Assembly: GCA_036488875.1 (NCBI GenBank)
Contig: DASXGW010000004.1
Span: forward strand, 434,001-498,000
Direction of reading: 5' to 3'
Length of the DNA stretch: 64,000 nucleotides
Source of the DNA: Candidatus Baltobacteraceae bacterium
GTDB taxonomy: Bacteria > Vulcanimicrobiota > Vulcanimicrobiia > Vulcanimicrobiales > Vulcanimicrobiaceae
In this document: piece by piece, positions 1-64,000 of the stretch
How positions within the stretch are numbered: the stretch's first letter is position 1
How the letters are laid out: each line of letters starts with the position of its first letter
Made by a program: the position numbers and the translations under genes
Notes under the pieces: generated by a model
What the model was told of the DNA's origin: nothing
Database searches by the model: none
What the model saw: only the letters and a program-made list of their open reading frames with translations

Positions 1-2014
1 CGCGCAGGTGTGGCACGAAACGCGCGATCTCGGCGCGCCAGTTCGGCAGCACGCTGGTCGGCGCGACGATTAGCACCGGTCCGCTCAATCGCCCGCGCGC
101 CTTTTCGATCGCGAGGTGAGCCAGGAACTGGACCGTTTTCCCGAGGCCCATGTCGTCGGCGAGCACGCCCCCCAAGCCGTGACGCCGCAGCAGCTCCAGC
201 CACGCCACGCCGTGCGTTTGATAGGCTCTGAGTTCGCCTTTAAAGGTGGCCGGCAGCGTAACCGGTTCGTGCTGCGCGCTCGTCAGCTCGTTCAGCGCGG
301 CGCGCAACGGTTGCGTTGCCGCCGACCAGCGCAGCGGCAGCGCTGCCTCGATGGCGCCCATCGCAGCGACGTGCGCGGGCGTGAGTTCGAGCCGGCCTTC
401 TTTATTGAGCGGCGCATCGAACAGCTCGACCAGCGTCGAAACGATGCGCCCGATGCGCTCGGGCGGCAGCGCGGCGAACGCGCCGTTAGGCAGCCGGCCG
501 TAGAGCGTACGAGCGTGCGGGCCGCTCAGCTCGGCATTGAGTTGTGCGATTGACTGCACGCCTAAGGTTTGCAGCGCGTCGACGACCACCGGCAAGAGCG
601 AAACGCGTTTGCCTTCGAGATCGATGCCGATGTCGAGTTCGAACCAGCGGTTCTCGCTCGCGACGATCTCGGCGTCCCAGGCCGCGTCGTCGATGTGCAC
701 GACTTCGTACGGAAAGGTCGGATCGATCTCAATCTGCCAGCCGCGCTCGCGCAACGCCGGAACGGCGTCGTCGAGAAAGCGCACCCAAGATCGTTCCGCC
801 GCTTCGAACTGCGCCTGCGGCCACGCGATGGAGCGCAAGCCGTACTCGGCCAGCGTCGCGCGCGCGGTCGCTTCGAACGCAAGCCGCCGCGGCCACATCG
901 TTACGATACCCTGCGCGTTCGTCTCCTGAAACTCGAACGTCGGCTCGTCGGGACGGACAGTCTTGTCGCCGTAGGCGAACGAGAGCTCCGCAATCGCCGG
1001 ATTGCCGCGCAGTAACAAACGCACGATGGGATCGCGTTCGATGACGTTGAGCTGGGCGTCGGACTGCGGCGGCGGAACGGCGTGTGCGATCGGAATGCGA
1101 TGCCACATCGTGTGCGCGCGCCGCGCTTGCCGTGCGTTCAGCGACGGTGCGAGCGCGAGCGCGCTAGCAAGTTCTGGCGTGATGCCGAGATCGATCGTGC
1201 CGGCTTCGTTGTGATCGGGGTCGGCGTACCAAAGCGGATCACTCGGCAACAAGCGCGCCGACGGACGGCCGTGGATGCCGGCTCGCTGCCGCCGGTCGAT
1301 GGGGTCGATGCGCCACGTGAACTTCGCGTCGCCCATGTCGGCACGCTGCAAGGGTGGATTGTTGGGCGAATGCCAATGTACGCGGCCAGTGGCGAGCAGC
1401 AGATCGAGCAGCGTTGCGAAGAGTTTTGGCGAGAGCGTACCGAGGCCGGTCAGGCCGCTGACGCTCGCGAGCCGACCGATGGTGCGATCGACCGGCGTCG
1501 TATAGCGTCCCGTACCTTGGCCGAGATGGGCGAGCTCGATCGCGCGCCCCATCGAGCGCTCGCCGTTTTTGAGCAGCGTCGCGACCCGCGCGATCAACTC
1601 CACGCGCGGAACGTAGTACGACTCGCGCACGTCGAGGAGATAGATGACGTACTCGCGCCGCGGCGCAGTGGACTCGAAACGCTGCGCCGTGATCGCTTGC
1701 AGCCAGCTATCAACGGCCCCGTCGGCGGCATCGCGAGCGCCGCCCTCGGCGGCAAGGATCGCGGCCGCCGCTCCGTGCTTGCAGTTACGGCCGATAGGGC
1801 AGTCGCAGGTGCTGCGAAGCCGGCGCTCGCCCTCGCGCCACTCGATCACGACTTCGTATGGGAGCGCCGACGTGCCGCGCACCGATGCTTCGATGCGCCC
1901 GTTGCCAGCGGCCGCGTCGAGCCGCACCACCCGTCCGCTGCGCGCGTAACCCATCCCGCGCGTAAACGTCGTCGGATCGAAGGAAGCACGTGCAATGTCA
2001 AGTGTAAAGCGCAA
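1..2014 (-). CDS. SWIM zinc-finger SNF2-family helicase, 3' end cut by window edge
   Basis: The reverse strand stays open from a TTG at 2014 to the left edge (about 671 codons, C-terminus missing). Near residue 70 it reads [12 protein letters not shown], a SWIM zinc finger (CxCx5CxH), preceded by [18 protein letters not shown], the usual start of SWIM-SNF2 proteins. Near the edge it reads [19 protein letters not shown] (Walker A, motif I of SNF2 ATPases) and then [13 protein letters not shown] (motif Ia). The family uses ATP to move along DNA and remodel protein-DNA complexes; the target here is unknown. TTG is chosen because an in-frame TAA lies three codons upstream and no other start precedes the conserved N-terminus; the ribosome site is weak. 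Confidence 0.9.
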
Positions 2015-2144
2015 CCTTCGTTGTTACGACGTTCGGCACGCCGTCCCATTTGCGGCATTCCGCACGCGGGCGAAGCGACTAGCCGCGTCGAAGCGTCCAG
2101 TGTATAGTTTAGGGTTTTTCAAGATCGTTGCTTGAGCCGCTGCG

Positions 2145-2164
2145 CCTGACCCCTTACATGCGAA
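2145..2164. repeat. 20-bp copy of the tRNA-Ala anticodon arm; candidate attachment-site remnant
   Basis: The sequence cctgaccccttacatgcgaa is identical to 43363-43382, the anticodon-arm and variable-loop part of tRNA-Ala(CGC), in the same plus-strand orientation. Flanking bases do not match the rest of the tRNA. Anticodon arms are common crossover sites for tyrosine integrases, and an excisionase-like gene starts 160 bp away, so this may be one end of an integrated element. The identity is seen; the attachment-site role is inferred. Confidence 0.5.
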
Positions 2165-2246
2165 CTAAGCCAAGCACGCATTGCATTTGGCTAGTACTCG
2201 TAAAAATATGCGTAACCGTGCGTCGCTGTCCATCCAAGTGCAGGGG

Positions 2247-2267
2247 ATAGGCTGTAAATAGGCTGTA
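2247..2267. repeat. Pair of 10-bp direct repeats with 11-bp period
   Basis: ATAGGCTGTA occurs at 2247-2256 and again at 2258-2267, spaced one helical turn apart, between the tRNA-like core and the excisionase-like gene. Direct repeats of this kind are typical of excisionase or integrase arm-binding sites, or of an operator for the downstream HTH protein. Confidence 0.5.
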
Positions 2268-2326
2268 CGCCGAAGTGTTGCGTACGCACTGTCAACCATT
2301 GCTGCACAAAAGCGAATGGAGTTAAC

Positions 2327-2620
2327 ATGAGCGTCGAGTCGGCATCCCTTGACATCACTTCTACTCCTGATTATCAAGGTGCCATCTTTAAGTCGCTGCT
2401 TAGAATCGAACGGCTCCTAGCCCAGATTTTAGCAAATCCCGGTACAAGTTCCCACACGAAGCTAACGATGCCGATCAATGAGGCGGCGCGATGCCTTGGA
2501 GTTGGACGTTCAAAGCTCTACAAACTCGTGAGGACGAGACAACTTCGATCAGTACGCGTCGGAAGACGACTTTTGATTCCGACAAGTGAGTTAGACGACT
2601 ACGTGCAGGGGCGGATCTAG
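2327..2620 (+). CDS. Excisionase-like HTH (MerR/HTH_17 type) DNA-binding protein
   Basis: A 97-residue protein. Residues about 46-97 form an excisionase-type winged helix: PINEAARCLGVGRSKLYKLV is the helix-turn-helix, followed by the wing RTRQLRSVRVGRRLLIPTSE and the end LDDYVQGRI. The N-terminal 45 residues are not conserved to my eye. Such proteins bend DNA at attachment sites or act as small regulators of mobile elements. Its position beside the tRNA-like core and phased repeats suggests an Xis role, but no intact integrase is nearby (only a fragment at 19215). It could also be an orphan regulator. Confidence 0.8.
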   Translation: MSVESASLDITSTPDYQGAIFKSLLRIERLLAQILANPGTSSHTKLTMPINEAARCLGVGRSKLYKLVRTRQLRSVRVGRRLLIPTSELDDYVQGRI

Positions 2621-2703
2621 TTATCGCTTGCCGCGGCTGGTGACGGAGCAGCCTACTGGCGAGCCCCTGACGTCGATAAGCGGTGCATCATAGTTCGCAC
2701 GAT

Positions 2704-3132
2704 TCAGCCCGGAGTAGGCGCCTGGCTGGCGATCGCCTCGGCCATCAGCTGGGAGACGAGTGGGTTGGGACTCACGTAGTCCGCGTTCTGGTGGCGTACC
2801 TCGACTCCCAAAGCAGCTCCGAGAGCAGACGCGATGGCCGTGGAACGGCTAACGCCGGCTTCACAATGCACGAGAAGCATCTTCGCGTTGCGGCATCGCC
2901 GCTGCACGAAATGAAGCGTCTCATGTGCCATTTCAATTGTGAAGACGACGCGGCTGTCCTCGTAGTCTCGGTCGAGATCCAGAAAGCGTAGATCGAGTCG
3001 CGCGACGAGATTTCGGCTTCTCAACGTCGGCGCGGGGCTATCGGGATCGCAAATACTTATGATGGCAAACGGCTCCTGCCAGGAAAATTCCTCGGCGTAG
3101 GCCCGCGATGTCGAGAACACATGCTCCAGCAT
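2704..3132 (-). CDS. Protein tyrosine / dual-specificity phosphatase-like protein
   Basis: A 142-residue protein with LLVHCEAGVSRSTAIA near residue 87, the HCx5R(S/T) phosphate-binding loop of cysteine-based phosphatases. An upstream FLDLDRDY segment could supply the general acid aspartate. It is compact, one catalytic domain with no membrane segment, so it is probably cytoplasmic. It is the last gene of a three-gene minus-strand operon (4211 to 2704) with gaps of 6 bp or less. Substrates are unknown; small PTPs of this kind occur in phages and accessory islands. Confidence 0.8.
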   Translation of the reverse strand: MLEHVFSTSRAYAEEFSWQEPFAIISICDPDSPAPTLRSRNLVARLDLRFLDLDRDYEDSRVVFTIEMAHETLHFVQRRCRNAKMLLVHCEAGVSRSTAIASALGAALGVEVRHQNADYVSPNPLVSQLMAEAIASQAPTPG

Positions 3133-3138
3133 CAGGAT

Positions 3139-3459
3139 TTATTTCGGCAAGCGTTTGCGAAGCCGATCTGCGATCGCTTTCGAGTAATCGTCAACTTCGG
3201 GTACATCGAGCCAGCGTGCTCGGCGTTGCTCGTAGAACAGAAGCATTCGAAGCCCGTCCGTACTGGACACGTCAAGAGTTTTGCGGTGCTTGGCGAAGAG
3301 TTCCTTAACGAGGTTGCATGCGCTGGCAAGTTCGTCCCCGAGGACTTTGTAGCCGTCGAAACTCAGCGCGAAACGAACGAACGGTTCGTCCCAATGCTCC
3401 GGAGTAGACGGGACATCATCGCGCTTTAACCCTCTACTCGGGATTCGCTCGATTTCCAC
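3139..3459 (-). CDS. Unknown 106-aa protein, middle gene of phosphatase operon
   Basis: I do not recognise this family. The chosen start is a GTG at 3459: a GGAGGT motif sits 9 nt upstream, inside the last codons of the preceding gene, whose stop is at 3462. The same frame is open further upstream (to 3669), but that part overlaps the preceding gene and reads as non-protein-like sequence. The protein is charged and mostly helical in appearance, with a basic C-terminus, and has no membrane segment. Tight coupling to both neighbours suggests the three products act together. Confidence 0.7.
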   Translation of the reverse strand: MEIERIPSRGLKRDDVPSTPEHWDEPFVRFALSFDGYKVLGDELASACNLVKELFAKHRKTLDVSSTDGLRMLLFYEQRRARWLDVPEVDDYSKAIADRLRKRLPK

Positions 3460-3461
3460 CG

Positions 3462-4211
3462 CTACGGTACCTCCCGTAAGCGCCTTATCTCGGCTGCGAT
3501 GCCGGTCCAATATTCGGCTGGCGGCGCCGGGCCACCCGGATTTACCGGATGCTTCGCCACAACGAATACGGCGCCCGCGTTGAGCACGAAGTCCGCGGTC
3601 CATGGATCGGCGATCATTTTCGTCTGAAAGCAGTTCTTGCACTCGTCGCCACAGCCTATGACCTGCCAAGACGGGCGCAACTTCCTGCCACCACCGTACA
3701 TGATGACGAACTGCAACCGATTGCTTTGCGCCGCCTTCTCGCGTATTTTCAACGCCCGCGCCGCTCGGAAGCTGTCACGAAGCGCCTGTGCGTCAGACAA
3801 ACTATTCATAGCCAGCGCTGACATTTCTATAACGCACGTGTCTGAATCGCGTCGCCCCCATTCTGTCGCCTGACACTTGGCGATCGAATCGTTGTCAGTC
3901 TGCCTGCCTTCGTAGGCGAGGAGAAGGCGAATTAACTGTCGCCACGTACCTTGCATCGGAACGCGCTTACGCGGGCCGGGCACGAACAAATCAAGGCGCC
4001 CAATTTTCTCGTGGTGATCGAAGCAATCGATGAGGTCCCCGCTCTGCGGACCATCCGGGCACAGTTCCCGCCAGGCCGCGCATCGCGCCGCGAGGTTGTC
4101 GCCCTCCCTTTTCGCCCTTCCCGGTTCGGGACCGATGAACCAGTACGGCGCGCTCCACTTTCCGTAGCCGTACGAATACTCGGCGGCGAGTTTTATTACG
4201 TCGTTATCCAC
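3462..4211 (-). CDS. Unknown 249-aa protein, possibly UDG-superfamily-like
   Basis: First gene of the three-gene operon. Near residue 24 it has WFIGPEPG, and near the C-terminus KHPVNPGGPAP. That spacing of a GxxPG-like loop and an HPx loop resembles the two active-site loops of the uracil-DNA glycosylase superfamily, though the usual residues are not fully present, so this is a weak structural guess. Two C-x-x-C-like groups (CGDECKNC) near residue 190 could bind metal. There is no signal peptide or membrane helix. The start ATG follows a region of about 240 bp with no gene. Confidence 0.65.
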   Translation of the reverse strand: MDNDVIKLAAEYSYGYGKWSAPYWFIGPEPGRAKREGDNLAARCAAWRELCPDGPQSGDLIDCFDHHEKIGRLDLFVPGPRKRVPMQGTWRQLIRLLLAYEGRQTDNDSIAKCQATEWGRRDSDTCVIEMSALAMNSLSDAQALRDSFRAARALKIREKAAQSNRLQFVIMYGGGRKLRPSWQVIGCGDECKNCFQTKMIADPWTADFVLNAGAVFVVAKHPVNPGGPAPPAEYWTGIAAEIRRLREVP

Positions 4212-4449
4212 TGTTTTGACCCTTAGCTCTAACTTAAGCTAAGCAGCTGCGACGGCGGCTTTCCGCTGTTCCATCCGTCTTGCCGAATGCCCAGGCTTGA
4301 TGCACTCACGCTCTTCAGCAGGCTCGAACGCTCGTAGCGCATCGGCCCATCATCGGGCGCGACGCGGAACGAAGAGTATCTTATTTGGTACCTTACGCGT
4401 CACGCTAGGGAGCGTTACACTCGAAGCGTGAAAGGACCCGCGTTCTTCA

Positions 4450-4881
4450 ATGCTGACGGAAAAAGCTCGAAAACTGCGACGCTGCACGGCACACACGAGG
4501 TTCGGTGTTCCCTGCCGCGCGTATTCCGTTCCCGGTTTGGAGGTCTGCATTGCGCACTCGGCGTGGCGCTCTCGCGGCCGCGGTTCGAAACGCCCACCCT
4601 TACGGTTAAAGCGGTGGGCGTGCCGCTGCGAAGCGTATCAGTGGCCGCATAGGCGAGGTTCCGGCGTTTGCCGCTGGCCAGATCCACCTGGGGCACCGTG
4701 TCCAACCGTTGCGGGGACTCGCCGATCCCCGACGGCCCGAGCGCAGGCGAGTACCCAGCTCGCGGAGTCTCGTCGATTCGCAGCCCCTCCGAAACCTTTC
4801 CCAACGATTCCAGCTCCGATCCAGCCCTCGGTGGTATGCATTTCAATGGGGAGCCGCAACAGGCGCTCGTTGGTAATCTAA
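4450..4881 (+). CDS. Small Cys/His-rich (zinc-finger-like) protein
   Basis: A 143-residue ORF. It opens with RRCTAHTRFGVPCRAY and EVCIAHSAW, a C-x8-C-x9-C-x2-H pattern seen in small phage- and island-borne proteins. A second half reads CRCEAYQWPHR then GSGVCRWPDPPGAPCPT, a second Cys/His group. The C-terminal third is proline-rich and low in information. I recall similar short proteins in Ktedonobacteria-type genomes but know no function. No clear ribosome site precedes the ATG, and the overlapping antisense ORF cannot be fully excluded. Confidence 0.5.
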   Translation: MLTEKARKLRRCTAHTRFGVPCRAYSVPGLEVCIAHSAWRSRGRGSKRPPLRLKRWACRCEAYQWPHRRGSGVCRWPDPPGAPCPTVAGTRRSPTARAQASTQLAESRRFAAPPKPFPTIPAPIQPSVVCISMGSRNRRSLVI

Positions 4882-4991
4882 GAGCCTGTCTGTGGGTTGA
4901 TTGCAGGCATTAAGTCCATCGCTGTGGTCGAAGGGTTGCGCACCCGCACGCCTCCCTTCGACATTTGCCAGCCTCTATTTGGGTAGACCAC

Positions 4992-6308
4992 CTACGCCGC
5001 CGGGCGGCCGCGCTTGTGACAGGCCCGATGCACCAGGCGGAGGTTGTCGAGTTCGGTGCGACCGCCATCCCGGTGGGGAATCGGATGATGGTCGATCTCG
5101 ACTTCGTCCGGGTCGACGATGCCTCCGCACTCTCCGCAACGCCATTTGTCGCGCCCGCACACTTCTGCAGTCACCTCGGCGGAAGCAAAGCGACGATCGT
5201 CGAGTTGCACGCCGAAAGTCTCCGGTGGCAGCTTCTGACGCCAAAACAGGTAGTTCGCGAGTAAAGCCTCCTTGCTCGTACTCCGTGCCCGTCCGTCGCG
5301 CCCTTCACGCGCGGTCGGATCGTCGAGAACGCGCGCCGCATCGATCGCCGCCGATGCAACAGCCTTTTCGGAGATCTTCAGTCCCTGGCGCGTGGCATCG
5401 TGTATGAGCATTGAAATCGCGGCCATGTCCAGACGTCGAATCTTCTTGACTTTGGGCAACCAGCGGCGCACGGTGTCGAAGAACGTTGTCGTCAACTCGA
5501 GAATCTTCCGGAACCTGGCTGCGATCTCGCCATCTGGGTCGAAGTCAACGTGCTCATGATACATGCGGTCAAGATCTCGTGCACCGGTTCGGGGGTAGTC
5601 GCTCTCCGCACGTTCACGCGCAAGGAAAATGAGCAACAACTGCGCACACAATTGACGGTCCGCGACATACGGATCGCGCAGATCGTCGTCGTCCAGGCGT
5701 TCGAGTCCGCGCTTGTCGGTTAGCGCGAATAGCCGCACCGCAGGGTGCTTCGGCCATTTGCCGGCGAGCCGGTTTACGAACGGTCCGATCCCGCCGGGGA
5801 ACGCGTCCCGTTTCTCTTGAGCCGTTAGGGCCGTTCCTTGGTTCAAGCGGATGAAGATATCACGTACTTCGTCAGACGTCGCCTCGGACACGTAGTACGC
5901 GACAAGTTCGGAGTTGTCAAACTGCTCACGCATCTCTGGAGACAGCTCGTGATAAAAGCAGTTCGCCCAAGGTGCTTCGACCTTCACGAGACTGCGTGGC
6001 AGTTGCAGATCGGCGACCGGCAGCAGCTTAAAGTCGCCCTTACGATAGCCGCTGAGCGCGAGCGTCCTTTGGTAGCCATCGATGATTTCGAAGCTGATTG
6101 TGCGGTCGCCGTCGAGCGACGCGCCTTCGCGCTTGCGCAAGTAAAACGGTGGTATAGCGTATCCGCGAAAGATGGAGTCCACGAACCACTTCTGTTGTTT
6201 CGCGTTCCATTTTTCGCCGCGTTGGTACTCTTCGTTTGGACTCACGCTTGCGTTTGCGTGAGCTTGCACGAGTCGATCGACAGTCATGTCGTTGCGAGTG
6301 ATGATCAT
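4992..6308 (-). CDS. DUF262 (ParB/Srx-like) protein with C-terminal HNH nuclease domain
   Basis: A 438-residue protein. Residues about 10-110 are a DUF262 domain: EIIDGYQRTLAL at about 74-85 is the conserved DGxQR motif of the ParB/Srx-like NTPase fold. The C-terminal 60 residues are an HNH endonuclease: WRCGECGG, then EVEIDHHPIPHRDGG and LRLVHRACH. The layout matches GmrS/GmrD-type type IV restriction enzymes and related DUF262 nucleases that cut modified phage DNA. The ATG at 6308 has a GGAGAG site; the frame is open further upstream, but that extension is not protein-like. A stand-alone gene in the defence island. Confidence 0.85.
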   Translation of the reverse strand: MIITRNDMTVDRLVQAHANASVSPNEEYQRGEKWNAKQQKWFVDSIFRGYAIPPFYLRKREGASLDGDRTISFEIIDGYQRTLALSGYRKGDFKLLPVADLQLPRSLVKVEAPWANCFYHELSPEMREQFDNSELVAYYVSEATSDEVRDIFIRLNQGTALTAQEKRDAFPGGIGPFVNRLAGKWPKHPAVRLFALTDKRGLERLDDDDLRDPYVADRQLCAQLLLIFLARERAESDYPRTGARDLDRMYHEHVDFDPDGEIAARFRKILELTTTFFDTVRRWLPKVKKIRRLDMAAISMLIHDATRQGLKISEKAVASAAIDAARVLDDPTAREGRDGRARSTSKEALLANYLFWRQKLPPETFGVQLDDRRFASAEVTAEVCGRDKWRCGECGGIVDPDEVEIDHHPIPHRDGGRTELDNLRLVHRACHKRGRPAA

Positions 6309-7324
6309 GGTTGCTCTCCGGTTGGGTTGCGCCGCCGATGCGCGGTCGACGGCGCGGTGGGGCTCGAGCAGGGCATCACTATAGCATGCGCGCGCACGCG
6401 GCGGAAGGGGGTCGACGCGCGAATTGTGGTCGGCGCGCGCGTGCGTTTTTTGCACGATGCCATATGAGTTTTTCATCAATCGAAATAACGTGATTGCAGT
6501 CTGCGTTTTGGCAGAAATATTGCTATCAAAACGATTGGATCTATTTAGTAGATTCTTCAACGCACACGATTCAAAGTCGGGGCAAAGGCGCATTTAGCCG
6601 ATTCTTCCACGATTGCAGAACGCGGCAGCTTGGAAGCGGATTGGTACTCCGTCTTATTTGCATAAACTAGGAAGCTTGGATTTAAAAATACGCGCCATTT
6701 AAAAAAGTCGGATAAAAATATCCACCATTTTTTTGCTTTATCGAAATAAAGCCAACGAAAAAGCCTGGAAGAACCATTCCCGAGGAAAACTTTCCGGTTT
6801 GAAATCGATTCTGGTACCTATATTTAGAGAAGAACCCCGGCAATCCGGACCCGTCCCGAGTCGGGGAAAACCCCCGGTGGCCGCTCAGCCGGGGCAGGGC
6901 GCGGTCAGCGGTGGGGCGCGTTCCTTTGCCTCGCATTCCGAATCGGACGGGCCACGGCGACGTAGTGGGTTGGGTCGGCGCTTTGCGCGAGGCGGGAGGC
7001 GACATGAACGGCGGGGGACACGAATGATAAGGCAGGCCCTCGACTCGAGCGAAGGGGCTCCCTAGCTAGCGATAACATTTATTTCTCGCCACTTCATTCC
7101 AGCCCTGAAGGGGCGCCCCGACACCTTGTTACTATCCAGCTTTGAGATAACGCCTCACCTGCCGCGCGGGCTTCACCTTCAGGGGAGGATAGAAGATCGC
7201 CCCGGCCAAGACGAGCGCCGGCCGATAACGTAACCTAGTGCCGCACATCGTCCTGTGTTAGCCCCGGATTAGCACGGGGCCTTAGCGGCATGGTTTCAAC
7301 TTTCTCTCACTTCAAGAGGCGGCA
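6309..7324. other. About 1 kb without a convincing gene; promoter region, AT-rich block, hairpin
   Basis: Between the divergent DUF262 gene and the DUF6602 gene. 6470-6830 is AT-rich with runs of A and T. 6850-7060 turns abruptly GC-rich; ORFs there on both strands look like noise. A perfect stem-loop GCCCCG-N8-CGGGGC lies at 7261-7280 with no T-tract, so it may be a transcribed structured leader rather than a classical terminator. A GAGGCGG ribosome site precedes 7325. I see no transposase or tRNA. Confidence 0.5.
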
Positions 7325-8026
7325 ATGCCTAACAGATTTCTCTTACAAAGGCTCGCCGGTATTCAGGCAGCTCTCGTAGGCGCACATCAGGCGAGCTCCG
7401 GAATGTCTTCAAACACGACAGGGGCCGAGCGGCAAGAATTCATAGAGTCGTTCTTGAGGAATGTGCTGCCCACCATATACAGATTTGGAACGGGGGATGC
7501 AACGGATCTAAATGGCGCGATTAGCGGTCAGCTCGACGTAGTCGTGGAATCTCCATTCGCGCCGACGTTGCCGAACGTTGGGCTCGGGTCCACCCGTCTG
7601 TACCTAGCGGAGTCTATAGCTGCGGTTATTGAGGTAAAGTCCGATATCAGTAAACAATGGACGCAAGCCATAAAAACAGCTGCAAAGCTTGCTCCTCTCC
7701 GCCGAACCTATACCTCATCGATTAGAATGACTGACTCAAGCATCAGACTCGGCGCTGGTCCTGTGACAACAACGGACGCAATTCCGCTTTTTGTCGCTGC
7801 ATTCACGGGCTGGACGACCATGGCTTCTTTAACGAGTGCACTAAGTGGAGCAGCGGATATATCCGGGATCTTGATCATCGATGCGGGCTTATTTGCTAGC
7901 TCTTCCGCGTTTGGAGGAGTGACGGCAACGGGACCGTCGGCCTTGTGGGAGCTTATCTGCGCTCTGGATGCGGCCGTGAATAAAATTCAAATGGCATCAA
8001 TAGAGCCAAAAGCGTATCTTAAGTAA
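7325..8026 (+). CDS. DUF6602-type PD-(D/E)XK nuclease-like protein
   Basis: A 233-residue protein. Residues about 34-105 match the DUF6602 pattern: GAERQEFIESFLRNVLP, then ISGQLDVVVE with D71, then AESIAAVIEVKSDI with E103-x-K105. D71 and the E-V-K pair are the likely metal-binding residues of a PD-(D/E)XK nuclease fold. The C-terminal half is less conserved and Ala/Ser-rich. DUF6602 proteins are usually found in defence islands as presumed nucleases; the exact activity is not known. No membrane segment. Probably transcribed with the EVE-domain gene that begins 160 bp downstream. Confidence 0.75.
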   Translation: MPNRFLLQRLAGIQAALVGAHQASSGMSSNTTGAERQEFIESFLRNVLPTIYRFGTGDATDLNGAISGQLDVVVESPFAPTLPNVGLGSTRLYLAESIAAVIEVKSDISKQWTQAIKTAAKLAPLRRTYTSSIRMTDSSIRLGAGPVTTTDAIPLFVAAFTGWTTMASLTSALSGAADISGILIIDAGLFASSSAFGGVTATGPSALWELICALDAAVNKIQMASIEPKAYLK

Positions 8027-8185
8027 CGCCGAGAAAACGCGTCGCAGGATCCGCCAGGACGCCGAGTACGGAACTTCTGAATCGATAAAGGGTTAAAAGA
8101 GAATCAATTCGCTAACTTTGGTACAGCAGGTTTTATGGGGCCGCGTCGTTGGCGCGTTTCTGCGAATCTTATTGGAGCCGTAGAT

Positions 8186-8752
8186 ATGGATTGGGTCTTT
8201 CAGTGTAAGCCGAGCATCTATGATTTGCGAAAGTTACTAGCAAATGGTATATCGAGTGATTGGTGGCGGATAAACCAGCACGCAAAACTCATGACTCCTG
8301 GCGACCGAGTTTACTTTTGGGAAAGTGGAGACCACGCCGCATTACTCGCCATGGGGCAAATCGTCTCCGAGGTCGATCCTGAGAATCCCTCTGGTAGATT
8401 CGGTTCGGTCGACATCATCTACGAGTCGAAGCTTGAGCCTCCCATTCCCCGACAGGAGGTTCTACAGGATCCCATTTTAAGTCAGTTTCGAGTGTTTTCT
8501 CGCATGGAGGGCACAAATTTTCCGATTCGAGATAGTCGCGTGATCGAAGCGAAAGGGACTTGTGACCGGGACGCGTTCCGTATGGCGATCGGTCAGCTCG
8601 TGGATTACCGCCGATTTATGAAGGCGCCGCCATGTGCGATTCTGCTCCCCGAGAAGCCAAATGACGACCTACTAAGCCTCGCAAAGGCGGAGGGGATCGG
8701 CATCATTTGGCCATCTGACGAGGGCTTTGAAAAGACCTTACACTTATGGTAG
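8186..8752 (+). CDS. EVE-domain protein fused to the C-terminal half of a nuclease-like domain
   Basis: 188 residues. The first about 115 are an EVE (PUA/YTH-like) domain: MDWVFQCKPSIYDL, WWRINQHAKLMTPGDRVYFW and ALLAMGQIVSEV. EVE domains read modified bases. The remainder reads RVIEAKG (E121-x-K123) and AIGQLVDYRRFM, then AILLPEKP, matching the second half of PD-(D/E)XK nucleases of the 'GQLxDYxRF' kind. The preceding half with the metal-binding Asp is not visible, so the nuclease may be trimmed. The ATG at 8186 is chosen for its GGAG site 8 nt upstream. Likely a type IV-like modified-DNA reader and nuclease. Confidence 0.75.
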   Translation: MDWVFQCKPSIYDLRKLLANGISSDWWRINQHAKLMTPGDRVYFWESGDHAALLAMGQIVSEVDPENPSGRFGSVDIIYESKLEPPIPRQEVLQDPILSQFRVFSRMEGTNFPIRDSRVIEAKGTCDRDAFRMAIGQLVDYRRFMKAPPCAILLPEKPNDDLLSLAKAEGIGIIWPSDEGFEKTLHLW

Positions 8753-9004
8753 ATACTGCTTCCGGTGGTCTCGAGTTTAGCAAGAAGGTGAACCCAAAAT
8801 CATCGCCGATAGACACCATGTCGCCGGCGCTAACCGTCCGCGACGTGGCAGCGCGCCTGAACTGTTCCGCACAGCATGTGCACACGCTCATTCAAAAAGG
8901 GGCGCCTCGTGGCGTTTAACATCGTCACTGAGCCAGTAAAAACGAAGGGGATCTGGCGGATCCGACCAGAGTCGGTTGCTGCGATCGAGAACCACAAAAT
9001 CTAG
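8746..9004 (+). pseudogene. Excisionase-like HTH protein with a +1 frameshift
   Basis: The ATG at 8746 overlaps the end of the EVE gene. The frame reads LTVRDVAARLNCSAQHVHTL then IQKG and terminates soon after at TAA. Removing one G from the GGGG run near 8900 continues the protein as RLVAFNIVTEP, IWRIRPESVAAIENHKI and a stop at 9004, which completes a normal HTH_17 winged helix. So it is an excisionase-type gene broken by a single extra G, or an assembly error, or (less likely) frameshifted expression at the A5G4 run. Confidence 0.7.
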
Positions 9005-9254
9005 TGGGAAACTATCGGAGTGACGGCGCGTGATTGGCTAACGTAACCGCTTCCTATCGAGAGCAGTCTTACCTAACGATAACTCCCCATTCTCGACATT
9101 CCGATCCCTCGAGAAGATATCGCTCCGGCGCGCACCCTTGCCTGCAGCCCCACGATGACTTCAAAGAGATATATTGAAATGCGCGGGCGTTGGGGTCGCG
9201 GATTGTATTGACTGACGGACGACGGAAGTCAGAGCTAACATAAAGGGGGTAGCA

Positions 9255-9761
9255 ATGCCGCGGCAGCGACGGCGTTCCGCAGAGACATATCGAAGCGCTT
9301 CTGACCTCCCTCGTGAGGGCGCAGATAGTCTGATGAAAAGCCTGGTGGTTGGACTTCCACGAGATCTAAGGAGTGACGTGCTTCGTGCCTATGAAGCGCA
9401 ACTTAGTTCACTCGCGTATACCCTGACCAACAAGGATCTTAGTCGCAGAACCCAGCGACAAGTTGAAGAACTTAGTATTGTTATCGCGCTTGCAGCATTT
9501 AATCGTTTAATTATGCTCCAGTTTCGCGGCTTTGCCGAGTTCGGAAGGACCCTAATTCGCAGACACAACGTTTTGAGTGTGGCAGTAGGGCGCGAGCAGG
9601 TGGAGCGGCATACGTTTGATGGACTTCATGACACTGCCGTGGCTTTTCAGCAACGCCTCATGCTTTGTAAAATTCCAAAGTACATGCTCGAGTACCCGGA
9701 TGTCCCTTCGCTGTTAGAGATGTACGACGCGCGTCTCGGCCGTACACCACGGGCCACCTGA
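9255..9761 (+). CDS. Unknown 168-aa helical protein, first gene of a four-gene cassette
   Basis: Not recognised. It starts with a basic stretch (MPRQRRR) and is predicted by eye to be largely alpha-helical, with a more hydrophobic helix around ELSIVIALAAFNRLIML (residues about 72-90). No catalytic motif or signal peptide is seen. A GGGGG-type ribosome site lies just upstream of the ATG after a 250-bp gene-free stretch, so this is probably the promoter-proximal gene. It stops exactly one base before the ATG of the next gene, so the two are translationally coupled. Confidence 0.75.
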   Translation: MPRQRRRSAETYRSASDLPREGADSLMKSLVVGLPRDLRSDVLRAYEAQLSSLAYTLTNKDLSRRTQRQVEELSIVIALAAFNRLIMLQFRGFAEFGRTLIRRHNVLSVAVGREQVERHTFDGLHDTAVAFQQRLMLCKIPKYMLEYPDVPSLLEMYDARLGRTPRAT

Positions 9762-10511
9762 ATGCCAGCTAGTCATGCTTTTGTTCCCCTTGATGAGATA
9801 AAGTCTGCCGTTAACGCGTTTCTGTCTGAATATGGCACTCGAATTGCGCAACACACTGACAAAATAGGCACCTACGCCGAAATCGCGGCGTATCATAGTG
9901 TGATAGAATTCTATCGCAAGTCGCACTTTAGGTGCGGTGTCGAGAACGTTAAGCAAGGCTTATTTAGGTACAAATTGACGCCTACGGGTAACCCGAGTAA
10001 TTTTTCGTACTTTTCAGTGAGAAAAAGTGGACGAGTGTATTCCGTGCTAACTAACGTGTCTGTGGAGTCCGCGCACGCAGCTCGACACTATTTCTCGGCG
10101 GACATAGTCGTTGCTGACGATCAGAGCGTCCAAATGCAACGAGGTCCAGACAACCTTGAAGTAGGAATTCGTCGCTCAGTGTTCTTCGTGCCTAATGAAT
10201 CGCTGCGTACGTTCCTCGAAATAAAGAACATGTCTCCATTCCCTGAACTGCTGTTTTCGTTTTCTGGACTGCTGTTCGAGATGATGCCCGATATTTTCTT
10301 TAAGAAGGTAGCATCGCGGAAAAGGATTCACATAGCTCCGTCGCTTGTCTGCTCATTTGCAGGATCTGGACATGCCAACTATATTCGGAGAACACTCCTG
10401 CAACGCTGGCACATAAATATCTTCACGGATTTTCTAAGCAAACGCGCTCTTGAGGGCGAAGATCTTCGAAAAATTGCAGATCGAAGACTTAAACCAAGGT
10501 CGTTGGGTTGA
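9762..10511 (+). CDS. Unknown 249-aa protein with a PD-(D/E)XK-like nuclease signature
   Basis: No named family recognised. Residues 112-119 read SADIVVAD and residues 151-157 read FLEIKNM, so D114 and E153-x-K155 have the spacing and beta-strand context of a PD-(D/E)XK nuclease core. E40 in TYAEIAAYHSVIEFY could be the upstream acidic residue. After the core, PFPELLFSFSGLLFEM resembles the helix that follows in such folds. Codons are AT-richer than in flanking core genes. It directly abuts the previous gene. A nuclease effector is my inference. Confidence 0.7.
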   Translation: MPASHAFVPLDEIKSAVNAFLSEYGTRIAQHTDKIGTYAEIAAYHSVIEFYRKSHFRCGVENVKQGLFRYKLTPTGNPSNFSYFSVRKSGRVYSVLTNVSVESAHAARHYFSADIVVADDQSVQMQRGPDNLEVGIRRSVFFVPNESLRTFLEIKNMSPFPELLFSFSGLLFEMMPDIFFKKVASRKRIHIAPSLVCSFAGSGHANYIRRTLLQRWHINIFTDFLSKRALEGEDLRKIADRRLKPRSLG

Positions 10512-10610
10512 GCATGCTTGGCCATGCGCCATTACTTGCCCAAGGCTCGATTTGGGCGCTTTCTCAAAAGCGACCCTCAAGAACCGGTTCTCTAACGAAG
10601 CGATAAGGCG

Positions 10611-11795
10611 ATGGGAGAAATCCGTGACTTAATGAACGACGCCGTCGCTTTAGTACGTAAGGCGCTGCCTGTCGCGGTCGTGGACGCGCCCGGGGAAAAC
10701 GGGATCTTGTGGTGCAGTCCTAGCGCGAGTGTCGTTCTAGAGGAGCAGCAGTCGAGACTTCTTGTTCAAGCTCTGAGTCCGCAACTCGACGCAGCCATCG
10801 GATCTCCGGCGCCATTCTCTGCGAGCGATCTCCCAGCCGAGGTGGCATCGGCTATTATTTTGCGGCTTGCAGGCGAATGGCAAAAGCCACCGACCGTGCA
10901 AGCAGTATCAAAGCAGTCAGCTCGCGGAACCTGCGGCGCGGATACTAGGGCTGGGCTCGATACAGGGATTCTCGTTACACAAAAGCGGGTTGAGGAGACC
11001 CACTACTGGTTACGAGACCAAGTAGGTCCGCTCATATCACCGGATGACGACCCAGCCGCGGCTATGGTTCAGCGCTATATCTTTTATCTTTCTACGCTCG
11101 TCGATACCGCGCAATCGTCAACGGCGTGCCTTGCGGTTCATAGACTTGATCGCGGCGTGACAATGATCCAGCGAACGTTGGCAGAGTATGCAGTTAGAGC
11201 TCGATTTGCGGTAAGCCATCCTGACCACACTCTCTGGCGGCTAACTATTGCTGAAGCTCTGGATTTCGAGAAGCGCCTAAAAGATGGCGGCGCGGATTCA
11301 AGGTCCATCGCGGCAGCGGAGGCTGCTAGGATTCAGACCGAAGCTCGTTTTGCCGCCGTCGGTGAGCTTGCCAAGAAAGCGCGCTGGAAAGATCTGCAGT
11401 TTAAGACGATGTTCGAATACGTAGCCAGCGCAGATCAACATGCGAGCCTATACCGCTGGCCGAGCGCTTTTATCCATGCAGACCCAGCCGGGATGCGGGA
11501 ACTCTTTCAGTGGGATGCTCATGGTTCCACGGTGGTCGTTCCGGATCTAAGCGACGAGGACATAAATACTGATCTTGTCGACGCCACGCTCATGCTTGTC
11601 GAATTTCTCCGCGCCTTTCGAGACGCTTTTCCTGGCCTTCACCAAAGCGAAGAGGCAGCATCGCGAATATCCGAACTGGACCGCGAGAATAGGGTGCACA
11701 CCCTGCGGTTCCCCAAGGATCGGCCGGCGATATACTTGGAGCAGGTTCGATCGGAACTCGGCCTAGCCCAATCATCTCCCCACAACAATCTGTAA
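10611..11795 (+). CDS. DUF5677-like protein of unknown function
   Basis: A 394-residue protein. The central to C-terminal part has a helical pattern that reminds me of DUF5677: VTMIQRTLAEYAVRARF and a later FEYVASADQHASLYRW followed by PSAFIHADPAGM. DUF5677 proteins are uncharacterised but recur near defence genes. The N-terminal 130 residues are of unknown fold. No membrane segment or nuclease motif is seen. The gene starts 100 bp after the previous one and is followed 11 bp later by the membrane-anchored gene. Confidence 0.65.
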   Translation: MGEIRDLMNDAVALVRKALPVAVVDAPGENGILWCSPSASVVLEEQQSRLLVQALSPQLDAAIGSPAPFSASDLPAEVASAIILRLAGEWQKPPTVQAVSKQSARGTCGADTRAGLDTGILVTQKRVEETHYWLRDQVGPLISPDDDPAAAMVQRYIFYLSTLVDTAQSSTACLAVHRLDRGVTMIQRTLAEYAVRARFAVSHPDHTLWRLTIAEALDFEKRLKDGGADSRSIAAAEAARIQTEARFAAVGELAKKARWKDLQFKTMFEYVASADQHASLYRWPSAFIHADPAGMRELFQWDAHGSTVVVPDLSDEDINTDLVDATLMLVEFLRAFRDAFPGLHQSEEAASRISELDRENRVHTLRFPKDRPAIYLEQVRSELGLAQSSPHNNL

Positions 11796-11806
11796 GGAGA
11801 GGGCTT

Positions 11807-12367
11807 TTGACCTCGATTAATACAATTTTGGCTCTAGTCGGGAGCGCAGCGGTAGGCGCAATCGTCACGCTACTTGTTCAGCGTAGCGGAGACTATTTTA
11901 CTCGGCTCGGTAAGGAGCTCGCGATCCTGCGACGGGCTCGGGCGAGCCTTCAAATGCTCCTTAGCTCCGTTGAGAACACTAGTTACCTCTTTCCAGATGA
12001 CGGTTATGATAGAGCCGCCTTTGATCGAACGTTCGCGCTATTCTTGGGCGAGGACGTTGCAGCCATTGTAGACCGTTTTGACGAAAAATTTTATTGGAGG
12101 TTGGGGGATATCGAGCAGCACATGGCCTTGGTGAATCGCCTCGTCGGGCGATACGAACGCTTTAGGGACAGATACGTGGGGAATGCCCAGCAACTTAACG
12201 GTCTTATTGAAGAGCTCCGCCGACTGCACGGAGATTGCCGAAAGGAACTCTATGAGATCCTAGCGTTTGTCGAAGCCTTGCCAAAACGTGCACGTTACGC
12301 GCCGTACCGGGCCTACGGCAGCGGATCGGCCGAAGAGTGGCTCGAAGATGACGAGCCCGTTGAATAA
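11807..12367 (+). CDS. Membrane-anchored coiled-coil protein, last gene of the cassette
   Basis: A 186-residue protein starting at TTG, with AAGGAGAG a few bases upstream. Residues about 5-25 (NTILALVGSAAVGAIVTLLV) form a single N-terminal membrane helix. The rest is charged and helical (LGKELAILRRARASLQMLL, then DIEQHMALVNRLVGRYERF), probably a cytoplasmic coiled coil, and the end is acidic. No enzyme motif. A membrane anchor coupled to DUF5677-like and nuclease-like partners suggests a membrane-associated defence complex, but that is inference. Confidence 0.7.
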   Translation: MTSINTILALVGSAAVGAIVTLLVQRSGDYFTRLGKELAILRRARASLQMLLSSVENTSYLFPDDGYDRAAFDRTFALFLGEDVAAIVDRFDEKFYWRLGDIEQHMALVNRLVGRYERFRDRYVGNAQQLNGLIEELRRLHGDCRKELYEILAFVEALPKRARYAPYRAYGSGSAEEWLEDDEPVE

Positions 12368-12706
12368 CCGAGTAGTTGAGGTCAGCGTGTTCGTGCTCTC
12401 GGCGCAGCCTAAGCGAGCTTCGGAGCAAACTCTACCGGCAACGGACGCCACCGGATAGTGATAATCCCCAATTCTCCCCACCACAGTTCCCGGTAAGAAA
12501 CGAGTCCCGGAATACCTTTTGGCCGTGCAAGGTTCTGCAGGTCCGGCGTTTCCGAACTGGCCGAAAGGGCGGATCCGCCGATCGGTGGGCAGAACCTCAG
12601 CCCGGGTTCGATGGTGACGTGCCGGCGTTCGAAACAGTGTTATCGTGACGTGGTCGCCACCGTTTGGGCCATAAGGTTCAGTTGTTGATGGGAGGCACTC
12701 AGAGGC
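12368..12706. other. 340-bp gap upstream of hsdM
   Basis: No convincing gene; short ORFs on both strands look like noise. It should hold the promoter of the hsd operon. A GGGAGG ribosome site lies shortly before the hsdM ATG. I do not see a clear -35/-10 pair or terminator. Confidence 0.4.
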
Positions 12707-14290
12707 ATGCCACGCACAAGAGCGACGGCCAAGAGCTCGACGGCGAAGACAAATGGCAAGACCGGAAATGGCGGTGACCTGGGGTTCGAAGCGACACTTT
12801 GGGCGGCGGCGGATACCCTCCGCGGTTCGATGGATGCGTCCGAGTACAAACACCCCGTTCTCGGCCTGATCTTTCTCAAGTATATTTCCGACGCATTTGA
12901 AGAACTGCACGGCCAACTCGCCGACGACCGGGAGTCGGATCCCGAAGACCGCGACGAGTACATGGCGCGCAATGTCTTCTGGGTGCCGCCGGCGGCGCGA
13001 TGGTCGCAGATTGCGGCGCAGGCTAAGTCACCACGGATCGGCGAGATCGTCGACAAGGCGATGATTGCGATTGAACATGAGAACCAGCGACTGCGCGGCG
13101 TCTTGCCGAAGGAATACGCAAAGCCGTCTCTCGGCTCGACGCGCCTAGGTCAGCTCGTCGACCTCGTGAACGGCATTGGCTTGGGGGATGCTGAGGCGCG
13201 CAAGCACGACGTTATTGGGCGTGTGTACGAATACTTCCTCGGGCGATTCGCTAACGCGGAAGGGAAGGCCGGCGGCGAGTTTTACACACCGCGTTCTGTC
13301 GTTCGACTCTTGGTCGAGATGATTGAGCCATATAAAGGACGCGTCTTCGACCCGTGCGCTGGTTCTGGTGGCATGTTTGTGCAGTCGGAAGAGTTCGTGC
13401 TGGCGCACGGTGGGAAGATCGGCGATGTATCGATCTACGGCCAAGAATCGAATCATACGACGTGGCGCCTGGCAATGATGAACCTCGCGATTCGCGGGAT
13501 CGAGGCTGACATCACCTGGAACGAAGGCGGCTCGTTCCTTCAGGATGCCTATCCGGATCTAAAGGCTGACTTCATCTTGGCCAATCCGCCTTTCAACGAC
13601 AGTGAATGGGGCGGCGTCGGTTTGCGCAATGACCCGCGCTGGCGCTACGGCATCCCGCCTGCCGGGAACTCGAACTACGCTTGGATTCAGCATTTCGTCT
13701 ATCATTTGACGCCGACCGGCGTCGCCGCATTCGTGATGGCGAACGGCTCAATGTCCTCGAACCAAGGTGGCGAGGGTGAGATCCGTAGGAATATGATTGA
13801 GTCGGAAAACGGCGGCCTCATCGACTGTTTGATTGCGCTACCGGGCCAGCTCTTCTACACGACCCAGATTCCAGTTTGCGTATGGATCCTTGCGCGCAAC
13901 CGCCGAAACCACAAGTTCCGGGACCGCGGTGACGAGATTCTGTTTATTGACGCCCGCAAGATGGGTGAAATGACGGATCGGACGCACCGTGCCCTTCGGA
14001 ACGAGGATGTCGCGAAGATCGCCCAGGCCTACCACGCTTGGCGCGGGAAGGCCGGTGGTTACGAGGATGTTCCGGGTCTCTGCAAAGCAGCATCCCTCGA
14101 CGAGATTCGCAAACACGGTCACGTGCTCACGCCGGGCCGCTACATTGGAACCGAGGAGCTCGAAGGCGATGCGGAGCCATTTGCTGATAAGATGCGGCGA
14201 CTGACGTCCCTTCTTCGTGAGCAACGGACCGAAGGCGAGCGGCTTGACGACTCTATTATCGCCGCACTCGGGAACATCGGTTTTGACTGA
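12707..14290 (+). CDS. hsdM: Type I restriction-modification DNA methyltransferase subunit
   Basis: A 527-residue HsdM. It begins with a Lys/Thr-rich tail, then the N-terminal helical domain ([20 protein letters not shown]). The methyltransferase core carries FDPCAGSGG (motif I, SAM binding, residues 214-222) and LANPPF (motif IV, N6-adenine catalysis, near 292-297), preceded by [16 protein letters not shown]. It methylates host target sites in complex with HsdS and supplies the core for restriction with HsdR. Length and order are normal. First gene of hsdM-hsdS-hsdR, overlapping hsdS. Confidence 0.97.
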
Positions 14291-15581
14291 GCAACGAGTT
14301 GCGTTTGAAGAGCTAGTCGCCAATCAAATCTTGCAAATTGGCGACGGTTATCGCGCAAAAAATAGCGAACTTAACGGCAATGGTTTGCCATTCATGCGCG
14401 CGGCGCTCGTTCAGGATTCGGGAATTAATTTGGCTGGTGCCGAAAGGTTCTCGAGTAAACGCACGGCGGCCCTATTGCCTAAGTGCTCACGGCCAGACGA
14501 CGTCGTAATCACGACTAAGGGAAATAGTACTGGAAGAACAGCGGTAATTCGACCTGGCGATCCGCCAGCCGTGTACTCTCCGCACCTTTCGTTTTGGCGC
14601 GTCCTCGACCGGCGAGTCATCGATCCCGGATTCCTTCGTCAATGGGCCCGCTCAACCCAATGCCAAGAGCAGGTTCGCGCGATGATGTCGTCAACCGACA
14701 TGGCGCCATATCTAAGTCTCCGCGATCAGCTTAAGCTTTGCATCGCACTCCCGCCTCTGTCGCGGCAACGTGCAAGCGCCGCGCTTCTAGGCGCTCTCGA
14801 TGACAAGATCGACTTGAACCGCAAGATGAGCGCGACACTCGAGTCAGTAGCGCTGGCGTTGTTCAAGTCGTGGTTCGTTGACTTCGATCCCGTTCTCGCA
14901 AAAAGCGAAGGCGGCGACCCTGGCCTTCCGATAGAGATCGCCGCGATCTTCCCCGATTCGTTCGAGGAGTCGGAGTTAGGAAGAATTCCGAAAGGCTGGA
15001 GCGCGGCGCCCTTATCAGAGATTCTGGAAGAGAGTATCGAACGAATTGGGAACCAGGCTGCCCCGGAATATTCCTCTACGAATGAGGGTCTTCAGCTAAG
15101 ATCGGTCCGGTTTAAGAAGACACTTTCCCGATCGGCGACTAGAAACAAACTGATTCGGCGAGGCTACTTCGTTTTCGGCCTGAGTCGAAAGGTGCTAAAT
15201 TTTGGCATAATGCGCGATGAACTCGGTAGCGTAAGCCCGGCCTACAAGGTCTTCCGCGTCGTCAACCCCTCCGTTCCACCCGCTATGCTTGAAAGACTTA
15301 TGCGGGCGAGCCCCAGTTATTACTATCGTGCGATCTCTGCGAGCTCGCGAGAGGGTCAGGCGGTCTCAACGCAAGCACTCGGAGTGCTTAAGATAGTGCA
15401 GCCGCCGCAGGCCATCCAAGATTGGTTCTTTAGCATCGAAATGGCCTTAGCGCAGCGCATGAAAGCAGCAGAAAGAGAATCACATACTCTGTCCTCGATC
15501 CGAAACGCGCTTTTGCCAAAGCTAATCTCTTGTGAGATCTGTGAAGCAGATGCGGAGCGCGTTGTGGAGCGGTCCACTTAG
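14283..15581 (+). CDS. hsdS: Type I restriction-modification specificity subunit
   Basis: About 432 residues with two target-recognition domains separated by the conserved helices [20 protein letters not shown] and [11 protein letters not shown], and the closing [13 protein letters not shown]. HsdS chooses the DNA target for both methylation and cleavage. The start is taken as TTG 14283, which overlaps the hsdM stop by 8 nt and gives [12 protein letters not shown] directly before the first recognition domain; a GTG at 14217 is also open. The recognition domains are the variable, transferable part, so specificity cannot be read. Confidence 0.93.
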
Positions 15582-18500
15582 ATGGCAGGGTACCTCGACG
15601 AAGATGCGATCGAGCAATACGCGATCGACCTCTTCAAGGGCGTCGGCTATGCCTATCAACATGGCTCGATTATTGCACCCGGCGGCGCCGCCGAGGAACG
15701 CGCATCGTTCAAAGATGTAGTACTTGTTGGGCGATTGCGCACCGCACTGCGCCGCTTGAATCCGGCGATTCCGGTTTCTGCGCTCGATGAGGCGCTGCGC
15801 AAGCTTATAGTCCACGAGACGACTGATCTCGTGCTCAACAATCAGCGTTTCCACAAGTTCATGATCGAAGGTGTGGGTGTCGAGTATAGTGATGGCGCGG
15901 GTGGTGTTCGCTATGCTAAAGCACGGATCATCGACTTCGAGAAACCCGACGGGAACGACTGGCTCGCAGTCAATCAATTCACCGTCAAAGAGGATGCTGG
16001 TGAACGCCGCCCTGACCTGCTGGTCTTTATTAACGGTCTGCCGGTCGCGCTTTTCGAGTTCAAGAACCCGATGGATGAGAAAGCCACAATTCTCAGTGCC
16101 TTTCGTCAGACACAGACCTACAAGCGCGATTTACCCGGCCTGCTCGCGTACAACGAGCTATTGATTGTCGCGGACGGAACGCAGGCGAAGGTGGGTTCAC
16201 TCACGGCGGATTGGGAGCGCTTTAGCACGTGGAAACGTGAAGACGGTGCCAAAGTTCCAGTTGAGATCGAACCGCTCGTCAACGAAGTCTTCCAGAAACG
16301 GCGGCTGCTCGATATCCTGCGACACTTCATCCTGTACGAAGCAACGATGCCGCCGAACAAGATCCTAGCTGCCTATCACCAGTATTATGCCGTAAACAAA
16401 GCGGTCGAGCGGACCATCACGGCCACTGCTGACGGTGGCGATCGCCGAATTGGCGTGTTTTGGCATACGCAGGGCAGCGGCAAGAGTCTCTCAATGACTT
16501 TCTACGCCTCGAAGGTCGCCCAGCAGCCACAGCTTGCCAATCCCACACTGGTGGTTCTGACCGACCGCAACGATCTCGATGATCAACTATTTGGTCAGTT
16601 CATGCGCTGTACAGAGTTCTTGCGCCAAGCGCCCGAACAAGCCGAAGGGCGCGAGGATCTGCGCAGGGCTCTTACGGTCGCCTCTGGGCACATCGTTTTC
16701 ACCACGATTCAGAAGTTTTTTCCAGAAGGTGACGGCAGCCGCCATCCGGCGGTTACGGATCGTCGAAACGTCATCGTGATCGCGGATGAAGCGCATCGTA
16801 GCCAGTATGGATTCGAAGGGAAGGTGGATGAGGAGTCCGGCCAAACAGTCTACGGATTCGCTCGACACCTGCGCGACGCATTGCCGAAAGCGTCATTCAT
16901 TGGCTTCACAGGAACCCCAGTCGAGCTGTCCGACCGCAATACGCGCAGTGTCTTTGGGGATTATATCGACGTGTATGATGTCCGTCGCGCCGTAGAGGAC
17001 GGCGCCACGGTGCCGATATACTATGAGGCTCGCATCGTCAAAGTCGAGCTCGATCCTGTGAAGGTCTCGTACCTCGACGAAGAGTTCGAGGAGATTACCG
17101 AGGGGCAAGAGGACGACGAGAAACGCCGCAGCGCGAGCCGCTGGTCACAGATAGAAGCGCTTGTCGGAACGGACGCCCGCATTGACGAAATCGCCCGTGA
17201 CCTTGTCGAACACTTTGAGCAGCGACAGAAGGGCTTCGAGTTCGAGGGCAAAGCGATGATCGTCTGTATGAGCAGGCGCATTTGTGCGCGGCTCTACCAG
17301 GCGATCGTCGCGCGACGACCTAAGTGGCACGACGATGCCGACGAGCGGGGAACGATTAAGGTCGTCATCACGGGAAGCGCGGCGGACGATCTGCTCTTGC
17401 AGCCACACATCCGCAACAAACCGCGACGCCGCACGATCGAGAAGCGTTTCAAACACGCGAGCGATTCGCTCAAACTCGTGATCGTGCGCGACATGTGGCT
17501 GACCGGCTTCGATGTGCCTTCACTGCACACAATGTACGTCGACAAGTCGATGAAAGGGCATAGCCTTGTCCAAGCGATCGCGCGCGTGAATCGGGTGTTC
17601 AAGACTAAGGCTGGCGGTCTAGTCGTCGACTATTTTGGCATCGCCGACGACCTCAAGCGGGCGTTGGCGACCTACATCGACTCAGGTGGTACAGGCAATC
17701 CGGTGTTGGACGAGCGCGACGCCGTCGCAGTGTTGCAGCGCGATTACGAAGTCGTGCGCGGTATGTTCCACGGTTTTCCTTACCAGGCATATATCGACGC
17801 CGATACCGCACAGAAGATGCTCGGACTGACGAATGGTGCAGACCACATACTCGGTCTGGACGACGGGAAGAAACGGTATCTTCGAGCGTGCGCCAGCCTT
17901 GCGAAGGCATTTTCGCTAGCTTCGACCGCAGACTACGCTCGAGGGATCGCGGACGAGGTCGCGTTCTTCAAGGGTGTGCGATCGACGATCGTTAAGATCA
18001 CGCCGCTTAGCGGACAAAGCCTTGAGGAGATTGACCTCGCTTTGCAGCAGCTCGTCTCTGAGGCAGTCGGTTCACGTGGGATCGTCGACGTCCTTGAGCA
18101 GGCCGGGGTCAAGCGGCCAGACATCGCGGTGTTCTCCGACGACTTTCTGGCGGAACTCGCCGGTATAGAGCAGCGTAACCTCGCACGCGAAATGCTTGAG
18201 CGGCTTTTACGCGACGAGATTAAGGTTCGGTCGAAGCAGAACGCTGTTCAGGCGCGTAGGTTTTCAGACATGCTTTCTGAGGCAATTGCCAAGTATGAGA
18301 ACCGATCAGTCACTACGATGCAGCTGATTGAGCATCTCATCGCGTTTGCGAAAGAATTGAGAGACGAGCCAAAGCGCGCTGACGCAATGGGGCTCTCAGA
18401 TGACGAGCTGTCATTCTACGATGCCCTGGCCCAAAGTAAGAACGCGTTAGAGGTCCTTGGGGACACTCGACTACGCGCGATCGCGCGCGACCTTGTTAAG

Positions 18501-18674
18501 AGCGTCCGTGAAAGCGCCACCATCGATTGGAATCTCCGAGAAAGCGTTCGCGCCGGTATCCGATTGAAGATCAAGAAGTTGCTCCGCAAGCACGGCTACC
18601 CGCCAGACGCCACCGAAGAGGCCACAGAACAGGTGCTAGAACAGGCAGAGTTGCTCTGCCAAGTCGCTGCCTAA
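15582..18674 (+). CDS. hsdR: Type I restriction endonuclease subunit
   Basis: 1030 residues, full length for the family. The N-terminal nuclease has RRPDLLVF (D145) and ALFEFKNP (E159-x-K161), the PD-(D/E)XK site. The motor has HTQGSGKS (Walker A, 295-302), ADEAH (401-405) and FIGFTGTP (motif III). It translocates DNA using ATP and cuts at a distance from unmethylated sites bound by HsdS. The ATG begins right after the hsdS stop codon. No disruption is visible, so the system should be active. Confidence 0.97.
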   Translation: MAGYLDEDAIEQYAIDLFKGVGYAYQHGSIIAPGGAAEERASFKDVVLVGRLRTALRRLNPAIPVSALDEALRKLIVHETTDLVLNNQRFHKFMIEGVGVEYSDGAGGVRYAKARIIDFEKPDGNDWLAVNQFTVKEDAGERRPDLLVFINGLPVALFEFKNPMDEKATILSAFRQTQTYKRDLPGLLAYNELLIVADGTQAKVGSLTADWERFSTWKREDGAKVPVEIEPLVNEVFQKRRLLDILRHFILYEATMPPNKILAAYHQYYAVNKAVERTITATADGGDRRIGVFWHTQGSGKSLSMTFYASKVAQQPQLANPTLVVLTDRNDLDDQLFGQFMRCTEFLRQAPEQAEGREDLRRALTVASGHIVFTTIQKFFPEGDGSRHPAVTDRRNVIVIADEAHRSQYGFEGKVDEESGQTVYGFARHLRDALPKASFIGFTGTPVELSDRNTRSVFGDYIDVYDVRRAVEDGATVPIYYEARIVKVELDPVKVSYLDEEFEEITEGQEDDEKRRSASRWSQIEALVGTDARIDEIARDLVEHFEQRQKGFEFEGKAMIVCMSRRICARLYQAIVARRPKWHDDADERGTIKVVITGSAADDLLLQPHIRNKPRRRTIEKRFKHASDSLKLVIVRDMWLTGFDVPSLHTMYVDKSMKGHSLVQAIARVNRVFKTKAGGLVVDYFGIADDLKRALATYIDSGGTGNPVLDERDAVAVLQRDYEVVRGMFHGFPYQAYIDADTAQKMLGLTNGADHILGLDDGKKRYLRACASLAKAFSLASTADYARGIADEVAFFKGVRSTIVKITPLSGQSLEEIDLALQQLVSEAVGSRGIVDVLEQAGVKRPDIAVFSDDFLAELAGIEQRNLAREMLERLLRDEIKVRSKQNAVQARRFSDMLSEAIAKYENRSVTTMQLIEHLIAFAKELRDEPKRADAMGLSDDELSFYDALAQSKNALEVLGDTRLRAIARDLVKSVRESATIDWNLRESVRAGIRLKIKKLLRKHGYPPDATEEATEQVLEQAELLCQVAA

Positions 18675-18826
18675 AATCAATAGCTTGTCCACTAGCGCGA
18701 CAATCGGACCCACATTAAAGTAATACCGCAGCTCTTCACCGACGATAACCATCACTTCTCGCGACTTACGAAGCGGGAAACCTGAAAAACTAGCGGGGTT
18801 TCCCGTGCACACTAGCGTGTCAAATG

Positions 18827-18843
18827 CTATACTAAAGGTATAG
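18827..18843. promoter_or_regulatory. Inverted repeat CTATAC-N5-GTATAG upstream of the DUF488 gene
   Basis: A perfect 6-bp inverted repeat around TAAAG, 34 bp before the presumed TTG start. The left arm also contains TATACT, a good -10 match (18828-18833), so the palindrome could be an operator laid over a promoter. No strong -35 is visible. Confidence 0.45.
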
Positions 18844-18876
18844 TCCAAAACAAATTCACAACCTCGGGGGTTGGTT

Positions 18877-19218
18877 TTGACAACCAGCTATTTTTCCATT
18901 GCGGGAACGAGCCCCGGCGCCATCTCGATCGCAAGATTCGGACCAAGATGGATGCGTTTCACGGGTGGCAGCTACAAACCGCTCTGTCCGTCGATCGCAA
19001 TGTTGAAAATGGATAGCGGCACCTTTGACGCTGCATATGCAGCCCAGTTCGCCTTGCTCGATCCGCGCCAGACGCACGATGATCTGGTGACGCTGGCCGC
19101 TGGCTACGAGCCAATTCTATTGTGCTAAGAGAAGCATCGAGAGGATTGCCACCGCCTTTACGTTGCGAGGTGGTTCGAGTCGGCGCTCGGCGTCGACGTC
19201 GCGGAGTTCAAGCCGTGA
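18877..19218 (+). pseudogene. DUF488-family protein with an in-frame stop codon
   Basis: The frame reads AISIARFGPRWM, FDAAYAAQFALLDP, DDLVTLAAGYEPILLC, then TAA (19126-19128), then continues without shift as EKHREDCHRLYVARWFE and ALGVDVAEFKP to TGA at 19218. DUF488 proteins carry LLCxExxxxCHRxxVAxW with an aromatic residue after the Cys, so the TAA replaces a Tyr or Phe codon. It is either a nonsense-inactivated gene or a sequencing error. DUF488 proteins are uncharacterised and common in accessory DNA. Confidence 0.8.
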
Positions 19219-19376
19219 ACACAGCACTTGCTCTGATTGACAACCCCGAGCGGAACGCGCTTGTTCACCTCGGGGATCTTCGCCGGCGTGCGGAAAGCTT
19301 CGCGGAGTCCTCGGTCGCCGAATCTACTATGCGCGCGTACGCGGCCGACCTGTCGCACTTGGGTCTACGCTCGTGA
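19215..19376 (+). pseudogene. N-terminal fragment of a tyrosine (phage-type) integrase
   Basis: A GTG at 19215 overlapping the DUF488 stop opens a 53-residue frame ending SSVAESTMRAYAADLSHL. The pattern 'S-x-x-T-x-x-A-Y-x-x-D-L-x-x-F' is the start of the SAM-like core-binding domain of tyrosine recombinases. The frame ends at once after it, and the following 230 bp hold no recognisable catalytic domain, so only the N-terminus survives. It is the only integrase trace in the island and lies opposite the excisionase-like gene at 2327. Confidence 0.6.
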
Positions 19377-19610
19377 GCGTTGCCTGTCTCGATGGGGTTC
19401 ACTCGCTTGGGCTCATTTACCAGAAAGCGGCGAGGCAGGCCAACATAGCCCGGGACGACTGAGACTTTCGAACTATCAAAAAAGGCGATTGCGTTCTCAC
19501 TGGTATAAATGCTAGGAGAAGGCGCGGGCAAGGGCGGAAGGAAGGCACCACGTCGAACCCGTGACTCGCGATCGAATTCCATCAAAACGGTGCCGAGTTG
19601 TGGGACGTCG

Positions 19611-20945
19611 ATGCGGCGCCTGACTAGTTCTTACCTTGTTGCACTTAATAGGCCTGCTTCAATGACATACTGGTTTGCGGCTTGGATGGACGAGCGCGGT
19701 ATTTCGAGCCACGACGAATTTCAGGCCGCGTTCGACGGGAAAACGACCGTAGAGCAGTTACGCGCCGCCGCGCAACAATCGAGCCCGGTCGCAGAGTTTG
19801 GCCAGGCCCCAGATGCGAAGGCTCGACGTTCGACGTGGCTCTCGGCCGGTAAAGGAATTGACTTGACCGGTACCCTCGGTTGCTACCATTACGAGTGCCT
19901 GCGCAAAGAGGCTGATGAGTTGCTGGGCAAGTCATGGCACTATTTCGACGGCGTGGTCTTGCCAGATGTCGCGCATAGCCTAATCGAGGGCGCGCATCAT
20001 GACCAAGACGGGTTGGAGGAGCGTCTTGCTTCCACTGCAGATACAATTTTCTATTTACGTGCGACTTCGGCCATGAGCCTCGTGCGCTTCGAATCTCGAC
20101 TTCCGGCTTGTAGACAGCATTGGCGTGATCATGCGAAAGAGGCGCGAATAGATCAATCGATTGCTAATGTCAAAAATGTAATTACGACGCTGGCGCGGGA
20201 GGCAAGGATCGAGTTTCGTGCCGAAAACATTTCCGGGCACGCTCATTTAGAATTTGCCCTGCACCACCGCTTCTTCGAACACGTTGTTGCCGGGCACCTT
20301 TGCGCCGAGGCAGATGGTTGTCCTATACCAGTTAGCGAGTCCGAACAGAGGAGGGCGGCTGCAAAAAGTGTTGTAATACGGTTTATCGCAAATCTTAGTG
20401 CAGATGCGCTATCTGCGCGAAAGAGTGACCTCCCTCTTGGTGCGGCGATTCGATTCTACGGACAACTCTTGAAGAATCCGGTACAAAACCGTATCGAGGA
20501 CGTTGCGTTTGCGCTCGAGCTCCCCGTTTTAAGTGATGTCCCGCTGCGCGATCTGGTCGAATTCAGGATGTCAAATCAGGATTTGTTCCAGCGGTTCCAA
20601 AGCGCTATTAGAAAGGCAGCGCGCGAACGGATTAATAGCGCTGGCTCCAACAATCCGAGCAAAATCGCACAGGAAATCCTTGAGGATGTTATCGATGTGG
20701 AAGTCCGAGCGATCGGTGATAGGATGGATTCTTATGTCCGTAAGCGGGACAACGCACTCGCACTTGGTGCTGGAGTAACCTTGGCGGGTCTGACGCTTGG
20801 GCTTCTAACGCCCGTGGCTGGATTGCTGGCCCCTGTTGGCGTTGGATTGGGTGCTAAGGCGGTTAAGGACTTCAACGATGCAAAAGAGGATGTCTCCCTA
20901 TCGGATATGTATTTTCTCTGGAAGGCGGCGGAGCACTTTCACTAA
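19611..20945 (+). CDS. Unknown 444-aa protein with a hydrophobic C-terminal segment
   Basis: Not recognised. The ATG at 19611 is chosen because the open frame upstream of it reads as low-quality basic sequence. The body is helical and charged. Residues about 381-418 (starting NALALGAGVTLAGLTLGLLT) form a long Gly/Leu-rich hydrophobic stretch, long enough for a membrane hairpin, followed by a short hydrophilic tail ending WKAAEHFH. A large cytoplasmic sensor-like part with a C-terminal membrane hairpin is a common layout for abortive-infection effectors, but there is no motif to prove it. Its AT-richer codons match the island. Confidence 0.75.
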   Translation: MRRLTSSYLVALNRPASMTYWFAAWMDERGISSHDEFQAAFDGKTTVEQLRAAAQQSSPVAEFGQAPDAKARRSTWLSAGKGIDLTGTLGCYHYECLRKEADELLGKSWHYFDGVVLPDVAHSLIEGAHHDQDGLEERLASTADTIFYLRATSAMSLVRFESRLPACRQHWRDHAKEARIDQSIANVKNVITTLAREARIEFRAENISGHAHLEFALHHRFFEHVVAGHLCAEADGCPIPVSESEQRRAAAKSVVIRFIANLSADALSARKSDLPLGAAIRFYGQLLKNPVQNRIEDVAFALELPVLSDVPLRDLVEFRMSNQDLFQRFQSAIRKAARERINSAGSNNPSKIAQEILEDVIDVEVRAIGDRMDSYVRKRDNALALGAGVTLAGLTLGLLTPVAGLLAPVGVGLGAKAVKDFNDAKEDVSLSDMYFLWKAAEHFH

Positions 20946-21080
20946 GAGTGCGCATAATGCAGTTATGAGCTCACAAGCTTTGCCGGCAGGCTACAGCCAA
21001 TCGATAAAATGCACTGTCAGTCGGCCGCCATCAACATTCTATGGACCTGCGGATGCAGATGATGAGACTTGAAGTAAGCC

Positions 21081-22055
21081 CTAGGTGCGAAGTGAGCGTA
21101 CTCCGTACCGTGCTAGAATTCTTTTTATGAGATCCTCGCATCGATCTACAGCGGCCGGTGGGTTGCTGATCCAGGACTCATCGCCAAATCCGAGCGTCCA
21201 GCGTATAACCTCATCAACATCATCCACAATGAGTGCTATGGTTACGGTCCCATCGGCGTTCTTCCGCACCTGTTGCGCGTGTTGCCATTTTCGTGAAGTC
21301 ATCGCCGGGGCCATGTCCTCTGAGAAGGTCACTTCTACCGTCTGTGGTTCGCCGTCGCCCTTGAAGAAGCCGATAGTATCGCCGGATGTGTATTTAGTCG
21401 GAGGTGCGGTGCGCGTATACGTGCCTACGCGCTTGATTGAACCCTCGATAACGTCCATCGAGAACTGTCGCCAGCCGTCGCGGCCCTTGTCGATGTCGCG
21501 CCCTACGAGATAATAGCGCCCCGATCGCACCACCGCTGCTGCAGGTTCGATTCGCCGCACCTGGCCACGGTAGCGAAACTCAACGCGCGCACTGCTTCGC
21601 CACGCCGCTTCGAGGTCGCGGTAAATCTTGCCGACCGCTGTTCCGTCTACGAGCTGCGGCTGTACGACGTGAAGAAACGGCGTTTCATCGCCATCCGCGC
21701 CGACCGCGCCGGCGAGTTCGTTCACCGGATCGCCAAATGCCTTAAACAGCTCGGCCATTAGTGCGCGTACGCGCTTCTCGCCTTCGAGAATGCCCGGCGG
21801 AGACGCCTTGAACTCCGACAATTCGCAGATATCGCCGTGCTCCCGCTCGGTGATGCGAAATCCCGCGGTCTCTCCGATGTTGCGTAACTCTTGCAGGTCG
21901 CGCAAAATGGTGCGCTCTGATGCGCCGTAGGTCGCCTCGCAGCCCTTCAGCGAGATCTTTCGATTGCGCACCAAATCCAGCAAGATGCCGATCTTGCGCG
22001 CCACTGCCGGCGTCGGACTGCCCGACTTCCGCGGTCTTCCTAAACGCTGCGCCAT
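21081..22055 (-). CDS. HTH-WYL transcriptional regulator
   Basis: A 324-residue protein. Residues about 18-80 are a DeoR/HTH_11-like winged helix (ERTILRDLQELRNIGETAGF). Residues about 150-220 are the WYL domain (VEFRYRGQVRRIEP, GRYYLVGRDIDKG, QFSMDVIEG), followed by a WCX-like C-terminus (VEVTFSEDMAPAM). WYL regulators sense nucleotides or nucleic acid and often repress defence operons (BrxR/CapW class). It is preceded 9 bp upstream by a second gene encoding only the HTH half. The likely operator is the palindrome at 22336. Confidence 0.9.
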   Translation of the reverse strand: MAQRLGRPRKSGSPTPAVARKIGILLDLVRNRKISLKGCEATYGASERTILRDLQELRNIGETAGFRITEREHGDICELSEFKASPPGILEGEKRVRALMAELFKAFGDPVNELAGAVGADGDETPFLHVVQPQLVDGTAVGKIYRDLEAAWRSSARVEFRYRGQVRRIEPAAAVVRSGRYYLVGRDIDKGRDGWRQFSMDVIEGSIKRVGTYTRTAPPTKYTSGDTIGFFKGDGEPQTVEVTFSEDMAPAMTSRKWQHAQQVRKNADGTVTIALIVDDVDEVIRWTLGFGDESWISNPPAAVDRCEDLIKRILARYGVRSLRT

Positions 22056-22064
22056 GGCGTAGGT

Positions 22065-22310
22065 TTAGAATTCCGTCAAGGAAACCATTCCCGCGCCATC
22101 GCGTTCGCCGATCGCAAAGCCCTCGACCTTGCCGATCTCGCGCAGCTCTTGCAGATCGCGCAGCACCGTTCGCTCCGACACGGCAAACGCATCGCGCAGC
22201 AGCCGCAGCGACACCCGTCGCCGGCGGACGAGCTGCACGAGGACCGAGATCTTGCGCCGCATAGCGGGGGCCGGGAGGCCCGGCGCGCGCGGCTTTCCCA
22301 TCGTACTCAT
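22065..22310 (-). CDS. Truncated HTH paralogue of the WYL regulator
   Basis: 81 residues (start at MSTMGKPRAPG; an ATG at 22343 is also in frame but would overlap the palindrome). It aligns through the whole HTH part of the downstream WYL protein: ERTVLRDLQELREIG against ERTILRDLQELRNIG, and both reach a (T/S)EF end at the domain border, where this gene stops. So it is a tandem duplicate that lost, or never had, a WYL ligand domain. It could compete for the same operator or heterodimerise. Confidence 0.75.
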   Translation of the reverse strand: MSTMGKPRAPGLPAPAMRRKISVLVQLVRRRRVSLRLLRDAFAVSERTVLRDLQELREIGKVEGFAIGERDGAGMVSLTEF

Positions 22311-22335
22311 ATTGACGTCGATCATCGCGCCGTCT

Positions 22336-22355
22336 CGTGCCACACGTATGGCACG
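22336..22355. promoter_or_regulatory. Near-perfect 20-bp palindrome, probable operator of the HTH/WYL pair
   Basis: CGTGCCACACGTATGGCACG has 7-bp perfect arms (CGTGCCA / TGGCACG) and an ACGT centre; only one base pair breaks the symmetry. It sits 26 bp upstream of the HTH gene start and about 40 bp before an AAGGAG site on the plus strand, so it can control both directions. The inner TGCCA-N6-TGGCA also occurs at 27681 and 34233. Confidence 0.65.
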
Positions 22356-22452
22356 ACGCTCTGGTTGACTAGAGCCCTAAGGAGATCGACGCTCATGCTA
22401 CAGACGCTCGAACGCATTCCCGCCCGGCCGCCTCCTCCTGGTTGGGCGGCCG

Positions 22453-22647
22453 TTGCCCGACGGCACGCAGGTGCTCGTACCGCAGGTGCTGCTTCCGCGC
22501 ACGTGCCGGCGGCTCGACGGCGTGACCAAGGTCGCCTACGCCACGCGCGCCGAGGCCAAGGCCGCCAAGACCAAGCACCACACGGTCTATCGCTGTCCGC
22601 ACTGCGGCGCGTTCCATCTCGCTACCAAACTCCGGCACGTTGCCTAA
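22453..22647 (+). CDS. Small zinc-ribbon-like protein
   Basis: A TTG-initiated frame of 64 residues ending YRCPHCGAFHLATKLRHVA, with a CxxC and a following His that look like a zinc-binding knuckle, preceded by a Lys/Ala-rich helix (YATRAEAKAAKTKHHTVYRC). Curiously, the better ribosome site (AAGGAG) and an ATG at 22395 lie upstream in a different frame; reading from there gives MLQTLERIPARPPPPGW and then a frame change would join this protein. That hints at a small indel. It lies 14 bp before the DUF2130 gene and is probably co-transcribed. Confidence 0.55.
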   Translation: MPDGTQVLVPQVLLPRTCRRLDGVTKVAYATRAEAKAAKTKHHTVYRCPHCGAFHLATKLRHVA

Positions 22648-22661
22648 GGGAGGATAGACGC

Positions 22662-23798
22662 ATGACGATCACTTGTCCGAAATGCAAAACGGAGTTTCCG
22701 CTGACCGAACGCGCGCTGGCCGGTCAAATCGAAGGCGAAGTCGCCAAGCGTGTTGCCGCGCAGCGTAAACGACTGGCTGACGAGGCTGCGCACGACGCGC
22801 AGATCGCGGCTGCCGCGGCGATCGAGGAGAAGGATCGCACGCTCAAAGCGTTGCGCACCTCAGTTGGTGACTACCGCGATAAGCTTGCCGCCGCGCAGGC
22901 CGACCAACTCGAGCTCGAGCGCTCGCGCAATGCGTTAGCGCAGAAGCTCAGCGAAGCCGATCTCGAGGTCGAGCAGCGCGTGCGCGGACGCGTCGACGGC
23001 GAGACCTTGAGAATGAAGGAAAGAATCAAGGAGCAGTACGAGCTGCAGGTGCACGATCGCGATCTGAAGCTCGGTCAGGCGCGCACGCAGATCGAGGACC
23101 TGCAGCGCCGGCTCGCGCAGGGCTCGCAGCAGCTGCAGGGCGAGAGCCAAGAGATCAGCATCGAGCAGGAGCTTCGCGCGGCCTTTCCCACCGACACGTT
23201 CACGCCGATCGCGAAGGGGGAATGCGGCGCCGATCTGCTGCAGACGGTGGTCGCACCGGGCGGACAAGTGTGCGGCACGATCCTGTGGGAATCCAAGCGC
23301 ACCAAGAACTGGAACGCGGCGTGGCTCGAAAAACTGCGCGCCGATCAGCGCGAGAGCAAAGCCGACGTCAGCGTGCTGGTGAGTCAAGCGGTCCCGGCCG
23401 ACGTGACGAGCTTCAAAAACGTCGACGACGTGTGGGTGACGCGCCGGCCCCTAATCGTGCCGATCGCGTCGATGTTGCGCTCGGCGCTCGTGCGCGTCGC
23501 GTTCGTCCGCGCGACGTCGCAAGGGCGGCAGACGAAGGCCGACATGGTCTACGACTACCTCATGGGCGCCGACTTCAGGCACCGGGTGATGCCGGTGCTC
23601 GAATCGCTCGCGTATATGCGCACCGACCTCAACGCCAAACGCGCGCGCATCGAACGCGAGCTGGCCAAGGAAGAGCAGCGCATCACGATCGCGCAGGTCA
23701 GCGTGCAGCGCCTACTCGGCGACATTCAGGGTATCGCGGGCATCACGATCGAGGAGCTCGACGAGCTGCCGATGCCGGCGCTGGTCGCGGCGGGCTAG
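22662..23798 (+). CDS. DUF2130 domain protein
   Basis: 378 residues, start at an ATG with GGGAGG upstream. It begins with a zinc-ribbon-like ITCPKCKTEFPLTERALAGQ, typical of DUF2130 proteins, followed by a long coiled coil (about 25-165). The C-terminal domain reads AKGECGADLLQTVV, GTILWESKRTKNWNAAWLEKL and DVWVTRRPLIVPIASMLR, with an E-x-K pair (ESK) in a restriction-nuclease-like setting. The family is uncharacterised and sporadic. The nuclease reading of its C-terminal domain is inference. Confidence 0.88.
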   Translation: MTITCPKCKTEFPLTERALAGQIEGEVAKRVAAQRKRLADEAAHDAQIAAAAAIEEKDRTLKALRTSVGDYRDKLAAAQADQLELERSRNALAQKLSEADLEVEQRVRGRVDGETLRMKERIKEQYELQVHDRDLKLGQARTQIEDLQRRLAQGSQQLQGESQEISIEQELRAAFPTDTFTPIAKGECGADLLQTVVAPGGQVCGTILWESKRTKNWNAAWLEKLRADQRESKADVSVLVSQAVPADVTSFKNVDDVWVTRRPLIVPIASMLRSALVRVAFVRATSQGRQTKADMVYDYLMGADFRHRVMPVLESLAYMRTDLNAKRARIERELAKEEQRITIAQVSVQRLLGDIQGIAGITIEELDELPMPALVAAG

Positions 23799-23800
23799 CC

Positions 23801-23956
23801 GTGTTCGGGGTACTGCTCCGTCTTTCGCATAACCTACCGTTGCTCGGGTTTGTGCTGTCGAGCGAAGATCCGCCGTCGATCGACGACGAAGACGATGACT
23901 TGTACGAGAGTGAGGATTCCGACTTCGACGAGTACGGTGCTGGCGATTTCCGATGA
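23801..23956 (+). CDS. Small acidic protein of unknown function (tentative)
   Basis: A GTG three bases after the DUF2130 stop opens 51 codons: a hydrophobic first half (FGVLLRLSHNLPLLGFVL) and a strongly acidic tail (DDEDDDLYESEDSDFDEYG). The composition is not random for this GC content, so it may be real, but there is no ribosome site other than coupling and no family I know. Confidence 0.35.
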   Translation: MFGVLLRLSHNLPLLGFVLSSEDPPSIDDEDDDLYESEDSDFDEYGAGDFR

Positions 23957-23971
23957 CTAAGAAAAGCGAGG

Positions 23972-24415
23972 TTAGCCGGCATGGGGTCGGGGTTTGAATC
24001 CATCACCGGTAGCCACATAGCAGCGCTTTGGTGGATTCGTCGGCTCGCCGGGGAGCCACTCGATGCGAAAGATGCTGCCGCGCGCGTCGCACGTGACCAT
24101 GAGCTCGCCGTTGACGAGGAACCGGACTTTGAAGACGGGGTCACTGACGACGGGTGAGTGGGTCGTGTTGAACGAGCGGCAGTTTTCCGTGCCGCAGCTG
24201 CAGACGTCGGCGACCTCGACGTGCGGGAGCGACCGTAACATGCCGTCGCGCATCGCCGGCGTCAGCGCGTCGGCCCCAGGGCTCACGTAGTCGCCGCTCA
24301 GACAGCGCTTGAGCAGTCCGTAGAGGCGGAGGTCGTGTTCGTAGATTTTCACGTATGCGATTGTCGCGGCTCGGAGTGCCAACCGTCTGGCGCGAGCGTT
24401 GGCTTCAATGAACAT
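23972..24415 (-). CDS. Unknown 147-aa protein
   Basis: Start ATG at 24415, back to back with the ATG of the plus-strand gene (sharing a CATATG). An open frame continues upstream but is antisense to that gene. The protein has a basic helical N-terminus (NARARRLALRAATIAYVKIY), a Cys pair in CSCGTENCRSF that may bind metal, and a beta-rich end (FKVRFLVNGELMVTCDARGS). No family recognised. Confidence 0.55.
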   Translation of the reverse strand: MFIEANARARRLALRAATIAYVKIYEHDLRLYGLLKRCLSGDYVSPGADALTPAMRDGMLRSLPHVEVADVCSCGTENCRSFNTTHSPVVSDPVFKVRFLVNGELMVTCDARGSIFRIEWLPGEPTNPPKRCYVATGDGFKPRPHAG

Positions 24416-24679
24416 ATGGAAGACCCGTTCATTCTCGAAGCGCGCAAGCATAAGGCCGAGGCCGATCGCAACGGCCGGATTGCGTTGCAGGCATTCATTG
24501 CGATGGTCGCCTCCTTCATCATCTACAGTTGGCACATCGAAAGCGACGGCTGGTGGTGGCTGTTCTGGTGGGCGTCGGTGCTGTTCGCCATGCGCACGTG
24601 GTTTGCGCTTCAGGAGCGCTGGATCCGTCGGAAATCTGCACGAATCGCGATGTCGTTTTACGAATACTCGAAGCGGTAG
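24416..24679 (+). CDS. Small membrane protein with two hydrophobic helices
   Basis: 87 residues. After a charged N-terminus, ALQAFIAMVASFIIYSW and DGWWWLFWWASVLFAMRTWF form two Trp-rich membrane segments, ending in a basic cytoplasmic-type tail. Resembles 2TM-type small domains but cannot be placed with certainty. No clear ribosome site. Divergent from the gene at 24415 and convergent with the Mrr gene. Confidence 0.55.
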   Translation: MEDPFILEARKHKAEADRNGRIALQAFIAMVASFIIYSWHIESDGWWWLFWWASVLFAMRTWFALQERWIRRKSARIAMSFYEYSKR

Positions 24680-24704
24680 CATAACGCCCAGAGGTTGCGG
24701 GCGA

Positions 24705-25730
24705 CTATTCCTCGGTCGCTAGCGTCCAGACCCGCTTCAGCGGGATATCCGCCTTCACGTCCTCAGGAAGATTTTCGTAGCAGGTTGTTAGAGCTTCGAT
24801 GAGATCTGCATCGTTCCACAGTCGAATACGAAAATAGTCGTACTGCGTTTCACCCGGAATCGATGAGCGAAAGCCACCAAAAGAAACGAGGAGGCCGTTG
24901 TCGGCCTTAAACTTGCCAAGAATGCCGTCAAGTTCACGAAAGACCTTGACGTCTATTGGTATATCGCCGGACTTGACTTGAACGCAGAGCCGCGGAGAAT
25001 CTAATCCGTGCGGCCCCCGGCCGGCTAGGATGTCGACTCCACGATCGGCGCCAGGTGGTGACCTGTGAGTTTTGTACCCTTGCGCGATGAGGACGGCTTC
25101 TACGAGCCTTGCCAGTCCATGGCCGGCAAATTTGGTGCGTATATGTCGTCGGATCGAGTCAAGGCCGAACTCTTCGATGTCGAGCGTTTCCGACTCGGGT
25201 TGCTGGCCATCTTCCTTTGTCGTCGAATCCGCACCCTGCGGCGTGCCGGACCCTGCAACCCTGCTCATCATGGCGCGAAACCGCTGCTCCGCATCGTTAC
25301 GGGATATTCTTGCAACCGTCATCGTGGAGCCCAGAGAGAACAGCAGATCCTGATCAATTTGCGCCCTGGGTACCTCGCGCGCCCAGTTCACGGCGTGCGT
25401 GTGCTCGGTTCCAGGCGGAAAGCTAGGTTCATATTTATATGGGCCCGTCACGTTTCCGAATTGAACTGCTGGACGGCTCTTGAGCGGCATCGCGATAACG
25501 TCGCCTATCGCGATTTCCTTTGCGAAACGCCAGCACTGCCCCGTCCAGTTCGCTAGCGTGCCGGCCGATTCGGCGGAGTAGTGCTCGGAGAAAGACCGGC
25601 GCATCTCATCTCGATCGCGGAACGTTCCCAGATCCGGCATTTCGGTCCAGCCAATCGTCGCGACATTGCGTTCGAGAGCCAATGCCTCGCGTTCACCGTT
25701 ACGGCCAGCCCGGACGAGCCAAATAGCCAT
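24705..25730 (-). CDS. Mrr-family type IV restriction endonuclease with N-terminal PUA-like domain
   Basis: 341 residues. The C-terminal Mrr catalytic domain has RLVEAVLIAQGYKTHRSPPG, then GADRGVDILAG (D233), then CVQVKSG (Q251-x-K253), the Mrr variant of the PD-(D/E)XK site. The N-terminal 120 residues (WLVRAGRNGEREALAL, ATIGWTEMPDL, IGDVIAMPL) look like the PUA/EVE-type domain found in Mrr-like 'restriction system' proteins. Such enzymes cut modified or foreign DNA without a partner methylase. Divergent from the HNH gene at 25872 across about 140 bp. Confidence 0.88.
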   Translation of the reverse strand: MAIWLVRAGRNGEREALALERNVATIGWTEMPDLGTFRDRDEMRRSFSEHYSAESAGTLANWTGQCWRFAKEIAIGDVIAMPLKSRPAVQFGNVTGPYKYEPSFPPGTEHTHAVNWAREVPRAQIDQDLLFSLGSTMTVARISRNDAEQRFRAMMSRVAGSGTPQGADSTTKEDGQQPESETLDIEEFGLDSIRRHIRTKFAGHGLARLVEAVLIAQGYKTHRSPPGADRGVDILAGRGPHGLDSPRLCVQVKSGDIPIDVKVFRELDGILGKFKADNGLLVSFGGFRSSIPGETQYDYFRIRLWNDADLIEALTTCYENLPEDVKADIPLKRVWTLATEE

Positions 25731-25871
25731 GCGTTCCTCCCAGTCGTCTTTAATCCGGGTTTCGCCCGCATACTATCTCTTCGCCTCCGCAGTCATCAAA
25801 CGGGTGGCTGCACGCACGAGGGCGCCACTCGTCGGGTGCGAATGTCCGGTCGGTACTGGATGGCACAACAG

Positions 25872-26786
25872 ATGGTTCCGGCTCGATTCTACGTTGGCGT
25901 GACCGACGAACAGTGGTTCCGTTTCTTGCAGAACGAGCCGCCGCTTGATGAGATCAACTTCTGGAGTCCCAGCGGCCGGATCATTCGGGCCGAGCGCGGC
26001 ACACCGTTTCTCCTCAAGCTCAAAGCGCCCAGGAACGTCATCGGCGGGGTTGGATTCGTATCGCTCGCGGAACGAATGTCGATTCGCGACGCGTGGGAGT
26101 TCTTTAAGACCAAGAACGGTGCGCCATCGCTCGAGGAACTCAGGCGGCGGATTGCAGCCAATCGCGCCCAAGAGTCGGCAAGCGTCGACGATGAGGTCGG
26201 CTGCATCATCTTGTCCCAGCCGACGTTTTTCGCAAGTCCCATACCTCAGCCTGAAGGTTGGCCTCCGAACCTGCAGGCCGGCAAGTACTATTCGTCGGCG
26301 GAACCGGTCGCGCGGCGGGTTTGGCACGACGTTTCGATCGCGCTGAGCGCGCAGCCGGCTGTGCCCGCAAGTGCGTTTGGCGGCTATGGGCAGCCCGTTT
26401 TGCAACAAGTGCGGCTGGGCCAGGGGGCCTTTCGAAAGCTGGTGCTCGATGCGTACGAGCGGCGCTGTGCAGTAAGCGGAGAGCACACGGTTCCAGTTCT
26501 TCAGGCGAGCCATATTCGGCCGTTTGCCGACGTTGCGCAGCACGAGATCGCCAACGGGCTCGCGTTGCGCTCGGATATTCACACGCTCTTCGATCAAGGG
26601 TACGTTACGATAACGCCGGACTACCGGTTCGTCGTGAGCGACCGTCTCCGTGAGGATTTCGACAACGGCCAGGTCTACTACGACTACGCCAAACAGCGGC
26701 CGACAATCTTCCTTCCCAGCGATCGGGAAAACTATCCGAGCCGCGAACATCTGGAGTGGCACGGCTTGGAGCGGTTCAAAAAGTAA
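25872..26786 (+). CDS. HNH restriction-type endonuclease
   Basis: About 304 residues from ATG 25872 (ATGs at 25842 and 25860 are also in frame). The N-terminus reads ARFYVGVTDEQWFRFL, a hallmark of 'putative restriction endonuclease' proteins. The C-terminal HNH core reads CAVSGEHTVPVLQASHIRPF, then NGLALRSDIHTLFDQGYV, with the expected His-Ile-x-Pro and Asn/His residues. Likely a type IV or orphan type II nuclease. It ends 9 bp before the convergent HNH gene. Confidence 0.85.
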   Translation: MVPARFYVGVTDEQWFRFLQNEPPLDEINFWSPSGRIIRAERGTPFLLKLKAPRNVIGGVGFVSLAERMSIRDAWEFFKTKNGAPSLEELRRRIAANRAQESASVDDEVGCIILSQPTFFASPIPQPEGWPPNLQAGKYYSSAEPVARRVWHDVSIALSAQPAVPASAFGGYGQPVLQQVRLGQGAFRKLVLDAYERRCAVSGEHTVPVLQASHIRPFADVAQHEIANGLALRSDIHTLFDQGYVTITPDYRFVVSDRLREDFDNGQVYYDYAKQRPTIFLPSDRENYPSREHLEWHGLERFKK

Positions 26787-26795
26787 AGGACGAAG

Positions 26796-27656
26796 TCAAT
26801 CCTTGAGCGCGCCGACGTGGATGTGCCCGTTGCTGCACACGTAGGCATGATATCGCCGGCCGCGCCGCCCCTCGGGCACCGACATCGCTCGAGCGCAACG
26901 CTCGGCGTCTTCTCGCGTTGCGAACTGTTTTTTCGGCAATCCATTGCCGCGAATGCATTCGCGGTCCTTAGGAACCCAGCTGCCGTCGACGGCGCGATGG
27001 TAGGCTTCCCAGCCCATCGGCTTTGGTAGTGCCAAATGCTTTTCGCTCGATAGGAGATGGCCAGGGAGCGACGTTAGATGCCACAATCCGCATCCATGGG
27101 AGCGGCGCTTGACGCTGCCGATCCAGTAGACGATCGGATCGAAGCGCCACGGGTTCGTGCTCACGCGATGCCGCACGACTGCCCATGCGCGCGTGCTACG
27201 CCCGCAGCGATAGGGCGCATGAACGCGCCCCGTTTGCGAGAAACTGCAAAAAGCGGCGATCCATGCCGTCGTCAGCGAAGGGTAGGCGCGCTTCCAATCG
27301 CGATTGCGGCACCACGCCTCGCCCTCCCGGCTGATTCGCACGCGCCGCAGCGGCGGCGCTGGGACCCGGAGCGACCGCGGGATCGGCGGGATTCGCTCGA
27401 GGCCGCCGGCGTCTCCGCGCATGTGATTGCAGGCGCGATGAACGAGACGCAGGTTGTGCAACGCGTCCTCGCCGCCGTGCACCCGCGGAATGACGTGATC
27501 GAACGTCGGCGCGAAACCCGCGTCGACGTCCGGGCTGCACTGGCCTGGTTGCGGGAAGCGGTGCCCGCAGAGAGCGCACAACCCGCTCTGCTCGCGCATC
27601 AAGAGCTCTCGCCAGAGAGCGCGAGTCTTGGCATCGCGAAACGGACTCCAACTCAT
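26796..27656 (-). CDS. HNH endonuclease
   Basis: About 286 residues from MSWSPFRDAKTR. The N-terminal HNH motif is complete: LCALCGHRF, then TFDHVIPRVHGGEDALHNLR and LVHRACNHMRGD. The C-terminal half has several Cys, His and Trp residues and ends with YVCSNGHIHVG, which may form a small zinc-binding module. The role could be homing, phage packaging or defence; beside Mrr and another HNH protein, defence is the most likely. Divergent from the exported protein at 27720. Confidence 0.8.
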   Translation of the reverse strand: MSWSPFRDAKTRALWRELLMREQSGLCALCGHRFPQPGQCSPDVDAGFAPTFDHVIPRVHGGEDALHNLRLVHRACNHMRGDAGGLERIPPIPRSLRVPAPPLRRVRISREGEAWCRNRDWKRAYPSLTTAWIAAFCSFSQTGRVHAPYRCGRSTRAWAVVRHRVSTNPWRFDPIVYWIGSVKRRSHGCGLWHLTSLPGHLLSSEKHLALPKPMGWEAYHRAVDGSWVPKDRECIRGNGLPKKQFATREDAERCARAMSVPEGRRGRRYHAYVCSNGHIHVGALKD

Positions 27657-27679
27657 AGGGCTGAGTCTATCCCCGGCGT

Positions 27680-27696
27680 GTGCCAGACGGTTGGCA
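27680..27696. promoter_or_regulatory. TGCCA-N6-TGGCA palindrome, copy 2
   Basis: gTGCCAGACGGTTGGCA is identical over 17 bp to 34232-34248, and shares the TGCCA-N6-TGGCA arms with the 22336 palindrome. It lies in the 63-bp divergent gap between the HNH gene and the exported protein at 27720, where an operator is expected. Confidence 0.5.
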
Positions 27697-27719
27697 AGCG
27701 CGCCGTATATCATCGATGC

Positions 27720-28514
27720 ATGGACCACTCGACACGATTGCAATTCTTACGTATTTTAGGCCTCGCGACTGCCGCGCCGTTCGCTGCGACCTCGCCGTTG
27801 GTCGCCGCTGCCGACGCCAGTCACGCGTTCATTGCCTCCCCGCAACCCGACGGCGGCGAAGAGCGCTTGTGGCACGGCTATCCCGACGAGTGTTACGCGT
27901 TCACGAGCTTCGCCGATTCGTTGGTGGCATTGGCGTGGGGACACGGGTGGTACGCTCAGCCGCCGATGGTCGATCTGCGCAACGCGATCGTCGTCGACTT
28001 TGCATCGAGCACCGAGGAGGCAGCCGAAGCTTCCATCACGCGAGGATGGAACGGCGCGTGGGAGTTTCCGATGGGTGTCGTCAACACCGTCGCGTCGCGC
28101 GTCGAGATGAACGCGCAGAACGCTCGAATCGAGCGGAATCTCTCACTCATCGGGACGGCAATGCGGCAAGCCGAGTTCCACGAAAACGTCGTCAATGAGC
28201 TGTTCGATCGGCGGCTTCACCCCGATTGCGGAAAATGCGAGGGACGCCCCGAGCGCACCTTAGCCGACGTCTTTAGAATCCTGGCGCACGGAACCGATCA
28301 GGTCGCGGTGCAGCTGTTTTCAAAATGGGACCCGAGCCCGGCGCTGCGGGAGTCATTGAGCGCATCCCGCGTTGCGATCATCCACCACCCGCTCGACTCG
28401 ATTCCGCGGGAAGACCTCGAAGCGAACCGGTACTACCACATTTGGGACGGCTCGCCGCTGCAAGCCGAACAGTTTCGGCGTACCGTGTGGGCGCCGGCGT
28501 GGCGAAGAGCGTGA
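27720..28514 (+). CDS. Exported protein of unknown function
   Basis: 264 residues. The N-terminus STRLQFLRILGLATAAPFAA followed by small residues looks like a Sec or weak Tat signal (no twin Arg). The mature part is not recognised; it has a CGKC pair (DCGKCEG) and Trp- and Tyr-rich segments (YAFTSFADSLVALAWGHGWY). The open frame before 27720 is the antisense shadow of the HNH gene. The next gene begins about 28 bp after it. Confidence 0.65.
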   Translation: MDHSTRLQFLRILGLATAAPFAATSPLVAAADASHAFIASPQPDGGEERLWHGYPDECYAFTSFADSLVALAWGHGWYAQPPMVDLRNAIVVDFASSTEEAAEASITRGWNGAWEFPMGVVNTVASRVEMNAQNARIERNLSLIGTAMRQAEFHENVVNELFDRRLHPDCGKCEGRPERTLADVFRILAHGTDQVAVQLFSKWDPSPALRESLSASRVAIIHHPLDSIPREDLEANRYYHIWDGSPLQAEQFRRTVWAPAWRRA

Positions 28515-28541
28515 CCCGCAGCAACGAAGGAGGACCGCTTA

Positions 28542-29301
28542 TGCAGACTTCAGGTACATCGTCCGTTCGCGAGACATTCGATGCGATCGCGTACTGCCCA
28601 AATGTCGAGCGTTGCATCGGTGGCGACAAAGCGAATCCATGCTATAGTATCGTCTCGAAGCAAGGCGCAGCGTCGATCGATACGTTTCAGCTTCCCGAAC
28701 CATGGGTGGGGCAGATCGACGTCGCGCCGTTGCTCTTCGTTTCGTCGAATCCGTCGATCGGTAAGGACGATCACGCGATGGGCAAATCGTCGCCCGAAGA
28801 AGTTTGGGAGTCAGGTCACTTGGCCTTTGGTGGAGGCGCGCGTACCTATATCCTCGACGGGGTCAAATCGACAGCGCCCGACGGCACGCCGATCAAGACC
28901 GTCAAGTATTGGCCAGCGTGCGTGCGCGAGCGCGCGAGCTGATGCCGGAGCGACCGGTTGTGCCGGGAACGGATTATGCGCTGACCGAGGTCGTACACTG
29001 CAAGACCGAGGACGAATACGGTGTGACCGAAGCCGTCGGCGAGTGCTACAAGCGCTTTATGGACCGAGTGTGGGGCGTTGCCGCAGCCCGCGTCGTGGTG
29101 GTGTTCGGAAGGGTCGCCCGCGAAGCGATGCTCGGTATTGGCGCCGCGCAGCCGAGTTCGCCGGTAGAGCGCGATCTCGGCGGCCGCCGTCGCACGATCG
29201 TCTTCTTGCCGCATCCGAACGCTCGCGGTGTTGCAAAGTCGTTCGCGAAGAACTACTCACCGCAGATTCTCGCAGAGTTGCAGCGGTGTCTCTCCGCTTA
29301 G
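28542..29301 (+). pseudogene. UDG-superfamily-like protein split by a frameshift
   Basis: After GAAGGAGG and ATG 28542, the first frame reads APLLFVSSNPSIGKDD and ends after TVKYWPACVRERAS at 28942. The protein clearly continues in another frame: ASVRARARELMPERP, DYALTEVVHCKTEDEYGV, AAARVVVVFGRVAREAM and FLPHPNARGVAKSF to TAG at 29301. Restoring one missing base near 28915 joins them. The SNPS loop and the HPN loop are the two active-site loops of the uracil-DNA glycosylase superfamily. It is either an inactive gene or an assembly indel. Confidence 0.75.
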
Positions 29302-29316
29302 CACGCCGAGCCGTGG

Positions 29317-29445
29317 GTGTATCGATTGAGCAACGGAGACTACGACATCCGCGGCTGGGACCGCGCGGCGTGTACGGCTGCGCAGCAGCGCTTCACCCGA
29401 GTCACCTACGGCGAGCTATGGGAGATCGGCCCCGGCGGCTGGTGA
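29317..29445 (+). CDS. Possible 42-aa small ORF, or C-terminal extension of the previous gene
   Basis: Reads VYRLSNGDYDIRGWD, CTAAQQRFTRVTYGELWEIG and ends GPGGW. It has protein-like composition and is in the same frame as the preceding UDG-like fragment, separated only by its TAG stop. It may be a small gene, or coding remnant of a longer protein. Confidence 0.3.
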   Translation: MYRLSNGDYDIRGWDRAACTAAQQRFTRVTYGELWEIGPGGW

Positions 29446-29460
29446 AGCGATTCGGTAAGG

Positions 29461-31446
29461 TTAGAGTGTTGCGTTTGCGGCTATCGCGACATCGGCCGCA
29501 TCTGCCCACGAGTAAAAATCTACATACAAGATGTTGGGAATATAACCGTACCCGTTGCGACGTACGTGAGACATCTCCGGCGCCAGCGTCGCATTCGCTT
29601 CAGCGGCGCTCGCGCGTATCGCCAACACCGGCGTAATCGTCCACGATAATAAGAATAGGTCGCAGGGGCCCGGGAGCGTTTCCATTTTACCATTGAAAGT
29701 GCGCAGCTTCTGTAACTGATCGTTCTGCATCCAGCTGAGAACCGACGTATTACTATATTGGTCGTATACGGTGAACTCTGTACCGGCTTCTACTTTGCTA
29801 TCCCAGTCACGGTACGTAAAGAGACCCGCGTGTCCGGCGGTAGTGAAACTGCCCGGTAGATCCATCAGTGGTAGAACGATGCCGTGGTCGGCCGGAATAA
29901 GCGTTGAGAGCGGAATATCTGCGAGACGCTCGTCGGTAGTATTCTCGTAGAGATACTTCGACAGCGTCGTCGTGATCATATCCGCGAGTTTGGCGTACGG
30001 CGAACCCTTGGTTAGCGACGGCTCGAAATCGAAATGCGAGAACTTTAGGATGACCACTTCGCGATGGCCTTCATCCATATAGCGCTTGACGTCGTTGAGA
30101 ATGACCTGCACGGACGGCCCCTTGACGGGCCCGTGGTATACCCTGAGTTCTGCGTCGGGCCGAAGATCGAAATAGCGTTGGCCGCCGGTGAGCTGGTTGT
30201 AAAAATCTTGATTTTGAGCCAAGCCAAGGAAATCCGCGTTCCCTTTATACATGCCGGCGTCGTGCGAACCGGGAATCACGATCTGGCGAAGTGTCTTATC
30301 CTTTAACGTGGTGTCGAGGCGATCGCCCATCCAATTGCTTCGATCGGTCAGGAACGTCGTTCCGAAATACAGCCCTTTACTGCCCTGCTGAGCCACCCCG
30401 ACGGCCACGCCATTCGAGGTCGCCACGCCGGGCGACGAGAGTCCGTGCGTTTCGATGAAATAATTCATCGGCGGCGATAGTTCTCCGATGTTGACCCAGT
30501 CCACGAGGTTGTTGCTTTCAAGCTTTCCCGTAATCGAACACCAACCGTACGCAAAGGCAAAAACGCCGTCATACTTTTTGCACGTGTAGAGCGCGATGAC
30601 GTTGCCCGCGTCGTCGAGCGCGACGGCGGTCGATTTGCCTGTTGCCTCCGTTGCGCCAAATGGAAGCTCTTGGCGATTGAGCCAGTTGACGGTCCGGTTT
30701 GCCGCATCGATCCGGCCCACACGATAGTAGAGAAAGTACGAGCCGTGTACGTCTTGCTGTCGCCGTTCGACTTCAACGGCCATTCCGCTCGAATTTGCCG
30801 CGACACTGGGATCGTAGCCGCCGGTGAACGGGCCTCTCGTCCCCCACTTCACCTCGCCGTTGGAAGCGATGGTCGCGACACCCCACGAGCCAAGACCGTC
30901 GCTGTCGACGTGGGATTCGAGAATGGCGTTTCTTCCCGAGAATGCCACCATGGGATCGTTGCCGTTGGAATACTTATTCGTGTTGATCCACTGAATGCTG
31001 TTGTTGGTCAGCACTTTGCCCGTGCCGTAATAGAGCGTATCGTTGCGCGGACTGTGCCGGTGGACTTCGAATACGCCGTCATTGCCGTCCCCGGCGATGG
31101 CGGGCACATCGCCGCTATCGATGTCGTGGCTCTTGCCCCACGAAACGGTCGCGCGATCCACAAACCCGATGCGATACCACAGGTAGCCCGTCGAACTGAC
31201 GTGCATTTCCACGAGTTTCCCGGGTTTGAGAAAACTGACGCTGGGCGTATAGCCGCTGTCGTAGAAATCGGGTGTGGGCATCAAGAACTTGGGAGCCTTC
31301 GCGGGCGAACCAGCGCGAGGGGCTAACGCGAGCGACGAATGGGGGATTGCCGGCGTGGCCGGAATGCTGTTAGCCGGACCGTGCGCGCAACCAGTCGACA
31401 ACGCAAGAAGAAGTGCCCCAACAATATAATAGGCGAATCGCGACAT
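29461..31446 (-). CDS. Lipoprotein with a PI-PLC X-like phosphodiesterase domain
   Basis: About 661 residues from MSRFAYYIVGALLLALSTGC, a lipoprotein signal with lipobox LSTGC. The N-terminal about 380 residues contain repeated beta segments (ATVSWGKSHDIDSGDVPAIA, IQWINTNKYSNGNDP) like a propeller or binding domain. The C-terminal part is PI-PLC-like: LRQIVIPGSHDAGMY (first catalytic His), GGQRYFDLRPD, VYHGP (second His) and EVVILKFSHF. It probably acts on phosphodiesters outside the cell. The start is divergent from kup and overlaps its possible leader. Confidence 0.8.
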   Translation of the reverse strand: MSRFAYYIVGALLLALSTGCAHGPANSIPATPAIPHSSLALAPRAGSPAKAPKFLMPTPDFYDSGYTPSVSFLKPGKLVEMHVSSTGYLWYRIGFVDRATVSWGKSHDIDSGDVPAIAGDGNDGVFEVHRHSPRNDTLYYGTGKVLTNNSIQWINTNKYSNGNDPMVAFSGRNAILESHVDSDGLGSWGVATIASNGEVKWGTRGPFTGGYDPSVAANSSGMAVEVERRQQDVHGSYFLYYRVGRIDAANRTVNWLNRQELPFGATEATGKSTAVALDDAGNVIALYTCKKYDGVFAFAYGWCSITGKLESNNLVDWVNIGELSPPMNYFIETHGLSSPGVATSNGVAVGVAQQGSKGLYFGTTFLTDRSNWMGDRLDTTLKDKTLRQIVIPGSHDAGMYKGNADFLGLAQNQDFYNQLTGGQRYFDLRPDAELRVYHGPVKGPSVQVILNDVKRYMDEGHREVVILKFSHFDFEPSLTKGSPYAKLADMITTTLSKYLYENTTDERLADIPLSTLIPADHGIVLPLMDLPGSFTTAGHAGLFTYRDWDSKVEAGTEFTVYDQYSNTSVLSWMQNDQLQKLRTFNGKMETLPGPCDLFLLSWTITPVLAIRASAAEANATLAPEMSHVRRNGYGYIPNILYVDFYSWADAADVAIAANATL

Positions 31447-31542
31447 GCGGCGAGCTTTTCGGGTTTCGTGAGGAAGGGCCTGGCCCATCGCGGCTTGCTC
31501 TCGATTTGGGTAATGCCCCTTCGGAGGCGGCGCCGGTTGAAG

Positions 31543-33441
31543 ATGGAAGGTTCGCGTATCATCGAGCAAACAGGCCCTCGGGCGTTCGCTCCCGCGCTCG
31601 CGCTTGCGGCGCTGGGCGTGGTTTTTGGCGACATCGGAACCAGTCCGCTGTATGCGTTCCGGCAGTGTTTCGCGACCGCGCTGCACCTGCCGCCCACGCA
31701 CGCGAACGTCCTGGGCATGCTCAGCCTGATCCTGTGGTCGCTCATCCTGATCGTCTTCGTGCGCTACATCAGCATGATTATGCGCGTCTCGCACGACGGC
31801 GAAGGCGGCATCCTCGCGCTGCTCGCCTTCGTGCTGCCGCCGGTCAAGCGCGGCGTGCCACCCAAGGCGACCTGGCTGACGTTCCTCATCATTCTCGGCG
31901 CGGGCATGCTGTTCGGCGACGGCGTGATCACGCCGGCGGTCTCGGTGCTCTCGGCGGTGGAAGGCTTAAACGTTGCAACCTCGGCACTCCAGCCGTTCGT
32001 GATTCCGATCACTGTTGGCGTGCTGGTTGGATTGTTTCTGTTTCAAAATCGCGGCACCAGCCGCATCGGCGCCGTGTTCGGACCAATCATGACCTTGTGG
32101 TTCCTGACGATTGCAGCGCTGGGTGTGTGGGGCATTTTCCGCGATCCGGCCGTGCTGCATGCGATCGATCCGATCTATATCGTCAACTTCTTCGCGCACC
32201 ACGGCATCGTCGCGATCACGATCTTCGGCGCGATCGTGCTCTGCGTATCCGGCGTGGAAGCCTTATATGCCGATATGTCGCACTTCGGCCGTCAGCCGAT
32301 CGCGATCGCGTGGGGATTTCTCGTTTTTCCGGCGCTGGTGCTCAACTATCTCGGGCAGGGCGCGCTCGTGCTCGCTAATCCGGAAGCGGTCGTCAATCCG
32401 TTCTTCGGACTCGTCCCCGGTGTCGCGCTTTATGCCGTCGTCGGCATCGCTACCGCCGCGACCATTATTGCGTCGCAGGCGCTGATCTCGGGCGTGTTCA
32501 CCTTGGCCAAGCAGGCGATTCAACTGGGATTTATTCCGCGTGTGCAAGTCGTCTATACCAACGCGGTTCATCGCGGGCAAATCTACGTGCCGATGCTCAA
32601 CCTGGTGTTGGCGGTGCTCTGCATTGGCCTGGTGCTGTGGTTTCATAGCTCCGAGCGCTTAGCGAACGCCTACGGACTAGCAGTCGCGGTGACGATGGTC
32701 GTGACGTCGATCGCGTATTACGTCGTCGTGCGCGAAAAGCTGGGCTGGAGCCGGGCCAAAGCGCTCGTTTTCAACGTGCCGTTTATGGTAGTGGAACTGC
32801 TCTTCGTGCTGGGCAGTTTACCGAAGATTCACCAGGGTGGATGGATTCCGATTCTCATCAGCTTGGTCGTGTTCGCGATCGCCGGCACGTGGCGCACGGG
32901 CCGCCGGCGCGTCGCGCTGAGCTTCATGGAGCAATCCGTTCCGGTGGAACAGTTTCTGGAGGAGGTCAAGGGCAACTTGGGCCGGCCGCTGCACGGCACG
33001 GCAGTGTTCCTCACGTCCGATCCCGAGGGCGTTCCATTTGTGATGCGCCATCATTGGGCGCGCATTCACAGCGTCGACGAGCGCATCGTCTTGATGACGG
33101 TCGTGCCGGTCAACGAGCCGTACGTTCCCGAAGCGCAGCGCGTTCACGTCGAGAAGTTGGCGGAAAACCTCGTTCGCGTGACCGCCAGCTACGGGTTCAT
33201 GGAGAAGCTGAGCATCGGACGGATCGTGTCGGCGTGCGAAGTGTCGGGGCTCAAGCTCGACGATCCCGACACCACGTATTACGTCGCCGATCCGCAGATC
33301 GTGGCCAAGAAGCAGGGCCGCTGGCGCGCTTGGCGGCGCAACCTCTTCGTCTACCTCAAGCGCAACGCGCGTCCCATTACCGCAAGCCTCGGCATCCCCG
33401 CCGACGAGCTAGCGAAACTGGGCATCGAAGTGGGTATGTGA
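31543..33441 (+). CDS. kup: Kup-type low-affinity potassium uptake protein
   Basis: 632 residues, the usual Kup length. It begins ALAALGVVFGDIGTSPLYAF, the family signature, followed by 12 or so membrane segments (e.g. WLTFLIILGAGMLFGDGVIT) and a soluble C-terminal domain (EQSVPVEQFLEEVKGNLGR). It imports K+ with H+ across the inner membrane. The start at 31543 fits the family N-terminus; the longer upstream frame is antisense to the PI-PLC gene. The DUF3828-like gene follows 5 bp later. Confidence 0.96.
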   Translation: MEGSRIIEQTGPRAFAPALALAALGVVFGDIGTSPLYAFRQCFATALHLPPTHANVLGMLSLILWSLILIVFVRYISMIMRVSHDGEGGILALLAFVLPPVKRGVPPKATWLTFLIILGAGMLFGDGVITPAVSVLSAVEGLNVATSALQPFVIPITVGVLVGLFLFQNRGTSRIGAVFGPIMTLWFLTIAALGVWGIFRDPAVLHAIDPIYIVNFFAHHGIVAITIFGAIVLCVSGVEALYADMSHFGRQPIAIAWGFLVFPALVLNYLGQGALVLANPEAVVNPFFGLVPGVALYAVVGIATAATIIASQALISGVFTLAKQAIQLGFIPRVQVVYTNAVHRGQIYVPMLNLVLAVLCIGLVLWFHSSERLANAYGLAVAVTMVVTSIAYYVVVREKLGWSRAKALVFNVPFMVVELLFVLGSLPKIHQGGWIPILISLVVFAIAGTWRTGRRRVALSFMEQSVPVEQFLEEVKGNLGRPLHGTAVFLTSDPEGVPFVMRHHWARIHSVDERIVLMTVVPVNEPYVPEAQRVHVEKLAENLVRVTASYGFMEKLSIGRIVSACEVSGLKLDDPDTTYYVADPQIVAKKQGRWRAWRRNLFVYLKRNARPITASLGIPADELAKLGIEVGM

Positions 33442-33446
33442 GGCCA

Positions 33447-33929
33447 ATGATAAACACTCGTGCGGTTGCGCTGCTCGTCAGCTTTGCGTTTCTTGCGCCG
33501 TGCGGGTCGCCCGCGGCCACGGCGGGTACGCCGGAGTCGGTCGTTCGCGCGTTCTACAATTGGGATCTCTCGGTCAAGTATCCGCAGAGCTATCTCGATC
33601 ACCTGAGCGGCGCTAAGCCGTATCTGACGACCTCGCTCTACGGTTTAGTGAGCCAAATCGGTCCCTTCGAGCAGAAAAACCACGAAGAAGTGCTCGACGC
33701 CCAGCCGTTCGAGGACGCGCAGATTCCCGCTTCATCGGCGACCGTCGGCGTTGCCACCGTCAGCGGCAACAGCGCGAAGGTTCCCGTCGCGATTCGTTAC
33801 TCAAGAGCCCCCGGTGCCGGGCACGTGACGGTCGTGGTCATAAAGACGGCGCAAGGCTGGCTCATCGACGACTTCGTGGGTTCGGTCGGTGGGAGTTTGC
33901 GCGCCAACCTGGCGCACAACTTGAAGTAG
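33447..33929 (+). CDS. Exported DUF3828-like protein
   Basis: 160 residues. The N-terminus (AVALLVSFAFLAPCGSPAAT) is a signal peptide, possibly with a lipobox-like Cys. The body has TPESVVRAFYNWDLSVKYPQ and, near the end, VIKTAQGWLIDDF, the pattern of DUF3828/NTF2-like periplasmic proteins. It directly follows kup and may be co-transcribed. Confidence 0.7.
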   Translation: MINTRAVALLVSFAFLAPCGSPAATAGTPESVVRAFYNWDLSVKYPQSYLDHLSGAKPYLTTSLYGLVSQIGPFEQKNHEEVLDAQPFEDAQIPASSATVGVATVSGNSAKVPVAIRYSRAPGAGHVTVVVIKTAQGWLIDDFVGSVGGSLRANLAHNLK

Positions 33930-33939
33930 TGCGCGTCCT

Positions 33940-33971
33940 CGTTACTTTGCGCCGCTAGCGCAACGGTAACG
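33940..33971. terminator. Nested stem-loop after kup operon
   Basis: CGTTAC-T-TTGCGC-CGCTA-GCGCAA-CG-GTAACG forms two stacked stems of 6 bp each. It is 11 bp after the DUF3828 stop, before convergent genes. There is no T-tract, so it may terminate poorly or act as an RNA end-stabilising structure. Confidence 0.55.
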
Positions 33972-34026
33972 CGCGATAGTGCGATCGTGAGCTTCGAAGC
34001 CATGCGCCCATTTATAGCCGTTCGAG

Positions 34027-34209
34027 CTAATCCCTGAGTTCGCGGCAGGCGGGCGCGGCGCGAATGGTACGCAGCAGCCCGCGTTCATATTCAGTCATGG
34101 CGCGAGCGACCTCGCGTCGCGCCGCCGCTCGAATCGAGTTGAGCATATGGCGGCGCATGAGATACGCGCCGATGATGTAGCCTACGATGAGGCACACGAT
34201 ATAGGCCAT
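34027..34209 (-). CDS. Small single-pass membrane protein (tentative)
   Basis: 60 residues: MAYIVCLIVGYIIGAYLMRR is a membrane helix, followed by a basic amphipathic helix (NSIRAAARREVARAMTEY) and an acidic end. The distribution fits a real small anchored protein, but no family is known. Its start lies 23 bp from the TGCCA palindrome. Confidence 0.5.
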   Translation of the reverse strand: MAYIVCLIVGYIIGAYLMRRHMLNSIRAAARREVARAMTEYERGLLRTIRAAPACRELRD

Positions 34210-34231
34210 GCCTTTAGACTAGCGTCGGCGC

Positions 34232-34248
34232 GTGCCAGACGGTTGGCA
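34232..34248. promoter_or_regulatory. TGCCA-N6-TGGCA palindrome, copy 3
   Basis: Identical over 17 bp to 27680-27696. It lies between the stop of the lipoprotein gene (34260) and the start of the small membrane protein (34209) on the minus strand, in a position to control the latter. Confidence 0.45.
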
Positions 34249-34259
34249 GGCCTAGGGCG

Positions 34260-35318
34260 TCACTGAATCGCGAGCAGATCTCCATAGGCGTCGCCCAGGA
34301 AGTGCAGGTGGTTCGGGTCCGAGATGGTGCGCGTCGGTTTGACGTTGCCACTGGCGCTCGGGCCAAACACGAGGATGCCTTCGCGCTGCGCGACGTAGAC
34401 GGCCCCCGTCGCGTCGGTCGTAATGGCCGCGGGTACCGTATCGAGCGTGGTGCGCGGCCCGCTGATATATTTCGTCATCCGCGCCTGACCCGATGGTGCG
34501 TCGGCCGGATATTCGAGCACTGCGGTGGGGGTCCAGATGCCGACGTACACGATTTTGGTACGCGGGTCGACGTGCATCACCGTCGACGGAATCTGCGTGT
34601 CGAGATTGCCGAGGATGCCGTAAATGCTGCTCACGAGTTTGGGCTTCGAGCCGGTGACGTCGTATTTGGTGATGCAGTAGAGTTGCAGCACGAGATCGTC
34701 GGGCTGGCAAATGCAGTAGATGTTTCCCATGCCGTCGCTTGCGACGGTCGACGCGACGCCGGGAACGAACTGATGACCTTCGAGGACCGACGGCTTGAAC
34801 GTCGTCGTAGCCTTCACGCGGCCGCCGACCCCGAGCGGGAAGCGGTCGATGTTGCCATTCGAACGATCGACGGTCCAAAAGCCTCCGTTGTTATCGAGCG
34901 CGAAGCCCGCGTACTGCGGAACGTGAAGCGACACGCCGTCGTTCTGCGGCAGCCGCTCGACGAGCAACGGCGCGGTATTGCCGCGCGAAGCCGGAGCGAA
35001 CGTGAGCACGCGCGCGCGCATCGCATCCAAGACGTAGATGGTGCCGTCGACCTCAATCGAGATCCCGCCACCGAAGATGCTGTCTTTTTTCAACCCGTCG
35101 AACAGCGTTTTGGAGCCATCGAGAACGCTAGACGGTGTCGACGATCCCTTAGCGGACGCCGGATATGTCGCGAGCTCCGCATCGCGATCGGGCGAGAAGA
35201 CGAAGAGCGTGTTCGCCGCCGGCGTTGGCGGCGGCACGATAGTGGGCGATGTTTGGCTATTGCCGCACGCACACAAGACGGCGAGCGAAACGAGGGTGGC
35301 TATCGCGCGGTACGTCAT
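34260..35318 (-). CDS. Lipoprotein with beta-propeller (NHL/SMP-30-like) repeats
   Basis: 352 residues. Signal and lipobox: ATLVSLAVLCACGNS. A Pro/Thr linker is followed by repeated beta-blade segments such as TIYVLDAMRARVLTFAPAS, GGFWTVDRSNGNIDRFPLG, GNIYCICQPDDLV and AVYVAQREGILVFGPSASG. The repeats resemble NHL-type propellers used for surface binding or structural roles. No catalytic motif. Probably anchored to a membrane outside the cytoplasm. Confidence 0.75.
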   Translation of the reverse strand: MTYRAIATLVSLAVLCACGNSQTSPTIVPPPTPAANTLFVFSPDRDAELATYPASAKGSSTPSSVLDGSKTLFDGLKKDSIFGGGISIEVDGTIYVLDAMRARVLTFAPASRGNTAPLLVERLPQNDGVSLHVPQYAGFALDNNGGFWTVDRSNGNIDRFPLGVGGRVKATTTFKPSVLEGHQFVPGVASTVASDGMGNIYCICQPDDLVLQLYCITKYDVTGSKPKLVSSIYGILGNLDTQIPSTVMHVDPRTKIVYVGIWTPTAVLEYPADAPSGQARMTKYISGPRTTLDTVPAAITTDATGAVYVAQREGILVFGPSASGNVKPTRTISDPNHLHFLGDAYGDLLAIQ

Positions 35319-35391
35319 GTCTGGCGCGTTTGAAAACGGCGCCGTGAGACCCTGCTAGATTAACTGACGTCTAATCGCGGTCCGTATGCGG

Positions 35392-36468
35392 CTAGCCCGC
35401 TCCTGCGAGGGCATCGCAGTCACTTTTGCCGCTGCCAGGATTGCTTTCGTTGAAAAGGATCGAGGGATCCTTGGGCAAGGGCGTATTCACCGGCGGCACA
35501 CCGAGAGTCAAGTTGTTGATCTCGAAGGTCGTGCTGTAGCCACCGATGCATTGCGGTGCCGACGTGCTCCCGTCGTCGACCTCGACGCTTACGGTGACCG
35601 ACGATCCCGCATTAAATTTGGCGCTGCTGGGTTTACTCCCCGCGGTGCTGTAGCCGAAGACGTTGAACTCGGCAAAGTTCCAATATTTGGATAAATCAAC
35701 GATGCCGTCGCTTTGCGCTTTCCGCATACCGTACACCGTATCACCTGCGACAAGCTCGATCCCGTCGCCACCTGACGATGCGAGGCCGCTCAAGCTCATG
35801 TCTGCGAGCTTGGCGATCGCTTGATTAGGAACGTCGAGAACTGGGCTCGTTTGATAACAATCGACTAGGCTGCTGCTGCTGGACGATCCATGCCAGCCAA
35901 AGTTTGGTGGACAGCCCGACAGGGGTTTTGCCGTCGCCGAGACGAGCCAGTCCCAGATTTCCAAGTTTCCGCGCTCATGGTTGCGCCCATTCCGATAGAC
36001 GAACTGCACCCAGCCTTGGCAGTGCGCGATCGCGCCGCACGCCGCCGTCGTAAAGAACTGTGAGTTGAGCTGAAGTGAATAGCTGCCCGTGCCTGTGGCC
36101 GTACCGGCGTTCGTGCTTCGAACGCTCTTGACGCCGCGCACGGCTGGAAACGACCCGGTAGCGCTCGCAATGATATTCGGCTTTACCGACGCGCTGTAGT
36201 CGCTGTTTGGCCGAATGTGCGGCGCGAACCCCGGGGTAAGACGCTCCGTCGAGCACGCGATGCGCCGCCACGTCATCGCCGGATACGAGGCTTTGAAGCA
36301 GCCGGCGCCGGGAAGCGGAACCCGCCGAACCGATCGGCCCCACTCCGCATGCGCCGCGCGCATTGCCGGCAATGGCCCCGGATTTGCCGGCGGCGACGAT
36401 TGCATCACCGATCCGGAACAGCCCGACAGAACCCCCGCGACCAGCAAAGCAAAAATACGAGTCTTCAT
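35392..36468 (-). CDS. Secreted lipoprotein of unknown function
   Basis: 358 residues. Signal with lipobox (RIFALLVAGVLSGCSGS). After the linker, GCFKASYPAMTWRRIACS is a Cys-aromatic-Trp motif, followed by GAIAHCQGWVQFVY, NLEIWDWLVSATAKPLSGC and IELVAGDTVYGMRKAQSDG. I cannot name the family; the pattern of paired Cys and many Ser/Thr/Gly indicates a folded extracellular beta protein. Confidence 0.65.
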   Translation of the reverse strand: MKTRIFALLVAGVLSGCSGSVMQSSPPANPGPLPAMRAAHAEWGRSVRRVPLPGAGCFKASYPAMTWRRIACSTERLTPGFAPHIRPNSDYSASVKPNIIASATGSFPAVRGVKSVRSTNAGTATGTGSYSLQLNSQFFTTAACGAIAHCQGWVQFVYRNGRNHERGNLEIWDWLVSATAKPLSGCPPNFGWHGSSSSSSLVDCYQTSPVLDVPNQAIAKLADMSLSGLASSGGDGIELVAGDTVYGMRKAQSDGIVDLSKYWNFAEFNVFGYSTAGSKPSSAKFNAGSSVTVSVEVDDGSTSAPQCIGGYSTTFEINNLTLGVPPVNTPLPKDPSILFNESNPGSGKSDCDALAGAG

Positions 36469-36505
36469 TCGACTATCTTCGGATGCAGGCGAGCGGCGTT
36501 TAAGG

Positions 36506-38371
36506 TTATGAGGCTGACGATACGTCGAACGTCATCACGATGCGCGTTCCGCCGTCGCGATGAATCTTCACGTCGCGCGCGACGCCGCGAATGATCGTGA
36601 GTCCACGACTGCGGTCCCGCTGCGCCTCCCGGTAGGCGAAGGCGCCCGTGTCGGCAACCTCGATGGAGACCGTTGCGGGGTCCGGGTGGCTGATCTGCAT
36701 TTGAACGTCGCCGGCTGCGTGGGGATACGCGTGTTCGGCAACATTGGTTACCGCCTCGCTGATGGCAAGCAGCATGTCCGCCGCTACCGCCGGCGGCGCG
36801 CCAATCGCTCGGAAGAACTGCGCGGCTTTCGCTCGCATATAGCTCGGCGCTTCGTCGGTGGCCAGCCGCGACACCGTCAGGCGCGAATCAATTTTGGGTA
36901 CCAACCGCCGCAACGCTACCAGCGCGATATCGTCGCCCGGTTTGGCTGGTGCGACTTCGGACAGTACGTGATCTAAGAACCCCTCGAGATCTTCGGGGGG
37001 ACGAGCTGCGGCGTCGAGCAAACGCTTGAATCCGGTGTCGAGCGATTCCCCGCGCCGTTCGATCAGACCGTCGGTGTAGAACAGCATGAGGTCGCCGGGA
37101 TCGAGACGGCGTCGAACCGGAGGTCTGGTAACGGGCGTGATCCCCAGCAGCGTTCCGCCTGTCGGCAAAAAGCTCGCGGTGCCGCCGGCGATAAGCAAGG
37201 CCGGCGGATGCCCCGCGTTGGCGATTTCGCACTCGCCGGTTTCCCAGTCGTAGGTCGCGCAGCAAACGGTCGCGGACGTACCAGGATGGAATCGCTGCAG
37301 CATCGCGTTCAGGCGTTCCAACGTCGAGGCGGGGCTGTGGCCCTCCAGCATGTACGATCGAATGCCGGTGCGCAGCTGCGCCATGATGGCGGCCGCTTCA
37401 AGCGAGTGGCCGACGACGTCGCCCACGGCGAATGCCAGGCGATGATTACGTAGCGCGAACATATCGTAAAAGTCGCCGCCGACCTCAGCGTGCTCGGCGC
37501 TGGAACGATAGCGCACTGCGAACTGCGCGTTGGGAACGTCCGGAACGACCGTCGGCAGCAAGCTTTGCTGCAACGTCACGGCGATATCGCGTTCGATGTC
37601 GTAGACTACCAGGTTCCGCAGCGCGGTCTTGGCCGCGCGAACGAACTGCGAAAGGACGAGTTCGTCTTCCTCGGCGTGCGTCGAGTTCGCTTCCCCCGGC
37701 GCGACGACCAGGAGCGCGCGATCGCCATCGCCATCGGCAAACTCGGCCGTCGTATATTGCTGGGACGCACCGGCGGCAGCGATGTCGATCTCTTCGGGCT
37801 GACCTCCGCCGGAGCGCGAGGCCGCCCGCTCGCGCGTCCCTCCGACGACAATCTCGACCCACGCGTCCCGTTCGAAGAGCGCGCTCGCTTGTTCCGCGAC
37901 GACGCTCGCCAACTTCTCCACGGTGCGCGCTTCGTTCAACGCTTGGGTGGCGTCGTTGAGTTGACGGAGGCGTTTTGCAAGGCGGCGAGCGGTTCGCTCG
38001 GCGGAAGCGCCGCGCAACAACGCGGCGACGCTCGCCAGCAATACTTCTCGATCGACGGGCTCGACCAAGTACGCATCCGCGCCGCGCCGCAAACCCTCGG
38101 AGCGGTCGCTCGGCGTGATCGCGGTCGCCGACACGTGCAGCACCGGTAGCGCGTTATCGGTGCCGGCCTTGACGCGCTCGCACACGACGTAGCCGCTCAT
38201 GTCGGGCAGGTTGACGTCGAGGATGATTAAATCCACGCCGCGTTCGGCGTGCTCGAGGGCTTCTTGTCCGGTCGAGGCCTCGATCACGTCGTAACCGTCG
38301 CGTCGCAGCCACGTCGCAATGACGTAACGCGACCCTTCGGAATCGTCGGCGACGAGGATTCGGGCTTTCAC
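36506..38371 (-). CDS. Response regulator - SpoIIE-type phosphatase - RsbW-like ATPase fusion
   Basis: 621 residues in four parts. A REC domain (ILVADDSEGSRYVIATW, phospho-acceptor D52 in LDVNLPDMSG). A GAF-like linker (about 140-260). A PP2C/SpoIIE phosphatase (QQSLLPTVVPDVPNAQF, EVGGDFYDMFAL, FAVGDVVGHSLEAA, LMLFYTDGLIERRG). A C-terminal HATPase of RsbW type (LLAISEAVTNVAEHAYPH, RSRGLTIIRGVARDV). Phosphatase and anti-sigma kinase parts act on STAS anti-anti-sigma factors, so this is the output of the operon, controlled by phosphorylation. It overlaps the kinase stop (ATGA). Confidence 0.9.
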   Translation of the reverse strand: MKARILVADDSEGSRYVIATWLRRDGYDVIEASTGQEALEHAERGVDLIILDVNLPDMSGYVVCERVKAGTDNALPVLHVSATAITPSDRSEGLRRGADAYLVEPVDREVLLASVAALLRGASAERTARRLAKRLRQLNDATQALNEARTVEKLASVVAEQASALFERDAWVEIVVGGTRERAASRSGGGQPEEIDIAAAGASQQYTTAEFADGDGDRALLVVAPGEANSTHAEEDELVLSQFVRAAKTALRNLVVYDIERDIAVTLQQSLLPTVVPDVPNAQFAVRYRSSAEHAEVGGDFYDMFALRNHRLAFAVGDVVGHSLEAAAIMAQLRTGIRSYMLEGHSPASTLERLNAMLQRFHPGTSATVCCATYDWETGECEIANAGHPPALLIAGGTASFLPTGGTLLGITPVTRPPVRRRLDPGDLMLFYTDGLIERRGESLDTGFKRLLDAAARPPEDLEGFLDHVLSEVAPAKPGDDIALVALRRLVPKIDSRLTVSRLATDEAPSYMRAKAAQFFRAIGAPPAVAADMLLAISEAVTNVAEHAYPHAAGDVQMQISHPDPATVSIEVADTGAFAYREAQRDRSRGLTIIRGVARDVKIHRDGGTRIVMTFDVSSAS

Positions 38372-40101
38372 CGAACCCCGGCTTTCGCGATGGCTTCCTG
38401 CAGTGTCTGCTTCGACACGTTGGATTTGGCAAGCAGCGCAGCGGCGCTTCCCAGAATCGGACGGCTAGCCACGTCGAGTTCCGCCGACGACACCATGACG
38501 ACGGGCACGTCGCGCAAGACGGGTTCCAACTTCATTTGCGACATGACGTCGTCGCCATCCATACTCGGCATGCGTAGATCCAAGAAGACGAGATCGGGCG
38601 TATGCGCGCGCATGATTTGCAACGCATGTACCCCGTTGTCAGCCTCGAGAATCTCGGCGGCGAAGCCCTGCAGCAGTCCGCGAACGATTTCGCGGAAACG
38701 CGCGTCGTCGTCGACGACGAGAACCGTTCCTAACGAATGCGGCGCGACTTCCGAGCGACCTGGTGTGGCCGCCGCATTAACGGGCGCAACCCAGCGCATC
38801 GGCAGACGCACGTAGAACGCACTGCCCGCGCCGGGCGTGCTTTCCACCGAAAGGTCGCCGCCGAGTGCGCGCGACGCTAAGCGGGCGTACGGAAGCCCCA
38901 GGCCCGTACCCTTTTGTTTGGTTTGCAACGGACCGCGAACTTGATAGAACTCTTCGAAAATGCGAGCGAGGTCTTCGGGAGCGATGCCCACGCCGGTATC
39001 CCTCACGGCGATCTCGAGTTCCAGCGGTGACTTTTCACTCGCGGTCACGGTTACCGTTCCGCTTTCGGTAAACTTGAGCGCGTTGGTGATGAGATTGCGC
39101 AAGACTTGCGCCAGCAGGATGCGGTCGGTTTCGATGTTCCAGACGGCAGGCTGCTCGACGACGAGTTCGACGCCGGGTTTTGCCAGCGGGCGCAGCGTGC
39201 CGCGAAGCTCGCCGAAGACGTCACGCAAATCCGTGTCGGCGATATCGGGTTCGAGGCGTCCCGATTCGGCCTTCGAAAGGTCGAGCAACCCGTTAACGAG
39301 TGCGAGGAGATCGTTGGCGGCGCCTATTGCAAGCGAGACTTGGCGCTGCCGTTCTGCGCCGTCATCGCCGTCGGATTCAAGCGTCAAGCGAAGCAAACCG
39401 AGGATGGCGTTGATCGGTCCGCGCAGTTCGTGGCTCACGTTAGCAAGAAACCGCGTCTTGGCTTCGCTGACGTCGTTCAAGCGCAGCGTCTTGTCGTCGA
39501 GCTCGGCATACAGCGCTACTACGCCGCGGTTGGTCTCTTCGAGCTCTCCCTCGAGTTCGGCGTACATCGCCAGAACGCCGCGGTTGGTGTGTTCGAGCTC
39601 GGCGTTGAGTTCAACGAGCTCTTCACGCTGCGCTTGGACGCTTTCGAGCGCGTTGAGCAAATCGTTATTCTGGATGCGAAGCTCTTCGAGCGGCGTCAAG
39701 GTGGAGCTTCGGCGCAGCAGCGCGCGCAGCGCGCCGGGTTGCGCGCGGTTGGCAAAACCGCGTCGCAGCGTAACCGTCTCGCTTTTCCCATCGGCTTCGC
39801 GTTCGACCTCGATCGCCTGGACGAGCCGTTGCGCAGCCAGCAGCCCGTCGCTGGGACGGCCCTTCGCGGCAACCGGTACGCCGCCGATTCTCACCGCCAG
39901 CGCGTCGTCTTCGATGAAAAACGTTGCCGACGATTTCGCTTTGGCGGCAACGACTTCGCGACCGATCTCGCTCAGCGCCGTCGCGAAGCGCACTTGGTCG
40001 GCTTCGTCGCATCCGATTGCCGACATCGCGACGCGGCCGCACTGCCGAAGCGCGAAGACGTCTTCGGCTTGGGCCAGGACCAATGTCAACAGTTCGTTCA
40101 C
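38368..40101 (-). CDS. Hybrid histidine kinase with N-terminal RsbT-like segment
   Basis: About 577 residues from a GTG at 40101 that overlaps the upstream stop (GTGA). An N-terminal RsbT-like part reads ADQVRFATALSEIGREVVAA. Next comes a coiled coil with a duplicated TNRGVxAxYAEL motif (about 172-202). The HisKA box is FLANVSHELRGPINAI (H224), then a HATPase (DTGVGIAPEDLARIFEEFYQ, GTGLGLPYARL) and a C-terminal REC (DLVFLDLRMPSMDGDD). There is no transmembrane segment, so it senses inside the cell or through the stressosome. It probably phosphorylates its own and the next gene's REC. Confidence 0.9.
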   Translation of the reverse strand: MNELLTLVLAQAEDVFALRQCGRVAMSAIGCDEADQVRFATALSEIGREVVAAKAKSSATFFIEDDALAVRIGGVPVAAKGRPSDGLLAAQRLVQAIEVEREADGKSETVTLRRGFANRAQPGALRALLRRSSTLTPLEELRIQNNDLLNALESVQAQREELVELNAELEHTNRGVLAMYAELEGELEETNRGVVALYAELDDKTLRLNDVSEAKTRFLANVSHELRGPINAILGLLRLTLESDGDDGAERQRQVSLAIGAANDLLALVNGLLDLSKAESGRLEPDIADTDLRDVFGELRGTLRPLAKPGVELVVEQPAVWNIETDRILLAQVLRNLITNALKFTESGTVTVTASEKSPLELEIAVRDTGVGIAPEDLARIFEEFYQVRGPLQTKQKGTGLGLPYARLASRALGGDLSVESTPGAGSAFYVRLPMRWVAPVNAAATPGRSEVAPHSLGTVLVVDDDARFREIVRGLLQGFAAEILEADNGVHALQIMRAHTPDLVFLDLRMPSMDGDDVMSQMKLEPVLRDVPVVMVSSAELDVASRPILGSAAALLAKSNVSKQTLQEAIAKAGVR

Positions 40102-41105
40102 GGCCGGTAGACGACCACCGATGCGTCGTCGCGGTGAACCCCGGCATCGCGCAGCAACGTTGCGGCTATTACTTGCGGGTCGTGCTGCAAGAGACCGCCA
40201 TATTGATGTAAATCCCATTTCGACGAAAGCCCGTCTGAATGCAGCACGACGATCGCCCCTTCGGGCACGGGCGCCGAAACTTCGCGAACGCGCTTAGGAT
40301 ACTGACCGACGATGCCGGGGCTGCTGTGCAGGGCGCGTCGCGTTTGGGCGTCGTCGATCCACAGCGCCACGTTGCCGACGCCGGCAAGCGTGACGGCGCG
40401 TTCCTGCGCCGAAACCGCGACGACTGCGACCGCCGCACCTCGCGTGCCGCGCAAAGCGCCGTTGAGCGTTTCGATAATGGCGACCGGTGATTGTTCGCTC
40501 GAGCCCAAGAACGTGCGGACGGCTTCGCGGCTGGCCATTGCCGCCAGTTCACCGTGGCCCAGTCCATCCGCCAGCATCACGACGGCATCGCCGTCGCGAT
40601 TCGAGCGAATCGCCCACGCATCGCCGCACGCCGATTCGTTCTGCATCGGACGCGTCAGCGCGCCAACCGTACGCACGGAACGCTTGCGATCTCCGCTCCA
40701 AAACGTTGCGACGACGATCGTGCCGCGTCCGGGCTTTGAGTAAGCGTCGAACGACGATGCGGCCCGTCGAATCGCTCCGATACCAATGCCGAGCGTACCG
40801 CGGGTCGATTCACCGTCGCGCGAAGCCCCGGCGTAATCGCCGATTCCCGGTCCTTCGTCAATGCTGACGAGTTCGAGCGCGGTTTCGGCGCTCTCGCGCC
40901 GGCAGCGTATCAGCATCGCACCGTGCTTGGCATGCAGGTAAAGGTTCGTCCCGAGTTCGGTTGCCGCTAGGCCGATCTCGCCGGTTTGCTTCTCGGAAAA
41001 ATCCAACCGTCGCGCCAGCGACATTGCCGCTACGCGTACCCGGCCCGGAGCGCTTTCGTCTTCAACCCAGATCCATTCGATGTCTTCGCCCGTCACCGCG
41101 CCCAC
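40098..41105 (-). CDS. RsbT-like ATPase fused to an RsbX-like PP2C phosphatase
   Basis: 335 residues. The N-terminal half is a GHKL ATPase (IGLAATELGTNLYLHAKHGA N-box; DEGPGIGD; RGTLGIGIGAIRRA). The C-terminal half is PP2C-like (GDAWAIRSNRDGDAVVMLAD, GLGHGELAAMASREAV, VVLHSDGLSSKWDLH). RsbX-type phosphatases reset stressosomes by dephosphorylating RsbS and RsbR. Fusion to an RsbT-like kinase makes one protein of opposite activities. It overlaps rsbT by 13 nt and the kinase by 4 nt. Confidence 0.88.
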   Translation of the reverse strand: MGAVTGEDIEWIWVEDESAPGRVRVAAMSLARRLDFSEKQTGEIGLAATELGTNLYLHAKHGAMLIRCRRESAETALELVSIDEGPGIGDYAGASRDGESTRGTLGIGIGAIRRAASSFDAYSKPGRGTIVVATFWSGDRKRSVRTVGALTRPMQNESACGDAWAIRSNRDGDAVVMLADGLGHGELAAMASREAVRTFLGSSEQSPVAIIETLNGALRGTRGAAVAVVAVSAQERAVTLAGVGNVALWIDDAQTRRALHSSPGIVGQYPKRVREVSAPVPEGAIVVLHSDGLSSKWDLHQYGGLLQHDPQVIAATLLRDAGVHRDDASVVVYRP

Positions 41106-41527
41106 TTGATTACCGTCACCTGCGTCCCTTTGCCGACGGTCGTCTCGAGTTTGAAGTCGTCGACGAGCCGGCGGCTGCCGGAAAGTCCAAGGCCCAACCC
41201 GTTACCGCTGCTGTAGCCGTCGGTCATCGCTTTGCCTATGTCGGGGATGCCTGGACCCGAATCGGAAAACGAGGCGCGCAGCCCGGTGCGGTCGCCTTCG
41301 ACGATTAATTCGATTCGTGCGTTGCCGCCGCCGCCGTGCACGAGTGTGTTTCGTGCGAGCTCGCTGGCGGCGGTGACGATCTTCGTTTGATCGACGATCG
41401 AGAGTGCCGCTTGCTGTGCGAGCGTGCGGACCGATTGCCGAACGCGCACGACGTCGGCGGCGGTGTCGATGTCGTGGATCTCGGCGACTGGTGCTGCCTT
41501 ACTCCTGGCCACTGGCGGCGGTTGCAT
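41093..41527 (-). CDS. rsbT: Stressosome switch kinase RsbT
   Basis: 144 residues with the GHKL ATPase boxes: TAASELARNTLVHGGGGN (N-box), FSDSGPGIPD (G1) and NGLGLGLSGSRRLVDD (G2). In the known system RsbT sits on the stressosome, phosphorylates RsbS and RsbR on stress, then is released to activate a partner phosphatase. A Pro/Ala-rich N-terminal tail may be non-essential. Overlaps rsbS by 29 nt. Confidence 0.93.
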   Translation of the reverse strand: MQPPPVARSKAAPVAEIHDIDTAADVVRVRQSVRTLAQQAALSIVDQTKIVTAASELARNTLVHGGGGNARIELIVEGDRTGLRASFSDSGPGIPDIGKAMTDGYSSGNGLGLGLSGSRRLVDDFKLETTVGKGTQVTVIKWAR

Positions 41528-41915
41528 CCTCGTCGGTATCTGGTGCGGTCGTTCTCGTCACGTCGCTCGTTCCCAAAAGCGCAAGCGCCTTGTCGACGTT
41601 GAGCGCGGTCCGGACGCCGCCAAGAGAGAGGCCCAGCTCGGTGAGGGTGATGGCTACTGCCGGCCGCATCCCAACGACGATGGTTCGGGCGTCGAGTATC
41701 CCGGCCATCGCCGCAATCGTCGCGAGCATGCGCCCGACAAAGCTGTCGACGATTTCGAGGGCGGAGATGTCGATGATGACGCCGCGCGCGCCGGTTTCGA
41801 CGATGCGCTGCGAAAGATCGTCTTGCAGCAAGAGTACGGATTCGTCGCTCAAGTCGAGATGGATCGACGCGAGCAGCACGTCTCCGATTCGCAGGATCGG
41901 TACGCGTTCGCTCAC
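41499..41915 (-). CDS. rsbS: Stressosome scaffold RsbS (STAS domain)
   Basis: 138 residues: a single STAS domain with IDISALEIVDSFVGRMLATI. S58 in VDSFV corresponds to the RsbS phosphorylation site; the LGGVRTALNVDKAL stretch ends the domain. RsbS forms the stressosome core with RsbR and holds RsbT. The Ser/Asp-rich C-terminal tail (about 20 residues) is an addition. Start overlaps the rsbR stop (ATGA). Confidence 0.92.
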   Translation of the reverse strand: MSERVPILRIGDVLLASIHLDLSDESVLLLQDDLSQRIVETGARGVIIDISALEIVDSFVGRMLATIAAMAGILDARTIVVGMRPAVAITLTELGLSLGGVRTALNVDKALALLGTSDVTRTTAPDTDEDATAASGQE

Positions 41916-42763
41916 GTGCGCTGGGCCGCTCCGGCGACTCGCCGGACTTCAAACCCGGCTCGAGTGAGGGTCAGGCGCAGAGCACTTTCGAGTGTCGCTT
42001 TCGTCGCGACGTCGCCGAACTCGATTCCAAGGCTGACGATCGTTTGCGCGATTTGAGGCCGGATACCCGAGATGATGCATTCGGCGCCCATCAAACGGGC
42101 GGCGAACACCGTCTTGAGCAGATGCTGCGCCACTTCGGTGTCGACAGCGGGAACGCCGGTGATGTCGATGATCGCGTGGGCGCTGCCGGTCGCGACGAGT
42201 TCTTGCAGCAGCGACTCCATGACGACTTGCGTACGCGCCGAATCGAGCGTTCCAACCAGGGGAATGGCAAGAATACCCTCCCACAGCTTGACCACCGGCG
42301 TCGACAGCTCCATGAGCTGCTCGGTCTGCCCGGCGATAACCGATTCGCGGGTCTTGCTGTACGATTCGAACGTCAGCAGTCCCAAATCGTCAATGAAGCG
42401 CGAGTACGGGGGAAACTCGGCGTGGATGCGTGCGTCGTCGACCGATTCCAGAATCGCATCCCGAAGCGCGAAGATCGCTAGCGCCGTTTGCGTCGGCGTG
42501 TAGCCGTGGCGCGCCCGCATCCGCGAATATTCTGAAAGCAGCGCGCGCAGTTCGTCGTGGGCCGGATCTTCCGCGTCCATCTTGTTCGCGGCGATGCCCG
42601 CGAGCACGGCCTCGAAAATTGGGGCCAGCTCGTTTTGGGATTCCGTAATATTGGTCGTGCCGCGCGATCGCGATTGGATAACCTTGAGCCAGCGTTTCCA
42701 GATCTCGTCGCGCTTTTCGCGGACGACAGAAGCAACCTGGCCTGAAGAAGTGTCTCTTGCCAT
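41912..42763 (-). CDS. rsbR: Stressosome sensor RsbR (RsbRD-type N-terminus plus STAS)
   Basis: 283 residues. The N-terminal 150 form an all-helical RsbRD-like domain (EIWKRWLKVIQSRSRG, SEYSRMRARHGYTPTQ). The C-terminal STAS reads VKLWEGILAIPLVGTLDSAR, IIDITGVPAVDTEVAQHLLK (Thr after Asp is the phospho-Thr site) and ECIISGIRPQIAQTI. RsbR paralogues sense signals and recruit RsbT. Only one RsbR is in this window; other sensor paralogues may lie elsewhere. Confidence 0.92.
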   Translation of the reverse strand: MARDTSSGQVASVVREKRDEIWKRWLKVIQSRSRGTTNITESQNELAPIFEAVLAGIAANKMDAEDPAHDELRALLSEYSRMRARHGYTPTQTALAIFALRDAILESVDDARIHAEFPPYSRFIDDLGLLTFESYSKTRESVIAGQTEQLMELSTPVVKLWEGILAIPLVGTLDSARTQVVMESLLQELVATGSAHAIIDITGVPAVDTEVAQHLLKTVFAARLMGAECIISGIRPQIAQTIVSLGIEFGDVATKATLESALRLTLTRAGFEVRRVAGAAQRT

Positions 42764-42816
42764 GGGGCGGTAGTTTGTATTGGAGCTTAAGGGGCTCCTA
42801 GGAACAATGCGCTTAG

Positions 42817-43209
42817 TTATCTGCTTGTTTTGTTGCTAGTGTCGGCAACAGATGCGCGCGAGTCTCCGCCGGCGGCGTACTGGCGTACGATCGCGCCGGC
42901 ATCGTCGGGCACCACCTCGTCGAGCGTGTCGACGACGTGAAAAACGAGATTGAGCCCGAGCAGCTCGAACAACCGCTTGACGATGAAATCGTCCTGCACG
43001 ACGGTGAGCGGAGGATGCCCGGCCGCGACGCGCGCTCCGTGCATCGAGACGAGCTCGCCAACGCACGACGAGTCGATGAACGTGACGCCGCTGAGATCAA
43101 CGATCAAGCCATCGCTATCTTCGACGGCCGCGAGCTCCGCGCGCAGCGTTGAACGTTGCGAAACGTCGTAGTCGCCCGTCAGCGTGAGTATGACGTAGTG
43201 ATTGGACAT
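42817..43209 (-). CDS. Anti-sigma-factor antagonist (STAS, RsbV-like)
   Basis: 130 residues from MSNHYVILTLTGDYD. The STAS core reads LIVDLSGVTFIDSSCVGELV, where the Ser of DSS is the site phosphorylated by RsbW-type kinases. It lies 53 bp before rsbR in the same direction, so it is the likely substrate of the SpoIIE/RsbW fusion. The upstream-extended frame is ignored because this start matches the domain. Confidence 0.85.
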   Translation of the reverse strand: MSNHYVILTLTGDYDVSQRSTLRAELAAVEDSDGLIVDLSGVTFIDSSCVGELVSMHGARVAAGHPPLTVVQDDFIVKRLFELLGLNLVFHVVDTLDEVVPDDAGAIVRQYAAGGDSRASVADTSNKTSR

Positions 43210-43337
43210 TGAGGATTTAGCACCGTTCGCGCTTGGGTTCGCGCAACACTCCTTGCCATTGACGATCGCGACGTACGTTCCAACAGCTGCGCGCACATGC
43301 TCAAAAAGAAAACGCCCCGTCATTGGGCGTTTTCAAA

Positions 43338-43413
43338 TGGTGGAGATGAGGAGACTCGAACTCCTGACCCCTTACATGCGAAGCAAGTGCTCTACCAGCT
43401 GAGCTACATCCCC
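43338..43413 (-). tRNA. tRNA-Ala (anticodon CGC)
   Basis: The reverse strand folds as a complete tRNA: acceptor GGGGATG with CATCTCC, including the G3:U70 wobble pair that marks alanine tRNA; D-arm AGCTCAGCTGGTAGAGC; anticodon stem CTTGC/GTAAG with loop TTCGCAT (anticodon CGC); T-arm AGGAG-TTCGAGT-CTCCT; encoded CCA. Its anticodon arm is the 20-bp sequence repeated at 2145. Confidence 0.96.
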
Positions 43414-43473
43414 ACGGCTCGTTTTGGGCAGCGTGAAGGATTGTACGCGCTGGGCTGGGCACCTGTCAAAGCG

Positions 43474-44106
43474 ATGTACCGCAGTACCCTTGCCGCCATG
43501 GCCTTCCTTATGAGCCTGACGTTCGTCGGCGCGCCCCCGGCCGCGGCCGGGTCGACCGTCGCTGCCGCGAGCCGCTGTAACTCGCGGATGATCGGCGACT
43601 ACGCCGGCGAGGTGCGCGACTACGACGCGCATCCGTCCGCCGTCGATCTGGCCAGCCTGCAGAAGCGCTTCAACGATATCAACGAGGTGCTCAAGGCGCT
43701 CGGCCAAGAGCGCTCCGTTCTCGATAGCGTCTGCACGAGCGATGCCGACAAGGCACCCCTCTTCGCGTACGCCGGCGCGACGGCGTCGTACGCGCTCGCG
43801 CTCCAGAGCGACGTCGCGGTGCGGATCAACCAGCCATGCCCAGACGCCGCAAGAGCGGTCGCGAAGGCGTTACTGGCCCAGGGCTGGCTCAATCTCGCGC
43901 AGGTCGTCAACGACGCCGGCGGGACGCCGCCGAAGGACGTCACCGAAGCGGCCCCACGCATTCAGAAGCGCGCCGCGGTTCTGGGCCTGACCTTGCCGGT
44001 TTGGGCCGACACCTCGGCCTACTGGCGCGACCAGGTCGCCAATCAGGCAAAGGCGGCCATCCAGGCCTGTTCGAGCCCGGCGCCCTCGACGACAGCCACG
44101 CCATAG
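43474..44106 (+). CDS. Exported protein of unknown function
   Basis: 210 residues from MYRSTLAAMAFLMSLTF, a signal peptide with AAAGSTVAAA cleavage region. The mature part is helical with a few Cys (ASRCNSRM, DSVCTSD, NQPCPDA, QACSSPA), probably paired in the periplasm. The frame continues upstream over the tRNA and is disregarded there. No family recognised. It precedes zur, but the palindrome between them suggests separate control. Confidence 0.65.
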   Translation: MYRSTLAAMAFLMSLTFVGAPPAAAGSTVAAASRCNSRMIGDYAGEVRDYDAHPSAVDLASLQKRFNDINEVLKALGQERSVLDSVCTSDADKAPLFAYAGATASYALALQSDVAVRINQPCPDAARAVAKALLAQGWLNLAQVVNDAGGTPPKDVTEAAPRIQKRAAVLGLTLPVWADTSAYWRDQVANQAKAAIQACSSPAPSTTATP

Positions 44107-44110
44107 GGAT

Positions 44111-44129
44111 TTTGCAAATCGTTCGCAAA
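44111..44129. promoter_or_regulatory. Inverted repeat TTTGC-N9-GCAAA, candidate Zur box
   Basis: TTTGCAAATCGTTCGCAAA lies 12 bp before the zur start. An AT-rich interrupted palindrome just upstream of a Fur-family gene and its target transporter is the normal layout for zinc-dependent autorepression. The exact consensus of Zur in this lineage is unknown to me. Confidence 0.5.
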
Positions 44130-44141
44130 TAGGGTCGCATC

Positions 44142-44537
44142 ATGGCCATGCGAGCGGAATACGTCACCCGGGCGCGCGAGCGAATCGCCACCATCCTCCA
44201 TCGCGAGCGGCGGTTTCTCTCCGCCGCCGAGATCCATCACCATCTACTCGAGGAAGGCGGCCCGAAGGTCGCGCTCTCGACCGTCTATCGCAACCTCGAA
44301 CATCTGCAGAGCAAGGGCGAGCTGACCGCGCGCACCGAGGCTGACGGCGAAACGCGGTACATGCCGTGCGAGCCGCAGCACCATCACCATCACGCCATCT
44401 GCAACGTGTGCGGCCGCGTCGAAGACGTCGACTGTACCGCGATGGAGCAGTTTGCCGAATCGCTGCGGACCAGCAGCGGTTTCCAGCTCGACGGTCACGC
44501 CATGGAGTTCTTCGGACGGTGCCGCCAATGCCGGTAA
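44142..44537 (+). CDS. zur: Fur-family metal regulator, probably Zur
   Basis: 131 residues. The N-terminal winged helix reads RRFLSAAEIHHHLLEEG and VALSTVYRNLEHLQSKGELT. The dimerisation half holds HHHHHAICNVCGRVEDVDC (regulatory His and the first CxxC) and the final CRQC (second CxxC), the structural zinc site. It is directly coupled to znuA (8-nt overlap), which makes zinc the most likely metal rather than iron. The start ATG is chosen to follow the palindrome. Confidence 0.88.
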   Translation: MAMRAEYVTRARERIATILHRERRFLSAAEIHHHLLEEGGPKVALSTVYRNLEHLQSKGELTARTEADGETRYMPCEPQHHHHHAICNVCGRVEDVDCTAMEQFAESLRTSSGFQLDGHAMEFFGRCRQCR

Positions 44538-45400
44538 GAATTCTACTCGCCGCGCTGCTCGTATTGAGCGCCGGATGTTCCGGCACGCGCGAGGCTACGA
44601 AGCACACCAACGTCGTGCAAGTTGCGACGACCATTTCGACGCTGAACTCGCTGGTGGAAGGGGTCGGCGGCAAGTACGTGCACGTCCAGAACATCGTGCC
44701 GGTCGGCGCGTCGCCGGAGACGTTTCAACCGGCGCCGCAAGACGTCGCGACGGTGGCCGACGCGCAGCTGCTCGTCGAAAACGGTGCCGGGCTCGAGACG
44801 TGGCTCGATCGCATGCTGCAAAACGCGGGCAACCCGAAACTCAAGACGGTCGTCGGTGCGGATGGCTTGCAGGCAAAGAACGACAATCCGCATTTGTGGA
44901 TGGATCCGGCGAACGCCAAGCACTACGTGCTGGCGATTCGCGACGGGCTCATCGCGGTCGATCCCCAGCACGCCAACGAGTACCGCCGCAACGCGTTCCT
45001 CTATAACGGCAAGCTCGATGGGCTCTCCGCCAGCATTCAAGCGAAAATCAACACGATTCCGCCGTCGCACCGGTACATGATCGTCTTCCACAACGCGTTC
45101 CAGTATTATAACGACCGTTTTGGACTCGATACGCTCGGGTTCGTCGAGCGCAATCCGGGGCAGGAGCCGAACCCGGCGCAAATCGCCAACCTCATCGATC
45201 TTGCCAAGCAGCATGGGGTCAAAGCCGTGTTCAGCGAGCCGGAATATAGTCCGAAGCTGCTCTACTCGATCGCGCAGGGTGCCGGCGTCAAAGTCGTCGA
45301 GAATCTCTACGACGATTCGATCGGCACCGATCCGCGCGTCTCCAACTACATTTCAATGCTCACCTACGATACCGACGTAATCGTAAAAGCGCTGAAATGA
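44528..45400 (+). CDS. znuA: Zinc ABC transporter, substrate-binding lipoprotein ZnuA
   Basis: 290 residues. Lipobox in LLVLSAGCSG. Cluster A-1 metal-binding protein: VQVATTISTLNSLVEGVGGK, HVQNIVPVGASPETFQPAP, NPHLWMDPANAKHYV (metal His), FHNAFQYY (second His), FSEPEYSPKLL and NLYDDSIGTDPRVSNY (acidic ligand). There is no His-rich loop. In the cell it captures Zn2+ (or Mn2+) and delivers it to ZnuB. Its start overlaps the zur gene. Confidence 0.9.
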   Translation: MPVRILLAALLVLSAGCSGTREATKHTNVVQVATTISTLNSLVEGVGGKYVHVQNIVPVGASPETFQPAPQDVATVADAQLLVENGAGLETWLDRMLQNAGNPKLKTVVGADGLQAKNDNPHLWMDPANAKHYVLAIRDGLIAVDPQHANEYRRNAFLYNGKLDGLSASIQAKINTIPPSHRYMIVFHNAFQYYNDRFGLDTLGFVERNPGQEPNPAQIANLIDLAKQHGVKAVFSEPEYSPKLLYSIAQGAGVKVVENLYDDSIGTDPRVSNYISMLTYDTDVIVKALK

Positions 45401-45401
45401 T

Positions 45402-45451
45402 GCGCCTGCCCTTCGACTTCGCGCCCTTCGGGCGCTACGCTCAGGATGACA
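45402..45451. repeat. REP-like dispersed repeat, copy 1
   Basis: About 50 bp beginning GCGCCTGCCCTTCGACTTCG, with a central GCGCCC-TTC-GGGCGC hairpin and ending GCTCAGGATGACA. The same element occurs at 46262, 51583 and 55595. It lies directly after the znuA stop, in the gap before znuC. Confidence 0.85.
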
Positions 45452-45458
45452 AGGGGTG

Positions 45459-46259
45459 ATGCTGCAGTGTGAGCCGGGGGAGGCGGTGGTTACGCGCAAC
45501 CTCGTGCTCAAGTACGAGGATTTCACCGCGCTCGAAGGCGTCACTATCAAAGTGCACGAGGGCGAAGCGCTCGGCATCGTTGGTCCCAACGGTTCGGGAA
45601 AGTCGACGTTGCTCAAGGCGTTGTGCGGACTCATTTCGCCCGCGTCGGGGCAGCTGTGCGTGCTGGGCAGTCAGCCGCGCGATTTACCGCCGGGATCGAT
45701 CGCGTACGTGCCGCAAGTCGAGGCCGTCGATTGGTCGTTTCCCGCAACGGTGTGGGACGTGGTGAAAATGGGGCGTTATCCGCGTCTGAAGTTCTGGCAG
45801 CGGTTCGGACCGCGCGATCGCGAGGCCGTGCAAGACGCGCTCGAAGCCGTGAAGATGCACGTGTTTGCCGATCGGCACATCGCCAATCTCTCGGGCGGGC
45901 AGCAGCAGCGGGTCTTCGTCGCGCGAGCGATCGCGCAGGAGCCGCAGCTCTTGCTGCTCGACGAATCCACGACCGGCGTCGATGCGGCAACGGAAGAATC
46001 ACTGCGTGAAGTCGTGCGCAATCTCGTCGCGGGTGGTTTGCCGGTCATCATGACCACGCACGATCTCGATCGCGTCGACGAATGGTTCGACCGCTTGCTG
46101 GTGCTCGATCGCAAGATGCTGGCGATCGGAACGCCGGAGCAGGTCGCACAATCGGGCGCGTACTCGGCGATTCGCGAGCACACGCACACGCACGGCCACT
46201 TGCGCCACGACCATCCGCCGCACGAAGGCCACGCCGCGCACCCGGAGGTCAAGCACTAG
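45459..46259 (+). CDS. znuC: Zinc ABC transporter ATPase ZnuC
   Basis: About 266 residues (ATG 45459, GTG 45456 also possible). Walker A IVGPNGSGKSTLLKALCG, Q-loop in YVPQVEAVDW, signature LSGGQQQRVFVARAIAQEP, Walker B LLLLDESTTGVDAATEES and the switch His in MTTHDLDRV. The C-terminal tail is very His-rich (HTHTHGHLRHDHPPHEGHAA), which suggests metal binding or buffering by the ATPase itself. REP copies lie on both sides. Confidence 0.95.
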   Translation: MLQCEPGEAVVTRNLVLKYEDFTALEGVTIKVHEGEALGIVGPNGSGKSTLLKALCGLISPASGQLCVLGSQPRDLPPGSIAYVPQVEAVDWSFPATVWDVVKMGRYPRLKFWQRFGPRDREAVQDALEAVKMHVFADRHIANLSGGQQQRVFVARAIAQEPQLLLLDESTTGVDAATEESLREVVRNLVAGGLPVIMTTHDLDRVDEWFDRLLVLDRKMLAIGTPEQVAQSGAYSAIREHTHTHGHLRHDHPPHEGHAAHPEVKH

Positions 46260-46261
46260 TG

Positions 46262-46309
46262 GCGCCTGCCCTTCGACTTCGCCCCTTCGGGGCTACGCTC
46301 AGGATGACA
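46262..46309. repeat. REP-like dispersed repeat, copy 2
   Basis: A 48-bp variant with a shortened central hairpin (CCCC-TTC-GGGG), in the gap between znuC and znuB. It starts 3 bp after the znuC stop. Confidence 0.85.
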
Positions 46310-46314
46310 AAAGC

Positions 46315-47151
46315 GTGCTGACGCTGTTGGCGGAGCCGTTTCATTATGCGTTTATGCAGCGGGCGTTTGTGGCGGCGCTGGCGGTGGGATTGCTCTGCTC
46401 GACGATGGGGACGTACGTCGTTTTGCGTAAGCTGTCGTTCATCGGCGACGGCATCGCGCACGCGTCGTTCGCGGGTATCGTCATCGCGTTCTTGCGCGGC
46501 ACCAACTACTACATCGGCGCGGCGATCGTGGCGGTCGTGACGGCGCTGGGCATCGGCTACGTGCACCGGCGCGGGCGCATCTCGCTCGACACGACGATCG
46601 GCGTGCTCTTTACCGCCATGTTCGCGCTCGGCGTCTTCCTGATGAGCCAGCAGCGCAGCTACGCCGTCGACCTGCAGAGCTTTCTGTTCGGCGACATCCT
46701 CGGCGTCTCGTCGCAAGATCTGTGGCTGATCCTTGGCTTGAGCGTCCTCGTCGGCGCGACCGTGGCGATGCTGTACCGCGGACTGCTCTACACGTCGTTC
46801 GATCCGGTCGTCGCCGAAGCCAGCGGCATTAGGGCGCCGGCTTACGAGTACGCGCTGCTCGTGATGCTCGCACTGACCATCATCGTTGCGCTGCAGTCGG
46901 TCGGCATCATTCTCGTCGCCGCGCTGCTCGTCACGCCGGCCGCTGCAGCCTATCAGCTCACGGCGCGCTTCGCACCGATGATGTGGGTCTCGGCGATTTT
47001 CGGTGCGGTCAGCACCGTCGGCGGCCTCTACCTTTCCTACTACCTCCGCGGCTCGAGCGGCGCGACGATCGTGCTCCTCGCGACCGTGCTGTTCTTCCTC
47101 GCCCTTACCGTCAAGGAGATCGCGAAGAGGAGTCGCGCGCAGCAGTCCTAA
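46315..47151 (+). CDS. znuB: Zinc ABC transporter permease ZnuB
   Basis: 278 residues, start GTG at 46315. An ABC-3 family permease with about eight hydrophobic helices, beginning MQRAFVAALAVGLLCSTMGT. The conserved LSFIGDGIAHASFAGIVIAF and LQSVGIILVAALLVTPAAAA segments match the family. Forms the membrane channel with ZnuC. The REP hairpin at 46262 occupies the gap just before it. Confidence 0.93.
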   Translation: MLTLLAEPFHYAFMQRAFVAALAVGLLCSTMGTYVVLRKLSFIGDGIAHASFAGIVIAFLRGTNYYIGAAIVAVVTALGIGYVHRRGRISLDTTIGVLFTAMFALGVFLMSQQRSYAVDLQSFLFGDILGVSSQDLWLILGLSVLVGATVAMLYRGLLYTSFDPVVAEASGIRAPAYEYALLVMLALTIIVALQSVGIILVAALLVTPAAAAYQLTARFAPMMWVSAIFGAVSTVGGLYLSYYLRGSSGATIVLLATVLFFLALTVKEIAKRSRAQQS

Positions 47152-47174
47152 GAAAGCCCTTGGTTGGAGGACTC

Positions 47175-50100
47175 ATGCGCCGATTGTTATCGCTGGGCTT
47201 TGCATTTCTCGTTGCCTGCAGCGGCGGGCCGGGCGGCACCACGCTGACCCCGTCGGCCCTCGGCACGGCACCCGACGTGCTGAGCGGGCGCCATCGCGCC
47301 GCGCCGGTGTCGCTGTCGATGCGGCTCTCGATTCCGCACCATCGTCGGCGCGACGCCCATCAGCTGCATCGCAATACGATCTCCCCGCTGACGCTCTCCG
47401 TTTCGGTCGCCGACAACGGAAAGACGCCCAAGGTGTTCAACACGACGCCGAGTTCGAAAAACTGCGCGCTACGCAAGAGTGAGCTGATCTGCGCGTTCCA
47501 GATCTTCGTCAGCGGCGGCAAGAACACGCTCGTCGTGAAAACCTATAGCGCGACGAACGCCGGCGGCTTCGTGCTCGACCAAGCGACGGCGGTCTATCGC
47601 GTGACGTCGACAACGAAATCGGTCGGCATCATTCTCGGTCCGGTGATCAGCAATGCGAACGACAGCGGACCGGGATCGCTGCGTCAGGGACTCGCCGACG
47701 CCAATCCGGGTGACACGCTCCTGTACGTCGGAACGACGCCGGCGACGATTACACTGACCGGCGGCGCCGTCGCACTGCCCAAGAACGTCACGATCGCGGG
47801 TCCCGGCGCCGGCAAGCTCACGATCTCCGCCAACAATGCGGGGCAAGCGTTTACCATCGGCTCCAGCGTCACCGCGACGATCTCCGGCGTGACGATCACC
47901 AAAGGCACGTCGTCCACCAACGGCGGCGCGATCGACAACGCCGGAACGCTCACGCTGAGCGACGATACGTTTTCGAGCAGCACGGCGACCACCGCCGGCG
48001 GCGCGGTCGAAAACGCCGGCGTGATGACGTCGACGTCCAACACGTATTCCGGCAACACCGCGCTCCACGGTGGAGCGATCGATAACACGGGATCGTTGAC
48101 GGCGACCTCCGACACGTTTAGCGGCAACAACGCCGTCGGCGCCGGCGTCGGACCGTCGATCGTCAACGCGATGCGGCCGGCGAAAATGCCGAAGCAGCGC
48201 CATCTCAAGCGATTGCATCCGCGCGGGCGCGCCCCGCGGCACGCACCCCAAGTGCCCAAACAAGTATTTCCGCCGGACCACATGCGTCCGCATCCCGCCG
48301 CAAGCACCGTGCCCAACGGTGGCGCGATCTATAACGGGGCCGCAGGCACGATCGACATCACCAATGCGGCCTTCACCGGCAACGGTGCACAGCAAGGCGA
48401 CGGCGGTGCCGTCTCCAGCGCGAACTCAGCAGCCGGATGGACGATCGCCAACGACACCTTTACGAATAACTCCGCCGCCTACGGCGGCGCCGTCGGAGTA
48501 GATACGGCGGGAACGCTGACTAGCGACACGTTTACCACCAACGGCGGCTATCCGGGGGACGGCGCCACGATCCCGCCATACGGCTTCGGCGCAGGGGTGT
48601 ACGCGCAGGGGGCACTCACGGTAACGAACTGCATCTTTAACGGAAACGTGGCCGGGGGCGGCACGCAGGCTTTCGCGTACGGGTTCGGCGGCGCGATCGA
48701 GGCCGATAATGCGGCGCTCACCGTGTCCGGCAGCACGTTTAAGAACAACGTCGCCGGCGGCGCGAGCTCGAGCGGTTCGACGGGAGAAGGCGGCGCGATC
48801 GACACGACGAGCTTATCCGCGCTCGCGGTGAGCATTACCAACTCGACGTTCACCGGCAATATTGCCGGCGGCGGCAGCGCGGGGACGTCGTATGGGTACG
48901 GCGGCGCGATCAACACCGAAGCGTACAACACGCTCGCCCTCAATGGCTCGACCTTTACGAGCAACACGGCCGGCGGCGACGGGTACGGCAACGGCGGCGC
49001 GATTTTTATCCAAGCCGACCTCAACGGCGGCAGCGACACGTTTTCGAAGAACGCGGCGACCGGTACGAGCGCGTCGCAAAACGTTTTCGGCGGCGCGATC
49101 GATACGAATTCGACCATCGAGCTCAACGGAAGTACCTTCTCGCAGAATACTGCTAGTGGCGGCAACGGTCCGATCACCGCCGGCGGCGCGATTTACACAA
49201 GCAACACGCTGACGCTGGACAGCGATACGTTTACGTCGAACGCTGCCAGTGGGCCGGGCGCGGCGAGCGTCGCGGGCGGCGCCATTCAAGGCACGTCGGG
49301 CATGACGATCACCAACAGCAAGTTTAATTCCAACAGCGCGACGGCCGGAGCCGGCGGTTTCGCCGACGGCGGCGGCGTTTTTGACCCGAGTAGTTCGGCG
49401 ACGATTAGCGGCACGACGTTCACGTCCAATACGGTGACCGGCGGCGCCGGTGCGTACGTCTACGGCGGCGGGGCGGAAGTCGACGCTCCGGGAACCTCGC
49501 TGACGAACGTCACGTTTTCAAACAACGTCGCCACGGCATCCGGCGCGCTGTCGCTCGCGAACGGCGGGGCGCTGTACCTGATAGGCACTTCCACGATTTC
49601 AAACGGTACGTTCACGAACAACTCCGCGACGACGCCGGGCGACCACCAGGGGTGGGGCGGAGCGGTCAACGCAGGCACGCTCACGTTCAGTGGATCGGTT
49701 ACCGGTAATAGCGCCACGAACCAAGGCGGCGGCATCTTCGTCGGCGGTCTCACGATGACCAACTCGACGGTGTCCGGCAACAACGTGACCGCCGCGCAGG
49801 CGGTCGGTCAACCGACCCCCGACGGCGGCGGCGGGCTCTATCTCGTCGGAAGCCACACGTTCACTATCAGCGGAAGCACGATCTCCGGTAACTCCGTCGC
49901 CGGCAGCGGTACCGGTGGCGGCATTCTCAATACCAGCAATGGCTCGCCGGGTACGCTGACGCTCACGAACGATACGATTGCCAACAACACGTCGCCCGTC
50001 GACGGCGGCGGTCTGGAAGACCTGGGATCGACGTCGTCACTGGTCAATACGACAATGTACGGAAATACGGCGCAGAGCGGCAACGGCGGTAATTGGAACA

Positions 50101-50483
50101 ACTCGACGACCCCGACGTCGCCGGATTCGCTAACGAACTCGGTCGTCGGCGGGGGCACGGCCGGCGGCACGGGACCCGACATCTACAACAACGGCACGCT
50201 CAACTCGGGCGACTACAACATCATGCAGACGACCCCCACACCCATCGGAATTTTTAGCCCGCCGCCGCACGACCAAACCGCAAATCCGGGGTTGTCGGCG
50301 CTGGCAAGTAACGGCGGTCCGACGAAAACCATGGCGGATTCGAATACGAGTCCTGGCTACAACACGATTCCGATCGTCACCGGCAGCTGCAACAACAGCG
50401 GCGTTACGACCGATCAGCGCGGGAACGCGCGACCGGGAACCGGACACGCCAACTGCGACGCGGGCGCGTACGAGTATCCGTAA
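47175..50483 (+). CDS. Giant lipoprotein with parallel beta-helix repeats (choice-of-anchor Q type)
   Basis: 1102 residues. A lipobox signal (LSLGFAFLVACSGG) is followed by many beta-helix rungs of the pattern 'NGGAIxNxGxLTLSxxTFSxN'. Near residues 327-380 a basic insertion (RPAKMPKQRHLKRLHPRGRA...) breaks the repeats. The C-terminus has NPGLSALASNGGPTKTMA and CDAGAYEYP, the usual closing of 'choice-of-anchor Q' adhesin-like proteins. Likely surface exposed; role unknown. Confidence 0.85.
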   Translation: MRRLLSLGFAFLVACSGGPGGTTLTPSALGTAPDVLSGRHRAAPVSLSMRLSIPHHRRRDAHQLHRNTISPLTLSVSVADNGKTPKVFNTTPSSKNCALRKSELICAFQIFVSGGKNTLVVKTYSATNAGGFVLDQATAVYRVTSTTKSVGIILGPVISNANDSGPGSLRQGLADANPGDTLLYVGTTPATITLTGGAVALPKNVTIAGPGAGKLTISANNAGQAFTIGSSVTATISGVTITKGTSSTNGGAIDNAGTLTLSDDTFSSSTATTAGGAVENAGVMTSTSNTYSGNTALHGGAIDNTGSLTATSDTFSGNNAVGAGVGPSIVNAMRPAKMPKQRHLKRLHPRGRAPRHAPQVPKQVFPPDHMRPHPAASTVPNGGAIYNGAAGTIDITNAAFTGNGAQQGDGGAVSSANSAAGWTIANDTFTNNSAAYGGAVGVDTAGTLTSDTFTTNGGYPGDGATIPPYGFGAGVYAQGALTVTNCIFNGNVAGGGTQAFAYGFGGAIEADNAALTVSGSTFKNNVAGGASSSGSTGEGGAIDTTSLSALAVSITNSTFTGNIAGGGSAGTSYGYGGAINTEAYNTLALNGSTFTSNTAGGDGYGNGGAIFIQADLNGGSDTFSKNAATGTSASQNVFGGAIDTNSTIELNGSTFSQNTASGGNGPITAGGAIYTSNTLTLDSDTFTSNAASGPGAASVAGGAIQGTSGMTITNSKFNSNSATAGAGGFADGGGVFDPSSSATISGTTFTSNTVTGGAGAYVYGGGAEVDAPGTSLTNVTFSNNVATASGALSLANGGALYLIGTSTISNGTFTNNSATTPGDHQGWGGAVNAGTLTFSGSVTGNSATNQGGGIFVGGLTMTNSTVSGNNVTAAQAVGQPTPDGGGGLYLVGSHTFTISGSTISGNSVAGSGTGGGILNTSNGSPGTLTLTNDTIANNTSPVDGGGLEDLGSTSSLVNTTMYGNTAQSGNGGNWNNSTTPTSPDSLTNSVVGGGTAGGTGPDIYNNGTLNSGDYNIMQTTPTPIGIFSPPPHDQTANPGLSALASNGGPTKTMADSNTSPGYNTIPIVTGSCNNSGVTTDQRGNARPGTGHANCDAGAYEYP

Positions 50484-50489
50484 AGCGCT

Positions 50490-51350
50490 TTACTTCGCGA
50501 CGATCGTAAACGGGGCGGTATAGACTTTTAAGTCTTTGCCGCCCGAAATCTGCACCCACGTTTTATACGAGCCGGCCGGCAACGGCGGCAACTCCATCTT
50601 CATGAACGGGCCGGCTTTACCCGAACCGGTCATGGCTTTCATCGCACGCGGGGAGTTCATCGACGCGTTTTGCGGCGTCGCTTGACCGCGCAAGGTCGGA
50701 TGCACGTGGATGTATTCGAGCGTGGACATGTCGATCATCACCACGTGCCCGGCCGCGCCGAGGTACGGTACGAGATCCTCGGCGGGATCGTCGCCCTTCT
50801 CGACGGTGAGATCGACGACGTGCGGCGCGTTGGCGGCCACGGTCGTCGTCGCGAGCGTCACGGTATACGGTCCGGCCGGCGCGCTATTTGCCGATGCGTC
50901 GGCCGAGAGCTTGTACATCGCGTACGGTCCGTCGCTCTCCAAGAGGAAGCGGAAGACTTGCTGGCCGACGCCTTTTGGCACGGTGTCGGCGAAGACGTAG
51001 TAGCGGTGGTTGCGCTCTTTGGTGAAGTTTTCTTCAAACGCGCCGGTGGTGGTGTTGTACGCGGGGTGCTTGTGCGCGAACGTCGCGAAGTCGTCGCGGA
51101 CGACGACGAGGTGCATGAAGTGCTGCATGTCGACGTCGTACGCTTTGATCGGTGCGCCGGCTTTGGTAAACTGCTGCACGTTGAGCCGGTAGGTCAAACC
51201 CGTGCCGTGCGTCGCCCAGAACTCCGAGACGATCTGCGGCGTGCCGCCGAGCAGCGCGAACGTTCCATTTTGCTCCGCCGGTCCGGCCGAGGCCAAGGTT
51301 GCCAGTGCGACAACCGCAAGCGTCAATCCGCGGCGCGTACGACTTTCCAC
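50490..51350 (-). CDS. Secreted His-rich metal-binding protein
   Basis: 286 residues from a GTG with GGGAG upstream. A signal peptide (RRGLTLAVVALATLASAGP) is followed by two similar beta-domains, each with His clusters: MQHFMHLVVV and FAHKHP in the first, AAGHVVMID and YIHVHP in the second. Secreted proteins with repeated H-x-H-P pairs usually bind copper or a related metal. Convergent with the beta-helix gene; the two stop codons sit within a 14-bp palindrome. Confidence 0.75.
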   Translation of the reverse strand: MESRTRRGLTLAVVALATLASAGPAEQNGTFALLGGTPQIVSEFWATHGTGLTYRLNVQQFTKAGAPIKAYDVDMQHFMHLVVVRDDFATFAHKHPAYNTTTGAFEENFTKERNHRYYVFADTVPKGVGQQVFRFLLESDGPYAMYKLSADASANSAPAGPYTVTLATTTVAANAPHVVDLTVEKGDDPAEDLVPYLGAAGHVVMIDMSTLEYIHVHPTLRGQATPQNASMNSPRAMKAMTGSGKAGPFMKMELPPLPAGSYKTWVQISGGKDLKVYTAPFTIVAK

Positions 51351-52423
51351 GTTTCATCTCCCATCGGTTCGAGGTAACCACCTGCGGTCAACGCATCGAG
51401 CACTTCGCGCATCGCCGCGCGTTCGTTCTTGTTCGGCATTCCCGCCCAGCGCATCGCCAGCTCGTTGAGCTCGAGCGTCGTCCCCGGCACCAACGCGTCG
51501 CGCACGAACGTTGGTTGCAGCTTCACCCGCTCCATGCGCCGCGCCACCGGCTCGAGAGCCTTTTCGAAGCCGGTGTTTTGAGGCGCCTGCCCTTCGACTT
51601 CGCGCCCTTCGGGCGCTACGCTCAGGATGACAGAGGCGTTCTCGCCCACTTGCTGTGTGGGTTTTGGCGTGAAGGTCGAGACGGTGCTGTCGGCGAGGGT
51701 GCCGGCGAACTCGCCGAGCGCGGTGCCGGCGGATTGCCACCACTGCGCGTTGATCGTCGGACGGCGCCGTTTGATGCCGCGCAAAATCGTGCGCGCGACG
51801 CTTTCGGGTGTCGCCGCCCTCACGCGCGGATCGCGCTCGACGCCGGCGGCGTCGTGAAACTCGCTGGCCACCAATCCTGGATCGACGTACGCCACCGATA
51901 TGCCGCGATCGCGCAACTCGCGGCGTAGCTGAATCGATGCGGTGCGGATCGCGGCTTTGGCCAGCGCGTAGCCGCCGTACTGCGGAACGGGAACGCGCGC
52001 GATGCCCGAGCCGACGAAAATCAGTTGTCCGCGTGCCTTCTCCAAATGCGGCAGCGCGGCGCGGGCGATGCGCAGCGGCGCGGCGACGTGCAGTTGCCAC
52101 TGCGCTTCGAGTGCGGCGTCGCTCTGTTCGAGCAGCGCGCCGTAGGCGCCGCCGCCCGCGTTATTGACGACGACGTCGATGCCGCCGAACGCGTGCAGCG
52201 CGGTGTCGACGATGCGTCCGGGAGCGTCGCTCGCGCGCACGTCGGTCGGCACGACCGCGCACGCGCCGCCGTTGGCGCGAATGTGCAGCGCCATCTCGGC
52301 GAGCAGCTCGGTGCGGCGCGCCACCGCCACGACGGCAAAACCGTCGCGCGCGGCTTCGAACGCGAGCGCTCGGCCGATTCCCGAGCTTGCGCCCGTCACG
52401 ACCATCGTTCGCGCTCTAGGCAT
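51323..52423 (-). CDS. Short-chain dehydrogenase/reductase carrying a REP insertion
   Basis: 366 residues. Residues 7-18 hold VVTGASSGIGRA (NAD(P) binding), NNAGGG follows, and YALAKAAIR provides the catalytic Tyr/Lys pair; GSG before it holds the Ser. Substrate unknown. Residues encoded by 51583-51632 (SVILSVAPEGREVEGQA) are the REP repeat in frame, after the SDR domain and before a C-terminal domain (KNERAAMREVLDAL). So a mobile repeat has become coding. Confidence 0.88.
   Translation of the reverse strand: MPRARTMVVTGASSGIGRALAFEAARDGFAVVAVARRTELLAEMALHIRANGGACAVVPTDVRASDAPGRIVDTALHAFGGIDVVVNNAGGGAYGALLEQSDAALEAQWQLHVAAPLRIARAALPHLEKARGQLIFVGSGIARVPVPQYGGYALAKAAIRTASIQLRRELRDRGISVAYVDPGLVASEFHDAAGVERDPRVRAATPESVARTILRGIKRRRPTINAQWWQSAGTALGEFAGTLADSTVSTFTPKPTQQVGENASVILSVAPEGREVEGQAPQNTGFEKALEPVARRMERVKLQPTFVRDALVPGTTLELNELAMRWAGMPNKNERAAMREVLDALTAGGYLEPMGDETWKVVRAAD
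51583..51632. repeat. REP-like dispersed repeat, copy 3, inside a coding region
   Basis: Matches copy 1 over its whole 50 bp, including the GCGCCC-TTC-GGGCGC hairpin. It lies within the SDR gene without disturbing the frame. Confidence 0.88.
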
Positions 52424-52427
52424 GCCG

Positions 52428-54371
52428 CTAGTATGCGATGATTACGACTCCGTCACCGCTTTGCGTGGCGGTTGTATACGTAACGTTCAAAATGCTGCCG
52501 GCCGCAAACGAGGAACCGCCGCCTCCCGAGCCGCCGGTGTTATCGCTGCTAGCTGCGCCGGTGCCGCCGCCGCCACCCCCGAAGTGGCCAGCGCCACCAC
52601 CGCCCGGTGCGTATGCGCCAGGAGAGTTTGGACCGGTCCCGGACCCCAAGCCGGCGGCCCCGCCGGTGTTTGCCGTCCCAGTTCCGCCGGTGCCGCCCGG
52701 AGCCAGTCCGGTACCGCCCGTTCCCCCGAGCGATTGCGTTGCGCCGCCGCCGCCGCCTCCGCCGCCGCCGCCATCCCCGGCGCCGCCGACTTGGCCCGAT
52801 GTTCCGCCGCCGCCACCGGGCGTGCCCCCGAAGTCGGAACTGGCGCCGGCCGAGCCGCCACCGCCGCCGGCGACGAAGAGCCGCGTGCCGCTCAGCGCGA
52901 AGGTCGACTCGCCTCCGCCGCCTCCGCCGCCCCATTCTCCCGAGCCCGAGCCGGCGCCGCCGCCGTTGGTACCGGCGGATCCCCCCGCGGGAGTCCCGCC
53001 GTTACCGCCTTTACCGCCGACAACGACGTCAAAGGTCTGGCCCGGCGTCACGGCGATGGTTCCCGTGACCGAGCCGCCTTCGCCGCCGCTGAGCCCGTTG
53101 TAGCCGGTACCCCCCTGCGCGCCGCCGGCCGTAACCGTAATGCGCGTAACGCCGTCGGGAACGGTAAATTGCGTCGACCCAGCGGTGTTAATCGTCGTTG
53201 ACGATACGGCGTACGACAACGAAATGTGGAGCGTTTGTCCGTTTCCGTCAGATAGCGTAAGCGTGCACAAACCGGTGGTTGGAATCAAACTGGCCGTGGT
53301 GGTAAACGACGTCCCGCTGGCCGGCGACGTGTTCGAGAAGGCGTTGCACGCATCTGCTGGTGTCGCCGTGATGTTGCGATTGTACGGCGCGTTCGTCCAG
53401 CCGGCTTCGGTTGCCGTGAACGAAGCGGAAAGTCCGGCCGAGTCGGGGTCGTTCGCGTCGGCATACAAATTAATGGTTTGGGTCGTACTGCCTCCCTGCG
53501 CTGTGAACACAATGGGCTGCAGCGTCGGTGCGAACTGCGCGCTTGCGTTCGTCGCGCCGGTTACCGAAGCGCCGATCGTTACGGGCGCAAGCGCAAGACC
53601 CGAGTACGATAACGTCGCGTTGTCGTTGGAGCTCAGGAGCTTTCCGGCCGCCGGTTTGTCAGAACCCGACGTAGCGATCGACGTTGCGCCGCTCTTGTCG
53701 CTATCTGACAGCGTTACCGGCGAATCGTAGGTGCCGACGATCGTGTAGCCGCCGGCGTCGTTCACCGCAACCGTGAAGCCGAGCGCCGAGAATGCCATGC
53801 CCGCGGACCCCGACGGAATCCCGCTCACCGCGAGCGCCGCGGGAACGCCGTCGAGCGTCACCTTGAGCGTGTTGGGCTTCCCGAGCTTTACCGTAAGCGG
53901 CAGATTCGAAGCGGTTGACAGCAGTTTCGCGCCGCTGGAAAACGTGCCGCCGCTGGGCGCTTGATCGTACGTGGCAACCGACACCGCATAGGTGCCGGTC
54001 GGAAGCGCAACGGTAACCGTGCACTCCACCGCACCCGTCGAGTTGCTGCAGCCTTGGCTGACTTGCGTCAGTGCGATCGCCTCGGTAAACGACTTCGTTC
54101 CGGTAAACGACAGCTTCATGCCGCGGGTCGCGGGTGAAATATAGCGCCCGCGTTTATGATGACGCGCTTTCGGAATGCGCACGCGAATGGTGAGGTTTTC
54201 TTTACGTCGCTTGTGCCGCCCGATCGGCTCCGCGGCGCCGGAAGGGGCGGCGTGCGAGAATGCGGCGCTATCGGGAGGAAGCGGCGCGGCATCGCGTACC
54301 GCGTTGGAACAACTGGCTAAGAGTGCGGCGCATGCAGCGGCGCCGAGCCGCATATAAACGTTCGAGCGCAT
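52428..54371 (-). CDS. Large glycine-rich lipoprotein
   Basis: 647 residues. Signal with lipobox (LGAAACAALLASCSN). A basic stretch (RHKRRKENLTIRVRIPKARH) and Ig-like beta domains (FTAQGGSTTQTINLYADAND) are followed by a C-terminal glycine-rich domain starting TQFTVPDGVTRITVTAGGAQ and full of poly-Gly. Such ends are known from secreted adhesins and matrix proteins. Long Gly runs make indel errors possible. Confidence 0.75.
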   Translation of the reverse strand: MRSNVYMRLGAAACAALLASCSNAVRDAAPLPPDSAAFSHAAPSGAAEPIGRHKRRKENLTIRVRIPKARHHKRGRYISPATRGMKLSFTGTKSFTEAIALTQVSQGCSNSTGAVECTVTVALPTGTYAVSVATYDQAPSGGTFSSGAKLLSTASNLPLTVKLGKPNTLKVTLDGVPAALAVSGIPSGSAGMAFSALGFTVAVNDAGGYTIVGTYDSPVTLSDSDKSGATSIATSGSDKPAAGKLLSSNDNATLSYSGLALAPVTIGASVTGATNASAQFAPTLQPIVFTAQGGSTTQTINLYADANDPDSAGLSASFTATEAGWTNAPYNRNITATPADACNAFSNTSPASGTSFTTTASLIPTTGLCTLTLSDGNGQTLHISLSYAVSSTTINTAGSTQFTVPDGVTRITVTAGGAQGGTGYNGLSGGEGGSVTGTIAVTPGQTFDVVVGGKGGNGGTPAGGSAGTNGGGAGSGSGEWGGGGGGGESTFALSGTRLFVAGGGGGSAGASSDFGGTPGGGGGTSGQVGGAGDGGGGGGGGGGATQSLGGTGGTGLAPGGTGGTGTANTGGAAGLGSGTGPNSPGAYAPGGGGAGHFGGGGGGTGAASSDNTGGSGGGGSSFAAGSILNVTYTTATQSGDGVVIIAY

Positions 54372-54419
54372 GCTCGATATATTTGGGCCGTCCGCCCGCT
54401 CGCCCTTTGTTGATTTATG

Positions 54420-55592
54420 TCAAGAATGCGTTTCGCAATACTCGCGGTACAGGTCGAAAATGCCCTCCGGCAGCGCCGCGTAATACGCGCTTTCTTCAGC
54501 GATCGGCGGCGGGGGCGCGACGACCGTGCGCCCCTCGCGCGCAAAAGCCGCCAAGACGTGCGCGATCGGCTTCTCGCTGCCGTCGTCGCGCACAATTCCA
54601 AAGGTAAGCTCGTGCGGTGCGACGTCGAACGGGGGCAAGGTCGCAAGCGCCGCGTCGTAATCGGCCCAGCACCACCAGAATGCACCGAGCGCGCCGCGCG
54701 CGTGCAGCCGATCGAGCACGCCTCGCCCGTAATGGCACATCTGCTCCTCGGTGAGGCACGCCATTTCGCCGATGCTCGATCGATCGCGCGGACACGTCGG
54801 ATTCCCGAACTCGGTAAAGAGCACCGGCTTTACGCTCAGCGACTGCTGCACTTGGCAGAGAAACGGCACGACGTTGGTGTCGAGCTTGCCGCGCGACCAT
54901 GCGCTGTACACCGAGTAGCCGTGCATCGTCGCGATGGTCCACGGCGTCGCCATGCTCGCGGGACGCAAATGACGGTCGCGCTCGAGGTCTTCACCGTGCA
55001 TGCCGGCCGTCGTCCCGAAGCCGGACGTTTCGAGCAGATGCTCGGTGAGCAGCGCGCTCCATTTCGCGCCGTCGTTGGGTGTAGCGGGTTCGCGCATGTT
55101 CGAAAACTCGTTACCGAGATCCCACAGGTACATCGCCGGATGTTCGCGCACGCGTTCGCCGACCTTGCGCGCGAACAGCGTTTGTGCGCGCAGCAGTTTT
55201 TGTCCCGCGTAGAAGTCGCCGATGCCGAACGGCGCCTTGCGATCGTTGGCGATGGTGCGGAAACGTCCGTGCGGCGTCCCTGCGTCGAGCGACCAAGCCG
55301 GCAACCAGTTCACGCCGCTCATGTGTCCGCAATAGAGCGTCGGCATCGCGAGCAACCCATCGTCGGCGATGGCGTCCATCACCGCGTCGAACTTGCGCAG
55401 CGTTTGGGCATCCATCGCGTCGGCTTCGGGCTGAAAATCTTCCCACAGCAAGAAGAAGCGCACCACGTCCAAACCAAGCGCTTTGATGCGCGCGAAATCT
55501 TCGCGCATTTCGCCGATATCGAAACGCTTCCACGCGTACATCGCGCTCCGCCTCGGCCAGTAATTGATGCCCAGAAGAAAGCGGTTGTCCAT
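54420..55592 (-). CDS. GH5-like (cellulase-superfamily) glycosidase
   Basis: 390 residues without a signal peptide. TIM-barrel signatures: FLLGINYWPRRSAMYAWKRF, FARIKALGLDVVRFFLLWED, then YLWDLGNEFSN (acid/base Glu of the family) and VLFTEFGNPT (nucleophile Glu). Likely hydrolyses a beta-mannan or beta-glucan oligosaccharide in the cytoplasm. The N-terminal end lies next to REP copy 4. Confidence 0.85.
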   Translation of the reverse strand: MDNRFLLGINYWPRRSAMYAWKRFDIGEMREDFARIKALGLDVVRFFLLWEDFQPEADAMDAQTLRKFDAVMDAIADDGLLAMPTLYCGHMSGVNWLPAWSLDAGTPHGRFRTIANDRKAPFGIGDFYAGQKLLRAQTLFARKVGERVREHPAMYLWDLGNEFSNMREPATPNDGAKWSALLTEHLLETSGFGTTAGMHGEDLERDRHLRPASMATPWTIATMHGYSVYSAWSRGKLDTNVVPFLCQVQQSLSVKPVLFTEFGNPTCPRDRSSIGEMACLTEEQMCHYGRGVLDRLHARGALGAFWWCWADYDAALATLPPFDVAPHELTFGIVRDDGSEKPIAHVLAAFAREGRTVVAPPPPIAEESAYYAALPEGIFDLYREYCETHS

Positions 55593-55594
55593 AT

Positions 55595-55650
55595 GCGCCT
55601 GCCCTTCGACTTCGCTTCGAGCTTCGCTCTTCGCTACGCTCAGGATGACA
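55595..55650. repeat. REP-like dispersed repeat, copy 4
   Basis: Shares both ends of the family (GCGCCTGCCCTTCGACTTCG and GCTACGCTCAGGATGACA) but has a different central hairpin loop (TCGAGCTTCGCTCT). Lies between the glycosidase start and purE. Confidence 0.85.
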
Positions 55651-55678
55651 TAATAGGGCGTTGGCGAAGCGCCTGGGC

Positions 55679-56170
55679 ATGGCGCAAGCAGGCAAGGCGG
55701 TGACGGTCGGAATCATCATGGGCAGCCGTTCCGATTGGGAAACCATGGAACCGGCGCGCGACCTGCTGCGCGAATTTGGAATCGCTTGCGAGGTGCGCGT
55801 CGTATCGGCGCATCGCATGCCCGACGAGATGTTTAAGTACGCCGAAAAGGCCGCCAAACGCGGCCTACAGGCGATCATCGCAGCGGCGGGCGGGGCGGCG
55901 CATCTGCCGGGAATGACGGCCGCGAAAACGCTCGTGCCGGTTATCGGCGTTCCCGTACGAAGCAAAGCGCTCGACGGCGTCGACTCGTTCTTATCGATCG
56001 CGCAGATGCCGCCGGGCGTTCCGGTTGCGACCATGGCGATCGGCGGAGCGATCAACGCGGCGCTCTTTGCCGCGCGGATCGTCGCGTTGCGCAAAACCGG
56101 CGTGCGCCGGCGGTTAGAAGCGTACGTGAAGAAAATGCACGACGCGGCCGCGTCGAGCTCGCCGGAGTGA
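55679..56170 (+). CDS. purE: N5-carboxyaminoimidazole ribonucleotide mutase PurE
   Basis: 163 residues: IIMGSRSDWETMEPARDLL, VVSAHRMPDEMFKYAEKA, GLQAIIAAAGGAAHLPGM and LDGVDSFLSIAQMPPGVPVA are the class I PurE signatures. It converts N5-CAIR to CAIR in purine synthesis. It stops one base after the GTG of purK (translational coupling). Confidence 0.96.
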   Translation: MAQAGKAVTVGIIMGSRSDWETMEPARDLLREFGIACEVRVVSAHRMPDEMFKYAEKAAKRGLQAIIAAAGGAAHLPGMTAAKTLVPVIGVPVRSKALDGVDSFLSIAQMPPGVPVATMAIGGAINAALFAARIVALRKTGVRRRLEAYVKKMHDAAASSSPE

Positions 56171-57318
56171 AGACGCCCGCGATCCATACGATCGGCGTGA
56201 TCGGGGGAGGCCAGCTCGGCCGGATGCTCGCCCTCGACGCCAAACGCATGGGTTACCACGTCATCACGCTCGACCCGCAAGAGCATTCGCCGTGCGGGCA
56301 GGTTGCCGACGAGCAAATCGTCGCGCAATACGACGATCTCGAGGCGATCGAAGACCTCGGCAAGCGCAGCGACCTCGTTACCTACGAGTTCGAGAACATC
56401 TCGATCGCGTCGGTCGAGCATCTGGAAAAGCTCGAATATCGCGTGACGCCGGGCAGCAACGTGCTGCGCGTCACGCAGGATCGGATTTTAGAGAAGAAGT
56501 TCGTGCGCGAGTGCGGCCTGCCGACCGCCGATTTCGCGATGGTCGATCGCATAGACGACATCTCCGAAGCGGCGATGACCGTCGGATTTCCGGCGATTCT
56601 CAAAACCGTGCGCGGCGGGTACGACGGCAAAGGCCAGTGGCGCGCGACCAATCTCGAAGAAGCCAAGGCGGCGTTCGCGGCGGCACGCGGAGCGAAGCTC
56701 ATCTTCGAGAAGATGATTTACTTCACGCGCGAGTTGAGCGTGATCGCCACGCGCGATGCCAAGGACAACGTGGTAACGTATCCGGTGTGCGAGAACACGC
56801 ACGACCAGGGGATCCTCGCGATGACGATCGCGCCGGCGCGCGTCGACAAGAAGATCGCGGCGCGCGCGCAGAGCATGGCGGCCACGATCGGCCGCAAGCT
56901 CGGCATCGTCGGCACGTACTGCGTCGAGTTCTTCCTTTCGATGGAAGAGGAGTTGCTCGTCAACGAGATCGCGCCGCGCCCGCACAACAGCGGACATTAC
57001 ACCATCGACGTCACGCCGTGCTCGCAGTACGAACAGCACGTGCGCGCGATCTGCGACTTACCGCTCTCGCAGCCGCGCCTGTTCTGCAACGCGATCATGA
57101 TGAACATCCTCGGGCAAGGCAAGGGTGACTTTCTCGGCGGCGTCCCCGCCCTACTGAGCGATCCGGCGATCGTGCTGCACGTCTACGGAAAGAAGCACGC
57201 CGTCGCGCGCCGCAAGATGGGGCACTTCACGATGCTAGTCGACGGACCGGTGAGCGAGTTCGCGATCGCCGAAGCGAAGGCCGCGCTCAAGAAGCTCGGC
57301 TGGACTCCGGTAGGCTAG
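56167..57318 (+). CDS. purK: N5-carboxyaminoimidazole ribonucleotide synthase PurK
   Basis: 383 residues from a GTG that overlaps the purE stop. ATP-grasp enzyme: TIGVIGGGQLGRMLALDAKR, then TYEFENIS, ILKTVRGGYDGKGQW, EKMIYFTRELSVIATR and NEIAPRPHNSGHYTID. It makes N5-CAIR from AIR, ATP and bicarbonate, the step before PurE. Confidence 0.96.
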   Translation: MKTPAIHTIGVIGGGQLGRMLALDAKRMGYHVITLDPQEHSPCGQVADEQIVAQYDDLEAIEDLGKRSDLVTYEFENISIASVEHLEKLEYRVTPGSNVLRVTQDRILEKKFVRECGLPTADFAMVDRIDDISEAAMTVGFPAILKTVRGGYDGKGQWRATNLEEAKAAFAAARGAKLIFEKMIYFTRELSVIATRDAKDNVVTYPVCENTHDQGILAMTIAPARVDKKIAARAQSMAATIGRKLGIVGTYCVEFFLSMEEELLVNEIAPRPHNSGHYTIDVTPCSQYEQHVRAICDLPLSQPRLFCNAIMMNILGQGKGDFLGGVPALLSDPAIVLHVYGKKHAVARRKMGHFTMLVDGPVSEFAIAEAKAALKKLGWTPVG

Positions 57319-57716
57319 CGCTTCACCAGCGGAATCACGAACTTGGTAGCCGTGTGCGTGTCGTTGAGCGCGCAAATTTTCGTGTCGACGAGTCCGGCAG
57401 CGATGCCCGACGCCCGCACTTGATCGTCGGTGGGCGACGCGCCGCGGCCTTTAGGATGAAACACCCAGACGGCGCCGTTCGGGCGCAGGTGCGCGCTCGC
57501 GCGGGCGATGCGCTCGAGGTCGGCTGGACCGTCGATCTGCACGAAGATCATGTCGTACTTCGTGCGCATGGTCGTCGACGCGCCCATGGCCAAACGTGCG
57601 TTGAGCTCGAGCAGGAACGATTCGTCGCGCACGCCGCAGACGGCAACGTGCATATCGGAGCGAACCCCGAGTTTTTCAAATAGCGATCGATGCGAGTAGT
57701 CGCGCTCGGTTTTCAT
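57315..57716 (-). CDS. DUF3052-like small protein
   Basis: 133 residues with RSLFEKLGVRSDMHVAVCGV and AHLRPNGAVWVFHPKGRG, close to the DUF3052 pattern ('lgLkpGmkvavl... dgvlWvsypKg'). No known activity. Its start overlaps the glycosyltransferase stop (TGATG), and its end overlaps the purK end by 4 nt on the other strand. Confidence 0.65.
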   Translation of the reverse strand: MKTERDYSHRSLFEKLGVRSDMHVAVCGVRDESFLLELNARLAMGASTTMRTKYDMIFVQIDGPADLERIARASAHLRPNGAVWVFHPKGRGASPTDDQVRASGIAAGLVDTKICALNDTHTATKFVIPLVKR

Positions 57717-58858
57717 CACTCAAACGTCAACGTCTTGGGCTTGGGCGGAATCTCGGTGTAGGCCATCGGCCGGTCCCACCAGTCGTGCTTTCGCATTCGT
57801 AAGGTATCTTCCGCCGGAGGCGGGGGCAGTTTCAAAGCGAGCGCGCGTTCGTACGCATCGACGTAGCGGTCGATCATCCGCTCGACCGAAAAGTTCTGCG
57901 CGACGTGCTCCCGGCAGGCGGCCCGATCGATCGACGCGAGCCGCGGCACCTTGCTCGCGGCCTCTTCGACCGTATCGCAGACGAAGCCGGTGACGCCGTC
58001 GACGACGATCTCGGGAACCGAGCCCATGTTCGCGCCGAGCACCGGCGTGCCGCACGCCATCGCTTCGATCATGGTTAAACCAAAGCGCTCCGGCCGCGTG
58101 GTCATATGGATCAGTCCCAGCGCGTTCGAGAGCAGCTCGCTGCGCGCGTCGCGTTCGACCGCGCCCAGAAACTGCACGCGATCGCCGTCGATGTGCGGCT
58201 CGACGTACTCGTGAAAGTACGCATCGTCTTGCGGAATCGCCGCCATCTTCAATCGCACGCCGGCGCGCTTGGCGATGTCGATCGCCAGGTGCGTGCCTTT
58301 TTCGGGATGGAAGCGGCCCAAGAAGACGAGATAGTCGCCGGGCTTCGAGCCGAAGGTAAACTCTTCGACGTCGATGCCGTTGTAGGTTGTCGACAGATAC
58401 TCCAAGCCCGGATCGCGATCGGCGTCGGAAATCGAGCAGAAGAAGCTGCGCCACGCGCACGCGTAGTACGCGGCGAGAATCTGCGGCGACGAAAAGCCGT
58501 GCACGGTCGTGAGCAGCGGTGGTGCGGTCGACCCGAGCGCGTAGGTCATCGGCTTCCAATCGAAGTTGTTATGGATGAGATCGAACTCACCGAATCGCCG
58601 CACGAGCTCGCCGATGTGCAGCGCGACGAAGACGTCGCCGTTGAGCGCCGGGTCTTCGTTCAATCCCACCGGCACGACCGAGGCGACCTTGCCGTCGAAC
58701 TGCGAGTTACCGGGGGCAAAGAGCGTCACGTCGAGACCGCGCCGGCGCATGCCGTCGGCGATGTTGAACGCAATCTGTTCCCACGGTCCGTATCCCGGCG
58801 GCGGCGTCGGCCATGCGATCGGCGCGAGCACCGCCAGACGCAGTCCGGCGAGACTCAC
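57716..58858 (-). CDS. GT4-family glycosyltransferase
   Basis: 380 residues. The N-terminal Rossmann half reads LRLAVLAPIAWPTPPPGYGP, typical of GT4 enzymes with a Gly-rich donor loop. The C-terminal half has GDYLVFLGRFHPEKGTHLAI and PERFGLTMIEAMACGTPVLG, the E-x7-E motif for nucleotide-sugar binding. Retaining transferase with unknown acceptor. The GTG start is 1 bp from the phosphoesterase stop. Confidence 0.9.
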   Translation of the reverse strand: MSLAGLRLAVLAPIAWPTPPPGYGPWEQIAFNIADGMRRRGLDVTLFAPGNSQFDGKVASVVPVGLNEDPALNGDVFVALHIGELVRRFGEFDLIHNNFDWKPMTYALGSTAPPLLTTVHGFSSPQILAAYYACAWRSFFCSISDADRDPGLEYLSTTYNGIDVEEFTFGSKPGDYLVFLGRFHPEKGTHLAIDIAKRAGVRLKMAAIPQDDAYFHEYVEPHIDGDRVQFLGAVERDARSELLSNALGLIHMTTRPERFGLTMIEAMACGTPVLGANMGSVPEIVVDGVTGFVCDTVEEAASKVPRLASIDRAACREHVAQNFSVERMIDRYVDAYERALALKLPPPPAEDTLRMRKHDWWDRPMAYTEIPPKPKTLTFE

Positions 58859-58859
58859 G

Positions 58860-60137
58860 TTACTGATTGTCGACCACGTGCGTGTCGCGCAGGCTCGCGG
58901 CGAGATTCCAGCCCGGCGAGGTGTGCCGAATCAGCCGCGCGAGCCAATACGATTGCAGCGGCGGTATCGGCTGCGGACGAGCGTAGTCGAACAGGTCGCT
59001 CAAGTCGTCGCCGCTCGCGTCGCGCTGACCGAGATCGCCCAGCGACCAGTTCTTCTCGATGTAGCGAACGATCGAGGTGGTTTCGCGCTGCGTGTGCGAG
59101 ACGAACCCGGACTTCGACCACGCCGAAACGACGAGGATCGGCACGCGAAACCCCCAGTGCGTGCCGTTGGGCCCGGCGGGCGGGGCGACGTGATCGTACC
59201 ACCCGCCGCTGTCGTCCCACGTGACGATCATGGCGGTATTGCCGTAATAACGGCAGGCGGGATCGGCGCTCTTCTGACTCTGGAGCATCGCCATATAGAT
59301 CGATCCTACCCACGCTGGGCCGCCGTTGGTCAGTTCGCCCGCGTGATCGGAGTTGGTCCACGTCGGCGTGACGTAAGCAACCTGCGGCAGTCTGCACGAC
59401 GCCACGTCGGAGAGCACGTTCGACATCGGCATCGATACGTTCGCCCAATCCGGACCAAAGCGAATGTGGTTGATGGCGTCGTACACGTTCTCCCAGGCGT
59501 CGAACATCGTGCCGGGCGCGGCGGCGTAATACTTCCAGCTCACGTGCGCGCCGTCGAGCAGATCGCCGATCGTCTGATAGTCGAAGCACGGAAACTTCCC
59601 GGGCGTGATCTCGGTTTCGCCTTGGCCGAAGACCGGCACGGTCGTGCCCGGCGCGGAATCGCAGCCCCAGCGAAACAGATCGGTCGGATCGTCCGCGGCG
59701 TCGCTTTGCGCGGCGACCAAGAACAGATGACCCGGGAACGTTGGAATCAAGCGCGGCGCGAAGTTTTCGTCGGCGAGTGCGTACGCGTGCGCGAGCATGT
59801 GATACACGGTCGTCTCGGCCGCGGGCACGTACGCCAGGGTCTGCGCGGGCCAGCCGTCGAGTTTGCCGCCGTTCCACTCTTTGAGCAGCGCCGGATGCGA
59901 GTGATCCGGATCGTACGGATCCTCGAACGGCGTCGCCTTGAGCGCGACGGATTTTCCGTCGATCCTGGCGGTCTGCGTGACGTCGGCGCCGGGAAACGGA
60001 CCGCCGTTGGACAGCGTCGACGACGCGAAGAGATTATCGGTCGTGCGATTCTCTTGAATGACGACGATGACGTGCGCGATCGGACTGCCCATCACCGGCT
60101 GGCCGAGCGCTGCGGCGGCGAGCAGCGCGGCAATCAC
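58860..60137 (-). CDS. Secreted phosphoesterase (AcpA/phospholipase C-like)
   Basis: 425 residues from GTG 60137. A short hydrophobic N-terminus (MIAALLAAAALG) acts as signal. The phosphoesterase-family motif HVIVVIQENRTTDNLF holds the active-site Glu-Asn; WDDSGGWYDHVAPP and THWGFRVPILVVSAW supply further metal-binding residues. It hydrolyses phosphomonoesters or phospholipids outside the cytoplasm. Overlaps the amidohydrolase stop by 4 nt. Confidence 0.9.
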   Translation of the reverse strand: MIAALLAAAALGQPVMGSPIAHVIVVIQENRTTDNLFASSTLSNGGPFPGADVTQTARIDGKSVALKATPFEDPYDPDHSHPALLKEWNGGKLDGWPAQTLAYVPAAETTVYHMLAHAYALADENFAPRLIPTFPGHLFLVAAQSDAADDPTDLFRWGCDSAPGTTVPVFGQGETEITPGKFPCFDYQTIGDLLDGAHVSWKYYAAAPGTMFDAWENVYDAINHIRFGPDWANVSMPMSNVLSDVASCRLPQVAYVTPTWTNSDHAGELTNGGPAWVGSIYMAMLQSQKSADPACRYYGNTAMIVTWDDSGGWYDHVAPPAGPNGTHWGFRVPILVVSAWSKSGFVSHTQRETTSIVRYIEKNWSLGDLGQRDASGDDLSDLFDYARPQPIPPLQSYWLARLIRHTSPGWNLAASLRDTHVVDNQ

Positions 60138-61285
60138 GCGACGACGGAGCCGTCTTTGATGACGTGCTTGGGATGGGCAAGCGCGCGAACGTCTTGACCG
60201 GCGTCGCGATCGAACAAGATGAGATCGGCAGGTTCGCCTTGCGCGAGAATGCCTTTGTGCAGACCGATCAGTTCGGCGGAGACGGCGGTCGCGGCGTGCA
60301 GCGCCTGCTGGGGCGTCATGCCGAGCATCGCGTGCATGAGCTCGACTTCGTGGGCGTAGTCCTCGTGAAAGTTATACGGCGTGCCGGCGTCGGAGCCGCC
60401 GGCGATGCGCACGCCGGCTTCGTAGGCGCGGCGCACGTTGCTCTGCATCACGCTTCCGATCGCGCGCGTCTTGTCGATCACGTACTGCGGCTGCGTTCCG
60501 TCCTCGAGATGGGCCAAGATGCAAACCGGTGCCGCCAGGGTCGGTACGAGGAACGCCCGCCGCTCTTTGAGCAGCGCGATCGACTCGTCGTCGAGCATCA
60601 TTCCGTGCTCGATCGAATCGATACCCGCCCGCAGCGCGTTGTTGATTCCTTCGGTGCCGATAGCGTGCGCCGCCGCGCGCAGTCCGTGCCGGTGCGCTTC
60701 GTCGACGGCAAACGAGAGTTCCTCGGGACAGAGTTGTGCGTTGCCGGGCACGGCGCCCTTGGTGAGCACGCCGCCGGTCGCGATCACCTTGATGCAATCG
60801 GCGCCCGCGAGCATTTGTTCGCGAACGGCGTTGCGGGCGTCCCAGGGCGAGACGATCGCGCGGCCGATCGGCCAGCCGTGTCCGCCCGTCATACACAGCA
60901 CGTTGCCGGCGGCGCGAATGCGCGGACCTGGAATCAGTCCGGCGGCGATCGCGTCGCGTACCGATTGCGCGATGGTGTTGGAACAGCCGAGATCGCGCAC
61001 CGTCGTGACGCCGGCTTGGAGCGACTTGCGCGCGTTGGCGACCGCACACAGCAGCCGCTGGTTGGGCGTCGTCGACTGGACCATCGCGAAAAGGTCGGGC
61101 TCGCCGCTGGCTTCGAGGTGCACGTGCGCGTTGACCAGCCCCGGCGTAACGCAGGCGGCGGCGAGATCGTGCTCGCCGTCGCCCGCGCGGATGTCTTGGA
61201 TGCGCCCGTCGTCGATGACGACGTCGACGTTGTGTTTTGGGGGTTCGAGGGTTCCGTCGTAAAGAACGCCGGCACGAACGATCAT
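60134..61285 (-). CDS. Amidohydrolase (imidazolonepropionase/prolidase-like)
   Basis: About 383 residues from MIVRAGVLYDG (an ATG at 61324 is also in frame but overlaps the VOC gene). Metal-binding motif TPGLVNAHVHLEAS, then GVTTVRDLG, VIATGGVLTKGA, AAAHAIGTEGINNAL, GIDSIEHGMML and AGGSDAGTPYNFHEDYAHE. A metal-dependent hydrolase of the kind that removes cyclic amides or dipeptides; the substrate is not predictable. No signal peptide. Confidence 0.9.
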   Translation of the reverse strand: MIVRAGVLYDGTLEPPKHNVDVVIDDGRIQDIRAGDGEHDLAAACVTPGLVNAHVHLEASGEPDLFAMVQSTTPNQRLLCAVANARKSLQAGVTTVRDLGCSNTIAQSVRDAIAAGLIPGPRIRAAGNVLCMTGGHGWPIGRAIVSPWDARNAVREQMLAGADCIKVIATGGVLTKGAVPGNAQLCPEELSFAVDEAHRHGLRAAAHAIGTEGINNALRAGIDSIEHGMMLDDESIALLKERRAFLVPTLAAPVCILAHLEDGTQPQYVIDKTRAIGSVMQSNVRRAYEAGVRIAGGSDAGTPYNFHEDYAHEVELMHAMLGMTPQQALHAATAVSAELIGLHKGILAQGEPADLILFDRDAGQDVRALAHPKHVIKDGSVVA

Positions 61286-61302
61286 GCCGGGCCTATTGGC
61301 GC

Positions 61303-61755
61303 CTATGGGGTCGTGATCATCCAATCGTTGCCGAAGCGATCGACCACGTTGGCGAAACGTCCGCCCCAGAACGCGTCTGCCAGCGGCATTTTCACCGTGC
61401 CGCCCTCGGACAGCCGCTCGACGATGCGTTCGCCCGTGGCTTTATCGGTCGTCGAAAACGCGACGGAAATGTTGCCTTCTTCGGGGTCGATCGTCTTGTC
61501 GTTTTGACCGTCGGAACACAAGAAGTTGACGGTCGGCGACGTAAACGATGCGTGCATGATGCGGTTGTTGTCGCCGCCCATTTGCGGATCGTCTTTAAAC
61601 GGCGATTCGCCGGCCGTCATCGCTTCGTACGTGCCGCCGAAAACGTCTTTGTAAAAATCGAGTGCTTCTTTGCAGCGTCCGTAGAAGAAGATGTACGGCT
61701 GAAACGTGATTCCCGTACCCGTCGTGCCGGTCGTTGCAGTACCGGTGGTGCTCAT
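61303..61755 (-). CDS. VOC (glyoxalase/PhnB-like) protein
   Basis: 150 residues from an ATG with GGAGATACGC upstream. After a Thr/Gly-rich tail, ITFQPYIFFYGRCKEALDFY and GGTYEAMTAGESPF match the PhnB/YjdN type of VOC fold, and GGRFANVVDRFGNDWMI closes the domain. Function of these small proteins is generally unknown. Confidence 0.85.
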   Translation of the reverse strand: MSTTGTATTGTTGTGITFQPYIFFYGRCKEALDFYKDVFGGTYEAMTAGESPFKDDPQMGGDNNRIMHASFTSPTVNFLCSDGQNDKTIDPEEGNISVAFSTTDKATGERIVERLSEGGTVKMPLADAFWGGRFANVVDRFGNDWMITTP

Positions 61756-61813
61756 GCGTATCTCCTTCGTGTGTGTTTGTGGGAGGCGTGACGGGTTCGC
61801 GGCGCGCGACGCG

Positions 61814-62242
61814 TCACCTCGCGGAAGTGGGCTCGCTTGCCGCACGAAGAAAACGCACGCACAATGGATAGCGATACGTCTTGCCGCCCTGCACTGCGAG
61901 CGCCGCTACGATCGATAAGACAACGTTAGCAGTCATAATGACGGCCAAAGAAACGGCACCCAGCGCGATCGCCGCCAAAGCCGGCTCGGTCGCGCCGTGA
62001 ACGGCCAGCCGTTCGACGATTAGCGCGACAACGACGAACACGGCGATCACCGCGAGCGAAACGGTATTTTGAAAGTTTTGAGATTCGCGCGCCTGATCGG
62101 CGACGAACGGCGAATCGTGCCGCCGCGTGAGGTAAATGACGGCCGTTGCGATGCTGCCGCCGAAGGGTATCCCCAGAATCCACAGGCAGCCGCACAGGTG
62201 CGCCACGACGGCCCAGGTGCGTTCGCCCTTGGAGCCGTCCAT
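61814..62242 (-). CDS. DUF4870 (Tic20-like) membrane protein
   Basis: 142 residues. WAVVAHLCGCLWILGIPFGG and DSPFVADQARESQNFQNTVS are the DUF4870 signatures, with three to four membrane helices. Role unknown. It directly follows the alpha/beta hydrolase gene, whose stop is one base before its start. Confidence 0.8.
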   Translation of the reverse strand: MDGSKGERTWAVVAHLCGCLWILGIPFGGSIATAVIYLTRRHDSPFVADQARESQNFQNTVSLAVIAVFVVVALIVERLAVHGATEPALAAIALGAVSLAVIMTANVVLSIVAALAVQGGKTYRYPLCVRFLRAASEPTSAR

Positions 62243-62243
62243 C

Positions 62244-63059
62244 TTATAAATTGGTCACGTGCATGAGGAAGCCGGCGACTGCGGCTTGCGACTGCGGATT
62301 CTCCAGCAGCCCATTGTGCTTCGCGCCCACGATAGCAACGAAGCGCTTGTCCGGCGAGGCAGCGTAGCGTTCGAGCCGCGGCCCTTGCGTCGGGGGGATA
62401 GCGTCGTCGCGGGTTCCTTGGAAGATCAACAGCGGTGCGCGGATGCGGCGCACCATCGCGACCTCGTCGGTTTCGCTCGCGGCTTGGGGCGTCAGGCGGT
62501 ACGTGTGTTTGGGATCTTGATAACGCAGTACCGCGTTGAAATCGCTCCACGGTGCGGCGAGAACGTATCCCGCGACCTGACGGTTGAGCGCGACGTACTC
62601 GGCGATGGCGGTGCCCATCGAGTAGCCGAACGGCACGATGCGCTTGACTTCGCTTCCGGCAAGGACCGAATCGTAGACGCGCAACGCGTCGGCGAGCAGA
62701 TCGTCGTAGTGTGCCGTGCCGCCGCTGAATCCATATCCGCGGTAGTCGTACCACACCACCCGCGACGCGTGCCGCGCGAATCCGCGCGCCGCCCCATCGT
62801 GAGCCTTCACCATATTGCCGCTGCCGCCGAACAGCACCACCACGGGACCGCGCTCGACTTTGCCGGTGTAACTGTACCCGCGCAAGATCGCGCCCTTGAC
62901 GAACAACTCGACGCGCTTGCGTCCCGGCGCGTCTTGCCACTGCGCGAGCGGAGCTTTCGGCTGCGGCGAATCCATGTTGTTGTCGGCGTTGAACGTGATC
63001 GCGTGCGGCGCAGAAGCCGCGATCAAAAGGACGGCGAGCAGCGCGCTAGCGGCGCGCAT
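62244..63059 (-). CDS. Secreted alpha/beta hydrolase
   Basis: 271 residues. A signal peptide (MRAASALLAVLLIAASAPHA) precedes a serine-hydrolase fold: VVWYDYRGYGFSGGTAHYDD, VPFGYSMGTAIAEY (GYSMG nucleophile Ser), PLLIFQGTRDDAIPP (Asp) and GAKHNGLLENPQ (His). Resembles small secreted esterases; substrate unknown. Overlaps the HMG-CoA lyase stop by 13 nt. Confidence 0.85.
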   Translation of the reverse strand: MRAASALLAVLLIAASAPHAITFNADNNMDSPQPKAPLAQWQDAPGRKRVELFVKGAILRGYSYTGKVERGPVVVLFGGSGNMVKAHDGAARGFARHASRVVWYDYRGYGFSGGTAHYDDLLADALRVYDSVLAGSEVKRIVPFGYSMGTAIAEYVALNRQVAGYVLAAPWSDFNAVLRYQDPKHTYRLTPQAASETDEVAMVRRIRAPLLIFQGTRDDAIPPTQGPRLERYAASPDKRFVAIVGAKHNGLLENPQSQAAVAGFLMHVTNL

Positions 63060-63957
63060 CGGCCGCTTCCATCGCTTGATACGCCTTGCTGGTCAGATTA
63101 TGTCCGACGACGTTGGCGATGTACCGCGAGGCGGCGCGGATCTTCGCGAGATCGATGCCGGTTTCGATGCCCATTTGATGCAGCAAGTAGAGCACGTCTT
63201 CGGTGCCGACGTTGCCGGTCGCGCCCGGCGCGTAGGGACAGCCGCCCAGGCCGCCCGACGAAGAGTCGAACTTGGCGATACCGTGCTGGAGCGCTGCGTA
63301 GACGTTGGCAAGCGCGGTGCCGCGCGTGTCGTGGAAGTGAAACGCGATCAGCTCGAGGGGCACGTCGTGCAGCAGAAGCGGCATCAACTCGTCGATTTGG
63401 CTGGGCACGCCGACGCCGATCGTGTCGCCGATCGACAACTCGCTGCAGCCCATCTCCATGAGTTTCACGCAGACGTCGACGACCATCTGGGGTGTGACCG
63501 TGTCGCCGAACGGCGAGCCGAACGCGGTCGATACATAACCGCGCACCCACATGCCGTCATGCCGGCCGGCGCGCACGACGTCGCGAAACGTTTCGAGCGA
63601 TTCGTCGATCGTCATATTGATGTTGCGTTTGGTAAAGTGTTCCGACGCCGCGGTGAATACCGCGATTGCATCGGCGCCGGCCGCTTTTGCGCGCTCGTAG
63701 CCTTTGAGATTCGGCACGAGCACGGGATAACGCACGCCGGGCGCCTTTTCGATGCGTGCGAAAACGTCGGCGGCGTCGGCGAGCTGCGGAATCGCCTTGG
63801 GACTGACGAACGACGTCGCCTCGATCCAGCGCAGACCCGTCTGCGACAGCAGGTCGATGAACTCGACCTTCGCGTCGGCGGGGACGATCTCGCCTTCGTT
63901 CTGGAGCCCGTCGCGGGCGCCCATTTCGAAGAGCGTCACGGATTTGGGAAGAGCCAT
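63046..63957 (-). CDS. Hydroxymethylglutaryl-CoA lyase
   Basis: 303 residues from MALPKSVTLFEMG (ATG 63969 is also in frame). GARDGLQNEGEIVPADAK (active-site Arg-Asp), AFHFHDTRGTALANVYAAL (metal His pair) and GGLGGCPYAPGATGNVGTED (catalytic Cys) are all present. It cleaves HMG-CoA to acetyl-CoA and acetoacetate, a step in leucine catabolism. The promoter side reaches the window edge. Confidence 0.94.
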   Translation of the reverse strand: MALPKSVTLFEMGARDGLQNEGEIVPADAKVEFIDLLSQTGLRWIEATSFVSPKAIPQLADAADVFARIEKAPGVRYPVLVPNLKGYERAKAAGADAIAVFTAASEHFTKRNINMTIDESLETFRDVVRAGRHDGMWVRGYVSTAFGSPFGDTVTPQMVVDVCVKLMEMGCSELSIGDTIGVGVPSQIDELMPLLLHDVPLELIAFHFHDTRGTALANVYAALQHGIAKFDSSSGGLGGCPYAPGATGNVGTEDVLYLLHQMGIETGIDLAKIRAASRYIANVVGHNLTSKAYQAMEAADARR

Positions 63958-64000
63958 TGCTGCTCTCATTAGACCGCTGGGCGGTATTGCCTGGATTCGG

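What the first reader, a model, noticed from the sequence alone, without database searches (positions are those of the whole stretch)
2704..4211. Compact operon: UDG-like protein, 106-aa protein and tyrosine phosphatase
Seen: three coupled minus-strand genes; the middle one starts with a GGAGGT site inside the first gene's end; the last has an HCEAGVSRS active site. Signals such as WFIGPEPG and HPVNP in the first resemble UDG loops. A phosphatase teamed with a possible base-excision-type protein would be an unusual combination. I know no named system with this layout.
Basis: partly seen in the sequence, partly recalled or inferred. Interest (0 to 1): 0.7.

Follow-up and report, generated by a model that had tools for sequence, protein, structure and literature searches.

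The report
Unnamed UDG-like glycosylase in defence island
Three small bacterial genes include an enzyme with the shape of a DNA-repair enzyme that cuts damaged letters out of DNA, but with one key letter-reading residue changed as in a recently found anti-virus enzyme; it belongs to an unnamed family and sits among virus-defence genes, although the exact three-gene set was found in only this genome.

Summary
In detail: three close-packed minus-strand genes (249, 106 and 142 aa) at 2704-4211, in a GC-poor island of an Eremiobacterota genome. The 249-aa protein matches no Pfam, NCBIfam, PHROG or PADLOC family. Its relatives lie in at least 16 genomes of the phylum and in scattered Pseudomonadota, Gemmatimonadota and Patescibacteria. 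A confident AlphaFold2 model (pLDDT 89) and a family profile both pick uracil-DNA glycosylases (UDGs) first, so the UDG reading holds for fold. The family is distinct: motif 1 is G-x-E-(P/E)-G with an invariant Glu, motif 2 has an invariant His, and the strand that carries the uracil-reading Asn in UDGs ends in Glu. Brig1, an anti-phage glycosylase for modified cytosine, has the same Asn-to-Glu change. Several relatives lie near modification-dependent nucleases or type I restriction genes. Best reading: a Brig-like base-excision enzyme against modified phage DNA (inferred). The phosphatase is a DSP-type enzyme whose nearest relative sits elsewhere; the 106-aa protein is an orphan. Neither was found beside any of about 29 glycosylase relatives, so a conserved three-gene system is not supported.

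The parts
3462..4211 (-). Gene 1: 249-aa UDG-fold protein of an unnamed family (GTG start)
   Evidence: ORF; family; model pLDDT 89.2; UDGs top hits
4119..4133 (-). UDG motif 1 equivalent, G27-P-E29-P-G31; Glu29 invariant, at the third (water-activating) position of motif 1 of families 1 and 2
   Evidence: comparison with PMC5387724
3825..3827 (-). Glu129, last residue of strand 125-129, where UDGs have the base-reading Asn and Brig1 has Glu147
   Evidence: 20 of 21 full-length members have Glu; strand; Brig1 from PMC11078745; position inferred from strand order
3546..3551 (-). UDG motif 2 equivalent, H221-P222; His invariant
   Evidence: the HP of this segment aligns with the HP of motif 2 of family-4 UDGs in hhalign, weak score
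3469..3474 (-). GGAGGT ribosome-binding site of gene 2, inside the end of gene 1
   Evidence: sequence
3139..3459 (-). Gene 2: 106-aa orphan protein, possibly helical
   Evidence: best of six frames by codon model; no relatives; single-sequence model pLDDT 45, not reliable
2704..3132 (-). Gene 3: 142-aa dual-specificity/tyrosine phosphatase-type protein
   Evidence: PHROG 5614 1.8e-15; DSPc 2e-5, below gathering; PDB DSPs 7e-7 with family profile
2839..2868 (-). P-loop HCEAGVSRS(T): Cys90 nucleophile, Arg96; invariant in the family; Asp52 is a candidate general acid
4992..6593 (-). Neighbour: GmrSD N-terminal domain plus HNH, modified-DNA type nuclease
   Evidence: PF03235 1.6e-14, PF01844 1.6e-7; PADLOC NsnA 8e-26
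7325..8026 (+). Neighbour: DUF6602, NucC/PD-DExK-like nuclease
8135..8752 (+). Neighbour: divergent accessory EVE-domain (modified-base reader) protein
   Evidence: PF01878 1.8e-8; about 9 such divergent EVEs in 149 genomes
12707..18674 (+). Neighbour: type I restriction-modification M, S and R subunits

Best explanation
Gene 1 encodes a member of an unnamed branch of the UDG superfamily that flips out and hydrolyses a base from DNA, with Glu29 (motif 1) activating water and His221 (motif 2) stabilising the leaving base. Because Glu129 replaces the Asn that reads uracil, the substrate is more likely a cytosine-type, modified base in invading DNA than uracil. The resulting abasic sites would block phage replication or be cut by host AP endonucleases, as with Brig1. 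Genes 2 and 3 are co-transcribed passengers or local accessories: gene 3 is a DSP-type phosphatase of a family found on its own elsewhere, and gene 2 is an orphan. Shown by computation: operon layout, family, fold similarity, motif conservation, defence neighbourhood. Inferred: glycosylase activity, base specificity, anti-phage role.
For: Confident AF2 model (pLDDT 89.2, pTM 0.89). Foldseek: the four best PDB hits are UDGs (1ui1, probability 0.99) and the best viral hit is a UDG-like protein (probability 1.00). The only PDB hits of the family profile are UDGs. Glu29, Asp62 and His221 are invariant and Glu129 is kept in 20 of 21 full-length members across several phyla. [quoted passage not shown] Brig1 has Glu147 in the Asn position and needs it for defence (PMC11078745); UNG N204D excises cytosine (PMC11162499). 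Defence context: the window has GmrSD_N-HNH, an accessory EVE and type I R-M; in G119 a relative lies beside an EVE-Mrr protein and HsdM; in a Beijerinckiaceae MAG a relative is followed after about 20 nt by an HNH protein with a type-IV-like N-terminus and then by a SNF2 helicase. Two of about 9 accessory EVE genes in 468 Mb lie within 5 kb of the 19 family loci, expected 0.004; three strong N6-methylases lie within 10 kb, expected 0.06. The genome already has three ordinary PF03167 UDGs.
Against: Foldseek TM-scores are below 0.5 and the E-values modest. The family-profile hits are weak (E 0.26 and above) and come from essentially one UDG subfamily. hhalign scores against family-4 and family-5 UDGs are low. 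The Glu129-to-Asn equivalence rests on strand order, not on superposed coordinates. A motif-1 Glu at the third position is not known to be active: the E41G-G42E mutant of Thermus UDGa was dead (PMC5387724). Many relatives have no defence gene nearby, and one lies just downstream of ybaB-recR, which fits repair. The enrichment test was post hoc. No direct comparison with the Brig1 sequence was possible.
Confidence: 0.45

Rival explanations
1. Gene 1 is a repair-type glycosylase for a deaminated or oxidised base (for example hypoxanthine, xanthine or an oxidised pyrimidine), carried patchily and not aimed at phages.
For: UDG families 2, 3, 5 and 6 act on diverse deaminated bases (PMC5387724). 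One relative lies just after ybaB and recR. Most relatives are single genes without a recurring partner.
Against: Patchy distribution (about 16 of 149 genomes), the GC-poor island in this genome, and closeness of several relatives to type IV and type I restriction genes. The genome already holds three canonical UDGs.
Confidence: 0.27
2. A dedicated three-gene defence system: the glycosylase makes abasic sites, and the phosphatase or the 106-aa protein unmasks the base, processes the site or controls the glycosylase.
For: Tight operon with a ribosome-binding site embedded in the preceding gene. Brig3 has an operon partner hydrolase, BapA, that unmasks its base (PMC13160076).
Against: Neither partner lies beside any of about 29 glycosylase relatives. 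The nearest phosphatase relative (55% identity) is elsewhere in a genome without this trio. The 106-aa protein has no detectable relative.
Confidence: 0.12
3. Gene 1 has a UDG-like fold but is not a catalytically active glycosylase: a binding or sensing protein for modified DNA, or another hydrolase.
For: Very low sequence similarity to known UDGs. Glu instead of Asp or Asn in motif 1 and Glu instead of Asn in the pocket are unusual.
Against: The polar pocket candidates (E29, D62, Q114, E129, Y172, H221) are strongly conserved across phyla, as expected of an enzyme.
Confidence: 0.14

Closest known systems
Brig1 (anti-phage alpha-glucosyl-5hmC DNA glycosylase; PMC11078745)
   Same: UDG-like predicted fold; Glu in place of the uracil-reading Asn; similar size (about 29 kDa); sits in defence islands
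   Different: No sequence link could be tested here; different neighbours; Brig1 activity is shown experimentally, here it is inferred
Brig3 with BapA (5hmC glycosylase plus deglucosylating hydrolase in one operon; PMC13160076)
   Same: A glycosylase gene in an operon with another gene, inside a defence island; acidic pocket residue (D127)
   Different: The partner is an ASCH-domain hydrolase, not a phosphatase; its authors compare the Brig3 core with human AAG
Family 4 UDG / UdgX (PF03167)
   Same: Best structure and profile hits; glycine-rich motif 1 after the first strand and His-Pro motif 2 near the end
   Different: Not recognised by PF03167; motif 1 is GxE(P/E)G, not GE(A/G/Q)PG; pocket Glu for Asn
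Small bacterial DSP-type tyrosine phosphatases (PHROG 5614; COG5350 by recollection only)
   Same: HCxAGxSRS loop, conserved SIxD, FxD and PN positions; relatives found away from any UDG-fold gene
   Different: Here it is the third gene of an operon with a UDG-fold gene

Membership tests
UDG superfamily | UDG-type alpha/beta/alpha fold | tested here: met
   Confident model; UDGs are the top hits in PDB and BFVD, probability 0.99-1.00, though TM is below 0.5
UDG superfamily | Detected by the UDG profile PF03167 at its cut-off | tested here: not met
   No Pfam hit; the PF03167 scan of G000 finds three other genes, not this one
UDG superfamily | Motif 1 with polar catalytic residue and motif 2 His | tested here: met
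   Invariant G27-x-E29-(P/E)-G31 and H221; Glu at the third position is not the Asp or Asn described for families 1 and 2
UDG superfamily | Asn at the end of the second strand for uracil recognition (families 1 and 4) | tested here: not met
   Glu129 in 20 of 21 full-length members, Trp in one; position by strand order. This lowers the claim that it is a uracil glycosylase, not that it has the fold
Brig-type anti-phage glycosylases | Sequence homology to Brig1 | not testable with these tools
Brig-type anti-phage glycosylases | Glu on the Watson-Crick face in place of Asn | tested here: inconclusive
   Glu129 by strand order; no superposed coordinates
Brig-type anti-phage glycosylases | Located among defence genes | tested here: met
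   Window and several relatives; enrichment of accessory EVE and N6-methylase genes; not all relatives
Brig-type anti-phage glycosylases | Excision of modified bases and phage protection | not testable with these tools
   Needs experiment
Dual-specificity / tyrosine phosphatases (CX5R) | HCX5R(S/T) loop | tested here: met
   HCEAGVSRS; the HCxAGxSRS pattern is invariant in the six aligned sequences
Dual-specificity / tyrosine phosphatases (CX5R) | Conserved general-acid Asp upstream of the loop | tested here: inconclusive
   D29 and D52 invariant; which one acts is unknown
Conserved three-gene system | The same genes recur together in other genomes | tested here: not met

The most novel reading that the evidence does not exclude
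A new class of anti-phage base-excision enzyme, with a catalytic Glu in motif 1 and a Glu in the base pocket, evolved separately from Brig1 and aided in this genome by a phosphatase that strips a phosphate-bearing or other masking group from the modified base or processes the cut end.
Probability: 0.08. Interest if true: 0.8.

Novelty: new variant of a known kind. Interest (0 to 1): 0.5.

Why it matters
Base excision as an anti-phage weapon was described only in 2024 (Brig1), and phage-modified bases are diverse. A separate, unnamed UDG-fold branch with the same pocket substitution, in several cases next to modification-dependent nucleases and mostly in under-studied phyla, is a concrete list of about 30 genes to test for new base specificities. 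Glycosylases of new specificity are also useful for base editing and for mapping modified bases. The specific pairing with a phosphatase, if it were functional, would be new, but the comparative evidence is against it as a conserved system.

Tried and rejected
Trio as a conserved system: rejected for the held genomes, since no recurrence was found in 149 phylum genomes or at about 29 glycosylase loci. Phage or plasmid origin of gene 1: no match in the phage or plasmid records or in viral contigs. Relatives of the 106-aa protein: sequence searches, a pattern for LF(F/Y)EQRR and a viral scan gave nothing; the one weak viral match (L093) did not encode a like protein. The single-sequence fold of the 106-aa protein was unusable. 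Profile alignment to family-4 and family-5 UDGs aligned the ends but not the middle, so the Glu129 equivalence could not be shown by alignment. An empty-site comparison failed because the flank has no substantial DNA match in the relatives. Promoter and terminator scans were at background.

Full report
Observation. The three minus-strand ORFs exist at the stated coordinates: 4211-3462 (249 aa), 3459-3139 (106 aa) and 3132-2704 (142 aa). Gaps are 2 and 6 nt, and GGAGGT at 3474-3469 lies inside the end of gene 1. A codon model built from other genes of the window gives the annotated frame as the best of six for all three, so the 106-aa ORF is probably a gene. The trio lies at the left end of a GC-poor stretch, about 2-21 kb. 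The window belongs to a 3.7-Mb genome (G000); related contigs retrieved by name are mostly Candidatus Eremiobacterota / WPS-2 MAGs.

Gene 1: family. The protein has no hit in Pfam, NCBIfam, PHROGs or PADLOC. It has clear relatives in the phylum: 18 of 149 genomes at E <= 0.01, of which two are marginal, with 19 loci used below. A profile search extended the family to Beijerinckiaceae, Massilia, a Methylococcales symbiont, Gemmatimonadota, Patescibacteria/Paceibacterota and one contig binned as Klebsiella, and to a few further genomes of the Massilia family (4 strong hits in 394 genomes). No relatives were found in phage or plasmid records or in viral contigs.

Gene 1: fold. With a 22-row alignment of relatives AlphaFold2 gave pLDDT 89.2 and pTM 0.89. 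Foldseek against the PDB ranked family-4 UDG of Thermus (1ui1, probability 0.99), a second family-4 UDG, UdgX and a Bradyrhizobium UDG first, with SMUG1 also among the hits. Against viral models the best hit was a UDG-like domain protein, probability 1.00. TM-scores of the two best hits are only 0.39-0.48. A profile of the family searched against all PDB sequences returned only UDGs (UdgX and close kin, E 0.26-1.3); this is one independent lead, not 24. Together these support a UDG-type fold (about 0.88, inference).

Gene 1: active site. G27, E29, G31, D62 and H221 are invariant and E129 is kept in 20 of 21 full-length members. In UDGs the third residue of motif 1 (Asp64 in family 1, Asn in family 2) activates water and is missing in families 4-6, motif 2 carries the His that stabilises the leaving base in families 1 and 4, and an Asn (Asn80 in Thermus UDGa, Asn123 in E. 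coli UNG) reads uracil (PMC5387724). Here the third residue is Glu and the second motif has His. The second strand (125-129) ends in Glu129 where UDGs have the Asn; this assignment is by strand order because profile alignment failed in the middle of the protein. In Brig1, which excises alpha-glucosyl-5hmC from phage T4 DNA, Glu147 takes the place of that Asn, and E147A and E147Q impair defence (PMC11078745). Changing the same Asn to Asp in human UNG gives cytosine excision (PMC11162499). A cytosine-type substrate is therefore the preferred guess (about 0.35). One caution: the E41G-G42E mutant of Thermus UDGa was inactive, so Glu in motif 1 needs the right surroundings.

Neighbourhood. In the window, the gene upstream of gene 1 on the same strand, about 0.8 kb away, is a GmrSD_N-HNH gene; beyond it lie a DUF6602 NucC-like nuclease, an EVE protein and a complete type I R-M system. 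GmrSD acts on glucosylated 5hmC (PMC13216743) and fast-evolving EVE domains sit in modified-DNA restriction contexts (PMC7641849). In G119 a relative lies beside an EVE-Mrr fusion and a type I methylase. In the Beijerinckiaceae MAG the relative is followed by an HNH protein whose N-terminus matches a type IV enzyme, and by a SNF2 helicase of DrmD/BrxH type. In G103 a relative is beside PADLOC candidate systems PDC-M30/M41. By contrast one relative lies after ybaB-recR, and several have no recognisable defence gene.

Enrichment. Most genomes of the phylum have one strongly conserved EVE gene; divergent accessory EVEs number about nine. Two of these lie within 5 kb of the 19 family loci, against 0.004 expected under random placement, and three strong N6-methylase genes lie within 10 kb against 0.06. 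The test was chosen after seeing the neighbourhood and ignores general clustering of accessory genes, so it shows island association, not a specific partnership.

Genes 2 and 3. The 142-aa protein has the CX5R loop HCEAGVSRS; the pattern HCxAGxSRS is invariant in six aligned sequences together with SIxD, FxD and PN. It matches PHROG 5614 (1.8e-15) and, by profile, dual-specificity phosphatases of known structure (about 1e-6). Its nearest relative (55-56% identity) is a chromosomal gene of G108 between unrelated genes. The 106-aa protein has no convincing relative. Neither occurs next to any glycosylase relative.

Verdict. The valuable part is the unnamed UDG-fold family itself, with a Brig1-like pocket change and a defence setting. 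It works, most likely, like Brig1; membership in the Brig family could not be tested.

Noticed in passing
L116:1501-1983, L124:1501-1983 (G017, G073; probably also G000:C15:167-652): Family-4-like UDGs with GEQPGDxED and KRRIH segments, resembling the DNA-crosslinking enzyme UdgX (resemblance from memory), occur in this phylum including the sister genome of the window.
   Followed up: no
L025 (G119:C3) and L154 (Beijerinckiaceae MAG): Two UDG-fold relatives carry C-terminal extensions of roughly 100-150 aa without a known domain; both sit next to type-IV-like nucleases.
   Followed up: partly
L152:3372-4235: A 288-aa protein that looks like a GIY-YIG nuclease by eye (YAFVVDNTILYVGKTSGSLNSRL) starts 28 nt after a UDG-fold relative; no Pfam hit supports this.
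   Followed up: partly
window 9255-11795: Three further genes between the EVE gene and the type I R-M system (168 aa, 249 aa, DUF5677 394 aa); the first two match no Pfam family, a possible uncharacterised defence module.
   Followed up: no
window 2327-2620: Small HTH_17 excisionase-like gene next to the phosphatase gene, convergent with it, at the left edge of the GC-poor island.
   Followed up: no
L028:7637-8420, L032:8444-8863: Two family members look frameshifted or truncated, so the gene appears to decay in some genomes.
   Followed up: no

Follow-up and report, generated by a model that had tools for sequence, protein, structure and literature searches.

What do the four genes immediately upstream of a type I restriction-modification operon represent: a single multi-gene anti-phage system, or smaller units gathered in a defence island? 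The window analysed here is a stretch of 64,000 nucleotides (G000:C4:434001-498000) of a 3.7-Mb draft genome, and the quartet, p1 to p4, comprises four plus-strand open reading frames at 9255-12367, upstream of hsdM. The first, p1 (9255-9761; 168 aa, ATG start), is of no known family; p2 (9762-10511; 249 aa, ATG start) is a candidate PD-(D/E)XK-like nuclease; p3 (10611-11795; 394 aa, ATG start) combines an N-terminal region of unknown kind with a DUF5677 domain; and p4 (11807-12367; 186 aa, TTG start) carries one N-terminal hydrophobic helix. Downstream, on the same strand, lie hsdM, hsdS and hsdR (12707-18674). We recovered all four frames at the coordinates and lengths given in the original prediction, and their arrangement was also as described there: the start codon of p2 follows the stop codon of p1 immediately (TGA then ATG, 0 bp), and 11 bp separate p3 from p4. 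The remaining gaps are 99 bp (p2-p3) and 339 bp (p4-hsdM). A good ribosome site, AAGGAG, precedes the TTG of p4; no clear ribosome site was seen before p2. Between the p1-p2 and p3-p4 pairs we saw no convincing promoter or terminator, so one transcript could cover all four genes.

All four reading frames are intact. Both p2 and p3 are longer than any open reading frame in 200 shuffles of the region (longest frame: median 120 aa, maximum 233 aa), and the lengths of p1 and p4 each fall inside the range of the shuffle maxima. The reality of p4 as a gene is backed by a relative with 44% identity together with its ribosome site, and that of p1 only by position and strand. We conclude that the four genes are real and mostly unrecognisable.

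The surroundings of the quartet agree with the defence setting beside a type I locus that had been proposed for it. Family matches identify HTH_17, GmrSD-N/HNH, DUF6602 (with NucC-like similarity), EVE, HsdMSR, WYL regulator, DUF2130 and Mrr-type/PDC-S02 neighbours, with the DUF6602/NucC-like, EVE, GmrSD-HNH, HsdMSR and Mrr-type genes flanking the quartet; judged by these matches alone, the locus is a defence island. The DUF6602 protein (7325-8752) has PADLOC PD_DExK and NucC-like matches (E 9e-17 to 2e-10) and is followed 108 bp on by the EVE-domain protein, and the two could form a pair of nuclease and modified-base reader. On the minus strand, a GmrSD-N domain fused to HNH (4992-6593) has NsnA as its best PADLOC match (E 8e-26), and an Mrr-type protein (24705-25730) gives a full-length match to PDC-S02, a PADLOC candidate (E 7e-131). 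LeoBC is weakly matched (E 0.008) by a 478-aa protein downstream of hsdR (19509-20945). From about 2 to 21.5 kb the GC content is 48-63%, with its minimum over p1-p2, against 61% in the whole window and 65-67% just outside on the left; these values are consistent with an acquired island and do not prove one. The flanks of the one same-genus genome are too divergent from those of the window for an empty-site comparison.

Pfam profiles matched hsdM and hsdR (N6_Mtase, HsdM_N, HSDR_N, SWI2_SNF2 and T1RH-like_C); hsdS, which had no Pfam match at E 0.01, was assigned by position and by similarity among hsd loci. The location of the quartet, directly upstream of hsdM and on the same strand, would suit accessory genes of this operon that act as modulators of HsdMSR. 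However, 339 bp intervene before hsdM, and the genes found upstream of HsdM orthologues at 74-87% identity are unrelated. We inspected such orthologues in 10 other genomes, along with five partial or more distant ones (49-85%), and found that none of these 15 other hsdM loci, some on contigs that end within a few kb, carries p1, p2, p3 or p4; the genes upstream of hsdM differ among the related genomes as well as from the quartet. An accessory role is very unlikely, and we conclude that this type I operon does not have the quartet as a constant neighbour. Across L078-L092, hsdMSR is conserved and upstream gene content varies between related genomes. Variable content upstream of a conserved hsdMSR suggests a cargo site.

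We then asked what the individual proteins are. The only quartet member with a known domain is p3: residues 170-300 match DUF5677 (PF18928; E 1.6e-9) with a score of 38.5 bits against a gathering cut-off of 27.1, which bears out the DUF5677-like character originally predicted. An alignment of 20 sequences (p3 and 19 relatives) revealed two conserved motifs, R188-x3-E192 and S285-x3-H289, in which E192 and H289 are invariant and R188 and S285 are conserved at 90% or more. Judged by its motifs, DUF5677 is probably not a HEPN family: although H289 is invariant, no conserved arginine stands 5-7 residues ahead of it (R282 varies), and the R-x4-6-H motif is absent from the alignment as a conserved feature. 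The AF2 model built from the 20 sequences is all-helical with a confident core (pLDDT 74.9) and had no PDB or BFVD match at E 0.001. Within the literature searched in full text, no function for DUF5677 is described; the family is mentioned in a study that, by its title, applies machine learning to Salmonella protein domains.

Protein and DUF5677 profile searches combined found p3 relatives in 18 other genomes among the 149 of the phylum. None of those whose surroundings were inspected has p1, p2 or p4 next to it; a p4-like neighbour accompanies none of the 19 DUF5677 genes examined, and these genes have no neighbour common to them. The closest p3 relative (26% identity) is the larger of two tandem, overlapping DUF5677 genes in G005 (L030 5440-7324), on a contig that also has an AbiEii-type gene. 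A small hydrophobic neighbour of another DUF5677 gene (L036) was rejected as a p4 counterpart, because it is not similar to p4 and its start resembles a signal peptide.

Similarly, p4 was followed to its relatives. The protein has a single hydrophobic helix, at its N terminus (residues 6-24, Kyte-Doolittle 2.38), in line with the membrane anchor that had been predicted for the 186-aa product. One clear relative exists in the phylum, the 44%-identical sequence G076:C6:1509298-1509792 (L077:8302-8799); it is a pseudogene, broken by an in-frame TAG, and has no p3 or DUF5677 neighbour. Around it (L077 7029-12179) there is an open reading frame and then, in another frame, an R-x4-H stretch (RNPTMH). 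About 1.5 kb downstream of the pseudogene begins a SIR2-like gene, which is followed by a membrane protein; a short p4 match inside a SIR2 protein (L077:11223-11354) was treated as chance.

The other two genes were orphans in all searches. No family match for p1 was found in Pfam, PADLOC, PHROG or NCBIfam, and no relative in the 149 phylum genomes (where it was queried joined to p4), IMG/VR or plasmids. Likewise, p2 has no relative in the phylum genomes, IMG/VR, plasmids or phages, and no profile match in Pfam, PADLOC, PHROGs or NCBIfam at E 1, so none to the PD-(D/E)XK superfamily; such a match is diagnostic for that superfamily and not strictly defining. In plasmids and IMG/VR, where only close relatives were within reach, none was found for any of the four proteins. 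Phages and GTDB genomes were searched with p2, at a sensitivity suited to close relatives, and GTDB species genomes gave a single, spurious match: it spans 44 residues (36% identity) of an unrelated metallophosphoesterase-like frame in an Elusimicrobia genome (L002), and its E-value holds only in relation to candidate stretches. Scanning IMG/VR for a degenerate motif (E-I-K then PFPE) returned four loci, none of them related to p2. The residues predicted for a nuclease centre are present as described: D114 lies in a hydrophobic stretch and is followed by E153-x-K155, in plausible order and spacing. A motif of this type also occurs in 7 of 130 control frames (about 5%) and in 2% of shuffles. 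The single-sequence model of p2, made with no alignment, reached a pLDDT of 39.5, and its Foldseek matches are not meaningful. From this one motif, we infer that p2 is a candidate PD-(D/E)XK-like nuclease.

The lack of relatives for p1 and p2 in every search, the decayed state of the p4 relative and the absence of a common neighbour among other DUF5677 genes would all fit a pile-up of unrelated orphan genes in the island, some of them decaying or without a defence role. The intact frames, the tight spacing within pairs and the ribosome site of p4 argue against this reading, which we regard as rather unlikely, yet the most serious of the alternatives.

We also considered whether the genes form one new four-gene anti-phage system, with p2 as nuclease effector, p3 as sensor or regulator, p4 as membrane anchor and p1 as adaptor. 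In favour of this proposal are the shared strand, the short gaps and the defence neighbours, and because searches beyond the phylum reached close relatives only, a wider family may have escaped. Within the phylum, p3 relatives occur without the other genes, the p4 relative occurs without p3, and hsdM orthologues occur without the set. Failure to co-occur had been named beforehand as a refutation of a single system; the neighbourhood check found the quartet nowhere else, neither in the 149 phylum genomes nor at the 15 other hsdM loci, a result that is strong within the phylum only and elsewhere sensitive to close relatives. With adjacency and setting as its only positive evidence, a single four-gene system is not supported, and we consider it improbable.

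We favour the reading that the quartet is defence-island cargo made up of two independent two-gene modules, p1-p2 and p3-p4, because the spacing of the genes, their composition and the fact that p3 and p4 relatives occur apart from each other point to it; we hold this tentatively, at somewhat less than an even chance. The 99 bp between the pairs compare with 0 and 11 bp within them, and GC content is unlike between the pairs (p1 52.9%, p2 46.7%, p3 56.0%, p4 53.7%; hsdM 59.0%, window 61.0%), although contrasts among genes this short are weak evidence. DUF5677 relatives stand without p1, p2 and p4, and the p4 relative without p3. As for the modules being cargo, defence genes lie on both sides, and other genes occupy the position upstream of hsdM orthologues. 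Gene positions, DUF5677 membership, the hydrophobic helix and the absence of the quartet from related hsd loci are the observations on which this reading builds. In module A, p2 would act as a PD-(D/E)XK-type nuclease whose translation is coupled right behind p1, and p1 may serve as its partner or restrainer. In module B, the helical DUF5677 protein p3 would work with p4, which may be held at the inner membrane by its one N-terminal helix. The modules probably have an anti-phage role, as their association with neighbouring defence genes suggests. Against the two-module reading, pairing within the modules is as unproven as the quartet itself; neither p1 or p2 relatives nor a second p3-p4 pair were found in our searches, the p2 motif recurs in control frames and shuffles, and a common transcript is possible.

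A long shot is that the orphan PD-(D/E)XK-like nuclease pair, the DUF5677 protein and its membrane-anchored partner act together as a rare and as yet undescribed defence system; if true, it would give DUF5677 its first mechanistic role. Should either of the two modules protect against phage, DUF5677 would gain a first function, or the known defences of this sparsely sampled phylum would grow by an orphan nuclease pair. At present, the quartet is a lead and not a system.

Compared with known families and systems, p3 resembles DUF5677 proteins in its match above the curated cut-off and in the R-x3-E and S-x3-H motifs common to the 19 aligned relatives; unlike them, it has an extra N-terminal region and 394 aa rather than roughly 250-350 aa. 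Similarly, p2 shares with PD-(D/E)XK nucleases an aspartate within a hydrophobic segment and an E-x-K, the two being plausibly ordered and spaced, and differs in its lack of a library profile match and in its low-confidence model. The quartet departs from type I restriction-modification loci with neighbouring or embedded defence genes in lying upstream of hsdM rather than between hsd genes and in being absent at related hsd loci; what it has in common with them is that genes of unknown kind accompany hsdMSR within a defence island.
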